Below are positions 1-64,000 of a stretch of DNA of 64,000 nucleotides, in pieces. Source of the stretch: Lactobacillus johnsonii ATCC 33200 (lineage in GTDB: Bacteria; Bacillota; Bacilli; Lactobacillales; Lactobacillaceae). The translations under genes were made by a program, and so were the position numbers. The DNA lies in assembly GCF_000159355.1 (NCBI RefSeq), contig NZ_GG670122.1, positions 62,001 to 126,000 of the forward strand, given 5' to 3'. Numbering within the stretch: position 1 is the stretch's first letter; each line of letters begins with the position of its first letter. The notes beneath the pieces were generated by a model that saw only the letters and a program-made list of their open reading frames with translations, was not told where the DNA came from and made no database searches.

Positions 1-542
1 AAAGGCCAAATTACCGATAAAATAAAAAATTTATCTAAAGGTAATCAACAAAAAATTCAATTAATTGCGGCTCTTATTCATTAGCCAAACTTAATTATTT
101 TGGATGAGCCTTTTAGTGAGCTCGATCCGGTAAACGTCGAAATAATTAAAGAGGTAATCTTACAAGAAAAGAAACGCGGAGCTACTATTCTATTTTCTGA
201 TCATGATATGTCTAATGTTGAAGAATTGTGTGACGATGTAGTAATGATTAATAATGGACATATTGTGTTAAACGGTGCCGTAAATGATGTTCGCAATAAT
301 TTTGGTTTAACTCGATTGTTTATTAGAACTGGCCTGAATCTTGATAATGTTAAAAATTTACCTGGGGTTGAAAATGCTATTTTACAGAATAATGGTATCT
401 ACAAACTTTGGTTAACAACGCTAGTTACGGAAAAGAAATTTTTAATACGTTCTCCCATGGAAAATACTTGCAAACTTTTGATCAAGAGCCACCAACTTTA
501 GATGAAATTTTCAAAATGAAAGCCGGTGAAGAGAATGAATAA
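1..542 (+). pseudogene. ABC transporter ATP-binding protein, NatA-type, 5' truncated and broken
   Basis: This is the C-terminal part of an ABC ATPase that would energise the permease that follows. Frame 1 encodes an ABC signature variant (LSKGNQQK) and then a Walker B with D-loop (LIILDEPFSELDP). The frame is cut by TAG at 82-84, between LIH and PN, where a Gln codon would fit. A one-base loss near the A/T run at about 430-440 then shifts the frame. The proper C-terminus, ending in KAGEENE, is in another frame and stops at 540-542. That end overlaps the next start as ATGAATAA, the normal coupling of an exporter ATPase and permease. The gene enters from outside the window. Two independent lesions make it a pseudogene unless the consensus is wrong. 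Confidence 0.85.
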
Positions 543-1750
543 AACTTGGTTAGTTGCTAAAGAAACATATCGTAGAGAAGTAAAAATTGGTCATTTTTAT
601 TGATGATTTTCGCACCATTTCTTGTATTATTGATTTCTTTTTTCTTTGGGATGAGTTCATCTTCAGCTTTCGACAGTGATACAAAAGTAGGAATAGTAAG
701 TCAAAATCAGAGTATTGTTCAGCCATTAAAGAAAACAGAAGATTTTGATGGATATAAAAACAGGGCAAAAGCTGAAAAGGCCTATAAAGATGGTGATATT
801 AGTGGTTATATTGTGGTTAAAGAGACTTCTACTCAATTAGTCGCAAATTATTATGGTACAGAAAGTCTTGATAATAATGTTAAGACTGAGTTGTTCAGAG
901 TTTTAAACACTCAGCAGCAAGCATTTAATCTAAAAAACGCTAAGCTCAGTGAGCAACAGATGCAGTCCCTTTCTCAAAAAGTTAAATTTACCGAGAAAAC
1001 TAATGATAAAAAATTGAATGCAAGTGATGAAAAGAATTTAAAGACAGCTACTTTTTGGATTCTAATTTTTGTTTTGTACTTTTTGGTAGCACCATCATGG
1101 CACAGGATATTGCCAGTGAAAAGGGAACTAAAATTATGGAAATGATCTTTTCAAGCATGCTTGGTGGAAATTATTTTGATGGTAAAGTGTTGGGCATTTT
1201 CTTTGAAATTCTAACTCAGTTATTAATTTATGCTGTGATGTTTTCTGGCTTTTATTATATGGCTCCTCATATTGATGGAGTAAAAGATACATTTGCTCAA
1301 ATAAAGCCTGCTATCGATCAAGCTTTAGGACAAATAATTTCTTGGGGACTATTATTCGTCGTGCTTGGCTTGATCCTATATATCGTTTATGCGGCTGTTT
1401 GTGGTGCAATTGTCACTAAAGCTGAAGATGCTAACAAGGCAGTACAACCCTTAGTTTATTTAACTCTACTCGGATTATTTAGTAGTATGAGCTTATCTAA
1501 TAATCCTGATGGCATTTTTGCCATGATTATGTCTTACGTACCATTTTTATCATCTTTCTTAATGCCCCTTCGACTAATTAAAGGAAACGCGACTGGCTTA
1601 GAGGCAGCAATCTCTCTAATAATTCTATTCGTATTTTTGCTAGGATCGATTTGGTGGATTAGAAAAATTTATCCAAGCCTTATTTTGCAAACTGATGATA
1701 ACGGTATGTGGAAGAATATGAAGCGTGCATTACAAGGCATTAAGGAATAA
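535..1750 (+). pseudogene. ABC-2 type permease (NatB-like), two frameshifts
   Basis: This is the membrane partner of the upstream ATPase, an exporter of the NatB / ABC-2 family. The start ATG at 535 gives MNKTWLVAKETYRREVK, then the frame is lost at the A run around 582-587. The next frame resumes with a membrane segment (FLLMIFAPFLVLLISFFFG) and an extracellular domain, and is lost again at a T run near 1078-1083. The third frame continues through GSTIMAQDIASEKGTKIMEM and several membrane helices to a stop at 1750. Adding one A and one T restores a continuous protein of about 405 residues, as expected for NatB. Both lesions are single-base homopolymer losses, so consensus error is an alternative to decay. 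Confidence 0.85.
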
Positions 1751-1756
1751 AAATTT

Positions 1757-1791
1757 AACTACTCAGCTTTCAAAAGTTGAGTAGTTTTTTT
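1757..1791 (+). terminator. Rho-independent terminator of the NatAB-like operon
   Basis: A 13-bp stem (1757-1769 with 1774-1786, one G-T wobble) has a TCAA loop and a T run. It ends the transporter unit before the glucosidase. Confidence 0.9.
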
Positions 1792-1801
1792 GTGATAAAA
1801 T

Positions 1802-1815
1802 TGAAAGCGAATACA
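1802..1815 (+). promoter_or_regulatory. cre site (CcpA operator) upstream of the GH31 gene
   Basis: TGAAAGCGAATACA matches the TGWAANCGNTNWCA consensus at every fixed position except position 10. It lies 22 bp upstream of the glucosidase start, which suits CcpA repression by a preferred sugar. Binding is inferred, not shown. Confidence 0.6.
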
Positions 1816-1836
1816 AAAAGATGTAGAGGCTTAATT

Positions 1837-4143
1837 ATGAATACAAATAGTTTGGAAACATATGCAATTAATAAAAACAAAATAAAGATAAATTTTGTTA
1901 ATTCTAGTATTGAATTAACAATCTTAACACCTGAAATAATCCGTGTATTTCAAAATCGCGGTGAGCATACTAATTCATATGCAATTGAAGGAAATAAGAT
2001 AAAAGAAACTAAATTTAAAGTTGAGAAAAAGAATGACTATCTTGAAATAAAAACTTCAAAATTAATCATTAAAATTTATCACAACGAAAAAATAGATGTT
2101 TATGATGCAGAAGAAAATCCCTTAATTATTGACTATCGGGGCTCTCGAATTCCAATTGACCGACAAATAGATTCTAGCCAACAAAAGTTGGCCGAGTCGG
2201 AAGGGCATGATGTGGTTACTAGTAGAAGAAAAGACGGCCACTACTATGACTTAGTCAAAGAATTAGCAGACGATGAGCAATTTTATGGCTTAGGTGATAA
2301 GACCGGTTTTTTAAATAAACGACACTATGCCTATGAAAACTGGAATACAGATAATCCCGAGCCGCAGGTGGAAAGTTTTACTCGCTTATATAAGTCTGTT
2401 CCATTTCTAATTGGATTGAAGAACAATCATCCATATGGAATTTTTTTTGATAATACTTATCATAGTTATTTTGATTTAGGTAAAGAAAGTAATAAATATT
2501 ACTACATTGCAGCTGATAATGGAAATATTGATTATTACATTATTGGCGGCAGAGACTTAAAAGAAATTGTTGAAAATTATACTTACTTAACAGGAAAAAC
2601 ACCGCTGCCACAAAAGTGGACATTAGGTTATCAACAATCTCGTTGGGGATATAGTATAAGCGCTGAAAAGGTAGAGGAAATTATTACTAAAATGCGAAAA
2701 TATAATCTGCCATGCGATGCTATCCATTTAGATATTGATTATATGGATGGGTATCGAGTTTTTACGTGGAGGACAGATACCTATGATGATCCCAGAAAAT
2801 TTATTGATAAACTTCACAAATTAGGTTTCCATGTGATTACAATTATTGACCCTGGTGTCAAAAAAGACGATAGTTATCAGATCTACCAAGAAGGACTAAA
2901 AAAGGGATATTTTGTAAAAGCACCAAATGGGCAAGTTTATGTTAATAAGGTTTGGCCTGGGGATGCTGTCTATCCGGATTTTGGGCGTGAAACGGTCAGA
3001 AAATGGTGGTCAGAAAATTGTAAGTTTTTAGTTGATTTAGGTGTTGATGGAATATGGGACGATATGAATGAGCCGGCCTCATTTAATGGAGAAATTCCGA
3101 AAGATATTATTTTTAATGATGAAGAAAAAGAATCAACACATGCTAAAATGCATAATGTTTATGGTCACAATATGGCTAAAGCAACCTATTATGGCTTAAA
3201 GAATTTAACTGGTAAACGCCCATTTGTGATTACCCGTGCTGCTTATGCGGGAACACAAAAATACTCCACAGTTTGGACTGGTGATAATCAAAGTTTATGG
3301 GTCCATTTACAAATAATGATTCCGCAACTATGTAATTTAGGAATGAGCGGTTTTGCTTTTGCTGGGACAGATATCGGAGGATTTGGTGCAGATACTACAC
3401 CAGAACTATTAACAAGATGGATTGAAGCAGCACTTTTTAGTCCTCTTCTTCGAAATCATGCGGCTATGGGTACACGCTCGCAAGAGCCATGGATCTTTGG
3501 AGAACCAACGCTATCGATATATCGCAAGTACTTACATTTGCGATATCATTTTATTCCATATCTTTATGATTTATTTGCTCAAGAAAATAAGTCGGGTTTA
3601 CCGATTATGCGACCTTTGGTTTTAAACTATCCAACTGATCCAGCAGTTAAAAATATGAATGACGAATACATGGTTGGTACAAATATTGTGGTAGCGCCAA
3701 TTGTTGAAGAAGGTAAAAAGTGGCGAGCTGTTTACTTACCAGAAGGGGAATGGATTGATTTTTGGAATAATGTTACTTATAGTGGTAATAATACGATCTT
3801 AGTTAGTGCTCCGATTGATAGGTTACCCTTATTTATTAAGAAAAATACTATTTTGCCATGGGGAGAAGTTAAGGAACATGTTTCCTGTAGACCAGATGAA
3901 AAAATGACATTTAGAGTGTTTGGTGAACGTGGTAAATATACTCATTATCAGGATAATGGAACCGATTTTGCTTATCAAAAGGGTGAGTACAATCTTTATG
4001 AGATAAATGTCGATGGTCATAAAATTACTATCAATTTGAAAAAGCATGGATATGAGCCAAATTATCAAAGAATTGAAATTAGGACTACTAATGAAAAAAT
4101 GAATTTTATTTATAAAGATAAAAAATATATTCAGGTTAATTAA
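1837..4143 (+). CDS. Alpha-glucosidase, glycoside hydrolase family 31
   Basis: A GH31 retaining alpha-glucosidase of 768 residues. There is no signal peptide, so it should act in the cytosol on imported alpha-glucosides. The N-terminal beta-sandwich (about 1-230) leads into the (beta/alpha)8 barrel. The nucleophile is the first Asp of DMNEP (about D409, context GIWDDMNEPASF) and the acid/base is the Asp of WTGDN (about D483). C-terminal beta domains finish the protein. The start at ATG 1837 is preferred because AGAGG sits 7 bp upstream. An in-frame start 60 bp earlier lies inside the preceding terminator. A cre site just upstream suggests catabolite repression. It is monocistronic, closed by a terminator at 4156. 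Alpha-xylosidase is the other common GH31 activity and cannot be excluded. Confidence 0.9.
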   Translation: MNTNSLETYAINKNKIKINFVNSSIELTILTPEIIRVFQNRGEHTNSYAIEGNKIKETKFKVEKKNDYLEIKTSKLIIKIYHNEKIDVYDAEENPLIIDYRGSRIPIDRQIDSSQQKLAESEGHDVVTSRRKDGHYYDLVKELADDEQFYGLGDKTGFLNKRHYAYENWNTDNPEPQVESFTRLYKSVPFLIGLKNNHPYGIFFDNTYHSYFDLGKESNKYYYIAADNGNIDYYIIGGRDLKEIVENYTYLTGKTPLPQKWTLGYQQSRWGYSISAEKVEEIITKMRKYNLPCDAIHLDIDYMDGYRVFTWRTDTYDDPRKFIDKLHKLGFHVITIIDPGVKKDDSYQIYQEGLKKGYFVKAPNGQVYVNKVWPGDAVYPDFGRETVRKWWSENCKFLVDLGVDGIWDDMNEPASFNGEIPKDIIFNDEEKESTHAKMHNVYGHNMAKATYYGLKNLTGKRPFVITRAAYAGTQKYSTVWTGDNQSLWVHLQIMIPQLCNLGMSGFAFAGTDIGGFGADTTPELLTRWIEAALFSPLLRNHAAMGTRSQEPWIFGEPTLSIYRKYLHLRYHFIPYLYDLFAQENKSGLPIMRPLVLNYPTDPAVKNMNDEYMVGTNIVVAPIVEEGKKWRAVYLPEGEWIDFWNNVTYSGNNTILVSAPIDRLPLFIKKNTILPWGEVKEHVSCRPDEKMTFRVFGERGKYTHYQDNGTDFAYQKGEYNLYEINVDGHKITINLKKHGYEPNYQRIEIRTTNEKMNFIYKDKKYIQVN

Positions 4144-4155
4144 TTTAATGAAAAA

Positions 4156-4188
4156 GGGCTAGTGCGATGATGTGCTAGCTCATTTTTT
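4156..4188 (+). terminator. Terminator of the GH31 gene
   Basis: A 10-bp stem with wobble pairs (4156-4165 with 4172-4181) is followed by six T residues. Confidence 0.75.
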
Positions 4189-4235
4189 ATATGGAAAACT
4201 TTTCACTTTTAATAGCTTTAGTTTTGACTAATATT

Positions 4236-4296
4236 GAATGAATATGAATGATTTTGGCGAAAAATGATTGAATTTATATCTGAAAGCGTTTATCAT
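4236..4296 (+). promoter_or_regulatory. fru operon promoter with repeated operator half-sites and a cre-like core
   Basis: The promoter is TTGAAT (4268-4273), 17 bp, then TATCAT (4291-4296). Upstream, GAATGA occurs twice, 10 bp apart (4236 and 4246), and AATGATT occurs at 4247 and 4263. This is the kind of direct repeat DeoR-family regulators bind, so FruR is the natural candidate. A cre-like TGAAAGCGTTTATCA at 4281-4295 fills the spacer but departs from consensus at its 3' end. Confidence 0.6.
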
Positions 4297-4319
4297 ATTA
4301 AATGAGGTGATGATGAACG

Positions 4320-5078
4320 ATGCTGACTGAGGAACGTCAACAAGCTATAGCAACCTATATTAATAAACACAGTATCTGTCGTGTTAATGAATTATGTAAG
4401 TTGACTAAGTCATCAGAGTCAACAATTCGCCGTGACCTCATTGAATTAGAAAAGCGTGGCGTGATTGTTCGGGTACACGGAGGAGCACGCTCACTGCAAG
4501 ATTATTCACGTGATGTTGAACAACAAGTGAGATTTAATCTTAATGTTGACAATAAACGTGAAATTGCACGTTTTGCTGTGATAAATCATGTTACTAATGG
4601 AGATCATATTTTTCTTGATGCTGGAACGACAACTTATGAAATGGTGCCATTCTTGCGGGAAGTTAATGATTTACATGTAGTTACTAATGGTGTTGATGTT
4701 GCACTAGCATGTTTAGACAATGGAATTCATACTCGCTTGTTAGGGGGCGAGGCTAAGCTTGAAACGCATGCAGTCATAGGCAACACAGCCATGAAGCAGC
4801 TACAAGAAATGAACTTTACGGTTTCATTTATTGGGGCTAATGGTTTAACAGCAGATGGTCAATTTACTACGCCAGATCCAGCAGAAGCTGGTATAAAAAA
4901 AGCTGCTATTAAGCAGGCTAAAGAATCTTTTATTTTAATGGATAGTAGTAAGATTGGTGCAGCAAATTTTGCAAGTTTTGCACATATCAATGAGGCAATA
5001 CTCATCACTAACAATTTAAGTACAGGTAAAGAAAATATCTTACCTGAACAAATCAGAGTTGAGGAGGCTCGGTCATGA
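4320..5078 (+). CDS. fruR: DeoR-family fructose operon repressor
   Basis: A 252-residue DeoR-type repressor. Residues 1-57 hold the N-terminal winged helix-turn-helix (RQQAIATYINKHS ... SESTIRRDLIELEKRG). The rest is the sugar-phosphate-sensing DeoRC domain with DAGTTTYEMV and IGANGLT. In this family the usual effector of FruR is fructose 1-phosphate. The start ATG at 4320 has AGGTGATG 8 bp upstream and a leader of only about 17 nt from the predicted promoter. It overlaps the next gene by 4 bp (ATGA), so repressor, kinase and transporter are translationally coupled. Confidence 0.93.
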   Translation: MLTEERQQAIATYINKHSICRVNELCKLTKSSESTIRRDLIELEKRGVIVRVHGGARSLQDYSRDVEQQVRFNLNVDNKREIARFAVINHVTNGDHIFLDAGTTTYEMVPFLREVNDLHVVTNGVDVALACLDNGIHTRLLGGEAKLETHAVIGNTAMKQLQEMNFTVSFIGANGLTADGQFTTPDPAEAGIKKAAIKQAKESFILMDSSKIGAANFASFAHINEAILITNNLSTGKENILPEQIRVEEARS

Positions 5079-5989
5079 TTTATACTGTTACAGTTAATCC
5101 AGCATTAGACTATGTTATGCAATTAGAAAAGGTGGAAGCTGGTAGTGTTAACCGTTCAAATGATTGTCAATTTTTAGCTGGTGGTAAAGGAATTAATGTT
5201 TCTCAAATTTTGAACCAACTTGATGTTGATAACACTGCTTGGGGATTTGTTGGTGGTTTTACTGGCAAAGAATTAGTTCGCCAATTAAACGTTAAAAAAA
5301 TTGAAAGTGATTTTGTAACTATTTCTGACGATACCCGTGTTAATGTGAAAATTCATGCTCAAAAAGAAACTGAAATTAATGCGGCTGGTCCAAAGATTGA
5401 TGCACAAGAAATTACTGCATTTAAGGCGCGTTTGGATGATCTTAATGAAGGCGATATTGTTGTATTAAGTGGTAGTTTAGCACCAAGTTTACCAACTGAC
5501 TTCTATGAACAATTATTACCAACTATCAGAGAAGCTGGTGCTGAATTTGCAATTGATACTACTGGGGAAGCTTTACTTGCAACTTTGAAGTACCACCCAT
5601 TAGTTATTAAGCCTAACCATCATGAATTAGCAGCTTTATTTGATACAAGCTTTGCTAATGATCAAGAAATGCTTGAAGCAGCTAAGAAACTTTTAGACAT
5701 GGGTGCACAAAACGTCATGATTTCTATGGCTGGCGACGGTGCATACTTAGTAACTAAGGATCATGTTTACCATGCAAGTGCCGCTGTTGGTACTGCTGTT
5801 AACTCAGTTGGCGCTGGAGATTCAATGATTGCCGGCTTTGTAGGAACTTACTACAAGACTCATAATGTTGTTGAAGCATTAAAGGTCGGATCTGCTTGTG
5901 GTGGTGCTACTGCATTTACTGAAGATATTGCAGTTAAGAGTCAAATTGATGCTGTTTTACCACAAATTACAGTTGAAGAAGTAAAGTAG
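5075..5989 (+). CDS. fruK: 1-phosphofructokinase
   Basis: A PfkB-family kinase of 304 residues converting fructose 1-phosphate to fructose 1,6-bisphosphate. The family N-terminal signature GGKGINVSQ is near residue 36. The C-terminal anion-hole and base motif GAGDSMIAG carries the catalytic Asp. Length is typical for FruK. The position between fruR and the fructose PTS fixes the substrate more firmly than sequence alone, which could also suggest tagatose-6-phosphate kinase. Confidence 0.93.
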   Translation: MIYTVTVNPALDYVMQLEKVEAGSVNRSNDCQFLAGGKGINVSQILNQLDVDNTAWGFVGGFTGKELVRQLNVKKIESDFVTISDDTRVNVKIHAQKETEINAAGPKIDAQEITAFKARLDDLNEGDIVVLSGSLAPSLPTDFYEQLLPTIREAGAEFAIDTTGEALLATLKYHPLVIKPNHHELAALFDTSFANDQEMLEAAKKLLDMGAQNVMISMAGDGAYLVTKDHVYHASAAVGTAVNSVGAGDSMIAGFVGTYYKTHNVVEALKVGSACGGATAFTEDIAVKSQIDAVLPQITVEEVK

Positions 5990-6029
5990 TTAAAACTAAA
6001 TAATACAGTTAGGATAGGGAGTTATTTTC

Positions 6030-8015
6030 ATGAAAATTGAAGATCTTTTAAGTCCTGATTTAATGATTATGGATCTGAAGGCTACTACTCAAGAAGAAGC
6101 TATTAAAGAAATGGCTAATCTTGAAGTAAAGCAAGGTGTTGTAAATAACGAAGAAGAATTCATTAAATCAATCTGGGCTCGTGAAAAAGAATCAACAACT
6201 GGTATTGGTGAAGGAATCGCCATGCCACACGCAAGAAACAAGTACATTAATCGTGCCGCTGTTTTATTTGCAAAAAGTCCTAAAGGAATTGATTATAAAG
6301 CTCTTGATGGACAACCAGTTCATTTATTCTTTATGATTACTGCACCAGCCGGTGCTGATAACACACACTTACAAGCTTTAGCTAAGTTATCAAGTTTATT
6401 AATTAATCCAGATGTTGTTAATGCTTTAAAGGCAGCAGCTACACCAGAAGAAGTTATTGATATCTTTAAAAAAGCAGAAGCTGAAAAGGATGCTCAGGAC
6501 AAGGCCGATGCCGAAAAGAGAAAGGCCGAAGCTGCAAAAGAAGCATCTAAGCCTGCTAGCGAGCAAAAGCCTTTAATTGTTGGTGTTACTGCATGTATCA
6601 ATGGTATTGCACACACTTACATGGCTCAAGAAGCTTTAATTAAGGCTGGTAAAAAATTAGGCGTTGATGTTCGTATTGAAACTAACGGTTCTGAAGGTGT
6701 AAAGGATAAGCTTACTCCAGAAGAAATTAAGCGAGCAAAAGGTGTCATCATTGCCTCTGATAAAAAAGTTGATATGCCACGTTTCAATGGTAAAGAACTT
6801 ATTATGAAGCCTGTTGTAGATGGTATTAACCATCCAAAAGAGTTAATCGAGGATATCTTAGAAAATAAGGCTTCAATTTACCATGCTGATAGTAGCGCAA
6901 GTTCTAGCGACGATGATGCAAAAGAAAAACAAGGTTTGTGGGCATCTATATACAAGAACTTGATGAGTGGTATTAGCCACATGCTTCCATTCGTTATCGG
7001 TGGTGGTATCTTAATGGCCATCTCCTTCATAGTGGAAAACTATATGGCTGGTGGTGCTAAGAACCCTGCATTTATTTTCTTAAATAGTGCTGGTAACTTA
7101 GCCTTTGCATTTATGGTTCCTGTATTAGCCGCTTATATTGCTGAATCAATCGGGGACTTACCTGCCTTGATGCCAGGGTTTGTTGGTGGATACATGGCAG
7201 CCATTGTTAACGGTACTAACGGCTTACAAGTTAACGCGCAAGCACATGCTGTCTCTCCAGCTGGATTCTTAGGTGGTATCGCTGCAGGTTTCATTGCTGG
7301 ATATATGATGATTGGATTGAAGAAGTTATTTGCTAAACTTCCAAAATCAGTAGAAGGTATGAAGCCAATGTTGCTTTACCCAATTTTGGGCTTGCTTTTC
7401 ATTGCTTTGATTATGTTCTACATCATCAACCCAATCTTTAGTTCAGTTAACTTTGCTATTACCCACTTCTTGAACAGTATGGGTACTGGTAACCTTGTAA
7501 TTTTAACAATGATCTTAGCTGGTATGATGGCTATCGATATGGGTGGTCCTTTCAACAAGGCTGCTTATGTCTTTGCTTCAGGTGCATTTGCTAACGATCC
7601 ACATTCTGCAACTGCTGCAATTATGATGGCTGCTGTTATGGTTGGTGGTATGGTTCCTCCATTTGCTACTGCAATTGGTACTACTTTCTTTAAGAACCGT
7701 TACACTAAGGAAGAGCGTCGTGCTGGTATATCAAACTGGATTTTAGGTTTCTCATTCATTACTGAAGGTGCTATTCCATTTGCTGCAGCTGACCCAGGTC
7801 GTGTAATTCCTTCCTGCGTAATTGGTTCAGCAGTTGGTGGTTTGCTTGTTGGATTATGGCACATCCAAGTACCAGCTCCTCACGGAGGACTATGGGTATC
7901 ACCATTATCTAACCATATTTTACTTTACTTCGTAGCTACAATTGTTGGTTCTATTGTAGCCGGTCTAATTATGAGTTTCTGGAAGCAACCTGTTTCTGAA
8001 GACCCAGATGAATAA
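6030..8015 (+). CDS. fruA: PTS fructose transporter EIIABC
   Basis: A single-chain fructose permease of 661 residues that imports fructose as fructose 1-phosphate. EIIA covers about 1-150 with phospho-accepting His67 (GIAMPHARN). A Lys/Ala/Glu-rich linker follows (about 155-178). EIIB covers about 180-280 with Cys189 (GVTACINGIAHT). EIIC from about 305 carries 8-10 membrane helices and the motifs GITEGAIPF-like (FITEGAIPFAAADP) and PHGG. It starts 40 bp after fruK and is the last gene of the operon. Confidence 0.95.
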   Translation: MKIEDLLSPDLMIMDLKATTQEEAIKEMANLEVKQGVVNNEEEFIKSIWAREKESTTGIGEGIAMPHARNKYINRAAVLFAKSPKGIDYKALDGQPVHLFFMITAPAGADNTHLQALAKLSSLLINPDVVNALKAAATPEEVIDIFKKAEAEKDAQDKADAEKRKAEAAKEASKPASEQKPLIVGVTACINGIAHTYMAQEALIKAGKKLGVDVRIETNGSEGVKDKLTPEEIKRAKGVIIASDKKVDMPRFNGKELIMKPVVDGINHPKELIEDILENKASIYHADSSASSSDDDAKEKQGLWASIYKNLMSGISHMLPFVIGGGILMAISFIVENYMAGGAKNPAFIFLNSAGNLAFAFMVPVLAAYIAESIGDLPALMPGFVGGYMAAIVNGTNGLQVNAQAHAVSPAGFLGGIAAGFIAGYMMIGLKKLFAKLPKSVEGMKPMLLYPILGLLFIALIMFYIINPIFSSVNFAITHFLNSMGTGNLVILTMILAGMMAIDMGGPFNKAAYVFASGAFANDPHSATAAIMMAAVMVGGMVPPFATAIGTTFFKNRYTKEERRAGISNWILGFSFITEGAIPFAAADPGRVIPSCVIGSAVGGLLVGLWHIQVPAPHGGLWVSPLSNHILLYFVATIVGSIVAGLIMSFWKQPVSEDPDE

Positions 8016-8028
8016 AAATAACTAATTA

Positions 8029-8067
8029 AAAAGTAAGATTCTAAAAAATTAGAATCTTACTTTTTTG
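8029..8067 (+). terminator. fru operon terminator
   Basis: A perfect 15-bp stem (8029-8043 with 8050-8064) with a 6-nt loop and T tail. Confidence 0.93.
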
Positions 8068-8332
8068 TTTAATAAATAACATATATTCGCTATAGTAATG
8101 TATAGTATTGAAAATGTAAGATTTTTGAAATCGAATTCTTATTGGTATATAAAGAAAAATCATATATAAATAAATTACAAATTCACGCAAATATCATAAA
8201 TTGTTCGTATACTTACTTAATGTAAAAAACATTTATTATAAAGGTGAAAGTAAGCGCTTTATATATGCTCTTTACTAGCAAGAAAGCTATAACTTAATAC
8301 TCACCTAATACTAGAAGTATGAGGATAAAATT
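8068..8332. other. AT-rich leader region of the adhesin gene
   Basis: I find no gene here. It is strongly AT-rich, with several weak -10-like boxes and a partial cre core (GTAAGCGCTTTA, about 8248-8260). GAGGAT at 8321 is the ribosome site for the adhesin. A long 5' leader is possible, but no promoter stands out. Confidence 0.4.
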
Positions 8333-11300
8333 ATGGTTTCCAAGAACAATTATAGTGAAAAAATGCGAAAAATTAGACCGCAAAAGCAACGCTTCTCTAT
8401 TCGTAAGTTTACTGTAGGGGTTGCTTCTGTATTAATTGGTTTAACCTTTATGGGGATTAATAATCAGGAAGTTCAAGCTGACACTACAGTTGCTCCAGAG
8501 GAAAGCGTAAAAGTAGAAAGTAGTACAGCTAGTGACATAACCGAAAAAATAGAGAGTGTAGTAAATACTGAAGAACAAAGTGTGTCTACTACTGCAAATC
8601 AAACAGAAGTTATGTCGACAGAAGAAAATAATGAAGTAGAAAATGATGGATCTGCTTCTGTTGAGACTGGTAATGAAGAAGTAAAAAATAATCGGTCTAT
8701 TTCTGGTCTAGAAACAGATAATGTAGAAGAACAAGCAACTAACGAAGTAGTAACTTATAATGCTGAGACAATTAATGGAGATACAGCAGTAAATAATCAA
8801 AATACTAATACAACTGAAACTAATTTAGTTGAAAATACTACTCCTGTAGAAGAAGCTCAAGCAGTTGAAGATGTAGAGAAAAATGCTGCTTCTGTAGATG
8901 TACAGCCAGTTGAAAGCGTAGAAAGCAATACAGCTTCCGTAGAAGAAACACAACCAACTGAGAATGTAGAAACTAATACTGTACAAAAAAAGGAAGTAAT
9001 ACTTTCCACTCCAAATTACGATACTGCTAAAGATCAGGTAAATAATTATAACCAGTCCGTTAACGATAAATTAAATGGTTATGAAAATGCACCTGGATTA
9101 ACCATTGTAGAAGGAGATAAAGTAACTATTAACACCAATATAAGTGGTGTTAATGATAGCATTGCTGAAGCAGAAAAAGAAAATAACCAACAATTTGCTA
9201 ATATTGATGAGATTTTAGCACAGTATAAAGATGCCATGGATAAATATAAGTATGATTTAGCTAAGTATGAGGAAGCTAGAAATGCTTATATTGAACATCT
9301 TAAGGAATTGGGATTATGGAAAGAAGGAGATGAAGATCCACTTAAGTTATCGCAACTCTTAGTTTTAGGTAATGAAGAAAATGCGGTTGCAAAAGTAGAG
9401 GCCTTAAAGAATGGTGTTACTCAAGGAAGCGGTTCGCTTTTAGATGGAAAATTAAATATTTTCTATAAAGTTAGTGGCAATCAAACTGGTGATTTTCTTA
9501 GAGTTACCTACACTAATATCCAAAATTCTACATACGCAGGTAAAACGATTAGTAAGATTGTCATTACCTACAGTGATTGGACTAGAAAAAATCTGAATGA
9601 TGGACGTACATCAGGTATATACTTTAGTAAAAATCCACTAGATGGCTTCTTTTATGTAGGAGCAAGTGGGGTTACTATGGACCTTAAATTCTATGATGCT
9701 GATAATAACCTAATTACTTTAGCAGAAAATACGGCCTATATAACTGTTGGATCTTTAAACAGTACTGGAAACGGCACTGATTATATAGAAAAGGCTGAAA
9801 TAATCAATACAGGTGGCTATAGAGGTAGTGGGGTACAATTACCAGAATCCTCCGTTACTGTACATAAAGGCCAAGGAGAACATGGTGGGGACATTGTATA
9901 CTCAGAAAAAAATAATGAAATTATCTCAAAATACAATGTTAAAGATAAGAATACAGCAATTGCTATCTGGGGCGAAGCAGCTGTTAATAAGTACACCGGC
10001 TGGGATGAAGTTGATCGTAAAAAAGAAATTTTTGGTTCAGGGCTATTTAAAGTAAATGGTATTGGGGTAAAAATTAGATTTAGTAATGCTCTTGGTTCAG
10101 CATGGTCTACTTTTTCAACTAACATACCAAAGATTACTTTTGAAGCGGCTGTGCCAGAAATGCCAAGTTATTTAATTCCATGGCATAAGACTGAAGTTAA
10201 CCTTAATGCCCAAACTTCTGTACATATTCACTATGTTGATGTACACGAAGAAGCTAAAAAAGGAACCACTGACTTTAAACCAGAGCATGGTAAAGAATTA
10301 GTCGATCAAAAGCAGAGTTACCATGATTTGGCTATCAATGATCAATATTCTAATACCTTATGGAATTGGGAAAGTGCTAACTATATCTTAGCAACTGACA
10401 GTGTACATCCAGATGCTATTCAAGGTACAACTACAGAAAATGAAAAGCATGTTTATGTTTATTTGAAACATAATAGTGTAGAAGATACTCGTAGTAAAGA
10501 AGTTAACCAAGTAATTCACTATGTTTACGAAAACGGCAGCCAAGCAGCTCCAGATTACAAGGGAGTAACCCTAGTGTTTACGCAAACAGGAACTAAGGAT
10601 ACAGTAACTGGTGAAGTTGTTTGGGACGGTGAATGGACACAGAGTCAAAGATTTGAAAGTGTAGAAAGTCCAGTCATCAAGGGCTACCAAACCGAGCGTC
10701 CAGTAGTAGACGCTTATGATATTGTAGTGGACAACAGTAACTTTGACCAAAACTTGGACAAAGAAGATACAGTAGTATATGTAGCGAACCCAACTGAAGA
10801 AGTTAGCCGCGATAAAGTGGTTAACCAAGTGATTCACTATGTTTACGAAAATGGTAGTGAAGCTGCACCAGATCATACCTCAGTAGCCTTAGTATTCACG
10901 CAAACAGGAACAAGGGATACAGTAACTGGTGAAGTTGTTTGGGACGGTGAATGGACACAGAGTCAAAGATTTGAAAGTGTAGCTAGCCCAACGATCAAGG
11001 GCTACCACACAGATCGTCCAGTAGTAGATGCTTACGATATTGTCGTAGATAACAGTAACTTTGACCAAAACTTGGATAAAGAAGATACAGTAGTATATGT
11101 AGCGAACCTAACAGAAGAAGTTAGCCGCGATAAAGTGGTTAACCAAGTGATTCATTATGTTTACGGAAACGGTAGCCAAGCAGCTCCAGACTACAAAGGT
11201 GTAACCTTAGTGTTCACGCAAACAGGAACAAGAGACACAGTAACTGGTGAAGTTATCTGGGAGGGCGAATGGACACAAAGTCAAAGATTCGAAAGTGTAG

Positions 11301-11749
11301 CTAGCCCAACGATTAAGGGCTACCACACAGATCGTCCAGTAGTAGATGCTTACGATATTGTAGTGGACAACAGTAACTTTGACCAAAACTTGGATAAAGA
11401 AGATACAGTAGTATACGTAGCTGACCCAGTAGATCCAGAAGAACCAAAGGATCCAGTAGATTCAGAAGAACCAGAGGATTCAAAAGATCCAGTTCAAGCT
11501 GAAACTCTAACTGAATCAACGAATGATGCTCCTATTCTTCCAAAACAACTTTCCACTGATACTCCTATTAATAAAGTAGAAACTGTGGAAAACAAAGAAT
11601 CTGGTAAAGTAGAAGTAGCTACAACTGAGGATGTCTCATTGCCTCAAACGGGTCATAAACATTCTAATGCAGAAATTATTGGACTAGGTTTAGCAACCAT
11701 TGCGTCAATTTTAGGCTTAGCAGGCACTAGAAAACGCAAGAAGGATTAA
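8333..11749 (+). CDS. LPQTG-anchored adhesin: antigen I/II (GbpC-type) domain plus Mub-like repeats
   Basis: A secreted, sortase-anchored surface adhesin of 1138 residues. A YSIRK-type signal (RFSIRKFTVGVASVLIG) is probably cleaved after QEVQA near residue 50. A Glu/Thr/Val/Asn-rich stalk runs to about 225. A coiled, Lys/Tyr/Ala-rich segment (about 226-325) precedes a region resembling the antigen I/II variable / GbpC lectin-like fold (about 326-610; landmarks GLWKEGDEDP, LGSAWSTFS). A MucBP-like unit (HIHYVD) follows. Three 106-residue repeats resembling Mub B2 domains start at 724, 830 and 936. A Pro/Asp/Glu linker, LPQTG at 1103-1107, a hydrophobic helix and RKRKKD end the protein. The likely role is binding host glycans or salivary/mucus proteins. 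The ligand is not deducible. Confidence 0.9.
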   Translation: MVSKNNYSEKMRKIRPQKQRFSIRKFTVGVASVLIGLTFMGINNQEVQADTTVAPEESVKVESSTASDITEKIESVVNTEEQSVSTTANQTEVMSTEENNEVENDGSASVETGNEEVKNNRSISGLETDNVEEQATNEVVTYNAETINGDTAVNNQNTNTTETNLVENTTPVEEAQAVEDVEKNAASVDVQPVESVESNTASVEETQPTENVETNTVQKKEVILSTPNYDTAKDQVNNYNQSVNDKLNGYENAPGLTIVEGDKVTINTNISGVNDSIAEAEKENNQQFANIDEILAQYKDAMDKYKYDLAKYEEARNAYIEHLKELGLWKEGDEDPLKLSQLLVLGNEENAVAKVEALKNGVTQGSGSLLDGKLNIFYKVSGNQTGDFLRVTYTNIQNSTYAGKTISKIVITYSDWTRKNLNDGRTSGIYFSKNPLDGFFYVGASGVTMDLKFYDADNNLITLAENTAYITVGSLNSTGNGTDYIEKAEIINTGGYRGSGVQLPESSVTVHKGQGEHGGDIVYSEKNNEIISKYNVKDKNTAIAIWGEAAVNKYTGWDEVDRKKEIFGSGLFKVNGIGVKIRFSNALGSAWSTFSTNIPKITFEAAVPEMPSYLIPWHKTEVNLNAQTSVHIHYVDVHEEAKKGTTDFKPEHGKELVDQKQSYHDLAINDQYSNTLWNWESANYILATDSVHPDAIQGTTTENEKHVYVYLKHNSVEDTRSKEVNQVIHYVYENGSQAAPDYKGVTLVFTQTGTKDTVTGEVVWDGEWTQSQRFESVESPVIKGYQTERPVVDAYDIVVDNSNFDQNLDKEDTVVYVANPTEEVSRDKVVNQVIHYVYENGSEAAPDHTSVALVFTQTGTRDTVTGEVVWDGEWTQSQRFESVASPTIKGYHTDRPVVDAYDIVVDNSNFDQNLDKEDTVVYVANLTEEVSRDKVVNQVIHYVYGNGSQAAPDYKGVTLVFTQTGTRDTVTGEVIWEGEWTQSQRFESVASPTIKGYHTDRPVVDAYDIVVDNSNFDQNLDKEDTVVYVADPVDPEEPKDPVDSEEPEDSKDPVQAETLTESTNDAPILPKQLSTDTPINKVETVENKESGKVEVATTEDVSLPQTGHKHSNAEIIGLGLATIASILGLAGTRKRKKD
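10502..11422 (+). repeat. Three tandem 318-bp repeats encoding Mub B2-like domains
   Basis: Unit starts at 10502, 10820 and 11138 are exactly 318 bp apart (106 codons). Each begins VNQVIHYVY and contains FTQTGT, DTVTGEV and GYxTxRPVVDAYDIVV. The third unit ends at TVVYVAD, where the Pro/Asp/Glu linker takes over. The near-identity of the units suggests recent duplication and likely copy-number variation among strains. Confidence 0.92.
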
Positions 11750-11774
11750 ACTAGTTGAATAAAATAGTTTTATG

Positions 11775-11803
11775 AAAAACGCTACCTCCGGGTGGCGTTT
11801 TTT
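11775..11803 (+). terminator. Terminator of the adhesin gene
   Basis: A 12-bp stem (11775-11786 with 11791-11802) with one wobble pair, ending in T residues. Confidence 0.9.
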
Positions 11804-11848
11804 AGTATAGTGGAGTGTGGATAATAAAAGTGGAAAGTGAGACTGAAA

Positions 11849-12634
11849 ATGATTAAGCTTATTGCAACTGATATGGATGGTACTTGGCTAAGAGAAGATA
11901 AGACTTATGATAAGGAACTCTTTGAAAAAGAATTTCAAATTATGCAGGATCGTGATATTAAATTTGTTATTGCCAGTGGTAATCAGTATGAAAATATCCT
12001 CGATCGTTTTCCAAAAGCTAATAAGCATATGTATTTTGTGGCTGAAAATGGTGCTTTAGTAGCTCATGGAAATGAAATTCTTCAAATATCTGATTTATCT
12101 GACAAAGATTATCAAACAATGCTTGAAATTGTGGAAAAACTACCATATAAGGCTATTGTTGCTGGTGTAACTAGTGCATATGTTGAAAAAAGCAGTGGAA
12201 AAGAATTTGCGGAAGATCTAAAAAAGTACGTTAAGAAAATTCAAGTTGTTGATAGCTTTAACGATATTGATGATCGTATTTTTAAAGTAAGTCTTCGTGT
12301 TCCAGAAGATGAGATGCCTAAGGTCTTAGATAAACTTAGAGAAGACTATCCACAGATTGGTTTTGTCTCAGGTGCAAGTACTGCTATTGATATGCAGACT
12401 AAAGGAATGAATAAAGCTGTAGGTTTAGAATATTTGGGTAAAAAACTTAAGATTAAATCTAGTGAAATGGTAACATTTGGTGATAGTGGTAATGATGTTG
12501 GTATGCTTAAGTTTGCAGGTAGCAGTTTTGCTACAGCTACTGCTCTTCCAGAGGCAAAGAAAGCTGCTAATCAAATTATTGGATCTAGTGAAGAATCAAG
12601 TGTGCAAAAGAAAATTCTTGAGTTACTCTCATAA
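11849..12634 (+). CDS. Cof-type HAD-IIB family sugar-phosphate phosphatase
   Basis: A cytosolic haloacid-dehalogenase phosphatase of 261 residues. Motif I is DMDGT with nucleophile D8 and acid/base D10. Motif IV is FGDSGNDVGML near the C-terminus, and the cap between is the HAD-IIB type. ATG 11849 is preferred over an in-frame GTG 12 bp earlier because GGAAAGTGAG is then at ribosome-site distance. Members of this Cof family dephosphorylate sugar phosphates or FMN-like compounds. The substrate here is unknown. The ArsR gene follows 29 bp later and is probably co-transcribed. Confidence 0.85.
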   Translation: MIKLIATDMDGTWLREDKTYDKELFEKEFQIMQDRDIKFVIASGNQYENILDRFPKANKHMYFVAENGALVAHGNEILQISDLSDKDYQTMLEIVEKLPYKAIVAGVTSAYVEKSSGKEFAEDLKKYVKKIQVVDSFNDIDDRIFKVSLRVPEDEMPKVLDKLREDYPQIGFVSGASTAIDMQTKGMNKAVGLEYLGKKLKIKSSEMVTFGDSGNDVGMLKFAGSSFATATALPEAKKAANQIIGSSEESSVQKKILELLS

Positions 12635-12663
12635 TTAAATGTAAGTTGAGATAGGTGAACAAG

Positions 12664-12942
12664 TTGAACGATCAAATTATTCGAGTTACTAGAGCTTTAA
12701 ATCATCCCATTCGAATTCAAATTCTTTATTATTTAAATGACAATCAAAAAAGTAGTGTAAATAACTTGGTAAAACAGTTTGATGTTAGTCAGCCAGCTAT
12801 TTCTAGACACTTGAGGATCTTGGAAGAGGCTAAGCTAGTTAAGAGTGAACAAGTTAAGCAAGAGCGCTACTATAGCTTAGAAGATAAACATGTAATTAAG
12901 ATTCTAGATGTCTTGAGACGGCATGTTAATGAAGATTTTTAG
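12664..12942 (+). CDS. ArsR-family repressor with SmtB/CzrA-type alpha-5 zinc site
   Basis: A 92-residue winged-helix repressor. The recognition helix is VSQPAISRHLRIL (about 41-53). The alpha-3 Cys motif of ArsR/CadC sensors (ELCVC) is absent: the equivalent reads VNNLVKQF. The C-terminal helix has D74-x-H76-x10-H87-x2-E90, the same spacing as the alpha-5 zinc ligands of SmtB and CzrA, so a Zn(II) sensor is predicted. The TTG start at 12664 is chosen because AGGTGA lies 5 bp upstream. An in-frame GTG at 12655 overlaps that site. A palindromic operator lies about 60 bp downstream, ahead of the metal-uptake operon. Confidence 0.8.
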   Translation: MNDQIIRVTRALNHPIRIQILYYLNDNQKSSVNNLVKQFDVSQPAISRHLRILEEAKLVKSEQVKQERYYSLEDKHVIKILDVLRRHVNEDF

Positions 12943-12995
12943 TTCAAGGACTGGAATAATCACAGCAATTTTAACTGTCTTTTTTCTAAACACCT

Positions 12996-13025
12996 TTGAC
13001 AAACATATAAAAATATGTTTATATA
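12996..13025 (+). promoter_or_regulatory. Promoter with embedded ArsR-type palindrome
   Basis: TTGACA (12996-13001) is followed by a perfect inverted repeat AAACATAT-N4-ATATGTTT (13001-13020) and a TATATA -10 candidate (13020-13025). A palindrome filling the spacer is the classic layout for ArsR-family repression, and an ArsR gene ends 53 bp upstream. Repressor identity is inferred. Confidence 0.65.
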
Positions 13026-13094
13026 AAGATGTAATTTTAGAGAAAAAGTATTAAATTAAAAATTCAGCAAATTTTTTATTATTTACACTTATTG

Positions 13095-13126
13095 ATAGCA
13101 TCAAGTCTGAGACGTCTTGGTGCTAT
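13095..13126 (+). other. Stable hairpin in the leader before the metal-uptake operon
   Basis: ATAGCATCAAG (13095-13105) pairs with CTTGGTGCTAT (13116-13126) with one wobble. It is followed by TTGTC, not a strong T run, so it is more likely a leader stem or partial attenuator than a complete terminator. Confidence 0.5.
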
Positions 13127-13172
13127 TTGTCTATCTAGAAAAATGTTGACATAATAAAAAATTTAGCTTAGT

Positions 13173-13212
13173 CTAACTTTAAGTTAGAACTTATGCTGAA
13201 TTTTCTAACTTA
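13173..13212 (+). promoter_or_regulatory. Palindromic operator upstream of the metal-binding lipoprotein gene
   Basis: CTAACTT-T-AAGTTAG (13173-13187) is a perfect odd palindrome, and a further half-site TCTAACTTA lies at 13204-13212. A TTGACA box at 13146-13151 sits upstream, putting the palindrome over the -10 or start region. It resembles but does not equal the AdcR/ZitR box TTAACNNGTTAA. Confidence 0.5.
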
Positions 13213-13243
13213 ATGCTTTTTTGTTTTGCACAGGAGGATATAT

Positions 13244-14143
13244 ATGCAAAATTTTAAATCTAAAATTACAAAATTTATTTCTATTATGGGCTTAGTGACA
13301 CTTGTATTATTGATAACGGTAGGATGTTCGAATAAGCAAAATTCTGCCAAACAATCAGATAAAATTTCTATAGTTACTACAACTAATGTCTATTCAGATA
13401 TTGCTAAAAATATTGTTGGAAAATATGGAACAGCAACGGCAATCATTGATAAAAGTAGCGTTGATCCACACGATTTTGATCCAACAACAGCCGATGCTAA
13501 AAAGGTAGCTCAGGCAAATATTATTGTTTCAAATGGCCTAGGCTACGATTCATGGATGAATAAGTTAGCGAAATCTGTTGATAAAAAGCCTGTCTTAGTC
13601 GGTGAAGACTTGATGGGATTAAAGAGCGGAGATAATCCACATATTTGGTACAATTTAGATATGCCAACTAAGTATGTTGATTATTTGGTTAAGCGCTTAT
13701 CTAAGTTGGATAAGAAGCATGCCGCTTATTTTAAGGAAAATGGCGAAAAATACTTAGCTAAGATCGACGAAATCAAACATCTAGCTAAGGCTAATAAGGG
13801 TGATCAAAAAACAGTTTTTGTTAGTGAACCAGTCTTTGACTACGCTTTACAAGAAGCTGGTTATAAAATAGGCGACAAGAAATTTGAAGAAGCCATTGAA
13901 AATGGTACAGATCCTAGTCCTAAGACAATTAACGAAATGAATAATGCTATTAAACAAAAGAAGATTGCCTTTTTTGTTAATAATACTCAGGCAAGTAGCT
14001 CAACAGTTAAGTCTTTTGTTAAACTTGCAAAAAAGAACAATGTTCCGGTTTTAAATGTTCGGGAAACTATTCCTAATAACACTACTTACTTAGCTTGGAT
14101 GAAAGAAAATTATCAAAAATTAGCTGATATTCAAAACAATTAA
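13244..14143 (+). CDS. Zinc/manganese ABC transporter substrate-binding lipoprotein
   Basis: A cluster A-I (ZnuA/AdcA/PsaA-type) metal-binding lipoprotein of 299 residues. The signal peptide ends in a lipobox with Cys28 (ITVGCSN). Ligand candidates are His76 (DPHDFDP), His133 (NPHIWY) and Glu195 (VSEPVF). The fourth ligand, usually Asp in VESSVDD-type motifs, is not evident: the matching stretch reads VNNTQASSS. ATG 13244 has AGGAGG 6 bp upstream, while an earlier in-frame start does not. It leads a three-gene uptake operon. Zinc is favoured by the zinc-sensor gene next door, but metal choice is not proven. Confidence 0.88.
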   Translation: MQNFKSKITKFISIMGLVTLVLLITVGCSNKQNSAKQSDKISIVTTTNVYSDIAKNIVGKYGTATAIIDKSSVDPHDFDPTTADAKKVAQANIIVSNGLGYDSWMNKLAKSVDKKPVLVGEDLMGLKSGDNPHIWYNLDMPTKYVDYLVKRLSKLDKKHAAYFKENGEKYLAKIDEIKHLAKANKGDQKTVFVSEPVFDYALQEAGYKIGDKKFEEAIENGTDPSPKTINEMNNAIKQKKIAFFVNNTQASSSTVKSFVKLAKKNNVPVLNVRETIPNNTTYLAWMKENYQKLADIQNN

Positions 14144-14176
14144 ATAGGATTGGTTTATTAGAAGAGGAGGAGTGAG

Positions 14177-14836
14177 ATGACTGATATATTGACAGTTAAA
14201 GACCTGGGGATGAAATTTGAGGATAAGGTAATTTTTAAAGACTTAAATTTTACTTTATCTAAAGGGTCAATGACAGCTCTACTTGGTGCAAATGGTACAG
14301 GGAAAACAACCTTGATTAGAATTTTGATGGGAATGCTGCAACCGACTACAGGATCATTTAAATTTGCGCCAGATACAAAGGTTGGCTATGTACCGCAGTT
14401 TAGAAATCTAGATGCTGATTATCCCCTCTCAATTCGGGCTTTTGTAGAACTTAATACTCCTTTATTTAAGAATGCTCGGGTAAAGGCGAGGGTAAATCAA
14501 ATTTTAAAAGAGACCCATTTACTAGATATTCAAAATACTAGGATGGGCGAAGCTTCCGGAGGACAAAAGCAGCGTGCATACCTAGCTCAAGCTTTGTTAG
14601 ATAAACCAGACTTCATTATTTTAGATGAGGCAACAGCTAGTTTAGATCCAGTTGCTAAAGAAGAGTTAATGTCATTAATTAAGCACTTAAATGAAAAACA
14701 TGCAATGACTGTGTTGTTTACAACTCATGACATTCCTCTAGCTAAGAAATACATGAAAGATTATCTTTTATTTAAAGATAAAGGCCTAGTTGCTGGTAAA
14801 ATTAAGGACTTAACTGAGGAGGTGGGTGAAGAATAA
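14177..14836 (+). CDS. Metal ABC transporter ATP-binding protein
   Basis: The ATPase of the metal uptake system, 219 residues, on the cytoplasmic face. Walker A is GANGTGKTT (about 36-44), the signature is ASGGQKQR, Walker B is FIILDEATASLDP, and the switch His is TTHD. GGAGGAG lies just upstream. It ends in TAATG, so the permease start overlaps its stop by one base. Confidence 0.93.
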   Translation: MTDILTVKDLGMKFEDKVIFKDLNFTLSKGSMTALLGANGTGKTTLIRILMGMLQPTTGSFKFAPDTKVGYVPQFRNLDADYPLSIRAFVELNTPLFKNARVKARVNQILKETHLLDIQNTRMGEASGGQKQRAYLAQALLDKPDFIILDEATASLDPVAKEELMSLIKHLNEKHAMTVLFTTHDIPLAKKYMKDYLLFKDKGLVAGKIKDLTEEVGEE

Positions 14837-15627
14837 TGTTTGCATATGATTTTATGCGCTATGCATTTCTAGCCAGTACTTTTATTGCGATTACCTGTGG
14901 AATAGTGGGTGTATATGTTGTAGCTAGAAGTTTTTCATTCTTAGCTCACACTCTATCGGAAATTGGTTTTGCTGGAGCCGCTTTTGCGGTTTGGATTGGT
15001 TGGGTTCCACTATGGGGCATGGTTCTTTTTACTTTGCTCGGATCAATCAGTGTTGGTGAATTATCCATGAGAAGTGATCAGAAAGAATCCGCAATTAGTG
15101 CGATTTCAGCCTTGTTTATTGGTTTGGGTGTGCTATTTTTAGCTATTGCTGGCGGTAATAGTCGGTACGCTACTAATATCTTATTTGGTTCAATTATTGG
15201 AGTTGATAAAGAGGGCGTTATTCAACTAGTTATTCTTTCTCTCTTTGTTTTAGCAATAATTTTCTTAGTTTTAAGACAATTAAACTATGATTCATTTGAC
15301 CATGTAGGGGCAGTTAGCCATCACATTAATACAGGTTTAGTTTCAGTAGTATTTTTAATTGCTTTGGCTTTAGCTGTTTCAATTGGTGCACAAGTTGTCG
15401 GATCATTACTAGTCTTTATTTTATTAACTTTGCCATCTTCAAGTGCTCGCTACTTAGGTAAGACAATTCCCGCTATGTTATGTTGGTCAGTCGGGATCGC
15501 CTTGTTTGGAGTTTGGGCAGGTTTAGTTTTAGGATACGTAACTAATTTACCAGTCACTTTCTTTATTTCGATTATTGAAGTTGGAATTTATTTATTTGTT
15601 TATGGCGCTCATGCTTTTAAGAAATAA
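14836..15627 (+). CDS. Metal ABC transporter permease (ZnuB/AdcB-type)
   Basis: An ABC-3 family permease of 263 residues with about eight hydrophobic helices. The N-terminal motif ARSFSFLAHTLSEIGFAG and the family motif GAQVVGSLLVFILLTLP are visible. Its start overlaps the ATPase stop (TAATG). With the two preceding genes it forms a complete metal importer closed by the terminator at 15641. Confidence 0.93.
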   Translation: MFAYDFMRYAFLASTFIAITCGIVGVYVVARSFSFLAHTLSEIGFAGAAFAVWIGWVPLWGMVLFTLLGSISVGELSMRSDQKESAISAISALFIGLGVLFLAIAGGNSRYATNILFGSIIGVDKEGVIQLVILSLFVLAIIFLVLRQLNYDSFDHVGAVSHHINTGLVSVVFLIALALAVSIGAQVVGSLLVFILLTLPSSSARYLGKTIPAMLCWSVGIALFGVWAGLVLGYVTNLPVTFFISIIEVGIYLFVYGAHAFKK

Positions 15628-15640
15628 AACTGTTATTTAG

Positions 15641-15677
15641 AACCTACAAGGGCCCTCTTGCTCTTGCAGGTTTTTTG
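15641..15677 (+). terminator. Metal uptake operon terminator
   Basis: A 10-bp stem with one mismatch (15641-15650 with 15663-15672) followed by TTTTTTG. Confidence 0.85.
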
Positions 15678-15748
15678 TTTTTAAATTTCATTAATATGTG
15701 GAAAAAGGATAAAATTAAATAGTATTACTTTTTTAGATGAGGAAAACT

Positions 15749-17260
15749 ATGTGGATAAATTTTTTATGGGCATTAGTGCCAATCATCTGGTTGATAATTT
15801 CTCTTGGAATTATTGGAATGCCGGCTTCAAGGGCATGTACGATTGGTTTAATTATTACAATTGCTGATGCTGTTTTAATGTTTAAACAACCCATAATTAA
15901 TACTCTTTCTGGAGCCCTAGAAGGTATTATAATGGGAATTTGGCCGATCATGTATGTAATTCTGGCTGCGCTTTTTGTATATCAGATTACAACTGATTCA
16001 GGTAGTATGGGGACGATTGAAAAATTATTATCATCAATCACAACCGATAAAAGAATTTTAGTATTAATAATTGCTTGGGGCTTTGGTGGCTTTCTAGAAT
16101 CTATCGCTGGTTTTGGAACTGCTGTAGCAATCTGTGCAGGAATCTTAATTTCTTTAGGTTTAGAACCGATCCAAGCTTCAGTAATTTGTTTGGTTGCCAA
16201 TAGTACGGCAACTGCATTTGGTGCAATTGGCTTGCCAGTTTTGACATTAGCTGAAGTAACTAATCTTAATGATGTGCAATTAGGATTTATTGTAACCTTG
16301 CAATTGGTCATTTTAGTTATTTTAGTACCTTTTATTTTAGTTATTCTTACTGGCAAAAGTATTAAGGCCCTGAAAGGTATTGTTTTTATTACTTTAATGT
16401 CAGGGGTTGGAATGGCAATTCCGCAAGTTATTATTGCTAAGTTTACTGGGGCTGAGCTTCCAGCCTTAGTCGGATCATTGTTTTCAATTTTAGTTACTGT
16501 CTGGCTGACTAAAAGAAAAACTGGTTCAGTAGAGGAAGTAGAAAATGAAAGTGTCAGCGAAATTATCAAGGCTTGTTCACCATTTATTTTGGTTTTTATT
16601 TTCGTTCTACTGGCTTCCTCTCTTTGTCCACCTGTGAATAACTTTTTAACTAGTGTAACTACCCATTTACATGTTTACTTAGGAAAAAATCCTAATGATT
16701 TACCAATTAATTGGCTTTCCTCTCCAGGAACATTAATCTTATTAGCGGGAATAATTGGAGGAAAGATTCAAGGCTTAAGCTTAAGCCAAATGTTCAAAAT
16801 CTTGCTCAATGTTTTGAAAACAATTGGTATGACAACAATTACAGTTTGTGCAATTGTGGGTTTAGCTAAAGTTATGGTATATGCAGGAATGACTAAAGCA
16901 TTAGCGGTAGCCTTAGTAAGCTTACTTGGACCAGCTTATCCTTTATTTGCACCATTAATTGGGGCTCTAGGAACATTCTTAACAGGCTCTGCAACGTCAG
17001 CCAACGTTCTATTTGGTAATTTACAGTATTCTGCTGCTCAATCATTAGGAGTAAGCAAATATTGGATTGTTGCTTCAAATATGACTGGTGCAACTGCTGG
17101 GATGTTATCACCACAGAATATTGCAGTAGCTACTGGTGCAATTAATAAAGAAGGTTTAGAAGGAAAAATTCTAAAAGAAACGACTAAGTGGGGCAGTATT
17201 TACTTGTTAATTACCTGTGTATTTCTATACTTAGTTGGTTTGATTACTAAATTAGTATAA
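15749..17260 (+). CDS. L-lactate permease family transporter
   Basis: A LctP/LldP-family lactate:proton symporter of 503 residues with about 12-14 membrane helices. Recognisable signatures are GFLESIAGFGTAVAI, ANSTATAFGAIGLPV and TGSATSANVLFGNLQ. ATG 15749 is preferred over the in-frame ATG at 15737, because TGAGG (15738-15742) lies 6 bp ahead of it and the protein then begins with the family-like MWINFLWALVPIIWL. It is monocistronic. In a lactic acid bacterium it could serve lactate uptake or efflux. Confidence 0.88.
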   Translation: MWINFLWALVPIIWLIISLGIIGMPASRACTIGLIITIADAVLMFKQPIINTLSGALEGIIMGIWPIMYVILAALFVYQITTDSGSMGTIEKLLSSITTDKRILVLIIAWGFGGFLESIAGFGTAVAICAGILISLGLEPIQASVICLVANSTATAFGAIGLPVLTLAEVTNLNDVQLGFIVTLQLVILVILVPFILVILTGKSIKALKGIVFITLMSGVGMAIPQVIIAKFTGAELPALVGSLFSILVTVWLTKRKTGSVEEVENESVSEIIKACSPFILVFIFVLLASSLCPPVNNFLTSVTTHLHVYLGKNPNDLPINWLSSPGTLILLAGIIGGKIQGLSLSQMFKILLNVLKTIGMTTITVCAIVGLAKVMVYAGMTKALAVALVSLLGPAYPLFAPLIGALGTFLTGSATSANVLFGNLQYSAAQSLGVSKYWIVASNMTGATAGMLSPQNIAVATGAINKEGLEGKILKETTKWGSIYLLITCVFLYLVGLITKLV

Positions 17261-17263
17261 AGT

Positions 17264-17304
17264 AAAAAGTTCTTGATCTTAGAAATTAGATCAAGAACTT
17301 TTTG
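17264..17304. terminator. Bidirectional terminator between lactate permease and pepF
   Basis: A perfect 16-bp stem (17264-17279 with 17288-17303) with an 8-nt loop. A run on one side and T run on the other suit both convergent genes. Confidence 0.92.
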
Positions 17305-17328
17305 TTTACAAATATATTTGTGTTTTTA

Positions 17329-19137
17329 CTAAATTGTTTTCAATTCATTAACGATTTTTTCAAACTCATTAAGTCGTTTTTCAAAAGTATTAAATGCGTC
17401 TTTTAAGTAATCGGCCTTTGTCATATCGACACCGGCATGTTTCATTATCTCTGTTGGATAATCTGAAGAGCCAGCCTTTAAGAAATTAATATAAGCGGTA
17501 CGTTCTTTGTCAGTACCATGAACAACATTATTTGCGAGAGCTGTAGCAGCAGCAAAGCCTGTTGCATATTGGTAAACATAAAAGTTGTAATAGAAATGAG
17601 GAATACGGGCCCATTCTTTAGCAATCTCTCCGCCCGGTTCTACACTATCACCGTAATATTTTTGGTTTAAATTGCCGTAAAATTCATCAAGAACATCGGC
17701 AGTTAATGGTTGACCATTTGCGTCGGCTTCATGAATAAACTGCTCAAATTCTGCAAATTGTGTTTGACGGAAAAGTGTACCCTTAAATGAATCAAGATAG
17801 TGATTCAAAACAAATGCGCGTGTTTTAGGATCGGTAATTTTATCTAAGAAGTATTCAGTTAAAATATTTTCATTAGTTGTTGATGCAATTTCAGCAACAA
17901 AAATTGGGTAGTCTCCATATACATATGGTTGAGTATTTCTTGTATACCAGGAATGTACTGAGTGTCCAGTTTCATGAACTAGAGTATATAGAGAATCAAG
18001 ATTATCCTCCCAATTTAATAATTCATATGGATCAGTATCATAGGAACCACCAGAATAAGCGCCTGTTACCTTATTTTGGCTTTCAACCACATCAATTACA
18101 CGATTATTAAAGATGTAATCAACATGTTCGAGGTAATCTTTTCCTAATGGCGCTAAGGCTCGTCTAGCTTCATTTTTTGCTTCTTCAAAGTTATAAGAAA
18201 GACTGGGCTCACCTGTTAATGGAACATACATATCATACATTTGTAAATCAGAAAGACCTAAAATCTTTTTTCTTAAACTAACGTAGCGATGAAGTAAGTT
18301 GAGGTGACTATTTACCTCTTTAACCAATGTATTGTAAACAGCTGTTGGTACGCCGTTTTCACTTAAAGCAGCCTCTCGAGCTGAATTATATTTATGTACT
18401 TGAGCATTAAAATTGTGGGCTTTTACTTCACCTGATAAAGTTGAAGCGAGACTATTTTCAAACTGACCATAGCTTGCATACATAACATCAAATGCATTTT
18501 TGCGAACATTTCTATCTTGGGACTGAATTAGAAGTGAATATAAGCCATCAGATAATTGGACCATCTCTCCGTCTTCATCTTGAACATAGCCATATTCCAT
18601 ATCAGAATTAGTTAAAACATTGAAAGTATTAGCTGAAGTTCCCATTGCATCTCCAGCAGCGGCAATAATTTTTTCTTCACTTGCTGGTAAAGTATGAGGA
18701 CGTTTCTTAGTAATTTGTTCAAGTCGATGTTGATACTCTTTTAAACGAGGTTCATCTTGCATAAATTTAGCAAGTGTCTCTTCTGGGATAGATAAAATTT
18801 CAGGATCGACAAAAGAGATAGCAGCACTCATTTGGTTAGCTAAGCTTTGAGCTTTAGCAACAAGGCCTAGATAATGAGTATTACTAGTATCAACGTCGCT
18901 TGACATAGTAGCATAAACGTACACTTTTTCTAAACGACGATTTACAGATAAAATTTCTGTAATCCCCTCATATAAATCTTTAGCAGATTTAGCAAGATTT
19001 CCCTTAAATCTACCTAAATTTTTGATTTCTGTTGTGAGCTGATTATATTCTTGTTCCCATTCGTGATCGTCTTTAAAAACACGACTAAGATCCCACTTGA
19101 GATCATCAGATACTTCATTTCTTTTTGGAAGAGCCAT
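17329..19137 (-). CDS. pepF: Oligoendopeptidase F (M3B)
   Basis: A cytosolic zinc metallopeptidase of 602 residues cleaving short peptides of roughly 7-17 residues. The HExxH zinc motif is H388-E389-T-G-H392 (VHETGHSVHSWY) and the third ligand region is EIASTTNE. Length and the N-terminal helical half match PepF of lactic acid bacteria. It begins at ATG 19137 after an AAGGAAAAG ribosome site and is transcribed alone. Confidence 0.95.
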   Translation of the reverse strand: MALPKRNEVSDDLKWDLSRVFKDDHEWEQEYNQLTTEIKNLGRFKGNLAKSAKDLYEGITEILSVNRRLEKVYVYATMSSDVDTSNTHYLGLVAKAQSLANQMSAAISFVDPEILSIPEETLAKFMQDEPRLKEYQHRLEQITKKRPHTLPASEEKIIAAAGDAMGTSANTFNVLTNSDMEYGYVQDEDGEMVQLSDGLYSLLIQSQDRNVRKNAFDVMYASYGQFENSLASTLSGEVKAHNFNAQVHKYNSAREAALSENGVPTAVYNTLVKEVNSHLNLLHRYVSLRKKILGLSDLQMYDMYVPLTGEPSLSYNFEEAKNEARRALAPLGKDYLEHVDYIFNNRVIDVVESQNKVTGAYSGGSYDTDPYELLNWEDNLDSLYTLVHETGHSVHSWYTRNTQPYVYGDYPIFVAEIASTTNENILTEYFLDKITDPKTRAFVLNHYLDSFKGTLFRQTQFAEFEQFIHEADANGQPLTADVLDEFYGNLNQKYYGDSVEPGGEIAKEWARIPHFYYNFYVYQYATGFAAATALANNVVHGTDKERTAYINFLKAGSSDYPTEIMKHAGVDMTKADYLKDAFNTFEKRLNEFEKIVNELKTI

Positions 19138-19300
19138 ATCTTTTCCTTCTTTCTGCCAGATAATTTTTATTAATCATCATTATAGAACATTATTTCGCTT
19201 GCTAAAAAATAAAAATTTTTTAATAATGAATTTAATGCGCTTAACTAAGTAATTTTGTATTATGAAAAGGTAAGCTGATTTTCAGAGGAGTTAAAAATTA

Positions 19301-20425
19301 ATGAGACCTGAGGAACCCAAAAGACCAAGCAAAAAACTAAGAAGAAATAATGTGTTTGCGGCGAGTAAAAAAGATTATAAAAATGGAAATAGTTTTGCTC
19401 GTTTGGTAGGTCTCTTATCAATTTTACTTGTTTGTGGAAGCGTAGCGTACTTTGCTCATGCCTATTTTTCAGCCATGAGTTCAGTTCAACAAGCTTATCG
19501 AGGAACAGGAAAAACATCCCAATTGATTTCTCAGAAAAAGCCAATTTCAATTCTAATTCTTGGCGTCGATCAAGGAATTGAAGGCAGGCATGACCGGGGA
19601 AATTCCGATACGATGATCTTAGCCACTATGAATTCAGAGAAAAAAGAAGCAACAATGACCTCAATTCCCAGAGACTTGTTAGCCGATATCAAAGGTGATG
19701 GAAGTGGGGAAGGGAAGTACTACATGTTCCGGGTCAATTCGGCTTATCAAGTTGGTGGCAGTAAAGGAGCAACTCGCACAGTAAAAGCACTTTTAAATAC
19801 ACCAGTTAACTACTACATGGAAGTTAATATGAAGGCTCTAGAAAGTATGGTAGAAGCTTTAGGTGGAGTAGATGTTAATGTGCCATTTACTTTTACTTAT
19901 CATACGCATTTTAAGAAGGGGAAGCAGCACTTAAATGGTAAAGAGGCCTTAGACTATGTGCGGATGCGTAAAGAAGATCCAAAAGGTGACTATGGTCGAC
20001 AAATGAGACAAAGACAAGTGATTAACGACACTGTACGTAAAGGGATGTCAGTTAATTCAATCACTAACTATCGTAAGATTCTTAAGGTCTTTGCCAAGTA
20101 TGTTAAAACTAATCTGACCTTTGATGATATGCTTTCAATTGCAATGAATTACCGCGGATGTACTCAGAATATTAAGAGTGGCTATATTCAAGGACATAAT
20201 GTTTGGATTGGAGCGGCAGCAATGCAAGTAGCCTCTACAAAAGAACTACAACGTGTATCAGATTTAGTTCGTTCTAGTTTAGGATTAAAACAAGAAAAAC
20301 TCCATAATCAAGAAACAAGACAAAATAGTCTGCAGCAAGGTTTAAATTGGAATGATCCAGAAGACTTTAGAAATTATGTAATTTATGATAAAGATTCTGA
20401 CACTATTCCATGGGATGGTAATTAA
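19301..20425 (+). CDS. LytR-CpsA-Psr (LCP) family cell-wall ligase
   Basis: An LCP protein of 374 residues that, by family, transfers undecaprenyl-linked glycopolymers such as teichoic acid to peptidoglycan outside the cell. A basic cytosolic N-terminus and one membrane anchor (about 37-58) precede the LCP domain. Landmarks are ILGVDQGIEGRHDRGNSDTM, SIPRDLL, and DYVRMRKEDPKGDYGRQMRQ with the conserved Arg residues that bind pyrophosphate. AGAGGAG lies upstream of ATG 19301. It is divergent from pepF. The exact polymer is unknown. Confidence 0.92.
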   Translation: MRPEEPKRPSKKLRRNNVFAASKKDYKNGNSFARLVGLLSILLVCGSVAYFAHAYFSAMSSVQQAYRGTGKTSQLISQKKPISILILGVDQGIEGRHDRGNSDTMILATMNSEKKEATMTSIPRDLLADIKGDGSGEGKYYMFRVNSAYQVGGSKGATRTVKALLNTPVNYYMEVNMKALESMVEALGGVDVNVPFTFTYHTHFKKGKQHLNGKEALDYVRMRKEDPKGDYGRQMRQRQVINDTVRKGMSVNSITNYRKILKVFAKYVKTNLTFDDMLSIAMNYRGCTQNIKSGYIQGHNVWIGAAAMQVASTKELQRVSDLVRSSLGLKQEKLHNQETRQNSLQQGLNWNDPEDFRNYVIYDKDSDTIPWDGN

Positions 20426-20426
20426 G

Positions 20427-20465
20427 AAAAAAAGCAGCTAGCAAAATGCTAACTGCTTTTTTTAG
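20427..20465 (+). terminator. Terminator of the LCP gene
   Basis: A 17-bp stem with one mismatch (20427-20443 with 20447-20463) and a T run. Confidence 0.9.
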
Positions 20466-20530
20466 TATATCTGTTGATGATTCTATCTTAGTGATTTTAG
20501 CCCGTAACTGCAACTGTTGTTTGTAAAGTT

Positions 20531-20803
20531 TTAGTTACCTAATTCAGAATTTGGGTTTTCTTGATTAATTCTTTTTTCTTCAAACTTGATATCGGCTAAC
20601 TTATTTTCCTTTTCTTCTTTTATTTGATCTTCTTTGAACTTTTTACTTAGGAGAGTTGGTTTAATGGTATTTTCAACTAAGCTTTTAGACACATTAAAAT
20701 TGGTATCTTGATCAGCTGCTTGAGAAGTAGTAACTGAATTAGTTAGAAAGCCAAAGCCTAATAATACAATAAGTGCTGTTGAAATTCCTTTTTTGTGTGT
20801 CAA
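20531..20803 (-). CDS. Small secreted protein of unknown function
   Basis: A 90-residue protein starting at TTG 20803 with AAAGGAG upstream. The N-terminus is a classic signal peptide (KKGISTALIVLLGFGFLTNS) with a likely cut after SQA. The mature part is about 60 residues, Lys/Glu-rich, predicted helical, with no Cys. I recognise no family. A short secreted, charged peptide could be a regulatory or wall-associated factor. Confidence 0.65.
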   Translation of the reverse strand: MTHKKGISTALIVLLGFGFLTNSVTTSQAADQDTNFNVSKSLVENTIKPTLLSKKFKEDQIKEEKENKLADIKFEEKRINQENPNSELGN

Positions 20804-21027
20804 AGTATTTTACTCCTTTTAAGTTTAAATTTAGTAATAATTAAATGGTAATCATGTTACACTAGTGATATTTAAAAAGTCGTTTTTAATTTACTTAACA
20901 AACTGTATTATAGAAGAGGATTATTGCAGTAAAATAAAGCGAAATTTACATTTTTTTACAAAAACTTCAATTGCGTAAATTTAATGTAATATTTGAAAGA
21001 TCAGTGTAATAAAAAGGATGATGAAAA

Positions 21028-21411
21028 ATGAAGCAAACTAAGTATTTTCCAGTTATTTATGGGGTAATATCTGCCCTTATTGCATTTATTGCAGTGTTTT
21101 TTATTGCACAGAGAACCTTCCATATTTCTGTATCGATGGCTATTTTAAGTGCTGGAATTTTTGCGGCTTTCTTTTATGTTCTATCATATTTTAGAGGACA
21201 TGCTTCTTATGAAATTAAGACAATTGTAGCTAAATATCATTTAACAGATGAAGAACTTGCAAAAATAACCGGAATGAAGGCTAGTGATTTTCCGATCTAT
21301 CACAATAAGCTTCAATTAATTATCCCTAAAAGACAATGGCCAAAAGTCTTAAATGCGCTTCAAGAGTATGATCGGCAGTGTCAATTATCAAATGAAAAAG
21401 AGAGAAAATAA
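21028..21411 (+). CDS. Small membrane protein with cytosolic C-terminal domain, unknown
   Basis: A 127-residue protein with two N-terminal membrane helices (about 8-27 and 33-53). A soluble tail carries a helix-turn-helix-like stretch (HLTDEELAKITGMKASDFP), so it may sense or bind DNA at the membrane. No function is assigned. It overlaps the ABC-F start by one base (TAATG), so the two are co-translated. Confidence 0.75.
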   Translation: MKQTKYFPVIYGVISALIAFIAVFFIAQRTFHISVSMAILSAGIFAAFFYVLSYFRGHASYEIKTIVAKYHLTDEELAKITGMKASDFPIYHNKLQLIIPKRQWPKVLNALQEYDRQCQLSNEKERK

Positions 21412-22958
21412 TGAGTTTACTAACAGTTAAAAATTTAAGTCAGACATTTATTGATAAAACTTTATACGAAGACGCAAACTTTGTTTTAAATAAAGAAGAC
21501 CATATGGGCGTAACCGGGCAAAACGGAGTTGGTAAATCAACTTTAATTAAAATTTTGACCGGTGAAATCACGCAAGATGATGGGGAAGTTAAGTGGCAAA
21601 ATAAAATTCATGTTGGGTACTTAGATCAGTATGCCAAACTTGAAGAAGGTTTAGAGCTAAAACAATTTTTGCAGACTGCCTTTAGTGATCTTTTTGAAAA
21701 AGAAAAAGAATTAGATGAACTCTATGTGAAATATGGTGAAAATGGGGATGAAGCTCTCTTAGAAAAGGCAGGTAAGATTCAGACTTTGCTTGAGGAAAAA
21801 GAATTTTACGATATTGATACCAAAATTGATCGTGTAGCTACAGGGTTAGGATTAGCGGATTTGGGTTATAGCCGGGATGTATCAAAACTTTCTGGTGGAC
21901 AAAGATCTAAATTGATCTTAGCTAAGCTGCTTTTACAAAATCCAGACGTACTGGTTTTAGATGAGCCGACAAACTACTTAGATGTTAATCATATTGACTG
22001 GCTTGCTGATTATTTGAATAATTTTGAGGGAGCTTTTATCGTCGTTTCGCACGATTATGACTTTTTAGGTCGAATTACTAATTGTATTATTGACATTGAT
22101 TTTGGAACTATTACACGCTATACAGGTGATTTAAAGCATGCGCTTCGTCAAAAAGAAGCTGACCGAGAAAGCTATTTAAAGGCCTATGCTAACCAGCAGA
22201 GAAAAATTCAAAAGACTGAAGCATATATTAGAAAAAATAAGGCTGGCTCTAGATCTAAAAGTGCTAAATCGCGGGAAAAACAGCTAGCGAAGATGGAAAT
22301 TTTAACGCCACCGCAAAATAATAAAAAGGCCCATGTCCTTTTTCCTTATGTTGATACCGCATCAAACTTACTCTTGCAAACTCAAGATTTAGTAATTGGA
22401 TATGATCAGGCCTTAGTAAAATCAGCATTTAACTTTTCTGTTGGAAATGGAGAAAAGGTAGCTGTAACAGGTTTTAATGGAATCGGAAAAACAACCCTGC
22501 TAAAGACCTTACTAGGAAAATTAAAACCAATTTATGGTAGTTTTGAATTATCTTCAACAGCTAAGCTTGCTTATTTTCAACAAGATTTAGCTTGGCCTAA
22601 TAAAAATATGACGCCTTTGCAATATTTGCAGGAAGAATTTCCACGTTTGCGTCCTAGAGAATTACGGCAAGCCTTAGCGAGAATGGGATTAACTGCGCAG
22701 CAGGCCATGAGCCCTTTAAAAGAACTTTCTGGTGGAGAACAAGAGAAGGTTAAACTAGCTAAGATGCAGTTTGAACCATCTAATTTACTATTCCTAGATG
22801 AGCCAACAAATCACTTAGATATTGCTACAAAAGATTCTTTAAGAAAGGCAATTGTTGAATTTAATGGTGGAGTAATTATTGTTAGCCACGAAAGAGATTT
22901 CTTTAGAGGAAATTGGGTGGATAAGACGATTGATATTGAAAAAATGAATAATGAATAA
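21411..22958 (+). CDS. ABC-F family ATPase (ribosome-associated type)
   Basis: A soluble protein of 515 residues with two ABC domains and no membrane segments, so not a transporter. Domain 1 has Walker A GQNGVGKST (about 36), signature LSGGQRSK and LDEPTNYLD. A charged linker (about 230-300, rich in Lys/Arg/Gln) follows. Domain 2 has GFNGIGKTT, LSGGEQEK and LDEPTNHLD. ABC-F proteins act on the ribosomal E site. This arrangement resembles the YkpA/YbiT-like housekeeping group more than antibiotic-resistance members, but a resistance role cannot be excluded. Confidence 0.9.
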   Translation: MSLLTVKNLSQTFIDKTLYEDANFVLNKEDHMGVTGQNGVGKSTLIKILTGEITQDDGEVKWQNKIHVGYLDQYAKLEEGLELKQFLQTAFSDLFEKEKELDELYVKYGENGDEALLEKAGKIQTLLEEKEFYDIDTKIDRVATGLGLADLGYSRDVSKLSGGQRSKLILAKLLLQNPDVLVLDEPTNYLDVNHIDWLADYLNNFEGAFIVVSHDYDFLGRITNCIIDIDFGTITRYTGDLKHALRQKEADRESYLKAYANQQRKIQKTEAYIRKNKAGSRSKSAKSREKQLAKMEILTPPQNNKKAHVLFPYVDTASNLLLQTQDLVIGYDQALVKSAFNFSVGNGEKVAVTGFNGIGKTTLLKTLLGKLKPIYGSFELSSTAKLAYFQQDLAWPNKNMTPLQYLQEEFPRLRPRELRQALARMGLTAQQAMSPLKELSGGEQEKVKLAKMQFEPSNLLFLDEPTNHLDIATKDSLRKAIVEFNGGVIIVSHERDFFRGNWVDKTIDIEKMNNE

Positions 22959-22974
22959 CATTTAGAGGACTGAA

Positions 22975-23757
22975 ATGGATAAAGAGCGTGTAAGCCAAGA
23001 TTATGCTGCTGAGGTTTTAGATACCTGCTTAAAAGCGGGGAGACTAATGATTGAAGGCGGCAGTGAAACTTATCGAGTTGAAGATACGATGATGAGAATA
23101 GCGCGTAATGCCGGAATTACTGGTGCAAGATGTTTTACGACTCCAACTGGAATTTTTATGAGTTTGGGTGAACACTCTTATACTCAGGTTACACAAGTTA
23201 AAAAAAGAAATATTAACTTAGAATTAGTAGATCGAGTTAATGAATTATCACGCGAATTTGCGGCTAAAGAAATAACATTAAAAGAATTACAAGAGCGTTT
23301 ACAGCAAGTTTCCATTTCGATTCCAGATTTTCCTATATGGCTTCAAATTATTGGAGCGGCTATTTTAAGCCCTACTTTAATGGTCTTGTTTATGGATGAT
23401 TATGACTGGATTGATTTTCCGGCAGCTGCTGTAATCGGCGGAGTATCTTATGCTCTTTATTTAGCTATTAAGCGCTATACTAGTATTCGCTTCTTAGCTG
23501 AGATGGTAACTGCAATATTTATGGGAGTTATTACTATTTTGACGTGTAAAATCTTCCCTAAGCTTGTAGTTGATAATATTTTGATTGGTTCCTTGATGAC
23601 CTTAGTACCGGGAGTTGCAATAACTAACGCATTGCGTGATTTATTTGGTGGCGATTTATTGTCCGGAATGGCTCGAACCACTGAGGCAGTTCTAACAGCA
23701 ATTGCTTTAGGTGGCGGAATTGGTGTTGCAATTAAGTTACTGTGGGGTGTGATGTAA
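22975..23757 (+). CDS. ThrE/YjjP-family exporter subunit, large
   Basis: The 260-residue larger part of a split ThrE-type exporter (DUF1212 / YjjP). A soluble N-terminal domain (about 1-120, motif ETYRVEDTM and CFTTPTGIFMS) is followed by about five membrane helices with the motif LVPGVAITNALRDL. Its stop overlaps the next start (TAATG), matching a two-subunit exporter. Known relatives export threonine/serine (ThrE) or succinate (YjjPB). The substrate here is not known. Confidence 0.85.
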   Translation: MDKERVSQDYAAEVLDTCLKAGRLMIEGGSETYRVEDTMMRIARNAGITGARCFTTPTGIFMSLGEHSYTQVTQVKKRNINLELVDRVNELSREFAAKEITLKELQERLQQVSISIPDFPIWLQIIGAAILSPTLMVLFMDDYDWIDFPAAAVIGGVSYALYLAIKRYTSIRFLAEMVTAIFMGVITILTCKIFPKLVVDNILIGSLMTLVPGVAITNALRDLFGGDLLSGMARTTEAVLTAIALGGGIGVAIKLLWGVM

Positions 23758-24227
23758 TGCCTTTTTGGTTAGAAATAGTTATTAATATAGTATTTGCGTG
23801 GCTTGCAGCTGTTGGATTTGGGTTAATTATTAACGTCCCGCACCGCGCTTTAGTTTTATGCGGCATTAGCGGAAGTGCAGGTTGGATTCTATACTGGTTG
23901 GCAAATCGAATTGGTGTTGGTCGATTGGGGGCTAATCTTTTAGGGGCACTCTGTGTTGGAATTCTAGGTCTGGTATTTGCTCGTATTAAAAAGTGTCCGG
24001 TAACCGTTTTTAATATTCCAGGTGTAGTTCCCCTAGTTCCTGGTGTGCCCGCTTATCAGGCAGTGCGTGCTATGGTAGAAGGTCAATTATCTGATGCAGA
24101 AAATCTGATCCTACGGGTAGCAATTGTCACGATAGCAATAGCGATGGGCTTTATGCTTGCACAGTTAATTGGAGAAATCTTTTTCAAGAAGCGCCAAAAT
24201 AGAAAAAATAAGAAGAATTTGGTATAA
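23757..24227 (+). CDS. ThrE/YjjB-family exporter subunit, small
   Basis: The 156-residue partner (ThrE_2 / YjjB, DUF3815) with four or five membrane helices and the motif IPGVVPLVPGVPAY, which mirrors the LVPG motif of the large subunit. ATG 23757 overlaps the stop of the large subunit, so this start is preferred to one 15 bp earlier. The extended -10 of the structured RNA overlaps the final codons. Confidence 0.85.
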   Translation: MPFWLEIVINIVFAWLAAVGFGLIINVPHRALVLCGISGSAGWILYWLANRIGVGRLGANLLGALCVGILGLVFARIKKCPVTVFNIPGVVPLVPGVPAYQAVRAMVEGQLSDAENLILRVAIVTIAIAMGFMLAQLIGEIFFKKRQNRKNKKNLV

Positions 24228-24228
24228 T
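24220..24228 (+). promoter_or_regulatory. Extended -10 promoter of the structured RNA
   Basis: TGGTATAAT is a perfect extended -10 (TGnTATAAT) at the 3' end of the upstream gene. It places transcription start near 24235. No clear -35 is visible, as is usual for extended -10 promoters. Confidence 0.7.
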
Positions 24229-24234
24229 ATTAAA

Positions 24235-24413
24235 TGCGACGAGTCGAGGAAAACGCGAGATGCGTTCTTTGACAGAGATCATCTAGACTTGCGAAGTCAA
24301 AGCACGGGAAGTGCTGATGATGGGCTACTTTGGCTGTGAAACAAAGACCCTGACATACTTTTGTATGTTTCTCGCAAAAAAGACTAGCTTTCTTTTGAAA
24401 GTTAGTCTTTTTT
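24235..24413 (+). ncRNA. Structured small RNA, multibranched fold, family not recognised
   Basis: About 180 nt between an extended -10 promoter and a strong terminator, with no ORF. Nearly all of it pairs. The closing stem is 24245-24251 with 24368-24374. Hairpin 1 is 24252-24266. A stem 24278-24283 with 24316-24321 encloses hairpins 24286-24298 and 24301-24315 as a three-way junction. A further stem-loop (24322-24324 with 24348-24350, then 24328-24332 with 24342-24346) abuts it. A hairpin at 24353-24368 competes with the last closing pair. The terminator stem is 24381-24392 with 24397-24408. TTTGAC (24268-24273) can alternatively pair with GTCAAA (24296-24301), suggesting a switchable fold. 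It could be a free sRNA, or a leader terminated before mazEF. It does not look like tmRNA, RNase P, 6S or SRP RNA. Confidence 0.75.
24381..24413 (+). terminator. Terminator of the structured RNA
   Basis: A 12-bp stem with one wobble, a TTTT loop and six T residues. Confidence 0.93.
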
Positions 24414-24457
24414 AGTACTACAATATCCTTGAAAGTAACTTAATGAGGTAAAAACTT

Positions 24458-24709
24458 ATGAAAATATCTATTCATCATATTGTAACTCAAAAGGTCGGTA
24501 ATTCAGCTGGCTTTTCACTACCTGCTTCTTTTAAAGTAGAGGTAGGAACTGAGTATGCAATTCATCAGAAAGCTGATGGAAGTTTGATCTTAATACCGAA
24601 AATTTCTAATCCTTATACCTCCGATGCTAAATTTGAAGATGTACCAGGACCAGAAAGGGAAGCTTGGGAAAATATGGCTATGGAGGAATTACGTCATGCC
24701 GAAGAATAA
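24458..24709 (+). CDS. MazE-like antitoxin (AbrB/SpoVT domain)
   Basis: An 83-residue protein. Residues 1-50 form a swapped-hairpin AbrB/MazE DNA-binding domain (VTQKVGNSAGFSLP), and the acidic tail (about 52-83, EREAWENMAMEELRHAEE) is the part that normally threads into the toxin. It starts after TGAGGT. It overlaps the toxin gene by 14 bp, which is the usual translational coupling of toxin-antitoxin pairs. Confidence 0.85.
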   Translation: MKISIHHIVTQKVGNSAGFSLPASFKVEVGTEYAIHQKADGSLILIPKISNPYTSDAKFEDVPGPEREAWENMAMEELRHAEE

Positions 24710-25037
24710 ATTTAAACAGGGAGATATTGTGTGGGCGGATTTTTCACCGTCAGTTGGACAAGAAATGAAGGGAAAACATCCTGCGGTAGTAGTATCGTCT
24801 AATTCATATAATGAAAAGACTAATTACCTAATGGTTTGTCCAATTACATCCCACGGCAACCATTTCCCTACCTACTTGGACTTATTCGGATATCATATTC
24901 ATGGTCGTGTAAATGCAGCTCAAATTCAAACTTTTTCTAGAATGAGATTGCTAGATGAAAAGCCAGCAGATCATCTTAGGCCAGAAGATATGCTTAAAGT
25001 AATGGAATTACTTATTTTTGCTCTGCAACTTGATTAG
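24696..25037 (+). CDS. MazF/PemK-family mRNA endonuclease toxin
   Basis: A 113-residue MazF-like ribonuclease. The N-terminal motif is QGDIVWADFSPSVGQEMKGKHPAVVVSS, with the conserved Arg/Lys-rich PemK core altered to KGKHPAVVV, followed by CPITS and LDLFGYHIHGRVNAAQIQTF. ATG 24696 is chosen because TGGAGGAA lies 8 bp upstream inside the antitoxin gene. An upstream in-frame start would overlap much more. It is likely neutralised by the preceding antitoxin and autoregulated by the complex. Confidence 0.87.
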   Translation: MPKNKFKQGDIVWADFSPSVGQEMKGKHPAVVVSSNSYNEKTNYLMVCPITSHGNHFPTYLDLFGYHIHGRVNAAQIQTFSRMRLLDEKPADHLRPEDMLKVMELLIFALQLD

Positions 25038-25122
25038 ACGAGTAGTTAATTTTTGTAGTTGCATGAAAAAGATTTATTGAGTATCTTAGTAATGAAAAAG
25101 GATACACAAAGGAATTTTTATC

Positions 25123-25608
25123 GTGAAAATTAAACAAGAAGAAATAACTAAAAAAATTGAAGAACAAGATTATCTTCAAGATCTTGAGACAATTAAATAT
25201 AGCGAAATAACCAAGACAAAATTAAAAAATATTGCAACTAAAATGATTAATGAAGCTGTGCAGGCTTTTAAACATGACTCCCTCATTCAAACGCAGCTGG
25301 CCATTAGTGGAAGAAGACCAATGACTTTTGCCCTTGAAAGTAATATCATTAATCTTCCATTTGCTAACTACAAAAAAATTAGTAATTTTTGTAATAATGA
25401 AGATGAATATGAAGTAAATATCTATTTTGAAACTATTTCAGAGTATGTAAATGTTTCTCACTTCCGAATCGATATTCTGGGGTCAAGTGATGAAATTGTA
25501 GCTGATCCAGAAAAGTATAGTGCATTACTAGTAAAAGCAATTGAAGAAAAAATTGAAGTAATTCGCAACTATCAAAAACCCGAAACAAAAACTAAGAAAA
25601 CAAAATAA
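25123..25608 (+). CDS. Hypothetical cytosolic protein
   Basis: 161 residues, Lys/Glu/Ile-rich, no membrane segment or signal peptide. The N-terminal part is predicted helical (KQEEITKKIEEQDYLQDLE), the middle mixed, and the tail Lys/Thr-rich. I recognise no family. It follows MazF by 85 bp and has GAATTTTTATC rather than a strong ribosome site before its GTG start. It shares a bidirectional terminator with the converging nrdF-like gene. Confidence 0.6.
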   Translation: MKIKQEEITKKIEEQDYLQDLETIKYSEITKTKLKNIATKMINEAVQAFKHDSLIQTQLAISGRRPMTFALESNIINLPFANYKKISNFCNNEDEYEVNIYFETISEYVNVSHFRIDILGSSDEIVADPEKYSALLVKAIEEKIEVIRNYQKPETKTKKTK

Positions 25609-25640
25609 GGAGCTAGCCTTTATGCTAACTCCTTATTTTG
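25601..25640. terminator. Bidirectional terminator
   Basis: A 17-bp stem with one mismatch (25601-25617 with 25624-25640) overlapping the 3' ends of both converging genes. Confidence 0.85.
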
Positions 25641-26574
25641 TTATTTCACGCATTTTTAGGATGGGATGGGCATTAGTGTAAAAGAAAAAATCCTCAATCA
25701 TTGCACTTTCCATCAGACCAGTGGTCAAAATTGGATCTAAAGTCTCAACATTTTCTGGATATTTTGGTTCTTGTCCTAAATTCATAAGAGCTTTATTTAA
25801 TGTGTAATGAATATAATGCTCTACCTTATTTTCAAGATCAGTATTCTGATACAAGAGTTTAATATGGCTAAGCTCATTGTCATATAAATTATCACATAGA
25901 TCATATACCCAATCATGCACTTTGTTCTGTTCTTTCTTAGAAAGTTTGAAAAAATCTCGCCGAAACTTAATTCCGGTATAAATGCCATTTAAAGTTGTAA
26001 TTCTAAGGGCATATTTAATCAATTCTGCCGTTCTTGGTAATTTATGTTGTCCGAATAAATATAACGGGCCAAAAAATGATGAATGATAAAGGCCAGTTGA
26101 TAGAAAAACGTGAGCAGCTTTTTTCTGAATAGCATTTCCTGATTGATATACTGTATTTAGAAGTTTCATCTTTTTTTGTAGATAAGGATTTTGGTTTGCC
26201 CATTCATAGGCATCTTCTTGTTTTTTAGAATCAGAAAATTCAGCTAATACATAGCTATAGGCCTTATTATTAATGGATTCTAGATATTGAAGTGCATTAT
26301 ATACAGCAACTTCTTCAGAATTTTCAGCATCTTTTTTTATTTCGGATAGAGCTACTTTCATTTGGAGGGTAGAAGAGAGCGTTAAAGAGCCAAAACTGTG
26401 CAAAATCACAGTTTGTTCATTTCTAGGGAGATGAAGAAACTCTTTCTGATCTTTATAAATTGGAACACGACAAGGTTCGTAAACAATATCATTTAATCTT
26501 GCCCAAGCAGAACGATCTACTTGCTCTTCTACAGTGTTCCAGTTGTTTGCTTTATAATAAGGTTTTTTATTCAT
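25633..26574 (-). CDS. NrdF-like ribonucleotide reductase beta subunit lacking the metal ligands
   Basis: 313 residues, about the size of class Ib R2 (NrdF), which normally houses a di-iron/di-manganese site and tyrosyl radical for dNTP synthesis. Family landmarks persist: GSLTLSSTLQ for GLTLLDTEQ, KAYS for KSYS, NPYLQKKM, GPLYLFGQ, and LNKALMNLG. Compared with the B. subtilis NrdF as I remember it, the ligand Asp66 is Ser68, His101 is Asn102, Glu164 is Ser159, Glu198 is Thr193 and His201 is Asn196. Glu97 is either Leu98, or kept as Glu99 with a one-residue helix deletion. The radical Tyr is retained (Y106). The ORF is intact, and its start overlaps nrdI by 8 bp. No nrdE is present in the window. 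The pattern exceeds class Ie enzymes, which keep the histidines. It is either a non-catalytic paralogue or a relic. Confidence 0.8.
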   Translation of the reverse strand: MNKKPYYKANNWNTVEEQVDRSAWARLNDIVYEPCRVPIYKDQKEFLHLPRNEQTVILHSFGSLTLSSTLQMKVALSEIKKDAENSEEVAVYNALQYLESINNKAYSYVLAEFSDSKKQEDAYEWANQNPYLQKKMKLLNTVYQSGNAIQKKAAHVFLSTGLYHSSFFGPLYLFGQHKLPRTAELIKYALRITTLNGIYTGIKFRRDFFKLSKKEQNKVHDWVYDLCDNLYDNELSHIKLLYQNTDLENKVEHYIHYTLNKALMNLGQEPKYPENVETLDPILTTGLMESAMIEDFFFYTNAHPILKMREITK

Positions 26575-27026
26575 TTTTCTGCCTGAAGTCACTTAAGAAG
26601 CTAATATTGCTAAGAGCTGGATTTTGAATTGATAAATCTTTTTGTGCACGTTTTTCTTTTTTTCGAGCTTCCATAACAATTTGACGAACATTTTTGACGT
26701 CAGTCGAATTACCACTAAGTTCTAGTAAGTAAAGAATAAGAACATGTAATGTAACCGAGATCTTTTTGCTGTTTGACCAAAAAGATCGTTAAAGTTATGA
26801 TTACCACATCCAATTAATCCTAAAAGATTTTTTTATTATCTTTATATGTTAAAAAATCAACAACGGAATCCATCATAAAGTCTTGATATGAAGGTAAAAT
26901 CAAAATGTATTTATCATTCATTTGATATTGAGGATTAGCATCCTCAATTCGATGTGCATCAAGCCCCGTTTTATCTATGAATTGTTGCGTTTGTCCTGTA
27001 ATTGTATAAAAAGCTATTTTTACCAT
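26567..27026 (-). pseudogene. nrdI: nrdI, flavodoxin-like activator of NrdF, two frameshifts
   Basis: NrdI is the flavoprotein that supplies oxidant for NrdF metallocofactor assembly. The intact N-terminal part (MVKIAFYTITGQTQQF, flavodoxin start) ends early at 26820. Restoring one A in the run at about 26825-26832 continues into NLLGLIGCGNHNFNDLFGQTAK. Restoring one A in the run near 26778-26784 continues into LELSGNSTDVKNVRQIV and a C-terminus ending at 26567. The repaired product is about 153 residues and overlaps the nrdF-like start as ATGAATAA. Both lesions are single-base A-run losses. Confidence 0.85.
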
Positions 27027-27169
27027 AGTTTTGCCTATCGTTATATACCAAAACTATCTTCTACATATTCAATTGTCGCGATTTTTAAAGTTAAAGTCAA
27101 ATCAAAAAAAAGTTTTAAAAACGCTACTAAGTACCGTATACTTAACTTAAAGAAAATGGAGGGTCCCTT

Positions 27170-27796
27170 ATGACACTTGGATGGAATATTTTAGGTATTT
27201 TGGCCTGGTTAATTCTGGTTTTATATTTAATTTTTATTGTACAAAATATTCGAAAACGTCACTTAATAATGATTGTTAAAGATCGCAAACGCTTTGAATG
27301 GAAAACTACCTTGTTAGATATTTTAGAAGTTTTAGTTTTTTTATGCGGTGCGATCTATATGTTTAGCATTACTTTATTTTACAATCCTGATTTAGAAAAT
27401 AAACAGGTTTTATCTAGTAAAATTGAATATCAACCATTAATTTTAACAGCGGGCAATAAACGCTCATACTATGTCACCGCTAAATCTGACAATAAAAAAA
27501 CTCCAATTCAGACATATACTTTTTATAGTAACGGAAACAGAGTAACTGTTACGAGTAATTATGCTACAATTTCTGACGGAAAAAATCCAATGTCTGTTCA
27601 AGCGGGAGTTATTCCTTATTCATCTAAGCAATTAGTTCAAGCAGATGCACGCTACCAAAATGCATATGTAGCAACTTATACAGCTACGTATAAGAAAAAC
27701 TGGCAGAATGGCTTAAGAATGCATGCTGGTAAGACAGCAGCTAGGTATTATTTAATTAGAGTACCTGACCGTACTTTTGTAAGAGAATTAAAATAA
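27170..27796 (+). CDS. Membrane protein with extracytoplasmic domain, unknown
   Basis: 208 residues with two membrane helices (about 5-24 and 47-68) and a C-terminal, probably extracellular, beta-rich domain of about 135 residues (YYVTAKSDNKKTP, TYTFYSNGNRVTV). It begins at ATG 27170 with GGAGGG upstream. It stands alone between the divergent nrd genes and a convergent envelope gene. I cannot name a family. Confidence 0.75.
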   Translation: MTLGWNILGILAWLILVLYLIFIVQNIRKRHLIMIVKDRKRFEWKTTLLDILEVLVFLCGAIYMFSITLFYNPDLENKQVLSSKIEYQPLILTAGNKRSYYVTAKSDNKKTPIQTYTFYSNGNRVTVTSNYATISDGKNPMSVQAGVIPYSSKQLVQADARYQNAYVATYTATYKKNWQNGLRMHAGKTAARYYLIRVPDRTFVRELK

Positions 27797-27815
27797 TAAA
27801 GATAATTTAGCAATA

Positions 27816-27860
27816 AAAAGACCTTATTTCGATGAATACAATTCGAAATAAGGTCTTTTG
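27816..27860. terminator. Bidirectional terminator
   Basis: A perfect 17-bp stem (27816-27832 with 27843-27859) with a 10-nt loop between converging genes. Confidence 0.92.
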
Positions 27861-27865
27861 TTTAG

Positions 27866-29395
27866 TTATTTGGAAGATATTTCTGAATAACGACTATAGC
27901 GAATATTTTGCAATAAAAATCCTAAGATAAATGCCATTACTAAAGTTGCTGATAAGTATTCAAGTACATTACCTGCATAAAAAGCAGCAAACAAGATAAA
28001 TCCTCCTGATAGTAATAGCGAAGAGTTTAAAAAGGATCTTACTTTTTTATTGAACAGCCAATAAAAGATGCTATAGCCTAGAACAAATAAGTAAATAACG
28101 TCTAAGAGGATGACTCCTAATATTCCCATTGAATAACATTGTGCTAAAAAGTCTCGCTCTAGTGGGGCAATATTATTTTCACGGCTAAAAGAAATACCAA
28201 ACAATTTATTTGATTTGTTTTTATCAGTTTTCATGACGCGGCTTAAGATATCTTTTTCTAGATGTCGATAATTTAGGCGTTCATTTGCTGGTCTTTTCAT
28301 CACTTCAAGCCAGTAGTATGGATCATTTTGATAAGTGTAATGCTCCAATACTAGATCATGTTTTAAAGAATAGACCCAGTAATTTTTTTTGATAAATTCT
28401 TTTAGATATTCTTCTTGTTTTTTTCCCTTATATCTTTTCAGTCCAGCAATAAGTTCTTGGTCAAGCTTCTTCTTGTCACCAAGATGACTTCTCTTTTGAG
28501 CTACACCACTTTCAAGTGAAGATCGTCTGAGAGTTGGACTATAAGGGAAAATAGCAGCCGAGGCAGTTAGTATACAAATTAATGTAATTAAGAATTTGGC
28601 TGAAAATTTAGTATTCTTCAAAATTAAGCTGTGGATTAAGTAAACTAATAAAAATACCACTAAGCTAATAATCAGTCCGAAATTTCCAACTTTTGTTCCA
28701 AGCATTAACATTGCTAATGCTTGAGCACTAACTAAAACTATATTCAAAATATTAAATTCTTTATAAAGAATATAGAGCATAATAGGCATGATCATGAACA
28801 AAATAGCCGATAAAGTATTAGCTTGAAAGAAAATTCCTTTAGAAGCTAAGGCATTAAAAGGATAATCTGTTTGAGTAAACCAAGAAAAAATATTAGCACT
28901 AATTCTTTTAGCTTCAGTAGTATGGTATGAAGTTAATGAGAAAAGAAATAGATTCGAGATAACAATTGTTAATGAATATATGCCTGAAATACCTTGAATT
29001 ACCCGGAAAAAGTATTTAGCCTTAAAGTCGCTATATGAAGTAATATAAATAACAATCAGTGGTAGACAAGCTCTCACTAGATAAAAAATTTCAACTTTTG
29101 GTGAATAATGGAAGCCTGTTGCATCCACACCAGTAAAATTTCTTACCGAAATTAGATGAAAGATTGAGTATAAGATTAAAACGCCAATATAAGCTATAAT
29201 CCACCATTGTTTTCTGAATCTTTGCCAATTATTTTTGATACTAAAGAATAAAATAATAGCAATAAAAACTCCTAAAACTCTCAAAATAGTAGGTATTGAA
29301 AATTTTAGAAGTGGTGGTCTAGATAACCAATAAATATCTAAAAATGGCTGAATTAAAATAAACCAAAATAAGAATGTTTGAAGCCGTTTTTTCAT
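27866..29395 (-). CDS. O-antigen ligase/polymerase-like membrane protein
   Basis: A polytopic protein of 509 residues with about 11-12 membrane helices and one large extracytoplasmic loop (about 295-415, rich in Lys/Arg/Tyr). The loop architecture and motif KGIFFQANTLSAILFMI resemble the O-antigen ligase / WaaL-like superfamily. In Gram-positive bacteria such proteins polymerise or attach surface polysaccharide. No glycosyltransferases adjoin it, so the substrate is unknown. Confidence 0.75.
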   Translation of the reverse strand: MKKRLQTFLFWFILIQPFLDIYWLSRPPLLKFSIPTILRVLGVFIAIILFFSIKNNWQRFRKQWWIIAYIGVLILYSIFHLISVRNFTGVDATGFHYSPKVEIFYLVRACLPLIVIYITSYSDFKAKYFFRVIQGISGIYSLTIVISNLFLFSLTSYHTTEAKRISANIFSWFTQTDYPFNALASKGIFFQANTLSAILFMIMPIMLYILYKEFNILNIVLVSAQALAMLMLGTKVGNFGLIISLVVFLLVYLIHSLILKNTKFSAKFLITLICILTASAAIFPYSPTLRRSSLESGVAQKRSHLGDKKKLDQELIAGLKRYKGKKQEEYLKEFIKKNYWVYSLKHDLVLEHYTYQNDPYYWLEVMKRPANERLNYRHLEKDILSRVMKTDKNKSNKLFGISFSRENNIAPLERDFLAQCYSMGILGVILLDVIYLFVLGYSIFYWLFNKKVRSFLNSSLLLSGGFILFAAFYAGNVLEYLSATLVMAFILGFLLQNIRYSRYSEISSK

Positions 29396-29438
29396 ATGAT
29401 TTTAGGTTCCTTTAATAAAACAAAAAATTATTTAGGCT

Positions 29439-29732
29439 TTATTTTGATTCTTTATCCTTTTTATCAGGTTCAACTTTAGAAATCTTTACATCATTTGTTG
29501 CGGCAGTCTTTCCACGTGCAGGTGATTTTACCTTCTTCAAGCTCTTGAAGTTAATGACCATTTTATTGTTTAATTCATTAACTGAAGATTCATCTTCTGG
29601 ATCATATGAAGTAATAGCTAGCAAAGCAGAATTTTCATAAATTTTTTCTACTTTTCCTTGAAAAGGATGCTTAAGTTCTTCCTCAGAAGTAGCGGCTAAA
29701 ATTTGACCAATTTTTACATCAGCTTTTTTCAT
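29439..29732 (-). CDS. Small protein with DUF2187-like (KOW-like) domain
   Basis: 97 residues. The N-terminal 65 form a small beta-barrel-like unit (KIGQILAATSEEELKHPFQGKVEKIYENSALLAI) like DUF2187/KOW proteins. The tail is Lys-rich and disordered. The function is unknown, though nucleic-acid or ribosome contact is plausible from the basic tail. It is divergent from the kinase gene. Confidence 0.65.
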   Translation of the reverse strand: MKKADVKIGQILAATSEEELKHPFQGKVEKIYENSALLAITSYDPEDESSVNELNNKMVINFKSLKKVKSPARGKTAATNDVKISKVEPDKKDKESK

Positions 29733-29822
29733 TTAAAAAACTCCCTTTTCTGTACAGAAATGTTTTACAATAGTGAAATACTATTATATATGATAGTCGA
29801 TTTCAAGCGGGAGAGTAATATT

Positions 29823-30380
29823 TTGCAAAGAATTATCATAATTGCGGGACCAAGTGGAGTAGGAAAGACAACAGTCTCAAAATACTTAACGGAAAAATAT
29901 AATATTCCGCGTGTAGTAACACATACTACTAGGCCAATTAGACAAGGAGAAATTCCGGGGAAGTCATATTATTTTGAAACTGATGAGAGTTTTAAAAAAC
30001 TTCATTTTTTTGAACATGTAAAATATGGGGAATATCAATATGGATCCAGTAAAGAAGCTTTAGAAAAAGCCTGGGCAAAGAATGACTTGGTTTCTTTAAT
30101 TGTTGAGACTGACGGAGTTAAGTCCTATTTAGAAAAATTAGGAAAGCAAGCATATTTTATTTATTTAACTGTTTCAGATTTTTCAGTTCTAAAAAAGCGA
30201 TTATTAGGACGCGGAGATAAAGCTAGTGAAATTGATAAGAGATTAAATAGTTTTGAATTTAAGCGTGATTTACATTTGTCAGATGAACTTGCTAAAAAAG
30301 CACATGTATTAAATAATGACAACTGGGAAAAGACAGCTAAAGAACTAGATAAGATCGTAAAAAAGCTGGAAAATAAATAG
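29823..30380 (+). CDS. Guanylate kinase-like P-loop kinase
   Basis: A cytosolic nucleotide kinase of 185 residues. The P-loop is AGPSGVGKTT (about 8-17), the GMP-binding region is THTTRPIRQGEIPGKSYYF, and the lid lies near LLGRGDKASEIDKRL. The start is TTG 29823: GGGAGAG lies 8 bp upstream and the protein then begins RIIIIAGPSGVGK as in Gmk. Upstream in-frame ATGs lack ribosome sites. It resembles secondary Gmk-like proteins of lactobacilli rather than the essential Gmk next to rpoZ, so GMP as substrate is probable but unproven. Confidence 0.8.
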   Translation: MQRIIIIAGPSGVGKTTVSKYLTEKYNIPRVVTHTTRPIRQGEIPGKSYYFETDESFKKLHFFEHVKYGEYQYGSSKEALEKAWAKNDLVSLIVETDGVKSYLEKLGKQAYFIYLTVSDFSVLKKRLLGRGDKASEIDKRLNSFEFKRDLHLSDELAKKAHVLNNDNWEKTAKELDKIVKKLENK

Positions 30381-30437
30381 ATTTTGAATATGAAAAAGGT
30401 TGATAATAAGCTAAATGTAACGACAATGATTTAGCTT

Positions 30438-30454
30438 TGTAACAGGGCTGTAAT
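30438..30454 (+). promoter_or_regulatory. WalR (YycF) box upstream of the NlpC/P60 gene
   Basis: TGTAAC-AGGGC-TGTAAT matches the direct-repeat WalR consensus TGTWAH-N5-TGTWAH exactly. It lies about 120 bp upstream of the gene, with a -10 candidate TATAAC at 30503-30508. An extra half-site TGTAAC lies near 30416. WalRK controls wall hydrolases in Firmicutes, which fits the target. Binding is inferred. Confidence 0.6.
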
Positions 30455-30573
30455 ATTTATGCCCTACAATAACCGTTGTCAATTAAAAAAAGAGACACAT
30501 AGTATAACTTTTTAGTTAATTAATGACGGCTATGTTGATAATTAAGAAAATGAATTTTATGGAGGAATAACCC

Positions 30574-31671
30574 TTGACTATCAAATCTAAAGTAATCAAA
30601 TTTACAACTGCTGCTTCATTCGCTGTTGCAGGTATCGCAACTTTAAGTGCAGCTAAATTAAACTCATTATCTTTTAACGGTACTGCTCAAGCTTCTACTC
30701 TTCAAGCACCTGCAAAAGAAATTGGTGTCGTAAAGGTAAACTCTAAGACTGGTGAAAGTATTGCTGTTTGGAACAGCTACGAAGATGGTAAGCAACAAAC
30801 TGGTAAGTACTTACCACACCAATCAAGTTGGAAGACATACAAGAAAGTTAAGACTGTTAAGGGTGAAACTTGGTACAACTTAGGTGGAAACCAATGGATT
30901 TCATCTGACAATGTTGAAGAAGAAGCTCCAATCGCATTTACTGCTGATTTATCTGCAGTTGCTACTGCTGTAAGTCAAGTTCCAGCAGCAAACGTTAACA
31001 ACGCACAACAAGCAGCTACTACAACTGCTAACACTGCATCTGTTGCAACTACTACACCTGTACAAACTAATACTGCAGCACCTGCACAACAAACTGCAAC
31101 TACTACTGTTTCAGCTAAAACTAACTACGTACAAACTAATACTGCAGCAACTACTAAGCAAGTATCTACTGCTTCAACTCAATCAAACACTACTTACACT
31201 GCACCTGCACAAAACAACACTGCTGCTAAGCCTGCACAACAACAACCTCAACCAACTCAACAAGCTTCAAGTCAAGCAGCAACTACTCAAACTGCTAAGC
31301 CACAAGTTTCAACTCAATCAAACAGCAGTACTGCACAAACTGTAGTTAGCGCAGCACAATCACAAATTGGTAAGCCTTACGTATGGGGTGCAACTGGTCC
31401 TAACGCATACGACTGCTCTGGTTTAGTTCAATACGCATACAGCCAAGCTGGTAAGAACGTTGGACGTACTACTTACCAACAAGCTGGTGCAGGTCAACAC
31501 ATTTCTGTTAGCCAAGCACAACCTGGTGACATCTTAATGTGGGGTGACTACCACGATGCTATTTACGTAGGTAACAACCAATACGTACACGCACCACAAC
31601 CAGGTCAAAACGTAACTCAAGCTTCTATCTCAAGTTACTTCATGCCAGATTACGCAATTCGTGTAAACTAA
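30574..31671 (+). CDS. Secreted NlpC/P60 peptidoglycan endopeptidase
   Basis: A secreted wall hydrolase of 365 residues. A signal peptide ends near AQA (about 39). A wall-binding SH3/SLAP-like unit (about 48-115; GETWYNLGGNQWISSDNV) is followed by a Thr/Ala/Gln-rich linker (about 125-255) and a C-terminal NlpC/P60 domain. Its Cys nucleophile is in YDCSGLVQYAY, its His in WGDYHDAIYVG, and a third polar residue is in VHAPQPG. It should cut stem peptides such as D-Glu-L-Lys bonds. The TTG start has GGAGGAA upstream. Codon use is strongly biased toward codons typical of highly expressed genes. A WalR box lies upstream. Confidence 0.92.
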   Translation: MTIKSKVIKFTTAASFAVAGIATLSAAKLNSLSFNGTAQASTLQAPAKEIGVVKVNSKTGESIAVWNSYEDGKQQTGKYLPHQSSWKTYKKVKTVKGETWYNLGGNQWISSDNVEEEAPIAFTADLSAVATAVSQVPAANVNNAQQAATTTANTASVATTTPVQTNTAAPAQQTATTTVSAKTNYVQTNTAATTKQVSTASTQSNTTYTAPAQNNTAAKPAQQQPQPTQQASSQAATTQTAKPQVSTQSNSSTAQTVVSAAQSQIGKPYVWGATGPNAYDCSGLVQYAYSQAGKNVGRTTYQQAGAGQHISVSQAQPGDILMWGDYHDAIYVGNNQYVHAPQPGQNVTQASISSYFMPDYAIRVN

Positions 31672-31697
31672 TTAATTGAAATAAAGATAGTTATTTT

Positions 31698-31730
31698 AGA
31701 AGGTTAATCAGAAGATTAACCTTCTTTTTT
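31698..31730 (+). terminator. Terminator of the NlpC/P60 gene
   Basis: A perfect 12-bp stem with loop AGAA and a T run. Confidence 0.92.
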
Positions 31731-31774
31731 ATGATATAATTAAAAGAACTTTTTTAAGGAAATAGGTATTTTTA

Positions 31775-32983
31775 ATGAATAATAAAAACGAAGAAAAAAA
31801 TACCCTTCCCACAAATAACTATCGTAAGTGGCTAATAGGTATTTTAATTGGCTTAATAATAATTTTAATAGGTTGGTTAATTTTTGGTCATATTCAGTCT
31901 AAAAGAAATGCTGAAGCAGAAAAATTTAATTCTACCCACTTTAATCCGAATGTTGTAATTTATGATATTCCTGTCGGAAAGCTAACGGTCAAAAAGGCTA
32001 CTGCAAAAATAAATGAAAAAGCAAAAAATGATGCGATTTTAGAGGGAGATAAAGTCGTATTGAAGAAGACCGGTAATAAAGTAATTACGAGTAAAGAAGT
32101 TCAATCATATTTTGAAATTCAACATACTCGCTACCCTAGCCGAAAGAAATGGAATTTTCAAAATGATGCTTTATTAAAGGCAAAGGATAAATTAAATCAG
32201 ATTAAAGATCGTCAAGTAAAATATACTGTAAATGGCAAATCTTTCGTATTTAAAAGGGCAGAAGTATTTCCAAATGTATCATATAGAAATAATAAGTATG
32301 TATTTTTAGATACAAAAATTCTAGAAGATAAAATTAACAGCATTAACAAAGAAGTATCTACTCTTCACAAATCTTATGATTTCAAGCTTCCAAACGGTCA
32401 AGTTACGAAGGTTAAGAATGAAAGCTATGGCTGGGCTATTAATGAAAAGAAATTATTAGCTGGTATTGAGAATGCATTAGCTAATGATGTTCAAACACTT
32501 AATGGAAAGAATTATATCTATGGGGAAGGTTTTAGTACCTATGGAACTGGTTATGGTTTAAGCAATAATGGAATTGGTAATAATTATGTTGTTGTTTCTT
32601 TAACTGATCAAAAGATGTGGGTCTATAAGAATGGCAAATGTGTATTAACATTAGATACAATTGTTACTGGTACAGTGGAGACTAAGCTTGCTCATAAGAA
32701 CCTAGAAACACCTACCGGAGTTTGGTATATTCACTATAAAGAATCTCCAAGTGTTTTAAAGGGAACAAATGATGATGGTTCGAAATACTCGGTTGATGTT
32801 AAATACTGGATGCCGTTTACCTTAACAGGTTGCGGCTTCCATGATAATAGCTGGCGAAAGAATTGGTCAAAAACAGCTTATTTAAATGATGGTTCTTATG
32901 GATGTGTTAACTTAAGACCAAGTGATGCTCCCAAAGTTTGGGATAATGTAGAGAAAAACGAAGCTGTAATTATTTATAAATAA
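31775..32983 (+). CDS. YkuD-family L,D-transpeptidase
   Basis: 402 residues, anchored by one N-terminal membrane helix (about 19-41). A PG_binding_4-like region (about 60-250) precedes a C-terminal YkuD domain (about 265-402). The catalytic Cys is in GSYGCVNLRPSDA and the partner His in GCGFHDNSWR. The family motif is usually SHGC; here the His is Tyr (SYGC). That His is not the general base, so activity is plausible. The expected role is peptidoglycan 3-3 cross-linking or attachment of surface polymers outside the membrane. Confidence 0.9.
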   Translation: MNNKNEEKNTLPTNNYRKWLIGILIGLIIILIGWLIFGHIQSKRNAEAEKFNSTHFNPNVVIYDIPVGKLTVKKATAKINEKAKNDAILEGDKVVLKKTGNKVITSKEVQSYFEIQHTRYPSRKKWNFQNDALLKAKDKLNQIKDRQVKYTVNGKSFVFKRAEVFPNVSYRNNKYVFLDTKILEDKINSINKEVSTLHKSYDFKLPNGQVTKVKNESYGWAINEKKLLAGIENALANDVQTLNGKNYIYGEGFSTYGTGYGLSNNGIGNNYVVVSLTDQKMWVYKNGKCVLTLDTIVTGTVETKLAHKNLETPTGVWYIHYKESPSVLKGTNDDGSKYSVDVKYWMPFTLTGCGFHDNSWRKNWSKTAYLNDGSYGCVNLRPSDAPKVWDNVEKNEAVIIYK

Positions 32984-32988
32984 TATGA

Positions 32989-33022
32989 AAAAAGGCGTAG
33001 ATTTTAAAATCTACGTCTTTTT
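32989..33022. terminator. Bidirectional terminator
   Basis: A 17-bp near-perfect palindromic stem between the L,D-transpeptidase and the converging hflX. Confidence 0.88.
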
Positions 33023-33027
33023 GTTTG

Positions 33028-34308
33028 CTAAACAGTTTTAGTTTTAAATTTTTCTAGATCTTTTGGTGATAGTCTTACTGTAACATGAACGCCGTCATCT
33101 TTGAAATCTTCATTTAAAATTTGACCATATTCATGAAGATAAGCTAAATTTTTACCATCTGATAAAGGTAAGACCAAGTTTACCTTTTCGTAATTATCAA
33201 AAACTTTCTTAACAATTAAATCAGCTAGTTGCTTAATTGACTCGGGATCTTTCGCCGAATATAAAATATCATTTCCCTCAATTTGTGGATAATTGCGATC
33301 TGTCAAGTCAGCTTTATTATAAGCAGTAATCATTGGTACATTGGTAATTTTTAACTCATCTAAAACTTTTTGTGTCGTTTTAATCATTTGAACCATATTA
33401 TGATCAGAAGCATCTACGACATTGATTATCAAGTCAGCATCTTTGGCTTCTTGCAAAGTAGCTTTAAATGATTCAATTAAGTTATGAGGTAACTTGGAGA
33501 TAAAACCAACGGTATCTGAAAGGATAAAACTTAAGTCATCTTTTAAGTCAATTCTTCTAACACTAGTATCTAAAGTCGCAAATAGCATATTTTTTTCAAA
33601 TACTTGCTTTTTAGAAGCTTCATCACTAAAGACATTCAACAACTCATTCATAGTTGTTGATTTTCCAGCATTAGTGTAGCCAACGAGGGCGACTTGTGGT
33701 AGACGAGAATTGTTTCGTCTAGCAGATTTTATTTCTTCTTGTTTGCTAATGTCTTTTAGTTCTTTTTTAATTGCACTAATTTGTTTACCAATGGTTCGTC
33801 TATTTAATTCAAGCTTAGTTTCACCCGAACCACGGTTAGCAAAACCACCGCTTGCACCACCAGAACCACGCTGCTGGTCTAGATTATTTTCTGATGGATG
33901 AAGCCGAGGCAGTTCATATTGTAATCGAGCAAGTTGAACTTGTAGTTTAGCTTGTCTACTACGTGCTCGATTAGAAAAAATTTCTAAAATTAATTCAGTT
34001 CGATCAAGCACTTTAAGTTTTGTCATGCTCTCAATGTTTCTAATTTGAGTTGGTGAAAGTTCATCATTAATGACTAAAGTTTTAGCATGTAATTCTCGAG
34101 CCATATTTTTAATTTGATTAAGTTTACCAACACCAAAATATGTTCCCGCAACGATATTTTCAGCCTTTTGACTTGCTTGACCAACAACATCTAGGTTGTT
34201 GGCAAGGGCTAATTCTCTTAGTTCAGTCATATAATAGTCAAAATTAGGATCATTTAAATTTACGCCCGCAATAAATGCTTTAATTTTTTTTGGTTGATTG
34301 TCGATCAA
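33028..34308 (-). CDS. hflX: Ribosome-splitting GTPase HflX
   Basis: A GTPase of 426 residues that splits stalled or hibernating 70S ribosomes. The N-terminal HflX domain (about 1-190) contains the glycine-rich GSGGASGGFANRGSGETKLE. The G domain has G1 GYTNAGKST, G3 DTVGF and G4 NKAD. TTG 34308 is preferred, since AGGTGA ends 5 bp ahead. A GTG at 34317 lies inside that ribosome site. Confidence 0.93.
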   Translation of the reverse strand: MIDNQPKKIKAFIAGVNLNDPNFDYYMTELRELALANNLDVVGQASQKAENIVAGTYFGVGKLNQIKNMARELHAKTLVINDELSPTQIRNIESMTKLKVLDRTELILEIFSNRARSRQAKLQVQLARLQYELPRLHPSENNLDQQRGSGGASGGFANRGSGETKLELNRRTIGKQISAIKKELKDISKQEEIKSARRNNSRLPQVALVGYTNAGKSTTMNELLNVFSDEASKKQVFEKNMLFATLDTSVRRIDLKDDLSFILSDTVGFISKLPHNLIESFKATLQEAKDADLIINVVDASDHNMVQMIKTTQKVLDELKITNVPMITAYNKADLTDRNYPQIEGNDILYSAKDPESIKQLADLIVKKVFDNYEKVNLVLPLSDGKNLAYLHEYGQILNEDFKDDGVHVTVRLSPKDLEKFKTKTV

Positions 34309-34432
34309 ATAATTCACCTGCTTTCAAAAAATAGTATTTCTACGTAGAGTTAATAACTTAAAAAATCATCATAACCATTCCTTTATTTGATAGTATGAAA
34401 ATTATAATTTCTTTTTAAATAAAAATCAATTT

Positions 34433-34527
34433 TGACACAAAAAAGGCCACTCCGAAAAACGAAGTGACCTTTAGGATATTTGAACACGGTAATATCCGAA
34501 TAGAGATAATTACTTTAATTAACCGTG
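34433..34527 (-). ncRNA. 3' end of a candidate minus-strand RNA: pseudoknot plus terminator
   Basis: Reading the minus strand, a 12-bp stem (34443-34454 with 34460-34471, wobbles only) precedes TTTTTTG, a good terminator. Just upstream, 34474-34480 pairs with 34491-34497, and 34485-34490 (the loop) pairs with 34522-34527, an H-type pseudoknot. The amino acid permease on this strand already has its own terminator at 35055, so this one implies another transcript. No ORF fits. The 5' end is not located, and a further inverted repeat CTTAAGTC/GACTTAAG (about 34637-34682) may belong to it. Confidence 0.45.
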
Positions 34528-34529
34528 CA

Positions 34530-35050
34530 CATAAATATGAGTGGAATATATAGTTGTTATCCTGAAATCATAATAAATTTTATACTTGTAAATGAAATTA
34601 AACTGACTGTATCAAAGGTAGTTAATTAGGAAAATCACTTAAGTCATACAATTATGGGGGAATAGGAAAGCTCACGACTTAAGGGTATATAGGGTGACAA
34701 ATTTATTATCTTTGTAATACATAGTTTAAACTGAAGCTATACATTAAAATATATTTCAGCTTCCTGAAGAATTTAGTTAAACTGTATTTTTACTAAAAAT
34801 AACTTTCACTATTTTTAATTTTATTGAACTATAGATGGGAAAAAGTAGTGAAAATAGTGAATGATTATTATGATTCAGAATATCAAAAACTTCTTCTTGA
34901 TATAATTACTAAATATTTATATAAAGTAATAGTAATAGATATATGTTATTTATTACTTCTCTATGAAGACTACCTTCATTTATAAATATAAGACCTTAAT
35001 ACAAGAATAGTAAATAAAATGTTTCCATATATTGTTATGTTATTAAACTA
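34530..35050. other. Gene-poor AT-rich region between hflX and the amino acid permease
   Basis: I see no convincing gene. It holds an inverted repeat TTCACTATTTT (34805-34815) with AAAATAGTGAA (34851-34861). A possible 45-codon plus-strand ORF runs 34848-34985 (GTG start, begins KIVNDYYDSEYQKLL) without a good ribosome site. An AAGCT-centred stem lies near 34733-34772. It may be the upstream part of the minus-strand RNA or gene debris. Confidence 0.4.
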
Positions 35051-35054
35051 TAAT

Positions 35055-35085
35055 AAAAGCCAAATCTACTAATGATTTGGCTTTT
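35055..35085 (-). terminator. Terminator of the amino acid permease gene
   Basis: A perfect 12-bp stem (35055-35066 with 35074-35085) followed by T residues on the minus strand. Confidence 0.88.
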
Positions 35086-35088
35086 GTT

Positions 35089-36537
35089 TTAATTTTGTTT
35101 TTCTCTTTTTCTTTGCCACTTAGCAATTAATGGTAAGAGCACACCTAAACCGATCATCAAAAGCGGTTCAACAATATTTAAGATTAACATATGCCACCAA
35201 GTAGATGATCCGGCTTTAGCATCGATTGGCACGATCCCAAAGGTTGCTCCGGTAACAGTAATAATTAGACACCACCAGCCGACAATAACAGCAAATGTTT
35301 TATTCTTAATGAAAACATATTGAGATGGAAATTTTTCTGGGTGAAGTCTAATTTTAATAAATGCCCAGAAGAGTAATCCAGTAACGTACGGAGAAACAAT
35401 TCCGTTTAAGTTTAATAACTGATTAAAAATATCATTCACTGAAGGAAGAGTAGCACTCAAAAATAGAAGTACAGAACAAATTCCTGTTGTTAACCAATAT
35501 CCGTTGATTGGTAAGCCATTCTTATCAGTTTTAGTTAATTGTTTTGGTAAGTATTTTTTGGCAGTATCTGATAAGAAGATTCTAGCACCACCATCAACTA
35601 AAACAGCTAGTTGGGCTAGCATATAAAGAGCTTGGGTAATGATGAAAGTGTATAAGAAAAATTTCCCCATACCGAATTTTTCCCCCATGGCTTGGAAGGC
35701 ATAATAAGAACCATTCATCTTTAAGTCGTCAGGTAAGTGATGTGCATTAAAGAAGACGCCTAGTGCAAATGAACCAAAGATGGTTAGAAAACCTGTCATG
35801 ATTGCTAGCATGTACATTGCTTTAGGGAAGTTTCTAGGTCCATCTTTCATCTCAGTAACATAAGGAGCAACAAATTCAGCCCCGTTCATGGCAAAAATTA
35901 ATAATCCTAATGACATTAGGAATTTCATATCAAAAGTTGGTAAGAAATTCTTGAAGTGGAAGGGTTGAGTAGCAATTCGGCGGCCTTCACCCAAATATAC
36001 GATAGTCATAATTACAAAAAGAATGGTCATGATAAACATGGCACCACCACCGATGATAGATAACCATTGTAGCGAGTTAGCAAATCGGTGTTGGAAGAAT
36101 ATAAAGATGACAAAAATAATTGCCGTAAATAAGGCAAAAGCCCAATTACTCATTTCTTTGTCACTTAATGCATGTCCTTTAAAAAGCCATGCAAAAGAAA
36201 CAACTGTTGAATTAGCTACATCAACTAAATATGGTAGTGAAACTACCCAGTAGCACCAAGCAGTAATATATCCCATTCGATCGCCAGAGGTGTGTCTTAA
36301 CCAAGAAGATAAGCCTCCGCCATCATCTGAAAAAGTAGCTCCTAGTTGTCCGACGATTAATTCGTATGGAACTACAAATAGAATTAACAGTAATATCCAG
36401 TCACTAACTACAGCTAATCCTTGATTTTGAAAGTTATAGATAATGTCATCAAAACCAATAACTGTAACAAAGTCCATTAAGGCAATCACGGGCCAAGTTA
36501 GTTTTTTACGTTTTTGTGCTTCATCAAAAGTATCCAA
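35089..36537 (-). CDS. APC-family amino acid permease
   Basis: A membrane transporter of 482 residues with about 12 helices. It has APC superfamily features (GFDDIIYNFQNQGLAVVSDW in helix 1, FAMNGAEFVAPYVTEMKDGPRNFPKA). The sequence suggests the glutamate:GABA-antiporter-like branch, but the substrate is unproven. The start is TTG 36537 with AGGGGG upstream. Confidence 0.85.
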   Translation of the reverse strand: MDTFDEAQKRKKLTWPVIALMDFVTVIGFDDIIYNFQNQGLAVVSDWILLLILFVVPYELIVGQLGATFSDDGGGLSSWLRHTSGDRMGYITAWCYWVVSLPYLVDVANSTVVSFAWLFKGHALSDKEMSNWAFALFTAIIFVIFIFFQHRFANSLQWLSIIGGGAMFIMTILFVIMTIVYLGEGRRIATQPFHFKNFLPTFDMKFLMSLGLLIFAMNGAEFVAPYVTEMKDGPRNFPKAMYMLAIMTGFLTIFGSFALGVFFNAHHLPDDLKMNGSYYAFQAMGEKFGMGKFFLYTFIITQALYMLAQLAVLVDGGARIFLSDTAKKYLPKQLTKTDKNGLPINGYWLTTGICSVLLFLSATLPSVNDIFNQLLNLNGIVSPYVTGLLFWAFIKIRLHPEKFPSQYVFIKNKTFAVIVGWWCLIITVTGATFGIVPIDAKAGSSTWWHMLILNIVEPLLMIGLGVLLPLIAKWQRKREKQN

Positions 36538-36666
36538 AAATATTTTCCCCCTAAAAATCCTATACTATTATCATTTATCTAAATTTAGGAGGTGGGTTGA
36601 AGAAGTAGCTTCCCTGCATTCTATACCTCATTTCACATTTTATTTATAATCACGGTTTCTATTATA
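36538..36666 (-). promoter_or_regulatory. Promoter and leader of the amino acid permease gene
   Basis: On the minus strand TATAAT lies at 36666-36661. The leader of about 120 nt can fold with GAGGT pairing ACCTC and GGG pairing CCC around a GAAG/CTTC hairpin (about 36589-36632). It could be a regulatory leader. No known riboswitch signature is visible. Confidence 0.4.
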
Positions 36667-36700
36667 CAAGAAGAAAAGATAAAAAAATTAAAAAACAAGC

Positions 36701-36758
36701 TTTACTTTTTTGCACGGTGTCTGTATTATATAGTGTAACAGATTCGTAATACACTATA
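36701..36758 (+). promoter_or_regulatory. Promoter with perfect palindromic operator for the Bce-type transporter
   Basis: TTTACT (36701), 17 bp, TATTAT (36724-36729). Immediately after is a perfect 9-bp inverted repeat TATAGTGTA-N12-TACACTATA (36729-36758) covering the start site. Such placement implies a repressor. The TetR-family gene downstream of the operon is the local candidate. Confidence 0.65.
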
Positions 36759-36776
36759 ACAAAAAGAGGAGCCAAA

Positions 36777-37523
36777 ATGAGTGAAGTAGTTCAAGTTCAA
36801 AATATTACTAAGACTTATGGTAAAAAAGGTGAAAAACAATACCAAGCTTTAAAGGGCGTTAGCTTTGATGTGGAACGTGGTGAATTTGTTGGAATCATGG
36901 GTGCATCTGGTTCTGGTAAAACCACTTTGTTAAATATTTTATCTACATTAGATCAACCTACAACTGGAAATGTATACATTAATGGTCGCGATATTACTGG
37001 CTTAAATAAAAATCAAATGGCAGACTTCCGCGGTCAAGAAATTGGATTTATTTTTCAAGATTTTAACCTATTAGAAAATCTAACAAATCGTGAAAATATT
37101 GCTCTTCCTCTTTCACTTCAAAATGTAAAGAGCAGTCAGATTAATCCTAAAGTGGATAAAATTGCTAAGCGACTAAGAATTGATCATATTTTAAATAAAT
37201 ATCCAGCAGAAATCTCTGGTGGACAAAAACAACGTGTTGCAGCAGCGCGTGCATTAGTTCATGAACCAGCTATTCTTTATGGAGATGAACCAACTGGGGC
37301 ACTTGATTCAAAGAGTGCTACTGAATTACTTGAAACAATGAAAGGTCTAAATGAAAATGATAGAGTTTCTATTTTAATGGTTACTCACGATCCATATTCC
37401 GCTTCATATGCTAGTCGAATTCTTTTTATTAAAGATGGTAAGATCAGAAAAGAAATTAAAAAAGATAGTAAAAGTAGAGAAGAATTTTATCAAGAAATTA
37501 TTGCTGAATTAGGTAGACGTTAA
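36777..37523 (+). CDS. Bce-type ABC transporter ATP-binding protein
   Basis: 248 residues with Walker A GASGSGKTT, signature ISGGQKQR, Walker B AILYGDEPTGALDS, and the MacB/BceA-type FQDFNLLENLTNRENIALP. Paired with the large FtsX-domain permease that follows 19 bp later. Such BceAB systems give resistance to cell-wall peptide antibiotics, usually with a BceRS two-component system. None is adjacent here. Confidence 0.9.
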   Translation: MSEVVQVQNITKTYGKKGEKQYQALKGVSFDVERGEFVGIMGASGSGKTTLLNILSTLDQPTTGNVYINGRDITGLNKNQMADFRGQEIGFIFQDFNLLENLTNRENIALPLSLQNVKSSQINPKVDKIAKRLRIDHILNKYPAEISGGQKQRVAAARALVHEPAILYGDEPTGALDSKSATELLETMKGLNENDRVSILMVTHDPYSASYASRILFIKDGKIRKEIKKDSKSREEFYQEIIAELGRR

Positions 37524-37542
37524 GAATAGAAAGGAAATAATT

Positions 37543-39405
37543 ATGCTTTGGAAATTATCATTAACCGGGATTAAAATCCGGTTCAAAGACTATTTAGTCC
37601 TTTTTTCAGGCTTAACTTTTGCTAGTGCCATTTTTTATATGTTCATGACTCTAGCTACAAACCCAGCTTTCTTAAAGGGTTCACTAAGTATTGCTTTTAA
37701 AATTACCCAAATTGTTTTTGGTTTTGGAATTGTATTACTTTCTATTATCACTTTTGTCTATATTGTATATGCCAATAGTTTTTTGCTTAGTATGAGACAA
37801 AAAGACTATGGGATGTATATGATGCTAGGAGCTAGAACAAGTAAAATTGGAAGATTAATCTTTGCCGAAACTCTTGTTGTTGGCTTGCTAGCTACCTTAT
37901 TGGGTACAGTCTTAGGTGTTGGATTAACACAGGAAGTTTCTAGTGTGTTGATTTCCCAGCTAGGATTGCAAATTCATAAATTTGTTGGTTTCTACTTACC
38001 AGCCTTACTTTGGACAATAGCTTTCTTTGCAATTCTGTTCTTCTTAGCAGCTTTTTGGAATCGTCATAAATTAGTTAAGTCAAACGTGATTAACTTACTT
38101 CATGAAGATCAAAAACCGGTTAAATTACATAGAAATAAATTATGGAAATTTATTGAAGCAATTTTAGGAATTGCATTACTTGCTATTGGTTATTGGGCAA
38201 TGATGCATGCAGCAAAATTAGGAACAAAAACTATTCCAATAGCTTTCTTTACAATTGTTTTTGGTTCTTACTTTACTTTTGATTCCTTCTTTACAGCAAT
38301 TATTGATTTACTTCGTAAGAACTTAGCTTACAAATATAAGAAGTTACATTCCTTCACTTTAGGACAACTTAAGTTTAGATTGAGCGATTATACTCGAATT
38401 TTATCTACTGTATCATTATTGTTTGCTCTTGCTTTAGGAGCAATTACTGTTGGATTGAACTTTAATAATATGACTGAGCAGTCAATGCAAAGTACCTATT
38501 ATGATGTAGTTCTGTATGGTCATAATAAAAAAGTAGATAATCAATTAAAGAAAGTTTCTGTAAAATCTACTACAACGTTTGACTATAAGATGGTGGTAGG
38601 AGGTAAAGGAAAAGAAAAAACTAGAGTACTTTATATTCCAGAAAATCAAATCCAGAATAATCAGATCATGTATCAACATTATTCAAGAAAAAACGATATG
38701 AATCATTATGATACTCGACGTATTAAAGCAAGTGATTTTAAGAATAAGACTGATGCTAATGCAGCACAATATCAGTTAGTATCTTTAACTCCATATATTG
38801 ATGCTCAAGCTAGAGTTGTACCAGAAACTCAATATAATCAAGTTAAGGCTAAAGTAAATAGAATTGAGCTTTTAAGAGTTAACAATTTTAGAAGTAACTT
38901 TAATAATATTGAGAAACTCCAAAACTTATCAGCAACTCAAATGATGAGTTCACCAGAAGTTGATAAAGACGCAATTAATGTAAATCTCTCCAATTCTAAA
39001 TCAGCACAATATCGCTTAGTTTCAAGTATGACCTCTGGTTTTGAATTTATGGGCTTCTTCTTAGGGTTAGCATTTTTAGCAATGCTTGCTTCAACATTAA
39101 TGTTCAAAGTTTTATCTGGAGCAAACAGCGATAAACCAAGATACCAAATGCTTTGGAAGGTTGGAACAAGAAAGAGCCTCTTAAAAGCATCTATTGCAAA
39201 AGAAATTGGAATTTTATTTGCTTTACCTGCTGCCTTAGGAGTAGTTGACGTTTTATTTGGACTTCAATTATTCAAGTCTATTTTAGGGATGAACACTTAC
39301 GACAAACTTTGGATTCCATTCACTATTTTCGGAGTTCTTTACGTACTTTACTACTTATTAACAGTAGTTTTATATCAACATATTGTTTTACAAAAAGAAG
39401 ATTAA
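37543..39405 (+). CDS. Bce-type ABC transporter permease (FtsX domains)
   Basis: 620 residues with ten predicted helices. There are two FtsX-type halves (about 60-240 and 510-620) separated by a roughly 200-residue extracellular domain (about 310-505), the hallmark of BceB permeases that sense lipid II-binding peptides. It is the partner of the preceding ATPase. Confidence 0.9.
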   Translation: MLWKLSLTGIKIRFKDYLVLFSGLTFASAIFYMFMTLATNPAFLKGSLSIAFKITQIVFGFGIVLLSIITFVYIVYANSFLLSMRQKDYGMYMMLGARTSKIGRLIFAETLVVGLLATLLGTVLGVGLTQEVSSVLISQLGLQIHKFVGFYLPALLWTIAFFAILFFLAAFWNRHKLVKSNVINLLHEDQKPVKLHRNKLWKFIEAILGIALLAIGYWAMMHAAKLGTKTIPIAFFTIVFGSYFTFDSFFTAIIDLLRKNLAYKYKKLHSFTLGQLKFRLSDYTRILSTVSLLFALALGAITVGLNFNNMTEQSMQSTYYDVVLYGHNKKVDNQLKKVSVKSTTTFDYKMVVGGKGKEKTRVLYIPENQIQNNQIMYQHYSRKNDMNHYDTRRIKASDFKNKTDANAAQYQLVSLTPYIDAQARVVPETQYNQVKAKVNRIELLRVNNFRSNFNNIEKLQNLSATQMMSSPEVDKDAINVNLSNSKSAQYRLVSSMTSGFEFMGFFLGLAFLAMLASTLMFKVLSGANSDKPRYQMLWKVGTRKSLLKASIAKEIGILFALPAALGVVDVLFGLQLFKSILGMNTYDKLWIPFTIFGVLYVLYYLLTVVLYQHIVLQKED

Positions 39406-39423
39406 AATATTATATTTGATATT

Positions 39424-39464
39424 ATTAAAAACACTTGAGTCATCCAATTCAAGTGTTTTTAATT
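39424..39464 (+). terminator. Terminator of the Bce-type operon
   Basis: A perfect 15-bp stem (39424-39438 with 39449-39463) with a 10-nt loop and a T tract in the descending arm. Confidence 0.9.
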
Positions 39465-39534
39465 TAGGTAGAGATATAAGTAAATCTACAAAGTTTCTGA
39501 TAGTCTGATTGAAGATTTTAAAGAGGTGAGATAA

Positions 39535-40050
39535 ATGACTGAGCAAAAGAAAATGAAATAAGCGCGAAAAGCTGTTCAAGATGCAGTGATTGAATTATTA
39601 AGAACAAAAAAAGTCGATCAACTAAAGGTAACGCAAATTTGTAAGCTAGCCCATATTAATCGTTCAACTTTCTATGATAATTATGAAGATATTTATGATA
39701 TGATTGATCAATTGCGTGATTATGTAGCTAAGCAATATGAAGATGACTTAAAGAGATATCAAGATCAAACTTTTTTAACAATGCTTAGGAGGATACAAGC
39801 TAATCCGAAAATATATCAATTATTTTTTCGTTTATCACTAGATTTGCATTTTTCTAACCAATATAACTTTAAAAAATGGGTTCGATATCCTACTAATGTC
39901 AATAAATATGATATTGCTTTTATTCAGGCGGGAATTCGTGCAGATCTTGCCACTTGGATTGAGGATAATTGTCAAACTAGTCCTGAAGATATTAACAAAT
40001 TAGTTATTAACAAATTGGATCAATTAGGATTTCAAGTTTATAAAAATTAG
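39535..40050 (+). pseudogene. TetR-family regulator interrupted by an early stop
   Basis: ATG 39535 after GAGGTGAG starts MTEQKKMK, then TAA at 39559-39561 (Gln codon by context), then ARKAVQDAVIELL continues in frame to 40050. The DNA-binding helices (KVTQICKLAHINRSTFYDNYEDIYDMI) lie after the stop. Re-initiation at GTG 39586 could give a 154-residue product missing part of helix 1. By context it probably governs the Bce-type transporter. The ligand domain resembles the TetR_C_7/YtrH-like group only loosely. Confidence 0.8.
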
Positions 40051-40055
40051 AAAAC

Positions 40056-40092
40056 AGCCAACATTTTTTCAAAAAGTGTTGGTTATTTTTTT
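40056..40092 (+). terminator. Terminator of the TetR-family gene
   Basis: An imperfect stem (GCCAACATTTTT pairing AAAAAGTGTTGGT) followed by seven T residues. Confidence 0.75.
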
Positions 40093-40147
40093 ACTCTTAT
40101 CTACCTATAATCAAAGCAAGAAATAAATTAAAGGAAGGAAAAATAAG

Positions 40148-41154
40148 CTGAGAACAGCCCTTTATCAAGGAAAAGAAAAGATTGAATTAACACAAGTACC
40201 GAAGCCGAAAGTTGGCCCAAATGATGTGTTAATCAAAAATATTAACGCTAGCATTTGTGGCTCTGATATTGCTGTTTATAAGCATGGAACGGGAACCGGA
40301 CATAAAATTTCAATTGGTGAAAAATTCGGTCACGAAATGGTATCAGAGGTAGCTGAAGTTGTATTGGAAGTTAAAGATTTTAAGGTAGGACAACGTGTTT
40401 ATCCTTATCCAGTTTTTGCGGCAAATAGTCCTCAAAAAGCCGGTACACTAGGAGGTTTTACTGAGTGCTTATTAATTAAGAATGCTAAGTTAAATCATAA
40501 TTTGTATTTGGTACCGGAAGAATTTTCAAATGAAGTAGCAGCCTTAACAGAACCTTTTACTGTGGCTACAAGAGCAGTTAAGCGAGCTCATCCCAAAGCA
40601 GGAGAGAATGCCTATGTTTTGGGAGCGAGAACAATTGGCTTAGCAGCCGCTTTTGCTATTAGACACTTTGGCTGTAAAGTTATGGTTGCTGATCGAAGTG
40701 ACTATCGCCTTGATTTAGCTAAAAGTTTTGGATGTGGTGTAGTTAATACATTGAAAGATAATGTTAAACAGACACAACTCGATTGTTTTGGAAAAGGCTA
40801 TAGTTTGAAGGAAAATCAGCCTAATATTAATATTACGATTGACGCAATTGGCATTACCGATTTTTTACAAGATTTTCTTGATAGCCAAATAATTGATAGC
40901 CGTTTTGTCATGGTAGGTGTTGATAATAATCCGAAGGATATTAATCTTTTGGGGATGATCTTTGCTTCACAGTCTTTAATTGGCTCAGGTGGTTATCGAC
41001 CAAGTGACGTTGCCATTGTTTTTTATATTTTAAAGGAAAATCAAAAAGATATCTCAAAAATGGTGACTAAGATTTATCCGTGGGAAGAACTAGTTTCTAC
41101 CATTAAAAATGCTACCGATCCGGAAAAGTAATGAATATTCAAATAAAATATTAG
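40148..41154 (+). pseudogene. Zinc-type medium-chain dehydrogenase, decayed
   Basis: An alcohol/polyol dehydrogenase-like gene. Homology starts LRTALYQGKEKIEL at codon CTG 40148, where ATG is expected, with AAGGAAGG upstream. Catalytic zinc residues persist (SICGSD, FGHEM) but the structural-zinc cysteines are absent. The Rossmann motif is VLGARTIGL, where VLGAGTIGL is expected (Gly to Arg, one G to A change). The frame stops at 41131 after DPEK. Adding one base at 41128-41129 would give VMNIQIKY and a stop at 41152, a normal C-terminus. Together these indicate loss of function. Confidence 0.75.
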
Positions 41155-41215
41155 GGTAAGCGAAAAATGATAGTGAGAATAGTAATCTTTAATTAAGTGA
41201 TATTTTGAATACAAC

Positions 41216-41261
41216 AAAACCGTTGAATCAACTAGTTTTATTAGTAAGATTCAACGGTTTT
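41216..41261. terminator. Bidirectional terminator
   Basis: A perfect 14-bp stem (41216-41229 with 41248-41261) between the dehydrogenase relic and the converging phosphatase gene. Confidence 0.85.
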
Positions 41262-41281
41262 ATTGGTTATAAATATGGAAT

Positions 41282-41932
41282 TTAAACTGACATTTTATTG
41301 TAGGAAGTAATCTTCATATCTTTGTCGGTCATATTCATAATTGTAATTGATGCATTTCTTGGACCATGAGCTAAATTATATTCTCCAGGAGCAAAACGAG
41401 AAACAATACTTCTGATTGTAAAGCCATGGGTAACAAGAAGAATATTTTCAGCTCCATCTAATTGGCTGATTAAGTCAAAGCCTTTATCAACGCGATTCCA
41501 GTATTCTTCCGCATTTTCAGCTTCGTGATATGGATCTGCTTCTTTCATGTAGTCTTTAATGGTGTTGATATCTACTTCTTTAAGTAGTTTATCTCGTCTT
41601 GGATAACCGTGAGGTCCACCGATCATACGCCATGCTTCGTCTGAATTCATCCCTTCAAAGAAGCCATAGAATTGTTCTCTAAAAAAAGGTGTTGCAATGT
41701 GTTGCAACTCATCTCGGTTACAGTTTTCATTAATAATATAATCGCAAGTATCACTAGCCCTTTTTAAGTCGCTTGAGATAGCAATATCAAAAGGAACTTC
41801 ACTCAAGGCTTTACCTGCATCCTTTGCACCTTGGATTCCTTCATCAGTTAGGGGTGTGTCACACCAACCCTGCATTTTATCGTAGCGGTTAATATAAGTT
41901 TGACCATGACGAACAATATAAATTCTCTTCAT
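41282..41932 (-). CDS. Histidine phosphatase family protein (phosphoglycerate mutase-like)
   Basis: A cytosolic protein of 216 residues. The catalytic RHG motif is VRHGQTYINR near the N-terminus. A second conserved His lies in LLVTHGFTIRSI, and Arg/Glu residues in SSDLKRASDT and REQFYGFFEG. Such proteins include cofactor-dependent mutases and broad phosphatases. The sequence gives no clear substrate. It is a single-gene unit. Confidence 0.87.
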   Translation of the reverse strand: MKRIYIVRHGQTYINRYDKMQGWCDTPLTDEGIQGAKDAGKALSEVPFDIAISSDLKRASDTCDYIINENCNRDELQHIATPFFREQFYGFFEGMNSDEAWRMIGGPHGYPRRDKLLKEVDINTIKDYMKEADPYHEAENAEEYWNRVDKGFDLISQLDGAENILLVTHGFTIRSIVSRFAPGEYNLAHGPRNASITIMNMTDKDMKITSYNKMSV

Positions 41933-41974
41933 TTATAAACTCCTTGAATAACACTAATTTACATTATAACAAAT

Positions 41975-42190
41975 CTAAAAAATCAAAATTTTAAACGGTG
42001 TATATAAAAATAAAATCAGTAAAATGCCTACTATAACTAATAAAATTGTGTTTCTTTTAGTTAATTTCTGATGTGTTTCTTCATCAATTTTATTATTTCT
42101 AAAATTACGACTTACATTAACTTGACGAACTATTAAAATCGCAATTAGCAATAAATAAATACTTAATCCAATAAACTCAAATATTTTCAT
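41975..42190 (-). CDS. Small two-helix membrane protein, unknown
   Basis: 71 residues with hydrophobic helices at about 6-23 and 48-66 joined by a charged loop (RNNKIDEETHQKLTKR). It is probably an integral membrane protein. I know no family. Confidence 0.6.
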   Translation of the reverse strand: MKIFEFIGLSIYLLLIAILIVRQVNVSRNFRNNKIDEETHQKLTKRNTILLVIVGILLILFLYTPFKILIF

Positions 42191-42293
42191 TGTGTTTTGT
42201 GTCTTTCATTTGTAGCATAGAAGTATTGTATCAAAAATTTTGAATATTCGGCCTAAGTATATTAACTTAATAGGTGAAAGAAGAGAGGTTTTT

Positions 42294-42653
42294 ATGAGAG
42301 TTACAAAATTAGTAATTGGAATTTTAATGATTGTCTATTCAGTTTGGCTATTTATTCAGGGACTACTAGGTGGATTCTTGGGGATAATTGCTGAGAAAAA
42401 CATGGTAGCAGGAATTATTGGAGTTCTCCTTTGCGGTCTGTTTATGGCCAGCGGTATTGTTTATGTTTCAACTGAAAATAGTGATGGGCTAGGCGGTGAT
42501 ATTGCTGGCTTAGCGATGATGATTGTTGCTGGAATTCTAGGAATTATTGGCGGCTTTTATGCTGGTTTAATTTGGACTGGAATTTTAGCATTAGTAATTG
42601 GAATTGGATTCTTTGTTTGGCATTTAAAACAAGATAAGAAAAGATCGGATTAG
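42294..42653 (+). CDS. Small four-helix membrane protein, unknown
   Basis: 119 residues, four Gly/Ile-rich membrane helices and a short Lys/Arg-rich tail. ATG 42294 is chosen because GAGAGG lies 5 bp upstream. It resembles the loosely defined DUF308/DUF4064-type small membrane proteins, but the assignment is weak. Confidence 0.65.
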   Translation: MRVTKLVIGILMIVYSVWLFIQGLLGGFLGIIAEKNMVAGIIGVLLCGLFMASGIVYVSTENSDGLGGDIAGLAMMIVAGILGIIGGFYAGLIWTGILALVIGIGFFVWHLKQDKKRSD

Positions 42654-42677
42654 CTTAAATAGTTAATCCGATTTTTT
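42644..42677 (+). terminator. Terminator of the small membrane protein gene
   Basis: A perfect 9-bp stem (42644-42652 with 42664-42672) followed by T residues. It overlaps the stop codon of the gene. Confidence 0.85.
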
Positions 42678-42763
42678 AGGTCGAAATATTTCATCTATGG
42701 GAATTAAGTTTGTACAATTGAGTTGATAAGACCTATTATTTTGTGATGGAAAGAAGAATTATT

Positions 42764-43528
42764 ATGAAATTTATGTCTTGGAATGTAAATGGTTTACGGG
42801 CTACTTTACGTCATGGCTTTGTTAACACTTTTACTGATTTAGATGCAGATATTTTTGGAATACAAGATACTCGTGTTGAGCCAAATGAAGTAAAAATTGA
42901 TTTACCAGGATATTATCAATATTAGAATTATGCTGAAAGAAAGGGCTATGCCGATACTGCAGTATTTACAAAAGAAAAACCAATTACTGTGGCTAATGGC
43001 TTCGATGTTCCAGAAGTTGATGGTGAAGGAAGAAGCATTACTTTAGAGTTTTCAAACTTTTACTTTATTAATGTTCAAGTACCATTTTTAGGAGAAAAGC
43101 TTCAAAGATTAGACTTCAGAGAATTATGGGCACAAACTTTTAGAAATTACGTTACTAAATTAATGCAATACAAGCCAGTAATTATTGGTGGAGATATGAG
43201 TGTCGCTCATGAGAGAATCGATTTAGCTGAACCAGATGATAACCACCACCGTCCAGGATTTACTGGTATTGAAAGAAAAGAAGTTTTTGAATTGTTAAAT
43301 GCTGGTTTTATTGATACTTTCCGTTACTTCCACCCAGATGAAGCTAAGTATACTTATTGGAGCTATCGTGATAAGGAAGCTCGGGCAGAAAATCTTGGCT
43401 GGAGACTCGATTACTTCCTAGTATCGAATAATTTGGAAGATAAATTAACTAATGCTAAGATTTTAAGTAACATTATGGGATCAGATCACTGTCCAATTGA
43501 ATTGGATGTAGACATTACTACTAGATAA
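42764..43528 (+). pseudogene. Exonuclease III / AP endonuclease paralogue with internal stop and altered active site
   Basis: An ExoIII-fold gene of 254 codons, start ATG 42764. TAG at 42923-42925 (Trp by context, YYQY-stop-NYAERKGY) interrupts it. Both halves are in the same frame and cover the whole fold. Several catalytic positions are also unlike the family. IQDTR replaces QETK (metal-binding Glu to Asp). NVQVPF replaces the VYTPN-like stretch (catalytic Tyr to Gln). GGDMSVAH replaces GDMN/GDLN (catalytic Asn to Ser). WRLDYFL and GSDHCP are retained. It was probably an already diverged paralogue before the stop appeared. Confidence 0.82.
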
Positions 43529-43536
43529 ACATAGAA

Positions 43537-43586
43537 AAACAAAAAATGTACTCAAGAAAATAGAAGCTTGAGTACATTTTTTGTTT
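43537..43586. terminator. Bidirectional terminator
   Basis: A 20-bp perfect stem (43537-43556 with 43567-43586) between the exonuclease relic and the converging PTS gene. Confidence 0.93.
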
Positions 43587-43601
43587 ATAGAGGGATTAAA
43601 G

Positions 43602-45668
43602 TTATTTAGTAGTTACGGAGTAGACATCATTATGTGCCTCGACTAATTGTCCACTTGTAACGATATCTTCGATTTGTTCAACTCTTTCACTACTATTAGT
43701 AATAAGAGTCATAACTGTTGGATCTTTTTTAGCAGTTTCAATTTGTTTTAGATCCATTTCAATTAACTGCGTCTCTGGAGTTACTTGATCGCCTTCGTTT
43801 ACCTTTAAGGTAAATGGCTTACCTTCTAGTTCAACAGTATTTATTCCAAGATGAAGCATAACTTCTAAACCAGATTCGGTTTTAAGACCTACAGCATGTT
43901 TTGTTTTAAAGATTGATACGACTGTAGCGGTAACCGGACTATAAATTTTTCCATTTTCTGGTTTAATTGCAAATCCTTCACCCATCATCTTTTGTGAAAA
44001 TACTTCGTCATTAACTTGAGATATATCTTCAAAAGTTCCCTTGACAGGTGCCTTGAAAATAACCTCTTCCGACTTATGCACAGAATTTGATTGAGAATTA
44101 GGAACTTTATTCACTTGTGGATTATTCACGGGCTGCATATCTGGATGGGCGATAATGTCATTAATTTCTTGACTATATAGATCGGCTTTTCCACCAAAAA
44201 TAGCTTGAACACCACCGGCAACTTTTAATACTCCAGGAGCGCCCAACATTTTAAATACATCATCATTAACTAAACTATTATCCTTTAAAGAAACTCTCAA
44301 TCTGGTTGCACAAGCTGAGACAGTTTCAATATTTTCTAAACCGCCAAGAGCAGTGATAATCTCACAAGATTCGTTGTATAGTTTGTCGTCAGTCTTGGGG
44401 CTGTTTGACATAATTTTTTCAGCATCTTGATTTTCTTCTACAACCATCCCTGGAATACCAACATGGAATTTTTTAATACAAAAAGTAAAAATAAAGAAGT
44501 AAAGGAAGAACCAGATAACTCCCATAATTAAGACATTTGGCCAATTAGTTTTATCTTTTCCTTGTAAGACACCAAAGAGAAGATAATCAATTAAACCGCC
44601 AGAGAATGAATTCCCGATTCTAATATTCATAATATCAGCAACATAAAATGAACATCCATCAAGAAAAGCATGAATAACATATAACCAAGGCGCTACGAAT
44701 AAGAAAGTATATTCAATTGGTTCAGTAATACCAGTTAAAAATGAGGTTAAACCACCTGAAAGATATAGACCACCGTTAGTCCTCCGGTTTCTCTTAGGTA
44801 AGCAAAGGTACATTGCTAAAGCAGCGCCTGGAAGACCGAACATCATAGTTGCAAAGCGCCCAGCAAAAAATCTAGTACCGTAAGTAAACAAACCATGGTG
44901 ATTAGGATCAGCTAATTGAGCAAAGAAAATATTTTGAGCCCCAACAACAGTTTTACCAGCTACATCTGCAGTGCCACCTAGGGCTGTGTACCAAAACATT
45001 GGATAAATTGTGTGATGTAGACCAACTGCTCCAGTTAAGCGAAGCAAGAAGCCATATAGAAAACTTCCCAAACTTCCCATTTTAGCTATTGCGTAGCCAG
45101 CACTGGTTAAACCGCTTTGAATTGGAGGCCAAATAATGAAGAAGATGGCGCCAATGACAATCGCAGCTAAAGACGAAATAATAGGAATAAATCTTGAACC
45201 ACCAAAAAAGCCTAAAAATTGTGGTAATTCTACCTTACGATAGTGATTATGAAGGTAGGCAACAACTGATCCAATAACAATTGCCCCTAATACTCCTGTA
45301 TCAATAGTGTTTTTAGGTGAAAATAGTTGGAGCAGTCCTGAGATTGTAGCTGTATATACTAGATAGGCAACGCCACCTGCTAAGCCAGCAGTTCCCTTAT
45401 CCCCTTTTGCTAAACCAACTGCTAAACCAATTGAGAAAATAAGAGCTAAGTTATTAAAAACAGCACTTCCTGCAAAATTCATTATCTTTAGAATTGTTTG
45501 AAGCCATTCTTGATTAAGCCAAGGATAAGAGGTAACGGCAGCTTTATTGGTTAAAGCTCCGCCTAGCCCTAGGAGTAAGCCGGCTACAGGTAAAATAGCT
45601 ATTGGAAGCATAAAGGCTTGCCCTAGTTGTGAGAAGGCTTGGCCAATATGAGAAAATTTCTTAGACAT
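43602..45668 (-). CDS. PTS EIICBA transporter, glucose/N-acetylglucosamine superfamily
   Basis: A single-chain sugar permease of 688 residues. EIIC (about 1-410; GITEPIEYTFLF motif) is followed by EIIB with phospho-Cys453 (VSACATRLR) and EIIA with phospho-His606 (MLHLGINTVEL). Linkers are Asn/Ser-rich (about 410-425 and 505-525). It lies 27 bp downstream of nanE on the same strand, so the imported sugar is likely one that yields ManNAc-6-phosphate. By sequence alone it could also be a glucose or maltose carrier. Confidence 0.88.
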   Translation of the reverse strand: MSKKFSHIGQAFSQLGQAFMLPIAILPVAGLLLGLGGALTNKAAVTSYPWLNQEWLQTILKIMNFAGSAVFNNLALIFSIGLAVGLAKGDKGTAGLAGGVAYLVYTATISGLLQLFSPKNTIDTGVLGAIVIGSVVAYLHNHYRKVELPQFLGFFGGSRFIPIISSLAAIVIGAIFFIIWPPIQSGLTSAGYAIAKMGSLGSFLYGFLLRLTGAVGLHHTIYPMFWYTALGGTADVAGKTVVGAQNIFFAQLADPNHHGLFTYGTRFFAGRFATMMFGLPGAALAMYLCLPKRNRRTNGGLYLSGGLTSFLTGITEPIEYTFLFVAPWLYVIHAFLDGCSFYVADIMNIRIGNSFSGGLIDYLLFGVLQGKDKTNWPNVLIMGVIWFFLYFFIFTFCIKKFHVGIPGMVVEENQDAEKIMSNSPKTDDKLYNESCEIITALGGLENIETVSACATRLRVSLKDNSLVNDDVFKMLGAPGVLKVAGGVQAIFGGKADLYSQEINDIIAHPDMQPVNNPQVNKVPNSQSNSVHKSEEVIFKAPVKGTFEDISQVNDEVFSQKMMGEGFAIKPENGKIYSPVTATVVSIFKTKHAVGLKTESGLEVMLHLGINTVELEGKPFTLKVNEGDQVTPETQLIEMDLKQIETAKKDPTVMTLITNSSERVEQIEDIVTSGQLVEAHNDVYSVTTK

Positions 45669-45695
45669 GATTACGCCTCATTTCGTTACGCTCGG

Positions 45696-46388
45696 TTAAT
45701 TTTCGAAAACTGAAGTAAAAGTTTTAGCAATTTGTAATGGGCGAGTGATTGCGCCTCCGACTACAATTCCTGCTGGGTTGATGTCAATAACTTGCTTTAA
45801 TTGTTCTGGAGTATGGATTTTCCCTTCGGCAATTACTGGAAGACCTGCATCAACTAGAGCTTTAATTAAATCAAAGTCTGGGTGATCAGTTTTAGGACTT
45901 TCTTCAGTGTAGCCAGAAAGAGTAGTACCAACAAAATCAACGCCTGCCTCATAAGCATTTTTTGCTTCCTCAAAATTTGAAGTGTCAGCCATTAAAAGTT
46001 GATTTGGATACTTAGTTTTTATTTCTTTAATGAATTCATTTACTGTCTTACCATCATGTCTTGGACGCAAAGTTGCATCAATTGCAATTACTTCTACGCC
46101 AGTTTCAACTAATTCATCTACTTCTTTCATAGTTGGAGTAATATAGGGCTTTTCTGGTGGATAGTCCCGTTTGATAATTCCAATCATTGGAAGATCAACA
46201 ATTTTTTTAATTTGTTTAATGTCTCTAACGGAATTTGCTCTTAAGCCTGTTGCGCCTGCTTCTTGGGCCGCTTTAGCCATTAGGGGCATAATTCCGCCTT
46301 CTTCTGTATAGAGTGGTTCGCCTGGCAAAGCTTGACATGAAATAATTAAGCCACCATGGATCTTGTTAATAAATTCTTCTTTGTTCAT
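45696..46388 (-). CDS. nanE: N-acetylmannosamine-6-phosphate 2-epimerase
   Basis: A TIM-barrel epimerase of 230 residues converting ManNAc-6-P to GlcNAc-6-P. Family motifs are [16 protein letters not shown] at the N-terminus, [24 protein letters not shown] and VVGGAITRP. It is the first gene of a two-gene operon with the PTS. No nanA lyase or nanK kinase is in the window, so free ManNAc imported by the PTS fits better than sialic acid. Confidence 0.93.
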
Positions 46389-46463
46389 TTGTAAATATAC
46401 TCCAAATAAATATCATTTTGGAGTTTTCCTCCTAAATAAATAATATAATGAATTTTGTTTTTA

Positions 46464-46477
46464 TGCAAGCGTTTTCT
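46464..46477 (+). promoter_or_regulatory. cre-like site between nanE and the RpiR gene
   Basis: TGCAAGCGTTTTCT matches TGWAANCGNTNWCA except at positions 3 and 14. It lies in the divergent promoter region, suggesting CcpA control of the amino-sugar cluster. Confidence 0.5.
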
Positions 46478-46516
46478 TATAAAAGCATGATATAGTTGTA
46501 ATCAGGATGTGAGACA

Positions 46517-47335
46517 ATGGAATTTATACAGCGATACAATCAAAATAAAGACAAGCTAACTAAGTCAGAAAATAAATTGGCTAACTATATTGCGACTCAT
46601 ACTGAACATGTGATTTATGACACGATTAAGTCGCTAGGGACTGCAACTAATACTGGAGATGCCACAATTGTTAGACTTTGTAAAAAATTAGGCTATTCAG
46701 GTTTCTCGGATCTAAAAATAGCTTTAGCACAAGATTCAATGATGACTACCTCAAAAAGTCATGAAGAAGCTCAAACATCTTCAGAGTTAAGTAGTAAAGT
46801 TTTAATTTCTTCAATTGAAAAAACAGAAGAATTGATCAATCCTTCTGTTTTAAAACAAGCAGTTAGTTTATTAGCTAAAGCGCGCCGAATTCATATTTTT
46901 GGTTTAGGACACTCAGGTGAATCAGCTAGAGACTATGAAAGAACCTGGCTTAGAATTGGTTTGATTGCCAATGCGGAGTCTGATCCGCATATTCAAGTTC
47001 AAGTTGCGACCTTATTAAGTAAAGATGACCTAGTAGTTGGCTTATCACTCTCTGGTCATACTAAAGACACTTATGATTCACTCAAAGTTGCTAAAGAATA
47101 CGGCGCTAAAATTATTGCTATTACTAACGATCTTACGTCACCAATTGCTCAATTAGGGGATGTAAGTTTGCAGACGTCCGTTAGTGAATTTATGAATATT
47201 GGTACCGTAGCTGGTCAGGTATCACAATTATATTTATGCGATGTTTTAGCGCGAGAATATGAAAAGCTTAATAAAGTTGATGTAGATAAAATTAAGGAGC
47301 AGGCACTTGCAGCAGTTATGAAAAAATCTATTTAG
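46517..47335 (+). CDS. RpiR/MurR-family regulator of the nanE-PTS cluster
   Basis: 272 residues. The N-terminal HTH_6 domain (about 1-80; GDATIVRLCKKLGYSGFSDLK) is joined to a SIS sugar-phosphate-binding domain (about 110-250; FGLGHSGESARDYER, GLSLSGHTKDT). It is divergent from nanE, the usual layout for a regulator of amino-sugar use. It probably senses an N-acyl-hexosamine phosphate. Confidence 0.9.
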   Translation: MEFIQRYNQNKDKLTKSENKLANYIATHTEHVIYDTIKSLGTATNTGDATIVRLCKKLGYSGFSDLKIALAQDSMMTTSKSHEEAQTSSELSSKVLISSIEKTEELINPSVLKQAVSLLAKARRIHIFGLGHSGESARDYERTWLRIGLIANAESDPHIQVQVATLLSKDDLVVGLSLSGHTKDTYDSLKVAKEYGAKIIAITNDLTSPIAQLGDVSLQTSVSEFMNIGTVAGQVSQLYLCDVLAREYEKLNKVDVDKIKEQALAAVMKKSI

Positions 47336-47365
47336 CATAAAAAGTTAAATTCTGACAATAAAAAT

Positions 47366-47403
47366 AGCCAAACTACTCAAGATAGAGTAATTTGGCTGTT
47401 TTT
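47366..47403 (+). terminator. Terminator of the RpiR gene
   Basis: A 13-bp stem with one mismatch (47366-47378 with 47385-47397) and a T run. A second hairpin (47446-47454 with 47465-47473) faces the minus-strand ATPase gene and may terminate it. Confidence 0.8.
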
Positions 47404-47565
47404 ATATTTAAAATGTGTTAGTTATTTAATTACAGAAAAGTAGAAAGCATAAAGTTAATTGTGCCTTTATGCTTATGTAAGTGTTAAATTTATATTTTTA
47501 TTATACAGGGTATTTAATATTAAGTTTAAAAATATGCTTGCTAAAATTCTATTAATATAATGTTG

Positions 47566-50250
47566 TTAATCGGTGACTGATTCTAGTGCTCGGCTTTGTT
47601 GACGAGCTTTAACAGATCGCTTGATTAGCTTCATTAATTCAACTTGTAAGATTGAGAATAGAGAAAGAATGATGACTACTAGCCATTGTCTTGATGTCAG
47701 GTTAGTCAAATGAAAGAGAGATTGTAAGTTAGGAGTAAATAGAATAACTCCCATCAAAATTGCTGAAACGATAAAGGATACGATTAACCAAATATTAACT
47801 TTATTTCCTCTAATCCAAATCGGATCAGTATTAGAATGTTGATTAAATGCGCGGAGCATTTGAGATAAAGCTAGAACACAAAAGGCCATTGTTTGACCAG
47901 CAATCGGATTATCAAAAGTGTCTCCAATCCAATAAGCTAATAGTGTCATTAAGGCAACAAAGATTCCTTGGCTGATAACACGCCAGACTAGATCTCTTTC
48001 AAATAAGGTTCCAGTCTTCACTGGTTTATGCTTCATAATATTTTTACTTGCGGGGTCTACTCCTAAAGCTAGAGCCGGTAAGCTGGCGGTAGCTAAATTG
48101 ACCCAAAGAATATGAACAGCAAGTAGTGGTGCGTCCCAATTAAAGAGGGTAGCAATAAATAAAGTAGTAATTTCTGCAATATTACCGACTAGTAAAAATT
48201 GAATTACTTTCTGAATATTGCGGTAAACCTTTCGTCCCTCTTTAATGGCGGCAGTAATAGTTGTAAAACTATCGTTAAGTAAAATCATGTCTGAGACATC
48301 TTTAGCAACGTCAGTACCACTAATTCCCATCGCGACTCCGATATTAGCTGCTTTTAAAGCGGGAGAGTCATTAACTCCGTCACCTGTCATAGCTACCACT
48401 TCTTCATTTCGCTTTAGGCTTTGAATAATTCTTAACTTATCATTAGGTGAAACACGAGCAAAAACTGTGGTTGACTTAACTGCTTGATCTAATTCGCTAT
48501 CTGTCATCTCGTTTAATTCAGTACCAGAAATAACAGTATTTCCATTAGCATAAATGCCTAAATTTTTAGCAATAGCAACCGCAGTATTTTTATGGTCACC
48601 AGTAATCATAATAGTTTTAATGCCTGCTTCGCGAGCCATTTTGATTGATGCTTTAACTTCATCTCTAGCTGGGTCAATCATCCCAACAGCTCCTAAGAAA
48701 ACTAAATGTTGTTCAATGTTTTCATTTTCTTGCGGTAAATTCAAAATGGTTCGGCTGGCAAAACCTAAAACTCTCAGGGCTTGGTCAGACATCTTATGTG
48801 ATAAGGCTAAAATGTTTTCTTTATCGGTCTTAGTTAATTTCTGCACTCCATTGCTTGTAGCAATGGAGTCACAGAGTGGTAGTAGTTCGTCCAGTGCTCC
48901 TTTAATGTAGGCAACATATTCATTGTTTATTTCATGAATTGTAGACATACGTTTTCTAATTGAGTCAAAAGGATACTCGCCAAGTCTTGGATATTCTTTT
49001 CTTAAGCTGGAGACAGAGTATCCAAAATCTTGTGCTAGTGGAATTAAGGCCCCTTCTGTAGGGTCACCAATAATTTCTTCTGGACTAGCAGGACTAAGAG
49101 AAGCATCATTACAAAGACTAGCAGCATACATTAAGTCTTTATAAGCATTATTGTTTTTAACTGCTTTTTGAGCTTTTAAGATCTTTTTGTTAAGAAAATC
49201 ATCTCCGTTAGCTAAATGAGTTACTGTCATTTTGTTTAACGTTAGAGTTCCTGTTTTGTCAGAACAAATAACTGTTGCGTTTCCAAGTGTTTCAACTGCG
49301 GGTAGATTTTTGATTAAGGCATGTTCCTTAGCCATTCGCTGTACTCCAAGTGCCATAATGATGGTTGCAGTTGCTGGAAGTCCTTCTGGAATGATTGAAA
49401 TAGCTAAAGAAATTGCTACTAAAAATTGTGGTAGAAGAGGACGTCCATAAAAAGCACCGATGGCAAAAATTAAAACACAAATGATTAAACCAATAATTGT
49501 TAAAATTTTGCCCACAGCGTTAAGTTTCCGCTTCAGTGGAGTATCACTAGTATCATCGTCTTCTAGCATTCCAGCAATTTGACCAATTTCTGTATTCATC
49601 CCAGTTTTAGTTACAATTCCACTTCCTCGACCATAAGTAACAATTGAAGAAGTGTAGGCCATATTTTTTCTATCGCCTAAGGGACAATCAGGAGAAAGAA
49701 CAGCAGCTGCATTCTTTTCACTGGCAATTGACTCCCCGGTTAAAGAAGCTTCAGTAATTTTCAAGTTATTGGATTGAGTTAGGCGTAGATCCGCCGGCAC
49801 CATATCACCGTTGGTTAAAATAACTAGGTCGCCGACTACTAATTCACTAGCTGAAACAATTTCTTCAGATCCATTTCTAATTACTGTTGCAGTTGGAGCA
49901 CTCATTGTTTTTAGAGCGGCAAGAGAAGCTTGGGCTTTCTTTTCTTGGATAATACCAATAATAGAGTTGATTATCACAATGAAGAAAATTACACCAGCTT
50001 CTACCCATTCATTTAAAAGAGCAGAAAAAGTAGCTGCCCCTAATAAAATTAAAATCATTGGATCAAAGATTTGCTCTTTGAGCATATTTAAAATTGACTT
50101 AGGAGACTTTTTATTTAGAACATTATGCCCATATTTTTTTAAACGCCTGTCAACTTCTGGCTCGCTTAAACCAGCTGAGCTTGTTTCTAGATTTGAAAAT
50201 AATTCGTCTTTTGTTTGAGAATACGCGGGAGGTTGTTTCTGACTATCCAT
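47566..50250 (-). CDS. P-type cation-transporting ATPase (type II, Ca2+-ATPase-like)
   Basis: 894 residues with ten membrane helices. The actuator motif is [10 protein letters not shown] and the phosphorylation site is D331 in CSDKTGTLT. The hinge is [10 protein letters not shown] and [13 protein letters not shown]. Helix 4 has [11 protein letters not shown], the PEGLP form typical of calcium (SERCA/PMCA-like) and Na/K pumps. C-terminal cation ATPase domain ([17 protein letters not shown]) is present. The likely substrate is Ca2+ export. It is a single-gene unit. Confidence 0.9.
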
Positions 50251-50447
50251 AAAGGATATACCATTCCTTTCTTATGTTAAAAATATACAATTTCAATTTG
50301 TATAGCTTTAATAAATTCTTATATTTATAGATTTAAAGCTGATTATGTTCATAAAATATAGTATAAAATAATTGGCGATTTAAGTATAAAAATATGCTTA
50401 TACTAATATAATTTTGCTATAGTTAAGAGAGAAATGAGGGAAGGAAC

Positions 50448-50678
50448 ATGAAGCAACTTGATCAATCAGTTATTATTGGAATTTTTGGCTTAATTGGTCT
50501 GTTTATTGGCTTATTCGTCAAAAATATTATGGTTTGGACTTTTGTTGGAATTGCAGTTGGTTATGTGATAACATTTTGGATTCCATATTTTAAAAAGCAA
50601 AGTCAATTAAAAAAAAAATACAAAATAATAGCGACTCTCAGCAGAGTCGCTATTATTGTTCTTGATATAGTTTTTTAA
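50448..50678 (+). CDS. Small two-helix membrane protein, reading into a terminator
   Basis: 76 residues, helices about 8-24 and 27-47 and a Lys-rich tail. AGGGAAGG precedes ATG. The last 15 codons lie in a terminator hairpin and an overlap with the converging protease gene. They follow a run of ten A (50609-50618). With nine A the protein would end at about residue 58 (KKNTK) just before the hairpin. The annotated C-terminus is therefore doubtful. Confidence 0.6.
   Translation: MKQLDQSVIIGIFGLIGLFIGLFVKNIMVWTFVGIAVGYVITFWIPYFKKQSQLKKKYKIIATLSRVAIIVLDIVF
50624..50657. terminator. Bidirectional terminator
   Basis: A perfect 15-bp stem (50624-50638 with 50643-50657), loop CAGC, between converging genes. 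Confidence 0.9.
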
Positions 50679-51312
50679 CATCTTGGACGTCACTTGGTTG
50701 AATTGTATAAAAAGATCCTTGTGGATACATAACTGAAATCCTATCTTTATGTCCTAATCCTATTGCATGGCCTAATTCATGTTCAACTGTATTCACAATC
50801 CGGCCATTATTGTAGCCGTAGCTTGGATTTAAAAGATAATATGAATTTAAGCGAACCGTGGCCTTAAGTAAGTGTCCAGTTAAAGAGTTGTATTGAGTAT
50901 CAGTTAATCCAGCCGCATTCGTTTCACCATCATTCATTGACTTAATAATGATTTTGGCATTATTTCTATCATTTGTGATTTTAAAATTAAAGGCATCTGT
51001 ATTGTTCCAAACGTTAATTCCATCAAGGGCAGCTTGTTTTAGAGTTGGATCAGAAAGATCTATGTAGACAGTGGCTGTATTAGAGTCAAAAGTATGTCCT
51101 TTAGAACTGTCTGCATTTTTGTCATCATTTTGGATTTTTTCAGGTGAAATAAATTGCTGTACTTTTGCAGTTAGATAGGGGAGGGGATTTCTAGTTCCAA
51201 ATGTTTTTTCAATTTTTGGAGCTGCTTTTTGATAGGCGAACTCAAGCCCTACAAAAAGGAGGGCTAGAACTAGAATTGTTTTAAAAAATCGTTTCACTTT
51301 CTCATCTCGCAA
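50653..51312 (-). CDS. Membrane-anchored metzincin (M10-like) zinc protease
   Basis: 219 residues. One N-terminal membrane anchor (about 9-26) leads to an extracellular domain. The zinc motif is HELGHAIGLGH and is followed by the Met-turn SVMYP, matching matrixin-like (M10) metzincins. The start is TTG 51312. GTG six codons later (KRFFKTIL) is an alternative. The substrate is unknown. In lactobacilli such proteins are annotated as matrixin-family peptidases. Confidence 0.85.
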   Translation of the reverse strand: MRDEKVKRFFKTILVLALLFVGLEFAYQKAAPKIEKTFGTRNPLPYLTAKVQQFISPEKIQNDDKNADSSKGHTFDSNTATVYIDLSDPTLKQAALDGINVWNNTDAFNFKITNDRNNAKIIIKSMNDGETNAAGLTDTQYNSLTGHLLKATVRLNSYYLLNPSYGYNNGRIVNTVEHELGHAIGLGHKDRISVMYPQGSFYTIQPSDVQDVKKLYQEQ

Positions 51313-51465
51313 TGTAATTTTATTTAATTATAAAACTAATTATTTAAGAAAATACTAAATAACAGTTGAGACTTTCTGAAAATTATAAATTCTTTTAGAA
51401 AGCGTATACATATGATAAAATAATATGCAACGTTTTTACTAATGCTAGAAATAGGTGACATAATT

Positions 51466-53760
51466 TTGGTAAAAGAAACTGAACAACAAAAAGAACAAAA
51501 GCATTTAGATGATGTTCTTGGTTTAATTAAAAAGAAAGAAAAAGAGCTTGATCATTCAATCGAACATGCACAAAATGAAGCTCAAAATATCAACTCACAT
51601 TTTTTTGATGATGTGAAATTAGATTATGATGGCTACTCCACTTCAATGGATACTGCACTTTCTATTCACCAGCAACAACAAATGTTAGCGGAACGACAAA
51701 ATGCTTGGCAACATTCAGCTAAGCAATTATCAACTTTGCAGCGTTTAGAAAAGAAGCCATATTTTGCAAGAGTTGATTTTCAAGAACCTAATGAAGAACC
51801 AGAAACTATTTATATTGGATTAGGGTCTTTTGCAGATAAGGAAGATCATTTTTTAATCTATGATTGGCGTGCCCCAATATCATCTATTTACTATGATGGA
51901 AAATTAGGAAAAGTATCATATAATGCACCAGATGGTGTGCAAACTGTTGATATGACTAAGAAGCGTCAATTTTTAATTAAAGATGGCAAGATTACTAATA
52001 TGTTTGATACCAATGAATCCATTGGGGATCAAATGCTCTTAAATGTCTTGAATGAAAAATCATCTACACAGATGAAGTCAATTGTTACTACCATTCAACG
52101 TGAGCAAAATAAAATTATTAGAAATACTAGTGCTGATCTTTTATTTGTTCAAGGAGCTGCTGGTTCGGGGAAGACTTCTGCCATTATGCAGCGTGTGGCC
52201 TACTTACTATATCGCTATCGTGGTAATTTGACTTCTAGCGATGTTATTATGTTCAGCCCAAATCAATTATTTAATGATTATGTTAAAAATGTTCTTCCGG
52301 AAATGGGAGAACAGAATATGGTTCAAATGACTTACTGGCAGTTTGTTTCACGCCGTGTTCCCGGAATGAATGTTGAAAACTTATTTGAACAATTCGAAGA
52401 TAATGAGCAAAACGATAAGATTGTTAACTTGAAGAATTCATTGCAATTCTTTAATGCAGTAACTCGCTATGCTAAACATCTTGAAAAGAATGGTTTGATT
52501 TTTAAGAACATTTACTTTAAGAGTAAAGAAAAACCATTTTTTGATAAAGAAAAGATCAAGGAAATTTACTATGGCTTTAACGAAAACTACCATCTGAGAA
52601 ATAGAATTGAAGCTACAAAAGAAGCTTTGATTAATAGCTTAAACCGAAGAATTGAACCTGAAACTAAGAAGCCATGGGTTGATAAAACTATTGAATCTTT
52701 GGATCAAGAACAATTAAATAAGCTGTATGATCGTCCAGATCAAGAATTTGAATCTAGCGCAAAAGAAGAACACTTTTTAGCTCGTAAGATTGTAATTAAT
52801 CAATTAAAGCAAGTTAGTCGCAAGATTCGTCAGAATCGCTTTTTAAATATTCGTGCACAATACTTACGTTTTTTGCGTGCCGTTCCTAAGATAATTGACT
52901 TAAGTAAATGGGATATTACCCAAGAAGAATGGGATGCTCATATTGAAAATGTTAAAGAGCGATTTAAGGCTGGAAAAATCAAGATGGCTGATATTTCTCC
53001 ATACCTTTACCTATATGATCTAGTAACCGGACGTAGAACAGATTATGAAATGCGCTATGCCTTTATTGATGAAATTCAGGATTACACTCCATTCCAATTA
53101 GCGTACCTTAAGTACAATTTCCCTAGAGCTAAGTTCACGATGTTAGGTGACTTGAATCAAGCTATTTTTACTAAAGATGAAAGTAAAACCCTTTTGAGTC
53201 AAATCTCTAAATTATTTGATCCCGAGAAGACCGATGTTGTTCAATTAACGAAGTCGTACCGTTCAACTAAGGAAATAACTAACTTCACTAAGCAAATCTT
53301 GCGTCAAGGTGAAAAGATTGAAGCTTTTGATAGACGTGGTCCAAAGCCAGCCTTTTACAAGCGTGATAGTATTGAAAAAGAATACAGTGCCTTGCAAGAT
53401 ATATTAGTAGAAAACGATGAACAAAAGCTAACAACAGCAATTATTACTAAGACATTGGCTGAAGCTCAAGAAGTTGCTAAAGTATTAAAAGAAAGAAATA
53501 TTAAGGCAACTTTGATTGGGTCGGCAAACCAGCGTTTAGTGCCTGGTACTTTAGTAATGGCATCCTATCTTGCTAAAGGACTAGAATTTGATGCAGTAGT
53601 TGCTTGGGGCGTTTCAAAAGAAAACTATCATCAATTAGATGAAACTCAATTGCTTTACACTATTGCTTCACGTGCAATGTATAAATTAAACTTAATTTAT
53701 ACAGGTGAGAAGAGTCCTTTGTTTGATAATTTAGATGAAAAAACTTACGTAAATAAGTAA
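51466..53760 (+). CDS. helD: HelD-like RNA polymerase recycling factor / UvrD-like helicase
   Basis: 764 residues. A long N-terminal coiled-coil region (about 5-90) inserts into RNA polymerase in characterised HelD. A superfamily 1 motor follows: Walker A GAAGSGKTS (about 230), motif II FIDEIQDYT, LGDLNQAIF, and motif VI-like TIASRAMYKLNLIYTG. It removes RNA polymerase from nucleic acids at stalled or terminated complexes. TTG 51466 is preferred, since AGGTGA lies 7 bp ahead; an ATG 24 bp upstream lacks a site. Confidence 0.92.
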   Translation: MVKETEQQKEQKHLDDVLGLIKKKEKELDHSIEHAQNEAQNINSHFFDDVKLDYDGYSTSMDTALSIHQQQQMLAERQNAWQHSAKQLSTLQRLEKKPYFARVDFQEPNEEPETIYIGLGSFADKEDHFLIYDWRAPISSIYYDGKLGKVSYNAPDGVQTVDMTKKRQFLIKDGKITNMFDTNESIGDQMLLNVLNEKSSTQMKSIVTTIQREQNKIIRNTSADLLFVQGAAGSGKTSAIMQRVAYLLYRYRGNLTSSDVIMFSPNQLFNDYVKNVLPEMGEQNMVQMTYWQFVSRRVPGMNVENLFEQFEDNEQNDKIVNLKNSLQFFNAVTRYAKHLEKNGLIFKNIYFKSKEKPFFDKEKIKEIYYGFNENYHLRNRIEATKEALINSLNRRIEPETKKPWVDKTIESLDQEQLNKLYDRPDQEFESSAKEEHFLARKIVINQLKQVSRKIRQNRFLNIRAQYLRFLRAVPKIIDLSKWDITQEEWDAHIENVKERFKAGKIKMADISPYLYLYDLVTGRRTDYEMRYAFIDEIQDYTPFQLAYLKYNFPRAKFTMLGDLNQAIFTKDESKTLLSQISKLFDPEKTDVVQLTKSYRSTKEITNFTKQILRQGEKIEAFDRRGPKPAFYKRDSIEKEYSALQDILVENDEQKLTTAIITKTLAEAQEVAKVLKERNIKATLIGSANQRLVPGTLVMASYLAKGLEFDAVVAWGVSKENYHQLDETQLLYTIASRAMYKLNLIYTGEKSPLFDNLDEKTYVNK

Positions 53761-53764
53761 AAAT

Positions 53765-53818
53765 AAAATCCCTCTTGGATCTTGGTATCATTAGAACCTT
53801 GATTTAGAGGGATTTTTT
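53765..53818 (+). terminator. helD terminator
   Basis: An 11-bp stem (53765-53775 with 53806-53816) with a large internal loop and a T run. Confidence 0.82.
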
Positions 53819-53912
53819 ATTATTAAAGTAAGCAGATAGGGATTGAAAGTTAATTCTATTTAATTCTTATGCATTTTGACAGACTTAATACATAATAGTT
53901 AAAATACTTAGC

Positions 53913-54635
53913 ATGAAAAGATTAAATAGAGCTAGAAAATATCGGCGTAGAAGAAGAATTCTGCATACAGTTATATTTTTAATTACTGCTGGGGTAATTG
54001 CCTTAGGATTTAATTTTAAAAGATTTCAAAATGAATATGATTGGCTTACTTTAAAGCCAGAACAGAAGTTAAATGTTCCCTTAGTAAACCAATTACCAGA
54101 CTTACCAAATGGTTGTGAGGTTACCTCACTTGCGATGCTGTTGAAATACTATGATATTAATGTAAGTAAATTAGAGTTGTCATCGAATATCAAGCATGTA
54201 TCGTCTTTTGTTGGCAATAATTATCGAGGAAATCCACACGTTGGATTTGTTGGTTACATGAGTATCAAGAATGCAGGCTGGTGTGTGTATAATGAACCCC
54301 TATATAATGTGGCTAGAAAATACACAAAGCGAATTCGCAATTATACAGGCAATGATTTCGTTCAGGTATTGAAGTTGGTTTCTAAAGGGCATCCCGTAGT
54401 AATCATTACAACTTTGAAGTTTGATTGGGTAAATGATATGCAGACCTGGTCTACCAAGCAAGGAAAAGTTCATGTGACGCCGTCATCTCATGCTTGTGTG
54501 ATTACAGGTTACAACAAGAAAAAGGGGATTGTGTATGTAAATGATCCTTATGGCGTTAAAAATAAAAAGGTAAGCTTAAAGAAGATAGAGGCAAGCTATA
54601 ACCAGCAAGGTAAACAAGCACTTTATATTGAATAG
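53913..54635 (+). CDS. Membrane-anchored C39-like cysteine peptidase
   Basis: 240 residues. A very basic N-terminus (RKYRRRRR) and one helix (about 17-35) anchor an extracellular peptidase_C39_2 domain. Active-site candidates are Cys in LPNGCEVTSLAML, His in SSHACVITGY and Asp/Asn in VNDPYG. These proteins are papain-fold but not bacteriocin-exporter domains. The substrate is unknown and may be cell-wall or secreted peptides. Confidence 0.85.
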   Translation: MKRLNRARKYRRRRRILHTVIFLITAGVIALGFNFKRFQNEYDWLTLKPEQKLNVPLVNQLPDLPNGCEVTSLAMLLKYYDINVSKLELSSNIKHVSSFVGNNYRGNPHVGFVGYMSIKNAGWCVYNEPLYNVARKYTKRIRNYTGNDFVQVLKLVSKGHPVVIITTLKFDWVNDMQTWSTKQGKVHVTPSSHACVITGYNKKKGIVYVNDPYGVKNKKVSLKKIEASYNQQGKQALYIE

Positions 54636-54642
54636 CGCAGTA

Positions 54643-54676
54643 AAAAAAGCATCCCGTTATTGGGATGCTTTTTTAT
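54643..54676 (+). terminator. Terminator of the C39-like gene (copy 1 of a repeated element)
   Basis: A perfect 13-bp stem (54643-54655 with 54662-54674), loop GTTATT, and T run. Almost the same sequence recurs at 57532-57563. Confidence 0.92.
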
Positions 54677-54786
54677 GATGCTTGCATAAAAATGTTTTTC
54701 AAAATAGAAACATGTTTTCAAAACTGACTAATATATTCAAATTATTAATAATGACATGTAGTATAAGAATTGTCTTAAGAAGGTAC

Positions 54787-55470
54787 CTAATTAGACAAAA
54801 AGTTACTCATTAATAATTCAAAATAGATGAGTGTTAGACCAAAAAAAAGCTGAGGATAATGGCTATCAAAAGATGTGGGATTAAAAGTATCTGAACTTAT
54901 TGCAAGAGTTGAGTGTTTTGCAATTGTTGAATTTTTATCTCCAGTGAAAGATAAAATATCACAATTATTTTCGTCGGCTTGTGTGCAAAGTTCAGCAAGA
55001 CGCTTTGTTTCCCCAGAATTGCTGATAATAATTACTAGAGTGTTTTTGTGTTTTCTAAGCATTTCAAGATGTGAATTTGATGTGCAACGAAAGCCATTCA
55101 AATTGAGATATTCGCTCATATAATTAGCAATATTTTGAGAGTATCCACTACCCAATATCATAATCATTGAGTCTCTATGCTTATCCATTAAGTTGGAAAA
55201 AGGCTTTACGTATGACTCTACTTTTAAGTCGTTTTCAGTATTATTAGGGAAATTTGGTGCATCTGCTATTAGAAAGACCAATTCAGAATATCCTGAAAGC
55301 TTCATCTTTTTACAGGTCTTAACGATAAAGCTAGGAGAAGTAAAAGTTCTTTTGGCCAGTTCACGAATATTGATGTTTTTAATTTCGTTACGGTGTTGAT
55401 TCATATAAATTAATATTTTTTGTTCATCAGTATTTAGTTGAAACTTTTCACTAATAGTTTGAATATTCAT
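54787..55470 (-). CDS. RpiR-family transcriptional regulator
   Basis: 227 residues, with an HTH_6 N-terminus (IRELAKRTFTSPSFIVKTCKKM) and a SIS domain (MILGSGYSQNIANYM, IIISNSGETKRLAEL). It is divergent from the RarA-C-domain gene and EIIC gene and probably controls them in response to a sugar phosphate. Confidence 0.87.
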   Translation of the reverse strand: MNIQTISEKFQLNTDEQKILIYMNQHRNEIKNINIRELAKRTFTSPSFIVKTCKKMKLSGYSELVFLIADAPNFPNNTENDLKVESYVKPFSNLMDKHRDSMIMILGSGYSQNIANYMSEYLNLNGFRCTSNSHLEMLRKHKNTLVIIISNSGETKRLAELCTQADENNCDILSFTGDKNSTIAKHSTLAISSDTFNPTSFDSHYPQLFFGLTLIYFELLMSNFLSN

Positions 55471-55504
55471 TGCTTTCTCCTATAGATTGAAAGAAGGACT
55501 CACG

Positions 55505-56161
55505 ATGTCAGAAAAAGATGTTAAGAAAAATAAAGTACCACAAAATAGAGATAAAGAATTTTTAGCAGATCCATGGGCTAGAACCAGAACTAGAAATGGA
55601 TTAGCAGCCGATGAGGTTATCTCTGCACTACAAAAATCAATCAGAAAAGGAAAAGAACGGGCTGCTTGTGAGTTTGCTTATGAGATGTATATTTCTTCAC
55701 CTCAAATGGAAGAAAAATTATGGCGTAGACTTCAAGCTATTTCAGTTGAAGATATTGGAATGGGAAATCCACAAGCACCAATTCTAATTAATAATCTGAA
55801 TCAAATGAGACAAAACTTTAGTTACAATGAGCCGGATCGTGCAATGATGTTTGTACACGCAATTCGTTACTTATGTGAATCAACTAAAGATCGTTCGTCT
55901 GATTTACTTAAGAATATCATTATTAAGAATTTTGCTCTAGGTTATGTTCCTGAAATTCCAGATTATGCATTAGATAAACATACTACTCGTGGTCAAAAAA
56001 TGGGAAGAGGGAGTATGCATTTCCTAGAGGTTGATTCTAAAGTTACACCTCAATTAAAAGTTGATAATGATTATTGGGACGAATACCATAAAATTCGTGA
56101 AAATTGGGATGATAGTAAAGTTATTCCCAATGCTTTTAAGTTTAATCCATATCAAATTTAA
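55505..56161 (+). CDS. Stand-alone RarA/MgsA C-terminal-domain protein
   Basis: 218 residues resembling only the C-terminal tetramerisation part of RarA/MgsA (AAA_assoc_2 / MgsA_C). Landmarks are AADEVISALQKSIRKG, RRLQAISVEDIGMGNPQA and KHTTRGQKMGRG. The AAA+ ATPase module (Walker A and B) is missing entirely. ATG 55505 is preferred, since AAGGA lies upstream. It is 38 bp from a PTS EIIC gene and behind an RpiR regulator, so it is probably a sugar-locus protein of unknown function rather than a repair factor. Confidence 0.78.
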   Translation: MSEKDVKKNKVPQNRDKEFLADPWARTRTRNGLAADEVISALQKSIRKGKERAACEFAYEMYISSPQMEEKLWRRLQAISVEDIGMGNPQAPILINNLNQMRQNFSYNEPDRAMMFVHAIRYLCESTKDRSSDLLKNIIIKNFALGYVPEIPDYALDKHTTRGQKMGRGSMHFLEVDSKVTPQLKVDNDYWDEYHKIRENWDDSKVIPNAFKFNPYQI

Positions 56162-56199
56162 GTTGTATTTATCTTTAGTAAGGAAATAGGTACTCTCTC

Positions 56200-57525
56200 A
56201 TGGCTGAAACTACTGCTAAAAAAGATTCACTGATTACTAGATTGAATAAAGTTTTAACGCCTATTGGACAAAAACTTGGAAATGAAAAGCATCTACAGGC
56301 TATTTCAAATGGGATGCTTTTCGGATTGCCATTTTTGGTAATTGGTTCATTCTTCTTAATTGTTGCCAATCCTCCGATTGTACTTGATCGGTATGATCCA
56401 AGAACCGCTAATATTTTTATGCAGTGGCTTGCAGGTTGGAAATATTGGGCAATGGCACATTATGCGCAAATAACTATTCCATATAATATGACTATGGGTG
56501 TGTTTGGGATGATTTGTGCGTTTGGAATTGCCTATGAATTAAGCAAAGCGTATCGACGTCTTCACCCTGCAACTGATGGAATGATTTCATTAGTTACCTT
56601 CTTAATGGTAGCAACTACTGTTGATAAAAATAATAAAATTAGTCTCAATAATTTAGGAACAAATGGGTTATTTGTAGCAATTATTATTGGACTATTAGCT
56701 GTTGAAATTAATCGTGGCATTGAAAAAAGCAAATTAAAGATAAAATTACCAGATTCAATTCCTCCAATGGTTGCTAATTTCATTAATTCTCTGATTCCTT
56801 TGGTAGCTAACATCTTTATCTTTTATGGAGCTAATTTAATTTTAGTTAGTGTAACACATGCGGATTTCACAACTTTTATTATGAAATGTTTAACGCCAGC
56901 AACTTTTTTAGCTAATAGTTTGTGGGGCTATATTTTGATAGTAACTTTAGGAAATCTACTGTGGTTAATTGGGGTTAACGGCAGTAACGTTATCTTTCCA
57001 ATTGTGTTTGCAACTGGTATTGCGGCAACTGGTGCCAATGCAGCATTAGTGGCAAAAGGATTAGCACCTACTCATCTGATGAATTTACAAATGTTTAGAA
57101 TTGCTGTTTTAGGTGGATCAGGAAACTCACTTGCTTTAGTAATTTTGATGATGAGAAGTAAGGTAGAAAAATATCGAGCTTTAGGTAAGCTATCTATTAT
57201 TCCAGGAATTTGTAGTATCAATGAACCTATAATTTTTGGAACACCAATTTGTTTTAATCCTATTTTAGGAATTCCATTTTTAATTGCTCCGATTGTTAAT
57301 ATTATTTTGACATATATAGCTGAAAGTCTTCATTGGATTGGTATGGGATACATTGTCGATCCTTCATTTACTCCATTTTTCTTCCAAGCATATATGAGTT
57401 CAATGGACTGGAGAAATATTATTTTTGAAATTATCTTAATCATTATAGGTATATTTATCTATTTACCTTTCTTTAAGGTGGCTGAACAAAATGAATTAAG
57501 AAAGCAAGAAAATATAGCTGAATAA
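56200..57525 (+). CDS. PTS EIIC component, lactose/cellobiose (Lac) family
   Basis: 441 residues, about 10 membrane helices. Family signatures are HLQAISNGMLFGLPFLVIGS, GVNGSNVIFPIV and SINEPIIFGTPICFNPIL, where the Glu of the NEPI motif contributes to the sugar site. There is no EIIA or EIIB nearby, so it must borrow them from another operon. Cellobiose, diacetylchitobiose or lichenan oligosaccharides are typical substrates. Confidence 0.92.
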   Translation: MAETTAKKDSLITRLNKVLTPIGQKLGNEKHLQAISNGMLFGLPFLVIGSFFLIVANPPIVLDRYDPRTANIFMQWLAGWKYWAMAHYAQITIPYNMTMGVFGMICAFGIAYELSKAYRRLHPATDGMISLVTFLMVATTVDKNNKISLNNLGTNGLFVAIIIGLLAVEINRGIEKSKLKIKLPDSIPPMVANFINSLIPLVANIFIFYGANLILVSVTHADFTTFIMKCLTPATFLANSLWGYILIVTLGNLLWLIGVNGSNVIFPIVFATGIAATGANAALVAKGLAPTHLMNLQMFRIAVLGGSGNSLALVILMMRSKVEKYRALGKLSIIPGICSINEPIIFGTPICFNPILGIPFLIAPIVNIILTYIAESLHWIGMGYIVDPSFTPFFFQAYMSSMDWRNIIFEIILIIIGIFIYLPFFKVAEQNELRKQENIAE

Positions 57526-57531
57526 ATTAGT

Positions 57532-57566
57532 AAAAAAGCATCCCGTTATTGGGACGCTTTTTTATG
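57532..57566. terminator. Bidirectional terminator (copy 2 of a repeated element)
   Basis: A stem with one mismatch (57532-57544 with 57551-57563) and the same loop as the hairpin at 54643. It also overlaps the 3' end of the converging SGNH hydrolase gene. Confidence 0.85.
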
Positions 57567-58134
57567 ATATAGCAGCTGTTTCTTTCTCTTTGACTAATTC
57601 AGCAAGCTTTTCAATTAGTAATTTATTACCTTCTTGATTTAAATGGATACCGTCCTTCTGAAGTAAATCATTTGGATGACCTGTCTCACGCATTACTTTT
57701 GCAAAGTTTAAGAATGGAATATTATTTTCGATATGACATTGCTCAGCTACTAATTCAAATTGTAATGTTTTTGGCCATGCTTGATCTTTGGCGATTTTCC
57801 AATTAGTATAGGAAGGTCCCATTAAAATTGTTTTGTCGACACCAATTAAATCTACTAGAACTTGCAAGTTATGTGCATAGCGTCCAGCGCTTAAGCCAAA
57901 TTGCATGTTTGCGTCATTAGTACCTAAGGCAAGTATAACCAAGTCGTAATTGAAAGGTTTAATCCTTAAATCATAAAAGTCAATTGCCTCCTCAGTTGTA
58001 CTTCCAGGTACAGAATTATTAATAATTGTAAAATTAGGTAATTTTTCTTGCAGTCCTTGAGTTACAATATTAGTTGCGTGTCCATCAATATACCCTGCAA
58101 GTAGGGAATCACCAAAAAGAATTAATTTTTTCAT
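57562..58134 (-). CDS. SGNH/GDSL-family hydrolase (esterase)
   Basis: 190 residues, cytosolic. Block I is LFGDSLLAG with nucleophile Ser at residue 9, block III is LGTNDA, and block V is DGIHLN with catalytic Asp and His. The usual activity is deacylation of small or sugar esters. The substrate is unknown. Confidence 0.88.
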   Translation of the reverse strand: MKKLILFGDSLLAGYIDGHATNIVTQGLQEKLPNFTIINNSVPGSTTEEAIDFYDLRIKPFNYDLVILALGTNDANMQFGLSAGRYAHNLQVLVDLIGVDKTILMGPSYTNWKIAKDQAWPKTLQFELVAEQCHIENNIPFLNFAKVMRETGHPNDLLQKDGIHLNQEGNKLLIEKLAELVKEKETAAIS

Positions 58135-58223
58135 AGATATCTTCTTTTCTTTCTCTCAATATATATGATAGGCTGAACAATGTAAAAATACTAGGAACAA
58201 GGCAGAAGGAAGGCGGGCTTTTT

Positions 58224-59075
58224 ATGCAAGAGCAATTTTTACACTTGACACCTGATAAGTGGCAGGCATTAATTCCTCCAAGTGATGAATTTAGTGCAGA
58301 AATTTTCATGATGAAGAATCTTCAATATATCATGAGTCAAAAAAATGCTGTTTACCATACTCAACAAACATTTTATAAAGAACAGTGGCAAAAGATTCCT
58401 TTTATAATTGGAGTGACGGGATCTGTTGCTGTTGGTAAGTCCACCTTTGCCAAGAAAATAACGCGGTTATTTGAACGCCTTGAACCGGATAAAAAGATTG
58501 CTCAAGTTTCTACTGACGGCTTTTTAATGTCTAATGCAGAACTTAAAGCTAAAAACTTAATGGATCAAAAGGGCTTCCCAGTATCATTTAATTGGGATGC
58601 CTTTTCTACTTTTCTGTCAAGTGTTAAAGCTGGTAAAGAAAGAGTACCATATCGACTATACTCACAGGAAATTTCTGATTTAGTTCCTAATGAAGTTGGA
58701 TCAGTTGAACAGCCGGATATCTTAGTAGTAGAAGGAATAAATTTACTAGAAGTTCCTCCTAACGGCCAAGCACCGCCAAGTGATTTCTTAGATTATGTGA
58801 TTTATCTAGATGCTAGTGAAGAGGACCTAGAAAGATGGTATCTTGATCGCTATCATTTAATGTTAGAAATTAATCGCAATAATCCAGACAATTATTTTTA
58901 TCAATGGGCTCATGTACCACGTGAACAAGCAGATATTTTTGCCAAAAAAGTTTGGCGAGATGTTAATTTGAAGAACTTACACGAGTATATTGAACCAACT
59001 AAAAAACGAGCAGACATGATTATTAAAAAGTATGGTAATCATGAAATTAGTGATATGTATATTAAGAAATTTTAG
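58224..59075 (+). CDS. coaA: Type I pantothenate kinase
   Basis: 283 residues, first enzyme of coenzyme A synthesis. P-loop GVTGSVAVGKST (about 71), STDGFL and the CoaA motif YFYQWAHVP are present. It is slightly shorter at the N-terminus than the E. coli enzyme. GGCGGGC-type ribosome region precedes ATG 58224. It is followed 12 bp later by efp. Confidence 0.93.
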   Translation: MQEQFLHLTPDKWQALIPPSDEFSAEIFMMKNLQYIMSQKNAVYHTQQTFYKEQWQKIPFIIGVTGSVAVGKSTFAKKITRLFERLEPDKKIAQVSTDGFLMSNAELKAKNLMDQKGFPVSFNWDAFSTFLSSVKAGKERVPYRLYSQEISDLVPNEVGSVEQPDILVVEGINLLEVPPNGQAPPSDFLDYVIYLDASEEDLERWYLDRYHLMLEINRNNPDNYFYQWAHVPREQADIFAKKVWRDVNLKNLHEYIEPTKKRADMIIKKYGNHEISDMYIKKF

Positions 59076-59087
59076 AGGTACTTGTTA

Positions 59088-59660
59088 ATGCAAGCAATTG
59101 AATTAAAAAAAGGTATGATTTTTAACCAAGATGGTAAGTTGATTGAAGTATTAAAGAGTAATCACCACAAACCTGGTAAGGGTAATACAGTTATGCAAAT
59201 GGATTTGCGTGATGTTATAAGTGGTGCAGTTGTACATAAAACAATGCGTCCAAGTGAAAAAGTAGACTTAGTTAATGTCTCCTTGAAAAAGGCACAATAT
59301 CTTTACGATGATGACACTAACTTTATTTTTATGGATACAGATACTTATGAACAATATTTAATTCCTAAAGAACATTTAGCTTCAGAAGCTAAATTCTTAA
59401 TGCCAAATATTGAAGTAGACCTTAAGTTTACTGATGAAGGTAAATTAATCGGAATTAACTTACCATCCACTGTAAAGATGACAGTTAAAGAGACTCAACC
59501 AGAAATCAAGGGTGCAACTGCTGCTGGTGGTGGTAAGCCTGCAACAATGGATACTGGTTTAGTTGTAACTGTACCAGATTTCATTAAGGAAGGCGAAGAA
59601 TTAATTATTGGAACTGAAAACGGTGATTATAAAGGCCGTGCAGATAGTATTACTAGATAG
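59088..59660 (+). CDS. efp: Elongation factor P
   Basis: 190 residues, three beta-barrel domains. The loop tip is HHKPGKG, with Lys31 at the modifiable position. The C-terminal signature GEELIIGTENGDYKGRAD is present. EF-P relieves ribosome stalling at proline runs. ATG 59088 (MQAIELKKGM) is preferred over a TTG two codons earlier, since AGAGGTA lies upstream. It is likely co-transcribed with coaA. Confidence 0.95.
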   Translation: MQAIELKKGMIFNQDGKLIEVLKSNHHKPGKGNTVMQMDLRDVISGAVVHKTMRPSEKVDLVNVSLKKAQYLYDDDTNFIFMDTDTYEQYLIPKEHLASEAKFLMPNIEVDLKFTDEGKLIGINLPSTVKMTVKETQPEIKGATAAGGGKPATMDTGLVVTVPDFIKEGEELIIGTENGDYKGRADSITR

Positions 59661-59663
59661 TAG

Positions 59664-59695
59664 AGAAGGAACTGTGTAAAAGCAGTTCCTTTTTC
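59664..59695 (+). terminator. coaA-efp terminator
   Basis: A 9-bp stem (59666-59674 with 59683-59691) followed by T residues. Confidence 0.85.
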
Positions 59696-59735
59696 TATAT
59701 AAAAATTTTACTGAATTTGTCTCACTCGATTTTAG

Positions 59736-59765
59736 ACAGTCCTTATAAAAATAAGGGCTGTTTTT
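59736..59765 (+). terminator. Second terminator hairpin after efp
   Basis: An 11-bp stem with one wobble (59736-59746 with 59751-59761), AAAA loop, and TTTTT. It may back up the first terminator. Confidence 0.8.
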
Positions 59766-59971
59766 AGCTTTTGTAATTATCTGACTGGAAAAGTATAGAG
59801 CTTTATTAGCTATGAAACATAAGGCATCAACTATTAAATAAGATAAGCTACTTAATTATTGACTATCAGTAAATGAGGTTCTATATTGTGTGGTAAAAAG
59901 GCTTACTTAATTTGTGGCAAATAATATTATCCAGAAATAATTATCAAGAAAAAATTCATAAAATGGAAAAC
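59766..59971. other. Gene-free spacer between terminators
   Basis: About 200 bp of AT-rich DNA without a supportable ORF (longest start gives 9 codons, MKHKASTIK). It lies between terminators at 59736 and 59972, so it could be a small-RNA gene or the remains of a lost gene. No promoter or fold is convincing. Confidence 0.35.
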
Positions 59972-60009
59972 AAAAAAATACTGCTCGATTTTTCGGGCAG
60001 TATTTTTTT
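59972..60009. terminator. Third terminator hairpin before the EamA gene
   Basis: A 16-bp stem with one wobble (59972-59987 with 59994-60009), A run on one side and T run on the other, so it works in both directions. No adjacent gene explains it. Confidence 0.85.
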
Positions 60010-60085
60010 ATGAAGCGAGAAATAAGTAACAAAGGAAGTATGTTATGATGATTTAGATCAATTTTAATTTGTGAGGAAAAGTTGG

Positions 60086-61000
60086 ATGGATAAACAGTCA
60101 AAAGGTAGGTTATGGACAGTCCTAGCTGCTTTAGCAGCAGTAATGTGGGGAATATCTGGATTATTTGCAGAATCTCTATTTAAAGTGAGTAGTAAGATTA
60201 CACCGATTTGGTTAACACAAATCCGATTAATTATCTCTGGGATTGTTTTATTAATTATTGCGACAGTCTTACACCAAAAGCCATTTTCAGTTTTAAAAGA
60301 TAAGAAAAATACTATTCATATTATTGCTTATGGAATTTTTGGCTTGTTACCAGTACAAGTCTTTTACTTTATTGCAATTGAGATGGCAAACGCATCAATT
60401 GCAACGATTTTACAATTTATTGGACCATTTTTTGTCCTGACATATTTGGCTGTCACTCATCAACAAGTATTAAGAAAATTGGATGTATTAGCTGCTATCC
60501 TAGCTTTTATTGGCGTATTCTTATTATCAACTCATGGAAATTTTAATCAATTAGCAATTACTCCACTGGCTCTATTTTTTGGGTTGCTATCGGCATTAGG
60601 AGAAGCAAGTTATACTTTAATCCCGGTTAAACTTGTTAAAAGAGTATCAAGTTTGGTTGTAACGGGATGGGGAATGCTATTGGCGGGAATTGGACTGATG
60701 CTTGTATATCCGCAGTTTCCATCAATTCCCAATACACCTAGAGTATGGCTGGACGTAAGTGCAATAATTATTATTGGAACGATTATTCCATTTCAAATTA
60801 TGGCTAACGCTCTACGCTACGTAAAACCATCGACTGTAAGTTTACTAGATGCATTTGAACCATTATCAGCTACAGTTGGTTCAGTTTTAGTTTTTGGTTT
60901 AGTAATGTCGGGGATGGATTGGCTAGGAACCTTCTTAGTAATTGGTTCAGTATTGGCTTTAAATTTTACTCCTAAAAGAAATATTAAAAAGAAATCTTAA
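60086..61000 (+). CDS. EamA/DMT-family transporter
   Basis: 304 residues, ten membrane helices in two EamA repeats (about 10-140 and 155-300; GISGLFAE, FIGPFFVLTYLA, LDAFEPLSATVGSVLVFG). This is the family of amino acid and metabolite exporters such as RhtA. ATG 60086 follows GAGG. An in-frame GTG 15 bp upstream is also possible. The substrate is unknown. Confidence 0.85.
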   Translation: MDKQSKGRLWTVLAALAAVMWGISGLFAESLFKVSSKITPIWLTQIRLIISGIVLLIIATVLHQKPFSVLKDKKNTIHIIAYGIFGLLPVQVFYFIAIEMANASIATILQFIGPFFVLTYLAVTHQQVLRKLDVLAAILAFIGVFLLSTHGNFNQLAITPLALFFGLLSALGEASYTLIPVKLVKRVSSLVVTGWGMLLAGIGLMLVYPQFPSIPNTPRVWLDVSAIIIIGTIIPFQIMANALRYVKPSTVSLLDAFEPLSATVGSVLVFGLVMSGMDWLGTFLVIGSVLALNFTPKRNIKKKS

Positions 61001-61212
61001 TTAATAAAAAATATATCAGTTTTTTTATTTGCTCATCTTTATTTTAATGACTTTCAGTCTAAATATTATAAATAAGGAAGAAATTCTATTGTAATTTTAA
61101 GCTAAATAAAATTTATCACTAAAATATTTTAAATTTTATATTGTTTTTTCATTTTAATATCATATAATCAAAAACAAGAAATTTAAGTCATCTCATAAAG
61201 GAGGAGAACAAA

Positions 61213-62966
61213 TTGAAAAAAGTTAAGTGGTTAGGAGCAATTACAGTATTGTCCGGTGCGGCATTAACTTTAACTGCTTGTGGGAATAACAACAATAATA
61301 ATGCTAGCGATAAGAAGTTAGCTTTAAGGAAGCAGTTCCTAAGAAACAAGTTAAAAAAGGTGGAACATTAAAGTACGCAATTGAAAGTGACTCACCTTTC
61401 ACAGGTATTTTCTTACCAGAATTATCTGACACTTCAACTGATAGTGAAATTCAAGGGCCAGGTTTAGAAGGACTCTTCGCTGTTAATGATACCTATAAAA
61501 TTAACAACAAAGGTGCAGCTACCTTCAAGTTAGATAAGGATGCTAAGACTATTACCATTGAAGTTAAGAAGGGCGTTAAGTGGTCTGACGGTAAACAAGT
61601 AACTGCTAAGGACGTTGAATATGCTTACGAAATTGTTGGTAATCCTAAGACTAAGACTTCAAGATATACAGATTCTTTAGCTAACCTTGTTGGGTTAGAA
61701 GAATACCACAAGGGAAATAGTGACAAGATTTCTGGTATCGAAATGCCAAATGGTGAAAATGGGCGAAAAGTCGTTCTTCATTTTAAGGAAATGAAACCAG
61801 GTATGCTTCAATCTGGTAATGGTTACTTCCTTGAAAGTGCAGAACCATACCACTACTTGAAAGACGTTCCATTTGATAAACTTTTATCAGATGATAAGGT
61901 TCGTAAACAACCACTTTTCTTTGGTCCATACAAGGTTCAAAAAGTTGTTCGTGGTCAATCAGTTACTTATGTACCAAATGAACGTTACTGGCGTGGTAAG
62001 CCAAACTTAGACAAGGTTACTATGGAAGTAATCGGAACTAACTCTGTTTCTCAAGCTATTAAGAGTCATAAGTTTGATGTTACTGGTGTGCTTAACGCTC
62101 AATGGAACAATGTTAAGGATACTAAGGGCGTTAACTTCATTGGTAAGATTCCTCTATCTTGCAACTACTTAGGCTTTAAGGTAGGTAAGTTTGACAAGAA
62201 GACTGGTAAGAACGTTGAGGATAAGAACGCTAAGATGAACAATGTCTCATTACGTAAGGCGATGGCTTATGCAATGAACATTGACGCTGTTACCAAGCGT
62301 TACGGCAATGGTTTGTCATTTAGAATTAACACATTAATCCCAGCACAATTTGGCGACTTCTCTGATAAGAGTATTAAGGGTTACCCATACAACTTGAAGA
62401 AAGCTAACGAGTTATTAGACAAGGCCGGCTACAAGAAGAAGAAGGGTGAAAAATACCGTCGTCAACCAAATGGTAAGAAGTTAACTATTAACGTTGCTGT
62501 TCGTGGTACACAACCTAATGCTGAAAAGATCTGGACTAACTACCTCCAACAATGGCAAAAGATTGGCTTAGATGCTAAATTTGTTGGTGGTCGTCCAATG
62601 GAATTCAACTCTTGGGTACAAGATGTTCAAGCAGATAGTCCTAAGATTGATGTCTTTGAAGGTGGGTGGAGTTTATCATCTGAACCATCACCAATGGACC
62701 TTTACAGTGAAGGTGCTCCATACAACATGGCTCGTTTTGTTTCTCCAACTCAATCTAAACTTCTTACTAACATTGATTCAACTAAGGCCTTCAACCACAA
62801 GTACCGTGTACAAGCATTTGATAAGTGGCAACAATGGATGTATGACAATGCCTATGTTGTACCTACCACAAACAGTTGGTCAGTAACTGCAGTTAACAAC
62901 AAGGTAACTGGCTGGTCACTTAAGCCATCTGCAAATTCATGGTATGATGTTGGCTTTACTAAGTAA
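61213..62966 (+). pseudogene. Oligopeptide ABC transporter substrate-binding lipoprotein (OppA family), frameshifted
   Basis: TTG 61213 follows AAAGGAGGAG and starts a lipoprotein signal with a LTLTACGN lipobox. The frame breaks after DKKLAL at 61324-61328, where one A is missing. The second frame resumes EAVPKKQVKKGGTLKYA and runs to 62966 with OppA family features (VKWSDGKQVTAKDVEYAYEI, LRKAMAYAMNIDAV, NYLQQWQKIGLDAKF). The repaired product is about 584 residues, normal for OppA. Codons are of the highly expressed type. A homopolymer consensus error is a live alternative, given the otherwise flawless frame. Confidence 0.85.
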
Positions 62967-63061
62967 TTAAAATAAATTTTCCTATAATCCTCATATATCA
63001 ACAAAAATTAAATTTTTAAATAATATTTCATTAAATAAAATTTTCATAGTTATATTCCTTC

Positions 63062-63099
63062 AGAAGACTCTACTTTTGCCAAGTAGGGTCTTCTTTTTG
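63062..63099 (+). terminator. Terminator of the OppA-like gene
   Basis: A 14-bp stem with one mismatch (63062-63075 with 63081-63094) and a T run. Confidence 0.88.
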
Positions 63100-63155
63100 T
63101 ATCAATAATGATACCGATTACAAGTATAAAAAATAAAATTGAACTATACCAATAC

Positions 63156-63183
63156 TTGATAAAAGACTACAAAGCGCTATTAT
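63156..63183 (+). promoter_or_regulatory. Promoter of the Man-family PTS gene with cre-like core
   Basis: TTGATA (63156-63161), 16 bp, TATTAT (63178-63183). The -10 is preceded by ACAAAGCGCTATTA, which matches 11 of 14 cre positions, so CcpA control is possible. Confidence 0.55.
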
Positions 63184-63250
63184 ATTTAACTTTAATTTAT
63201 ATACCAATTAGGATAAAATATAAACATTGTGAATTCTGGAGGAATTAAAT

Positions 63251-64000
63251 GTGGATAACTTTTTAATAGTTAGTCATGGTGAATATGCTAAGGCAACTCT
63301 AGCTAGCTGTGAAATGATTGCAGGAAAATTATCAAATGTAAAAGCGATTGCTTTTAAACAAACAATGAATCAAGATGATTTACTCGATGAGATTGCTCAA
63401 ACTGCCGAAAGTTTTGAACAAGTGCCAACTATTATTGTGGATATTGCCGGAGGAACTCCTGCTAACGCTGCATTACGATATCAGCAAGAACATCCTGAAG
63501 TAAAAGTATACAGCGGTCTGTGCTTGCTACTTTTGCTAGCAGCAGTAATGGGAACTCCGATGGAGGAAGCAATCAAACAAGCTAAAGAAAATATGGCGCC
63601 TGTTGGAAAGGTAACTGAAGATAAGGCCACCTCAAACAAGGAAGAGTCTCATCAAAGTAACGAATTAAATGAAAATGCGGAAGTAGAACCACAAACTATG
63701 CATAACGTTCGAATTGATGAAAGACTTATCCACGGACAAGTTGCGACGATGTGGACAAATGCATTGCGATTAACGCGAATTATGGTAGTTGGAGATGATA
63801 TCGTAAAGAATGATATTCAAAAAACAGCCTTAAAGACCGCATGTCCGCATGGCGTTCACTTAAGTATTTTGACTGCTAAAGGTGCAGCCAGAAGAATTAA
63901 TGAAGGAAAATATAAGGGTCAAACCGTTTTAGTATTAGTTAAAAATCCTGGAGTTTTACGTCAAATGGTTGATAATGGTGTGAACTTGCCTGAAATTAAT
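63251..64000 (+). CDS. PTS mannose-family EIIAB, 3' truncated by the window
   Basis: At least 250 residues, open to the window edge. The EIIA domain (about 1-125) begins MDNFLIVSHGEYA with phospho-His9. A linker rich in Glu/Asn/Ser (about 125-150) joins EIIB, which begins VRIDERLIHGQVATMW with phospho-His161. GTG 63251 is chosen because GGAGG lies 9 bp upstream; the overlapping ATG at 63249 reads a stop after a few codons. Membrane EIIC and EIID genes are expected downstream. Substrates in this family include mannose, glucose and GlcNAc. Confidence 0.9.
   Translation, partial: MDNFLIVSHGEYAKATLASCEMIAGKLSNVKAIAFKQTMNQDDLLDEIAQTAESFEQVPTIIVDIAGGTPANAALRYQQEHPEVKVYSGLCLLLLLAAVMGTPMEEAIKQAKENMAPVGKVTEDKATSNKEESHQSNELNENAEVEPQTMHNVRIDERLIHGQVATMWTNALRLTRIMVVGDDIVKNDIQKTALKTACPHGVHLSILTAKGAARRINEGKYKGQTVLVLVKNPGVLRQMVDNGVNLPEIN

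Follow-up and report, generated by a model that had tools for sequence, protein, structure and literature searches.

A gene pair encoding the flavodoxin-like protein NrdI and an R2-type protein that has lost most of the ligands of its di-metal site occupies a fixed place in Lactobacillus, and the R2-type gene is under purifying selection. R2 proteins are metal-dependent radical generators for ribonucleotide reductase (RNR), and the metal-free class Ie proteins still serve an R1 subunit. The pair was analysed in a window of 64,000 nucleotides from Lactobacillus johnsonii ATCC 33200 (contig NZ_GG670122.1), to which all coordinates refer; we call the R2-type gene nrdF-star and its product NrdF-star. 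The reading that we prefer, at a probability of roughly 45%, is that NrdF-star descends from a class Ib NrdF whose R1 partner, NrdE, was lost, and that it has become an R1-independent redox protein that is fed by NrdI and probably metal-free. If this is true, a class I radical generator has been released from RNR to serve a different reaction. A conserved R2 without ligands or R1 but with NrdI and its tyrosine would then mean that an NrdI-R2 pair is useful alone.

The nrdF-star frame (25633..26574, minus strand) is unbroken from an ATG at 26574 to a stop codon ending at 25633, as stated in an earlier, sequence-only reading of the window. It spans 313 codons, or 319 if an alternative GTG start six codons upstream is used. 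The R2/NrdF fold claimed in the same reading was supported by a match to Pfam PF00268 (166.3 bits, cut-off 33.6), which identifies the product as an R2 protein, and by its alignment to the solved class Ib NrdF of S. sanguinis (4n83). An AlphaFold2 model of the product (pLDDT 84, pTM 0.83) also had 4n83 as its best structural match (TM 0.85/0.94), and it reached query-normalised TM scores of 0.84-0.85 against class Ie structures. A second nrdF was sought in the same genome and none was found, nrdF-star being the only PF00268 match. NCBIfam model NF007183 labels the product 'ribonucleotide-diphosphate reductase subunit beta' (385.6 bits, cut-off 320), which is likely a misannotation; a divergent family member (L089) scores under that cut-off. 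A Lactobacillus protein bearing this name is by itself no proof of a class I RNR.

The former metal site was read against 4n83 and 14 Lactobacillaceae class Ib NrdF sequences. All 14 have the ligand set D/E/H/E/E/H in the alignment, and the window protein has S/E/N/S/T/N. The five substitutions noted earlier from the sequence (Asp to Ser68, His to Asn102, Glu to Ser159, Glu to Thr193 and His to Asn196) were borne out against 4n83. The radical tyrosine was likewise correctly read as retained: it is Tyr106 in the window protein (codon 26257..26259, minus strand; this and the following codon positions were derived from the ORF coordinates) and is present in 26/26 aligned homologues. One detail had to be corrected, as the one-residue deletion placed in the helix of the sixth ligand, a Glu, is absent. 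Residues 5-107 align without a gap to residues 3-105 of 4n83, and Glu99 (codon 26278..26280, minus strand) therefore falls on the canonical ligand Glu. It is the sole ligand retained in all 26 aligned proteins.

The altered site is a property of the whole family. The position of the Asp ligand is Ser68 (codon 26371..26373, minus strand) in 26/26 aligned homologues, and the first His position (102) is Asn or Ala in all of them. At the second His position (196) 17 proteins have Asn, eight have Ser and one has Gly; at the second Glu position (159) 14 have Glu, ten have Ser and two have Asn; and at the third Glu position (193) 25 have Thr and one has Ser. Four of the six ligands are thus lost throughout the alignment, and five in the window protein. 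The alignment omits three of the 29 homologues found, namely two near-copies (L003 and L010) and one sequence split by a stop (L021), whose readable ligand sites are altered as well. Relatives with a normal ligand set were sought, as were alignments that move the substituted residues onto intact ligands; none of the former occurred among the 26 aligned proteins, and no alignment of the latter kind was produced.

Several of the replacements became fixed. Relative to class Ib, D68S, A103N, F163Y, Y164H and I189A are found in all 26 aligned proteins and E193T in 25 of them. Positions 102 and 159 covary with no exceptions, as Ala/Glu (n = 14), Asn/Ser (n = 10) or Asn/Asn (n = 2). Fixed replacements together with this coupling suggest more than chance in the changes at the site. 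In E. coli R2, the radical tyrosine lies in a hydrophobic pocket of F208, F212 and I234, which correspond to L183, F187 and I209 of the M. florum protein, according to PMC7615503. M. florum and NrdF-star numbering differ by a constant offset of 20, so that the pocket residues map to NrdF-star positions 163, 167 and 189. Since positions 163 and 189 are now Tyr and Ala, the insulating pocket has been rebuilt with a second tyrosine and an alanine. The adjacent residues Tyr163-His164 (codons 26083..26088, minus strand), which are Phe-Tyr in class Ib, are present in all 26 proteins.

Glu99 and His164, both invariant in the alignment, could bind one metal ion together with the Glu159 present in 14/26 proteins. 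NrdF-star might then be a rebuilt mononuclear metal enzyme that uses an oxidant derived from NrdI. We consider this unlikely, because position 159 is Ser or Asn in the other 12 proteins, the window protein among them, which leaves two candidate ligands, and because none of the 26 retains the canonical Asp or either His.

Homologues of nrdF-star were found in 29 of 75 Lactobacillus genomes, each representing one species, with the frame open in 28 and split in one (G072). The 26 aligned sequences form a single clade on a long stem (support 100/100), which includes neither the class Ib rows nor the sole class Ie row in the tree; very long branches, chiefly L031 (class Ie) and F_L022, make the inner placements less certain. 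The full set of six ligands is present in 31/31 canonical rows. This count leaves aside L120 and L142, of which L120 reads as canonical in a separate alignment of 14 rows. A profile of the family gave 472-540 bits for the 15 intact members drawn and 447 bits for the split G072 copy. Outside the genus, no score exceeded 328.5 bits among the matches listed, in overlapping draws of 397 Lactobacillaceae and 395 Lactobacillales genomes. Literature searches, in a library with few subscription papers, returned no title or abstract opening that describes the family, a scope in which a remark in body text could be missed.

The unit lies between two conserved genes. One edge of its site is the flanking gene C0 (27170..27796, plus strand; LVIS_2131 family), and the other is C4 (25123..25608, plus strand), which has no Pfam or NCBIfam match. 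In 20 loci with wider flanks, counting the window, nrdF-star and C0 occur together in all 20, an O-antigen-ligase-like gene (C3) follows beyond C0 in 19, and C4 is on the opposite side in 19. Extra ORFs separate nrdF-star from C4 in three loci. The nrdI-nrdF-star unit is absent from 46/75 genomes of the genus (33/60 near-complete ones) and is therefore dispensable. In all 33 near-complete genomes without nrdF-star, both flanking genes were found on one contig, with a median separation of 178 bp (range 46-4018 bp). A marker tree built from these two genes, covering 59 genomes and leaving out the nrdF-star genomes G058 and G067, requires five changes in presence, and the unit occurs in each of the two deep halves of Lactobacillus. 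This fits an old gain followed by several losses. One such loss is caught in progress in G005, where a fragment of nrdI and the final ~30 codons of nrdF-star survive.

The dN/dS ratio of nrdF-star was 0.032-0.156 in five of nine pairs; of the other four, three had saturated dS and one had no amino-acid change. Flanking genes had ratios in a similar or slightly lower range. In the closest pair (the window gene and L074), nrdF-star had a higher ratio than the flanking genes, 0.156 on 13 changes, and the gene may be slightly relaxed in the window lineage. The sequence-only reading had offered a relic of recent loss as one cause of the altered site, and signs that a disused class Ib subunit is decaying could be seen in the absence of NrdE from 73/75 genomes of the genus, in the broken nrdI of the window (see below), in the split gene of G072 and in the remnant of G005. 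The family, though, shows neither the relaxed selection nor the broken frames of pseudogenes: the same changed residues are shared across one clade, dN/dS is 0.03-0.16, the altered site is genus-wide and the gene persists at a fixed position. Decay is thus largely refuted at the family level, where we hold it to be highly improbable, but it may apply to individual strains, that of the window among them.

In 27 of the 29 genomes with nrdF-star, that of the window strain included, NrdE is absent. A search of the L. johnsonii genome with PF02867 and TIGR02505 found no nrdE, whereas in other genomes of the genus these models detect NrdE or NrdJ. The two genomes with NrdE (G026 and G028) also have NrdJ, and on its NrdE contig each has an additional NrdF together with an nrdI distinct from that of the unit (L031, L032 and L042 in G028; L033 and L043 in G026). 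The second NrdF that was read, in G028 (L031), is of the VPK class Ie type, and the gene order is nrdF, nrdI, nrdE. Class Ie stretches of the QSK type can lack nrdE as well, but PMC11846895 reports an nrdE elsewhere in virtually all of those genomes. In this respect nrdF-star is different, with no nrdE elsewhere in 27/29 genomes.

The protein itself is changed where it would meet R1. Its R1-binding tail is altered, the canonical tail tyrosine (column 304) is absent in 26/26 aligned proteins, and a tyrosine earlier in the tail (Tyr299) is new in 26/26. The first tryptophan of the transfer path, W32 (M. florum W52), is Tyr in 11/26. With both the R1-binding tail and the tail tyrosine lost, and this tryptophan replaced in those 11 proteins, the output of NrdF-star would be something other than ribonucleotide reduction, and a non-RNR role is likely. 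The retained radical tyrosine and NrdI, which recall class Ie, might instead point to a metal-free R2 working with an unrecognised R1, or with an R1 carried on other elements. We regard this as extremely unlikely given the lost tail and the failure of models that detect NrdE and NrdJ elsewhere in the genus to find either in the L. johnsonii genome. Nor was anything near nrdF-star found on plasmids or phages (no match of at least 60% identity, the best among the matches listed being 36.6%) or on viral contigs.

Other reductases do occur in these genomes. The class II enzyme NrdJ is present in 13/29 genomes with nrdF-star, and the class III enzyme NrdD in 25/29, versus 15/46 genomes without nrdF-star (Fisher p = 5e-6, uncorrected for kinship). 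This association might suggest that NrdF-star and NrdI are accessory to NrdD, for example by protecting or re-activating it in air. On the tree, however, only four supported independent contrasts exist (sign test, median p = 1, range 0.5-1), too few for the association to reach significance. In addition, G038 and G043 (99% complete) contain nrdF-star and nrdI with no NrdE, NrdD or NrdJ found, the near-complete G036 has nrdF-star and NrdJ but no NrdD, and nrdD of L. johnsonii is on a different contig from nrdF-star. A role as accessory to NrdD is therefore very unlikely in our view. The broader proposal of the sequence-only reading, a non-catalytic protein that assists or regulates another reductase, is weakened by the absence of NrdE from 27/29 genomes, by the two near-complete genomes in which no RNR was found and by the non-significant link to NrdD. 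Among 60 near-complete Lactobacillus genomes, 13 had no match to NrdE, NrdD or NrdJ; these bacteria apparently have no RNR and presumably depend on deoxynucleoside salvage.

NrdI is the constant partner. The nrdI gene (26571..27029, minus strand) is upstream of nrdF-star and its end overlaps the nrdF-star start. It holds this upstream place in all 29 loci, with a full-length open frame in 26, of which one is fused in frame to nrdF-star and one has a differing end. The channel from NrdI in B. cereus NrdF is formed by Ser162, Tyr166, Lys263 and Asn267, as given in PMC9462851. Anchoring B. cereus Glu161 and Glu195 at NrdF-star 159 and 193 places these residues at 160, 164, 261 and 265. The M. florum channel residues named in PMC7615503 include Q91 and Y163. 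In NrdF-star, Lys261 is kept in 25/26 proteins, Asn265 in 24/26, and Gln71 and Tyr143 (M. florum Q91 and Y163) in 26/26. Position 160 is Thr or Ser in 17/26 and Met or Ile in 9/26, and the channel tyrosine (B. cereus Tyr166) has become His164 in 26/26. Judged from these residues, the side of NrdF-star that faces NrdI is largely kept and the side that faces R1 is not.

One explanation for this pattern is that NrdF-star has become a non-catalytic scaffold, which binds NrdI and holds or tunes it, so that the flavodoxin serves another protein by carrying electrons or reducing O2. Consistent with this, channel residues were retained while metal ligands were lost, and mean column identity is higher in NrdI (78%, 18 full-length rows) than in NrdF-star (62%, 26 rows). 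A scaffold should not need the invariant Tyr106 or the newly fixed Tyr163, His164, Asn103 and Ala189, however, and nrdF-star is open in the three of 29 genomes where nrdI is broken. We therefore consider a scaffold rather unlikely.

The window strain is one of those three. Its nrdI is open for the first 68 codons only, with frame shifts in two A-rich stretches, and a His replaces an Arg that is invariant in the 18 full-length NrdI sequences. In the closest relatives (L003 and L004) nrdI is intact. The nrdI-nrdF-star unit may be failing in the window strain, or an assembly error may lie behind the broken gene, though the flanking genes are intact. In G010, nrdI (L014) breaks after codon 68, seemingly in the same A run, which is perhaps a slippage hot spot. 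The in-frame fusion, of 465 aa, is found in L. taiwanensis DSM 21401 (L010, 1048-2442; L076) and may be real or an assembly slip. A model of the fused protein had a pTM of 0.64 and did not predict docking with confidence.

NrdI itself has changed alongside NrdF-star. Its loop on the flavin side is Q-D-F-M-M-D-S in 18/18 sequences, while the solved NrdI proteins shown for comparison have Gly-containing loops. Since the loop has been rebuilt, flavin chemistry may differ. Across rows L074-L092 the stretch P-[SA]-Y-Q-D-F-M-M-D-S stands in place of the Gly-containing loop, and most of these NrdI proteins also share a conserved C-terminal I-S-F-L-S.

Compared with known R2 systems, NrdF-star shares its fold, the radical tyrosine, one Glu ligand, the NrdI neighbour and most NrdI-channel residues with class Ib NrdF. 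It differs from class Ib in the loss of at least four of six ligands, in a unit without nrdE and in the loss of the R1-binding tail; the fixed Tyr163, His164, Asn103 and Ala189 are new. Class Ie R2 proteins are metal-free, carry a DOPA radical and come in VPK and QSK types, according to PMC11846895 and PMC7615503. NrdF-star resembles them in its class Ib-like fold, replaced ligands, kept tyrosine and NrdI partner. In class Ie, however, three Glu are replaced by V/P/K or Q/S/K with the Asp and both His still in place (as seen in L031), and an R1 is present, whereas NrdF-star has lost the Asp and both His and retains the first Glu. Its Glu positions read Glu, then Ser, Glu or Asn, then Thr or Ser, which is neither VPK nor QSK. 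The Asp that forms a hydrogen bond with DOPA in class Ie and the partner Lys (M. florum D88 and K213) are Ser68 and Thr193 in NrdF-star, so that the chemistry must differ from that of class Ie. The earlier proposal of a third type, outside classes Ib and Ie, is thus upheld, with no normal ligand set in 26 relatives. A function outside ribonucleotide reduction is known for the R2 fold of R2lox, as described in PMC6399176 and PMC10867098. R2lox is a Mn/Fe metalloprotein, though, whereas NrdF-star is without most metal ligands, including an R2lox-type Mn/Fe set, and is paired with NrdI.

Class Ie provides the precedent for NrdI-dependent oxidation of a tyrosine without metal, and we propose the following course for NrdF-star. 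After an old class Ib NrdF had lost NrdE and been rebuilt as an R1-independent redox protein, NrdI would still dock on it as in class Ib, and the reduced flavin of NrdI would make superoxide or peroxide from O2. This oxidant would travel the old channel, past Lys261, Asn265, Gln71, Tyr143 and His164, to the former metal pocket of Ser68, Glu99, Asn103, Tyr106, Tyr163, Ala189 and Thr193. With no di-metal centre there, it would oxidise Tyr106 and perhaps Tyr163. A cofactor could result, in the form of a catechol, a quinone or a radical, or the protein could act as an oxidant sink; no R1 would take up a radical. An engineered E. coli R2, F208Y, reportedly hydroxylates its own tyrosine to DOPA. NrdF-star position 163 corresponds to F208 in E. 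coli R2, and 164 to the channel tyrosine. The more specific form of this proposal, in which a flavodoxin NrdI and an R2 fold lacking the di-metal site form a tyrosine or catechol cofactor at Tyr106/Tyr163 beside His164, free of R1, is tentative and somewhat doubtful. The end use would most likely be the handling or sensing of O2-derived species in these fermenters.

Regulatory signals around the unit were also considered. No NrdR boxes were found upstream of nrdI in 20 loci, and a related pattern found none at three nrdD or nrdJ loci either, so that their absence at nrdI carries no weight. A promoter scan returned no more sites at the locus than in shuffled sequence. A terminator-like stem-loop of 19 pairs (25599..25642) lies at the shared 3' ends of nrdF-star and the convergent gene. 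In the region 24458-25037, an ORF of 83 aa overlaps a PemK/MazF-like toxin gene (PF02452). This toxin-like gene (cluster C20) is present in three of the 20 loci, the window among them.
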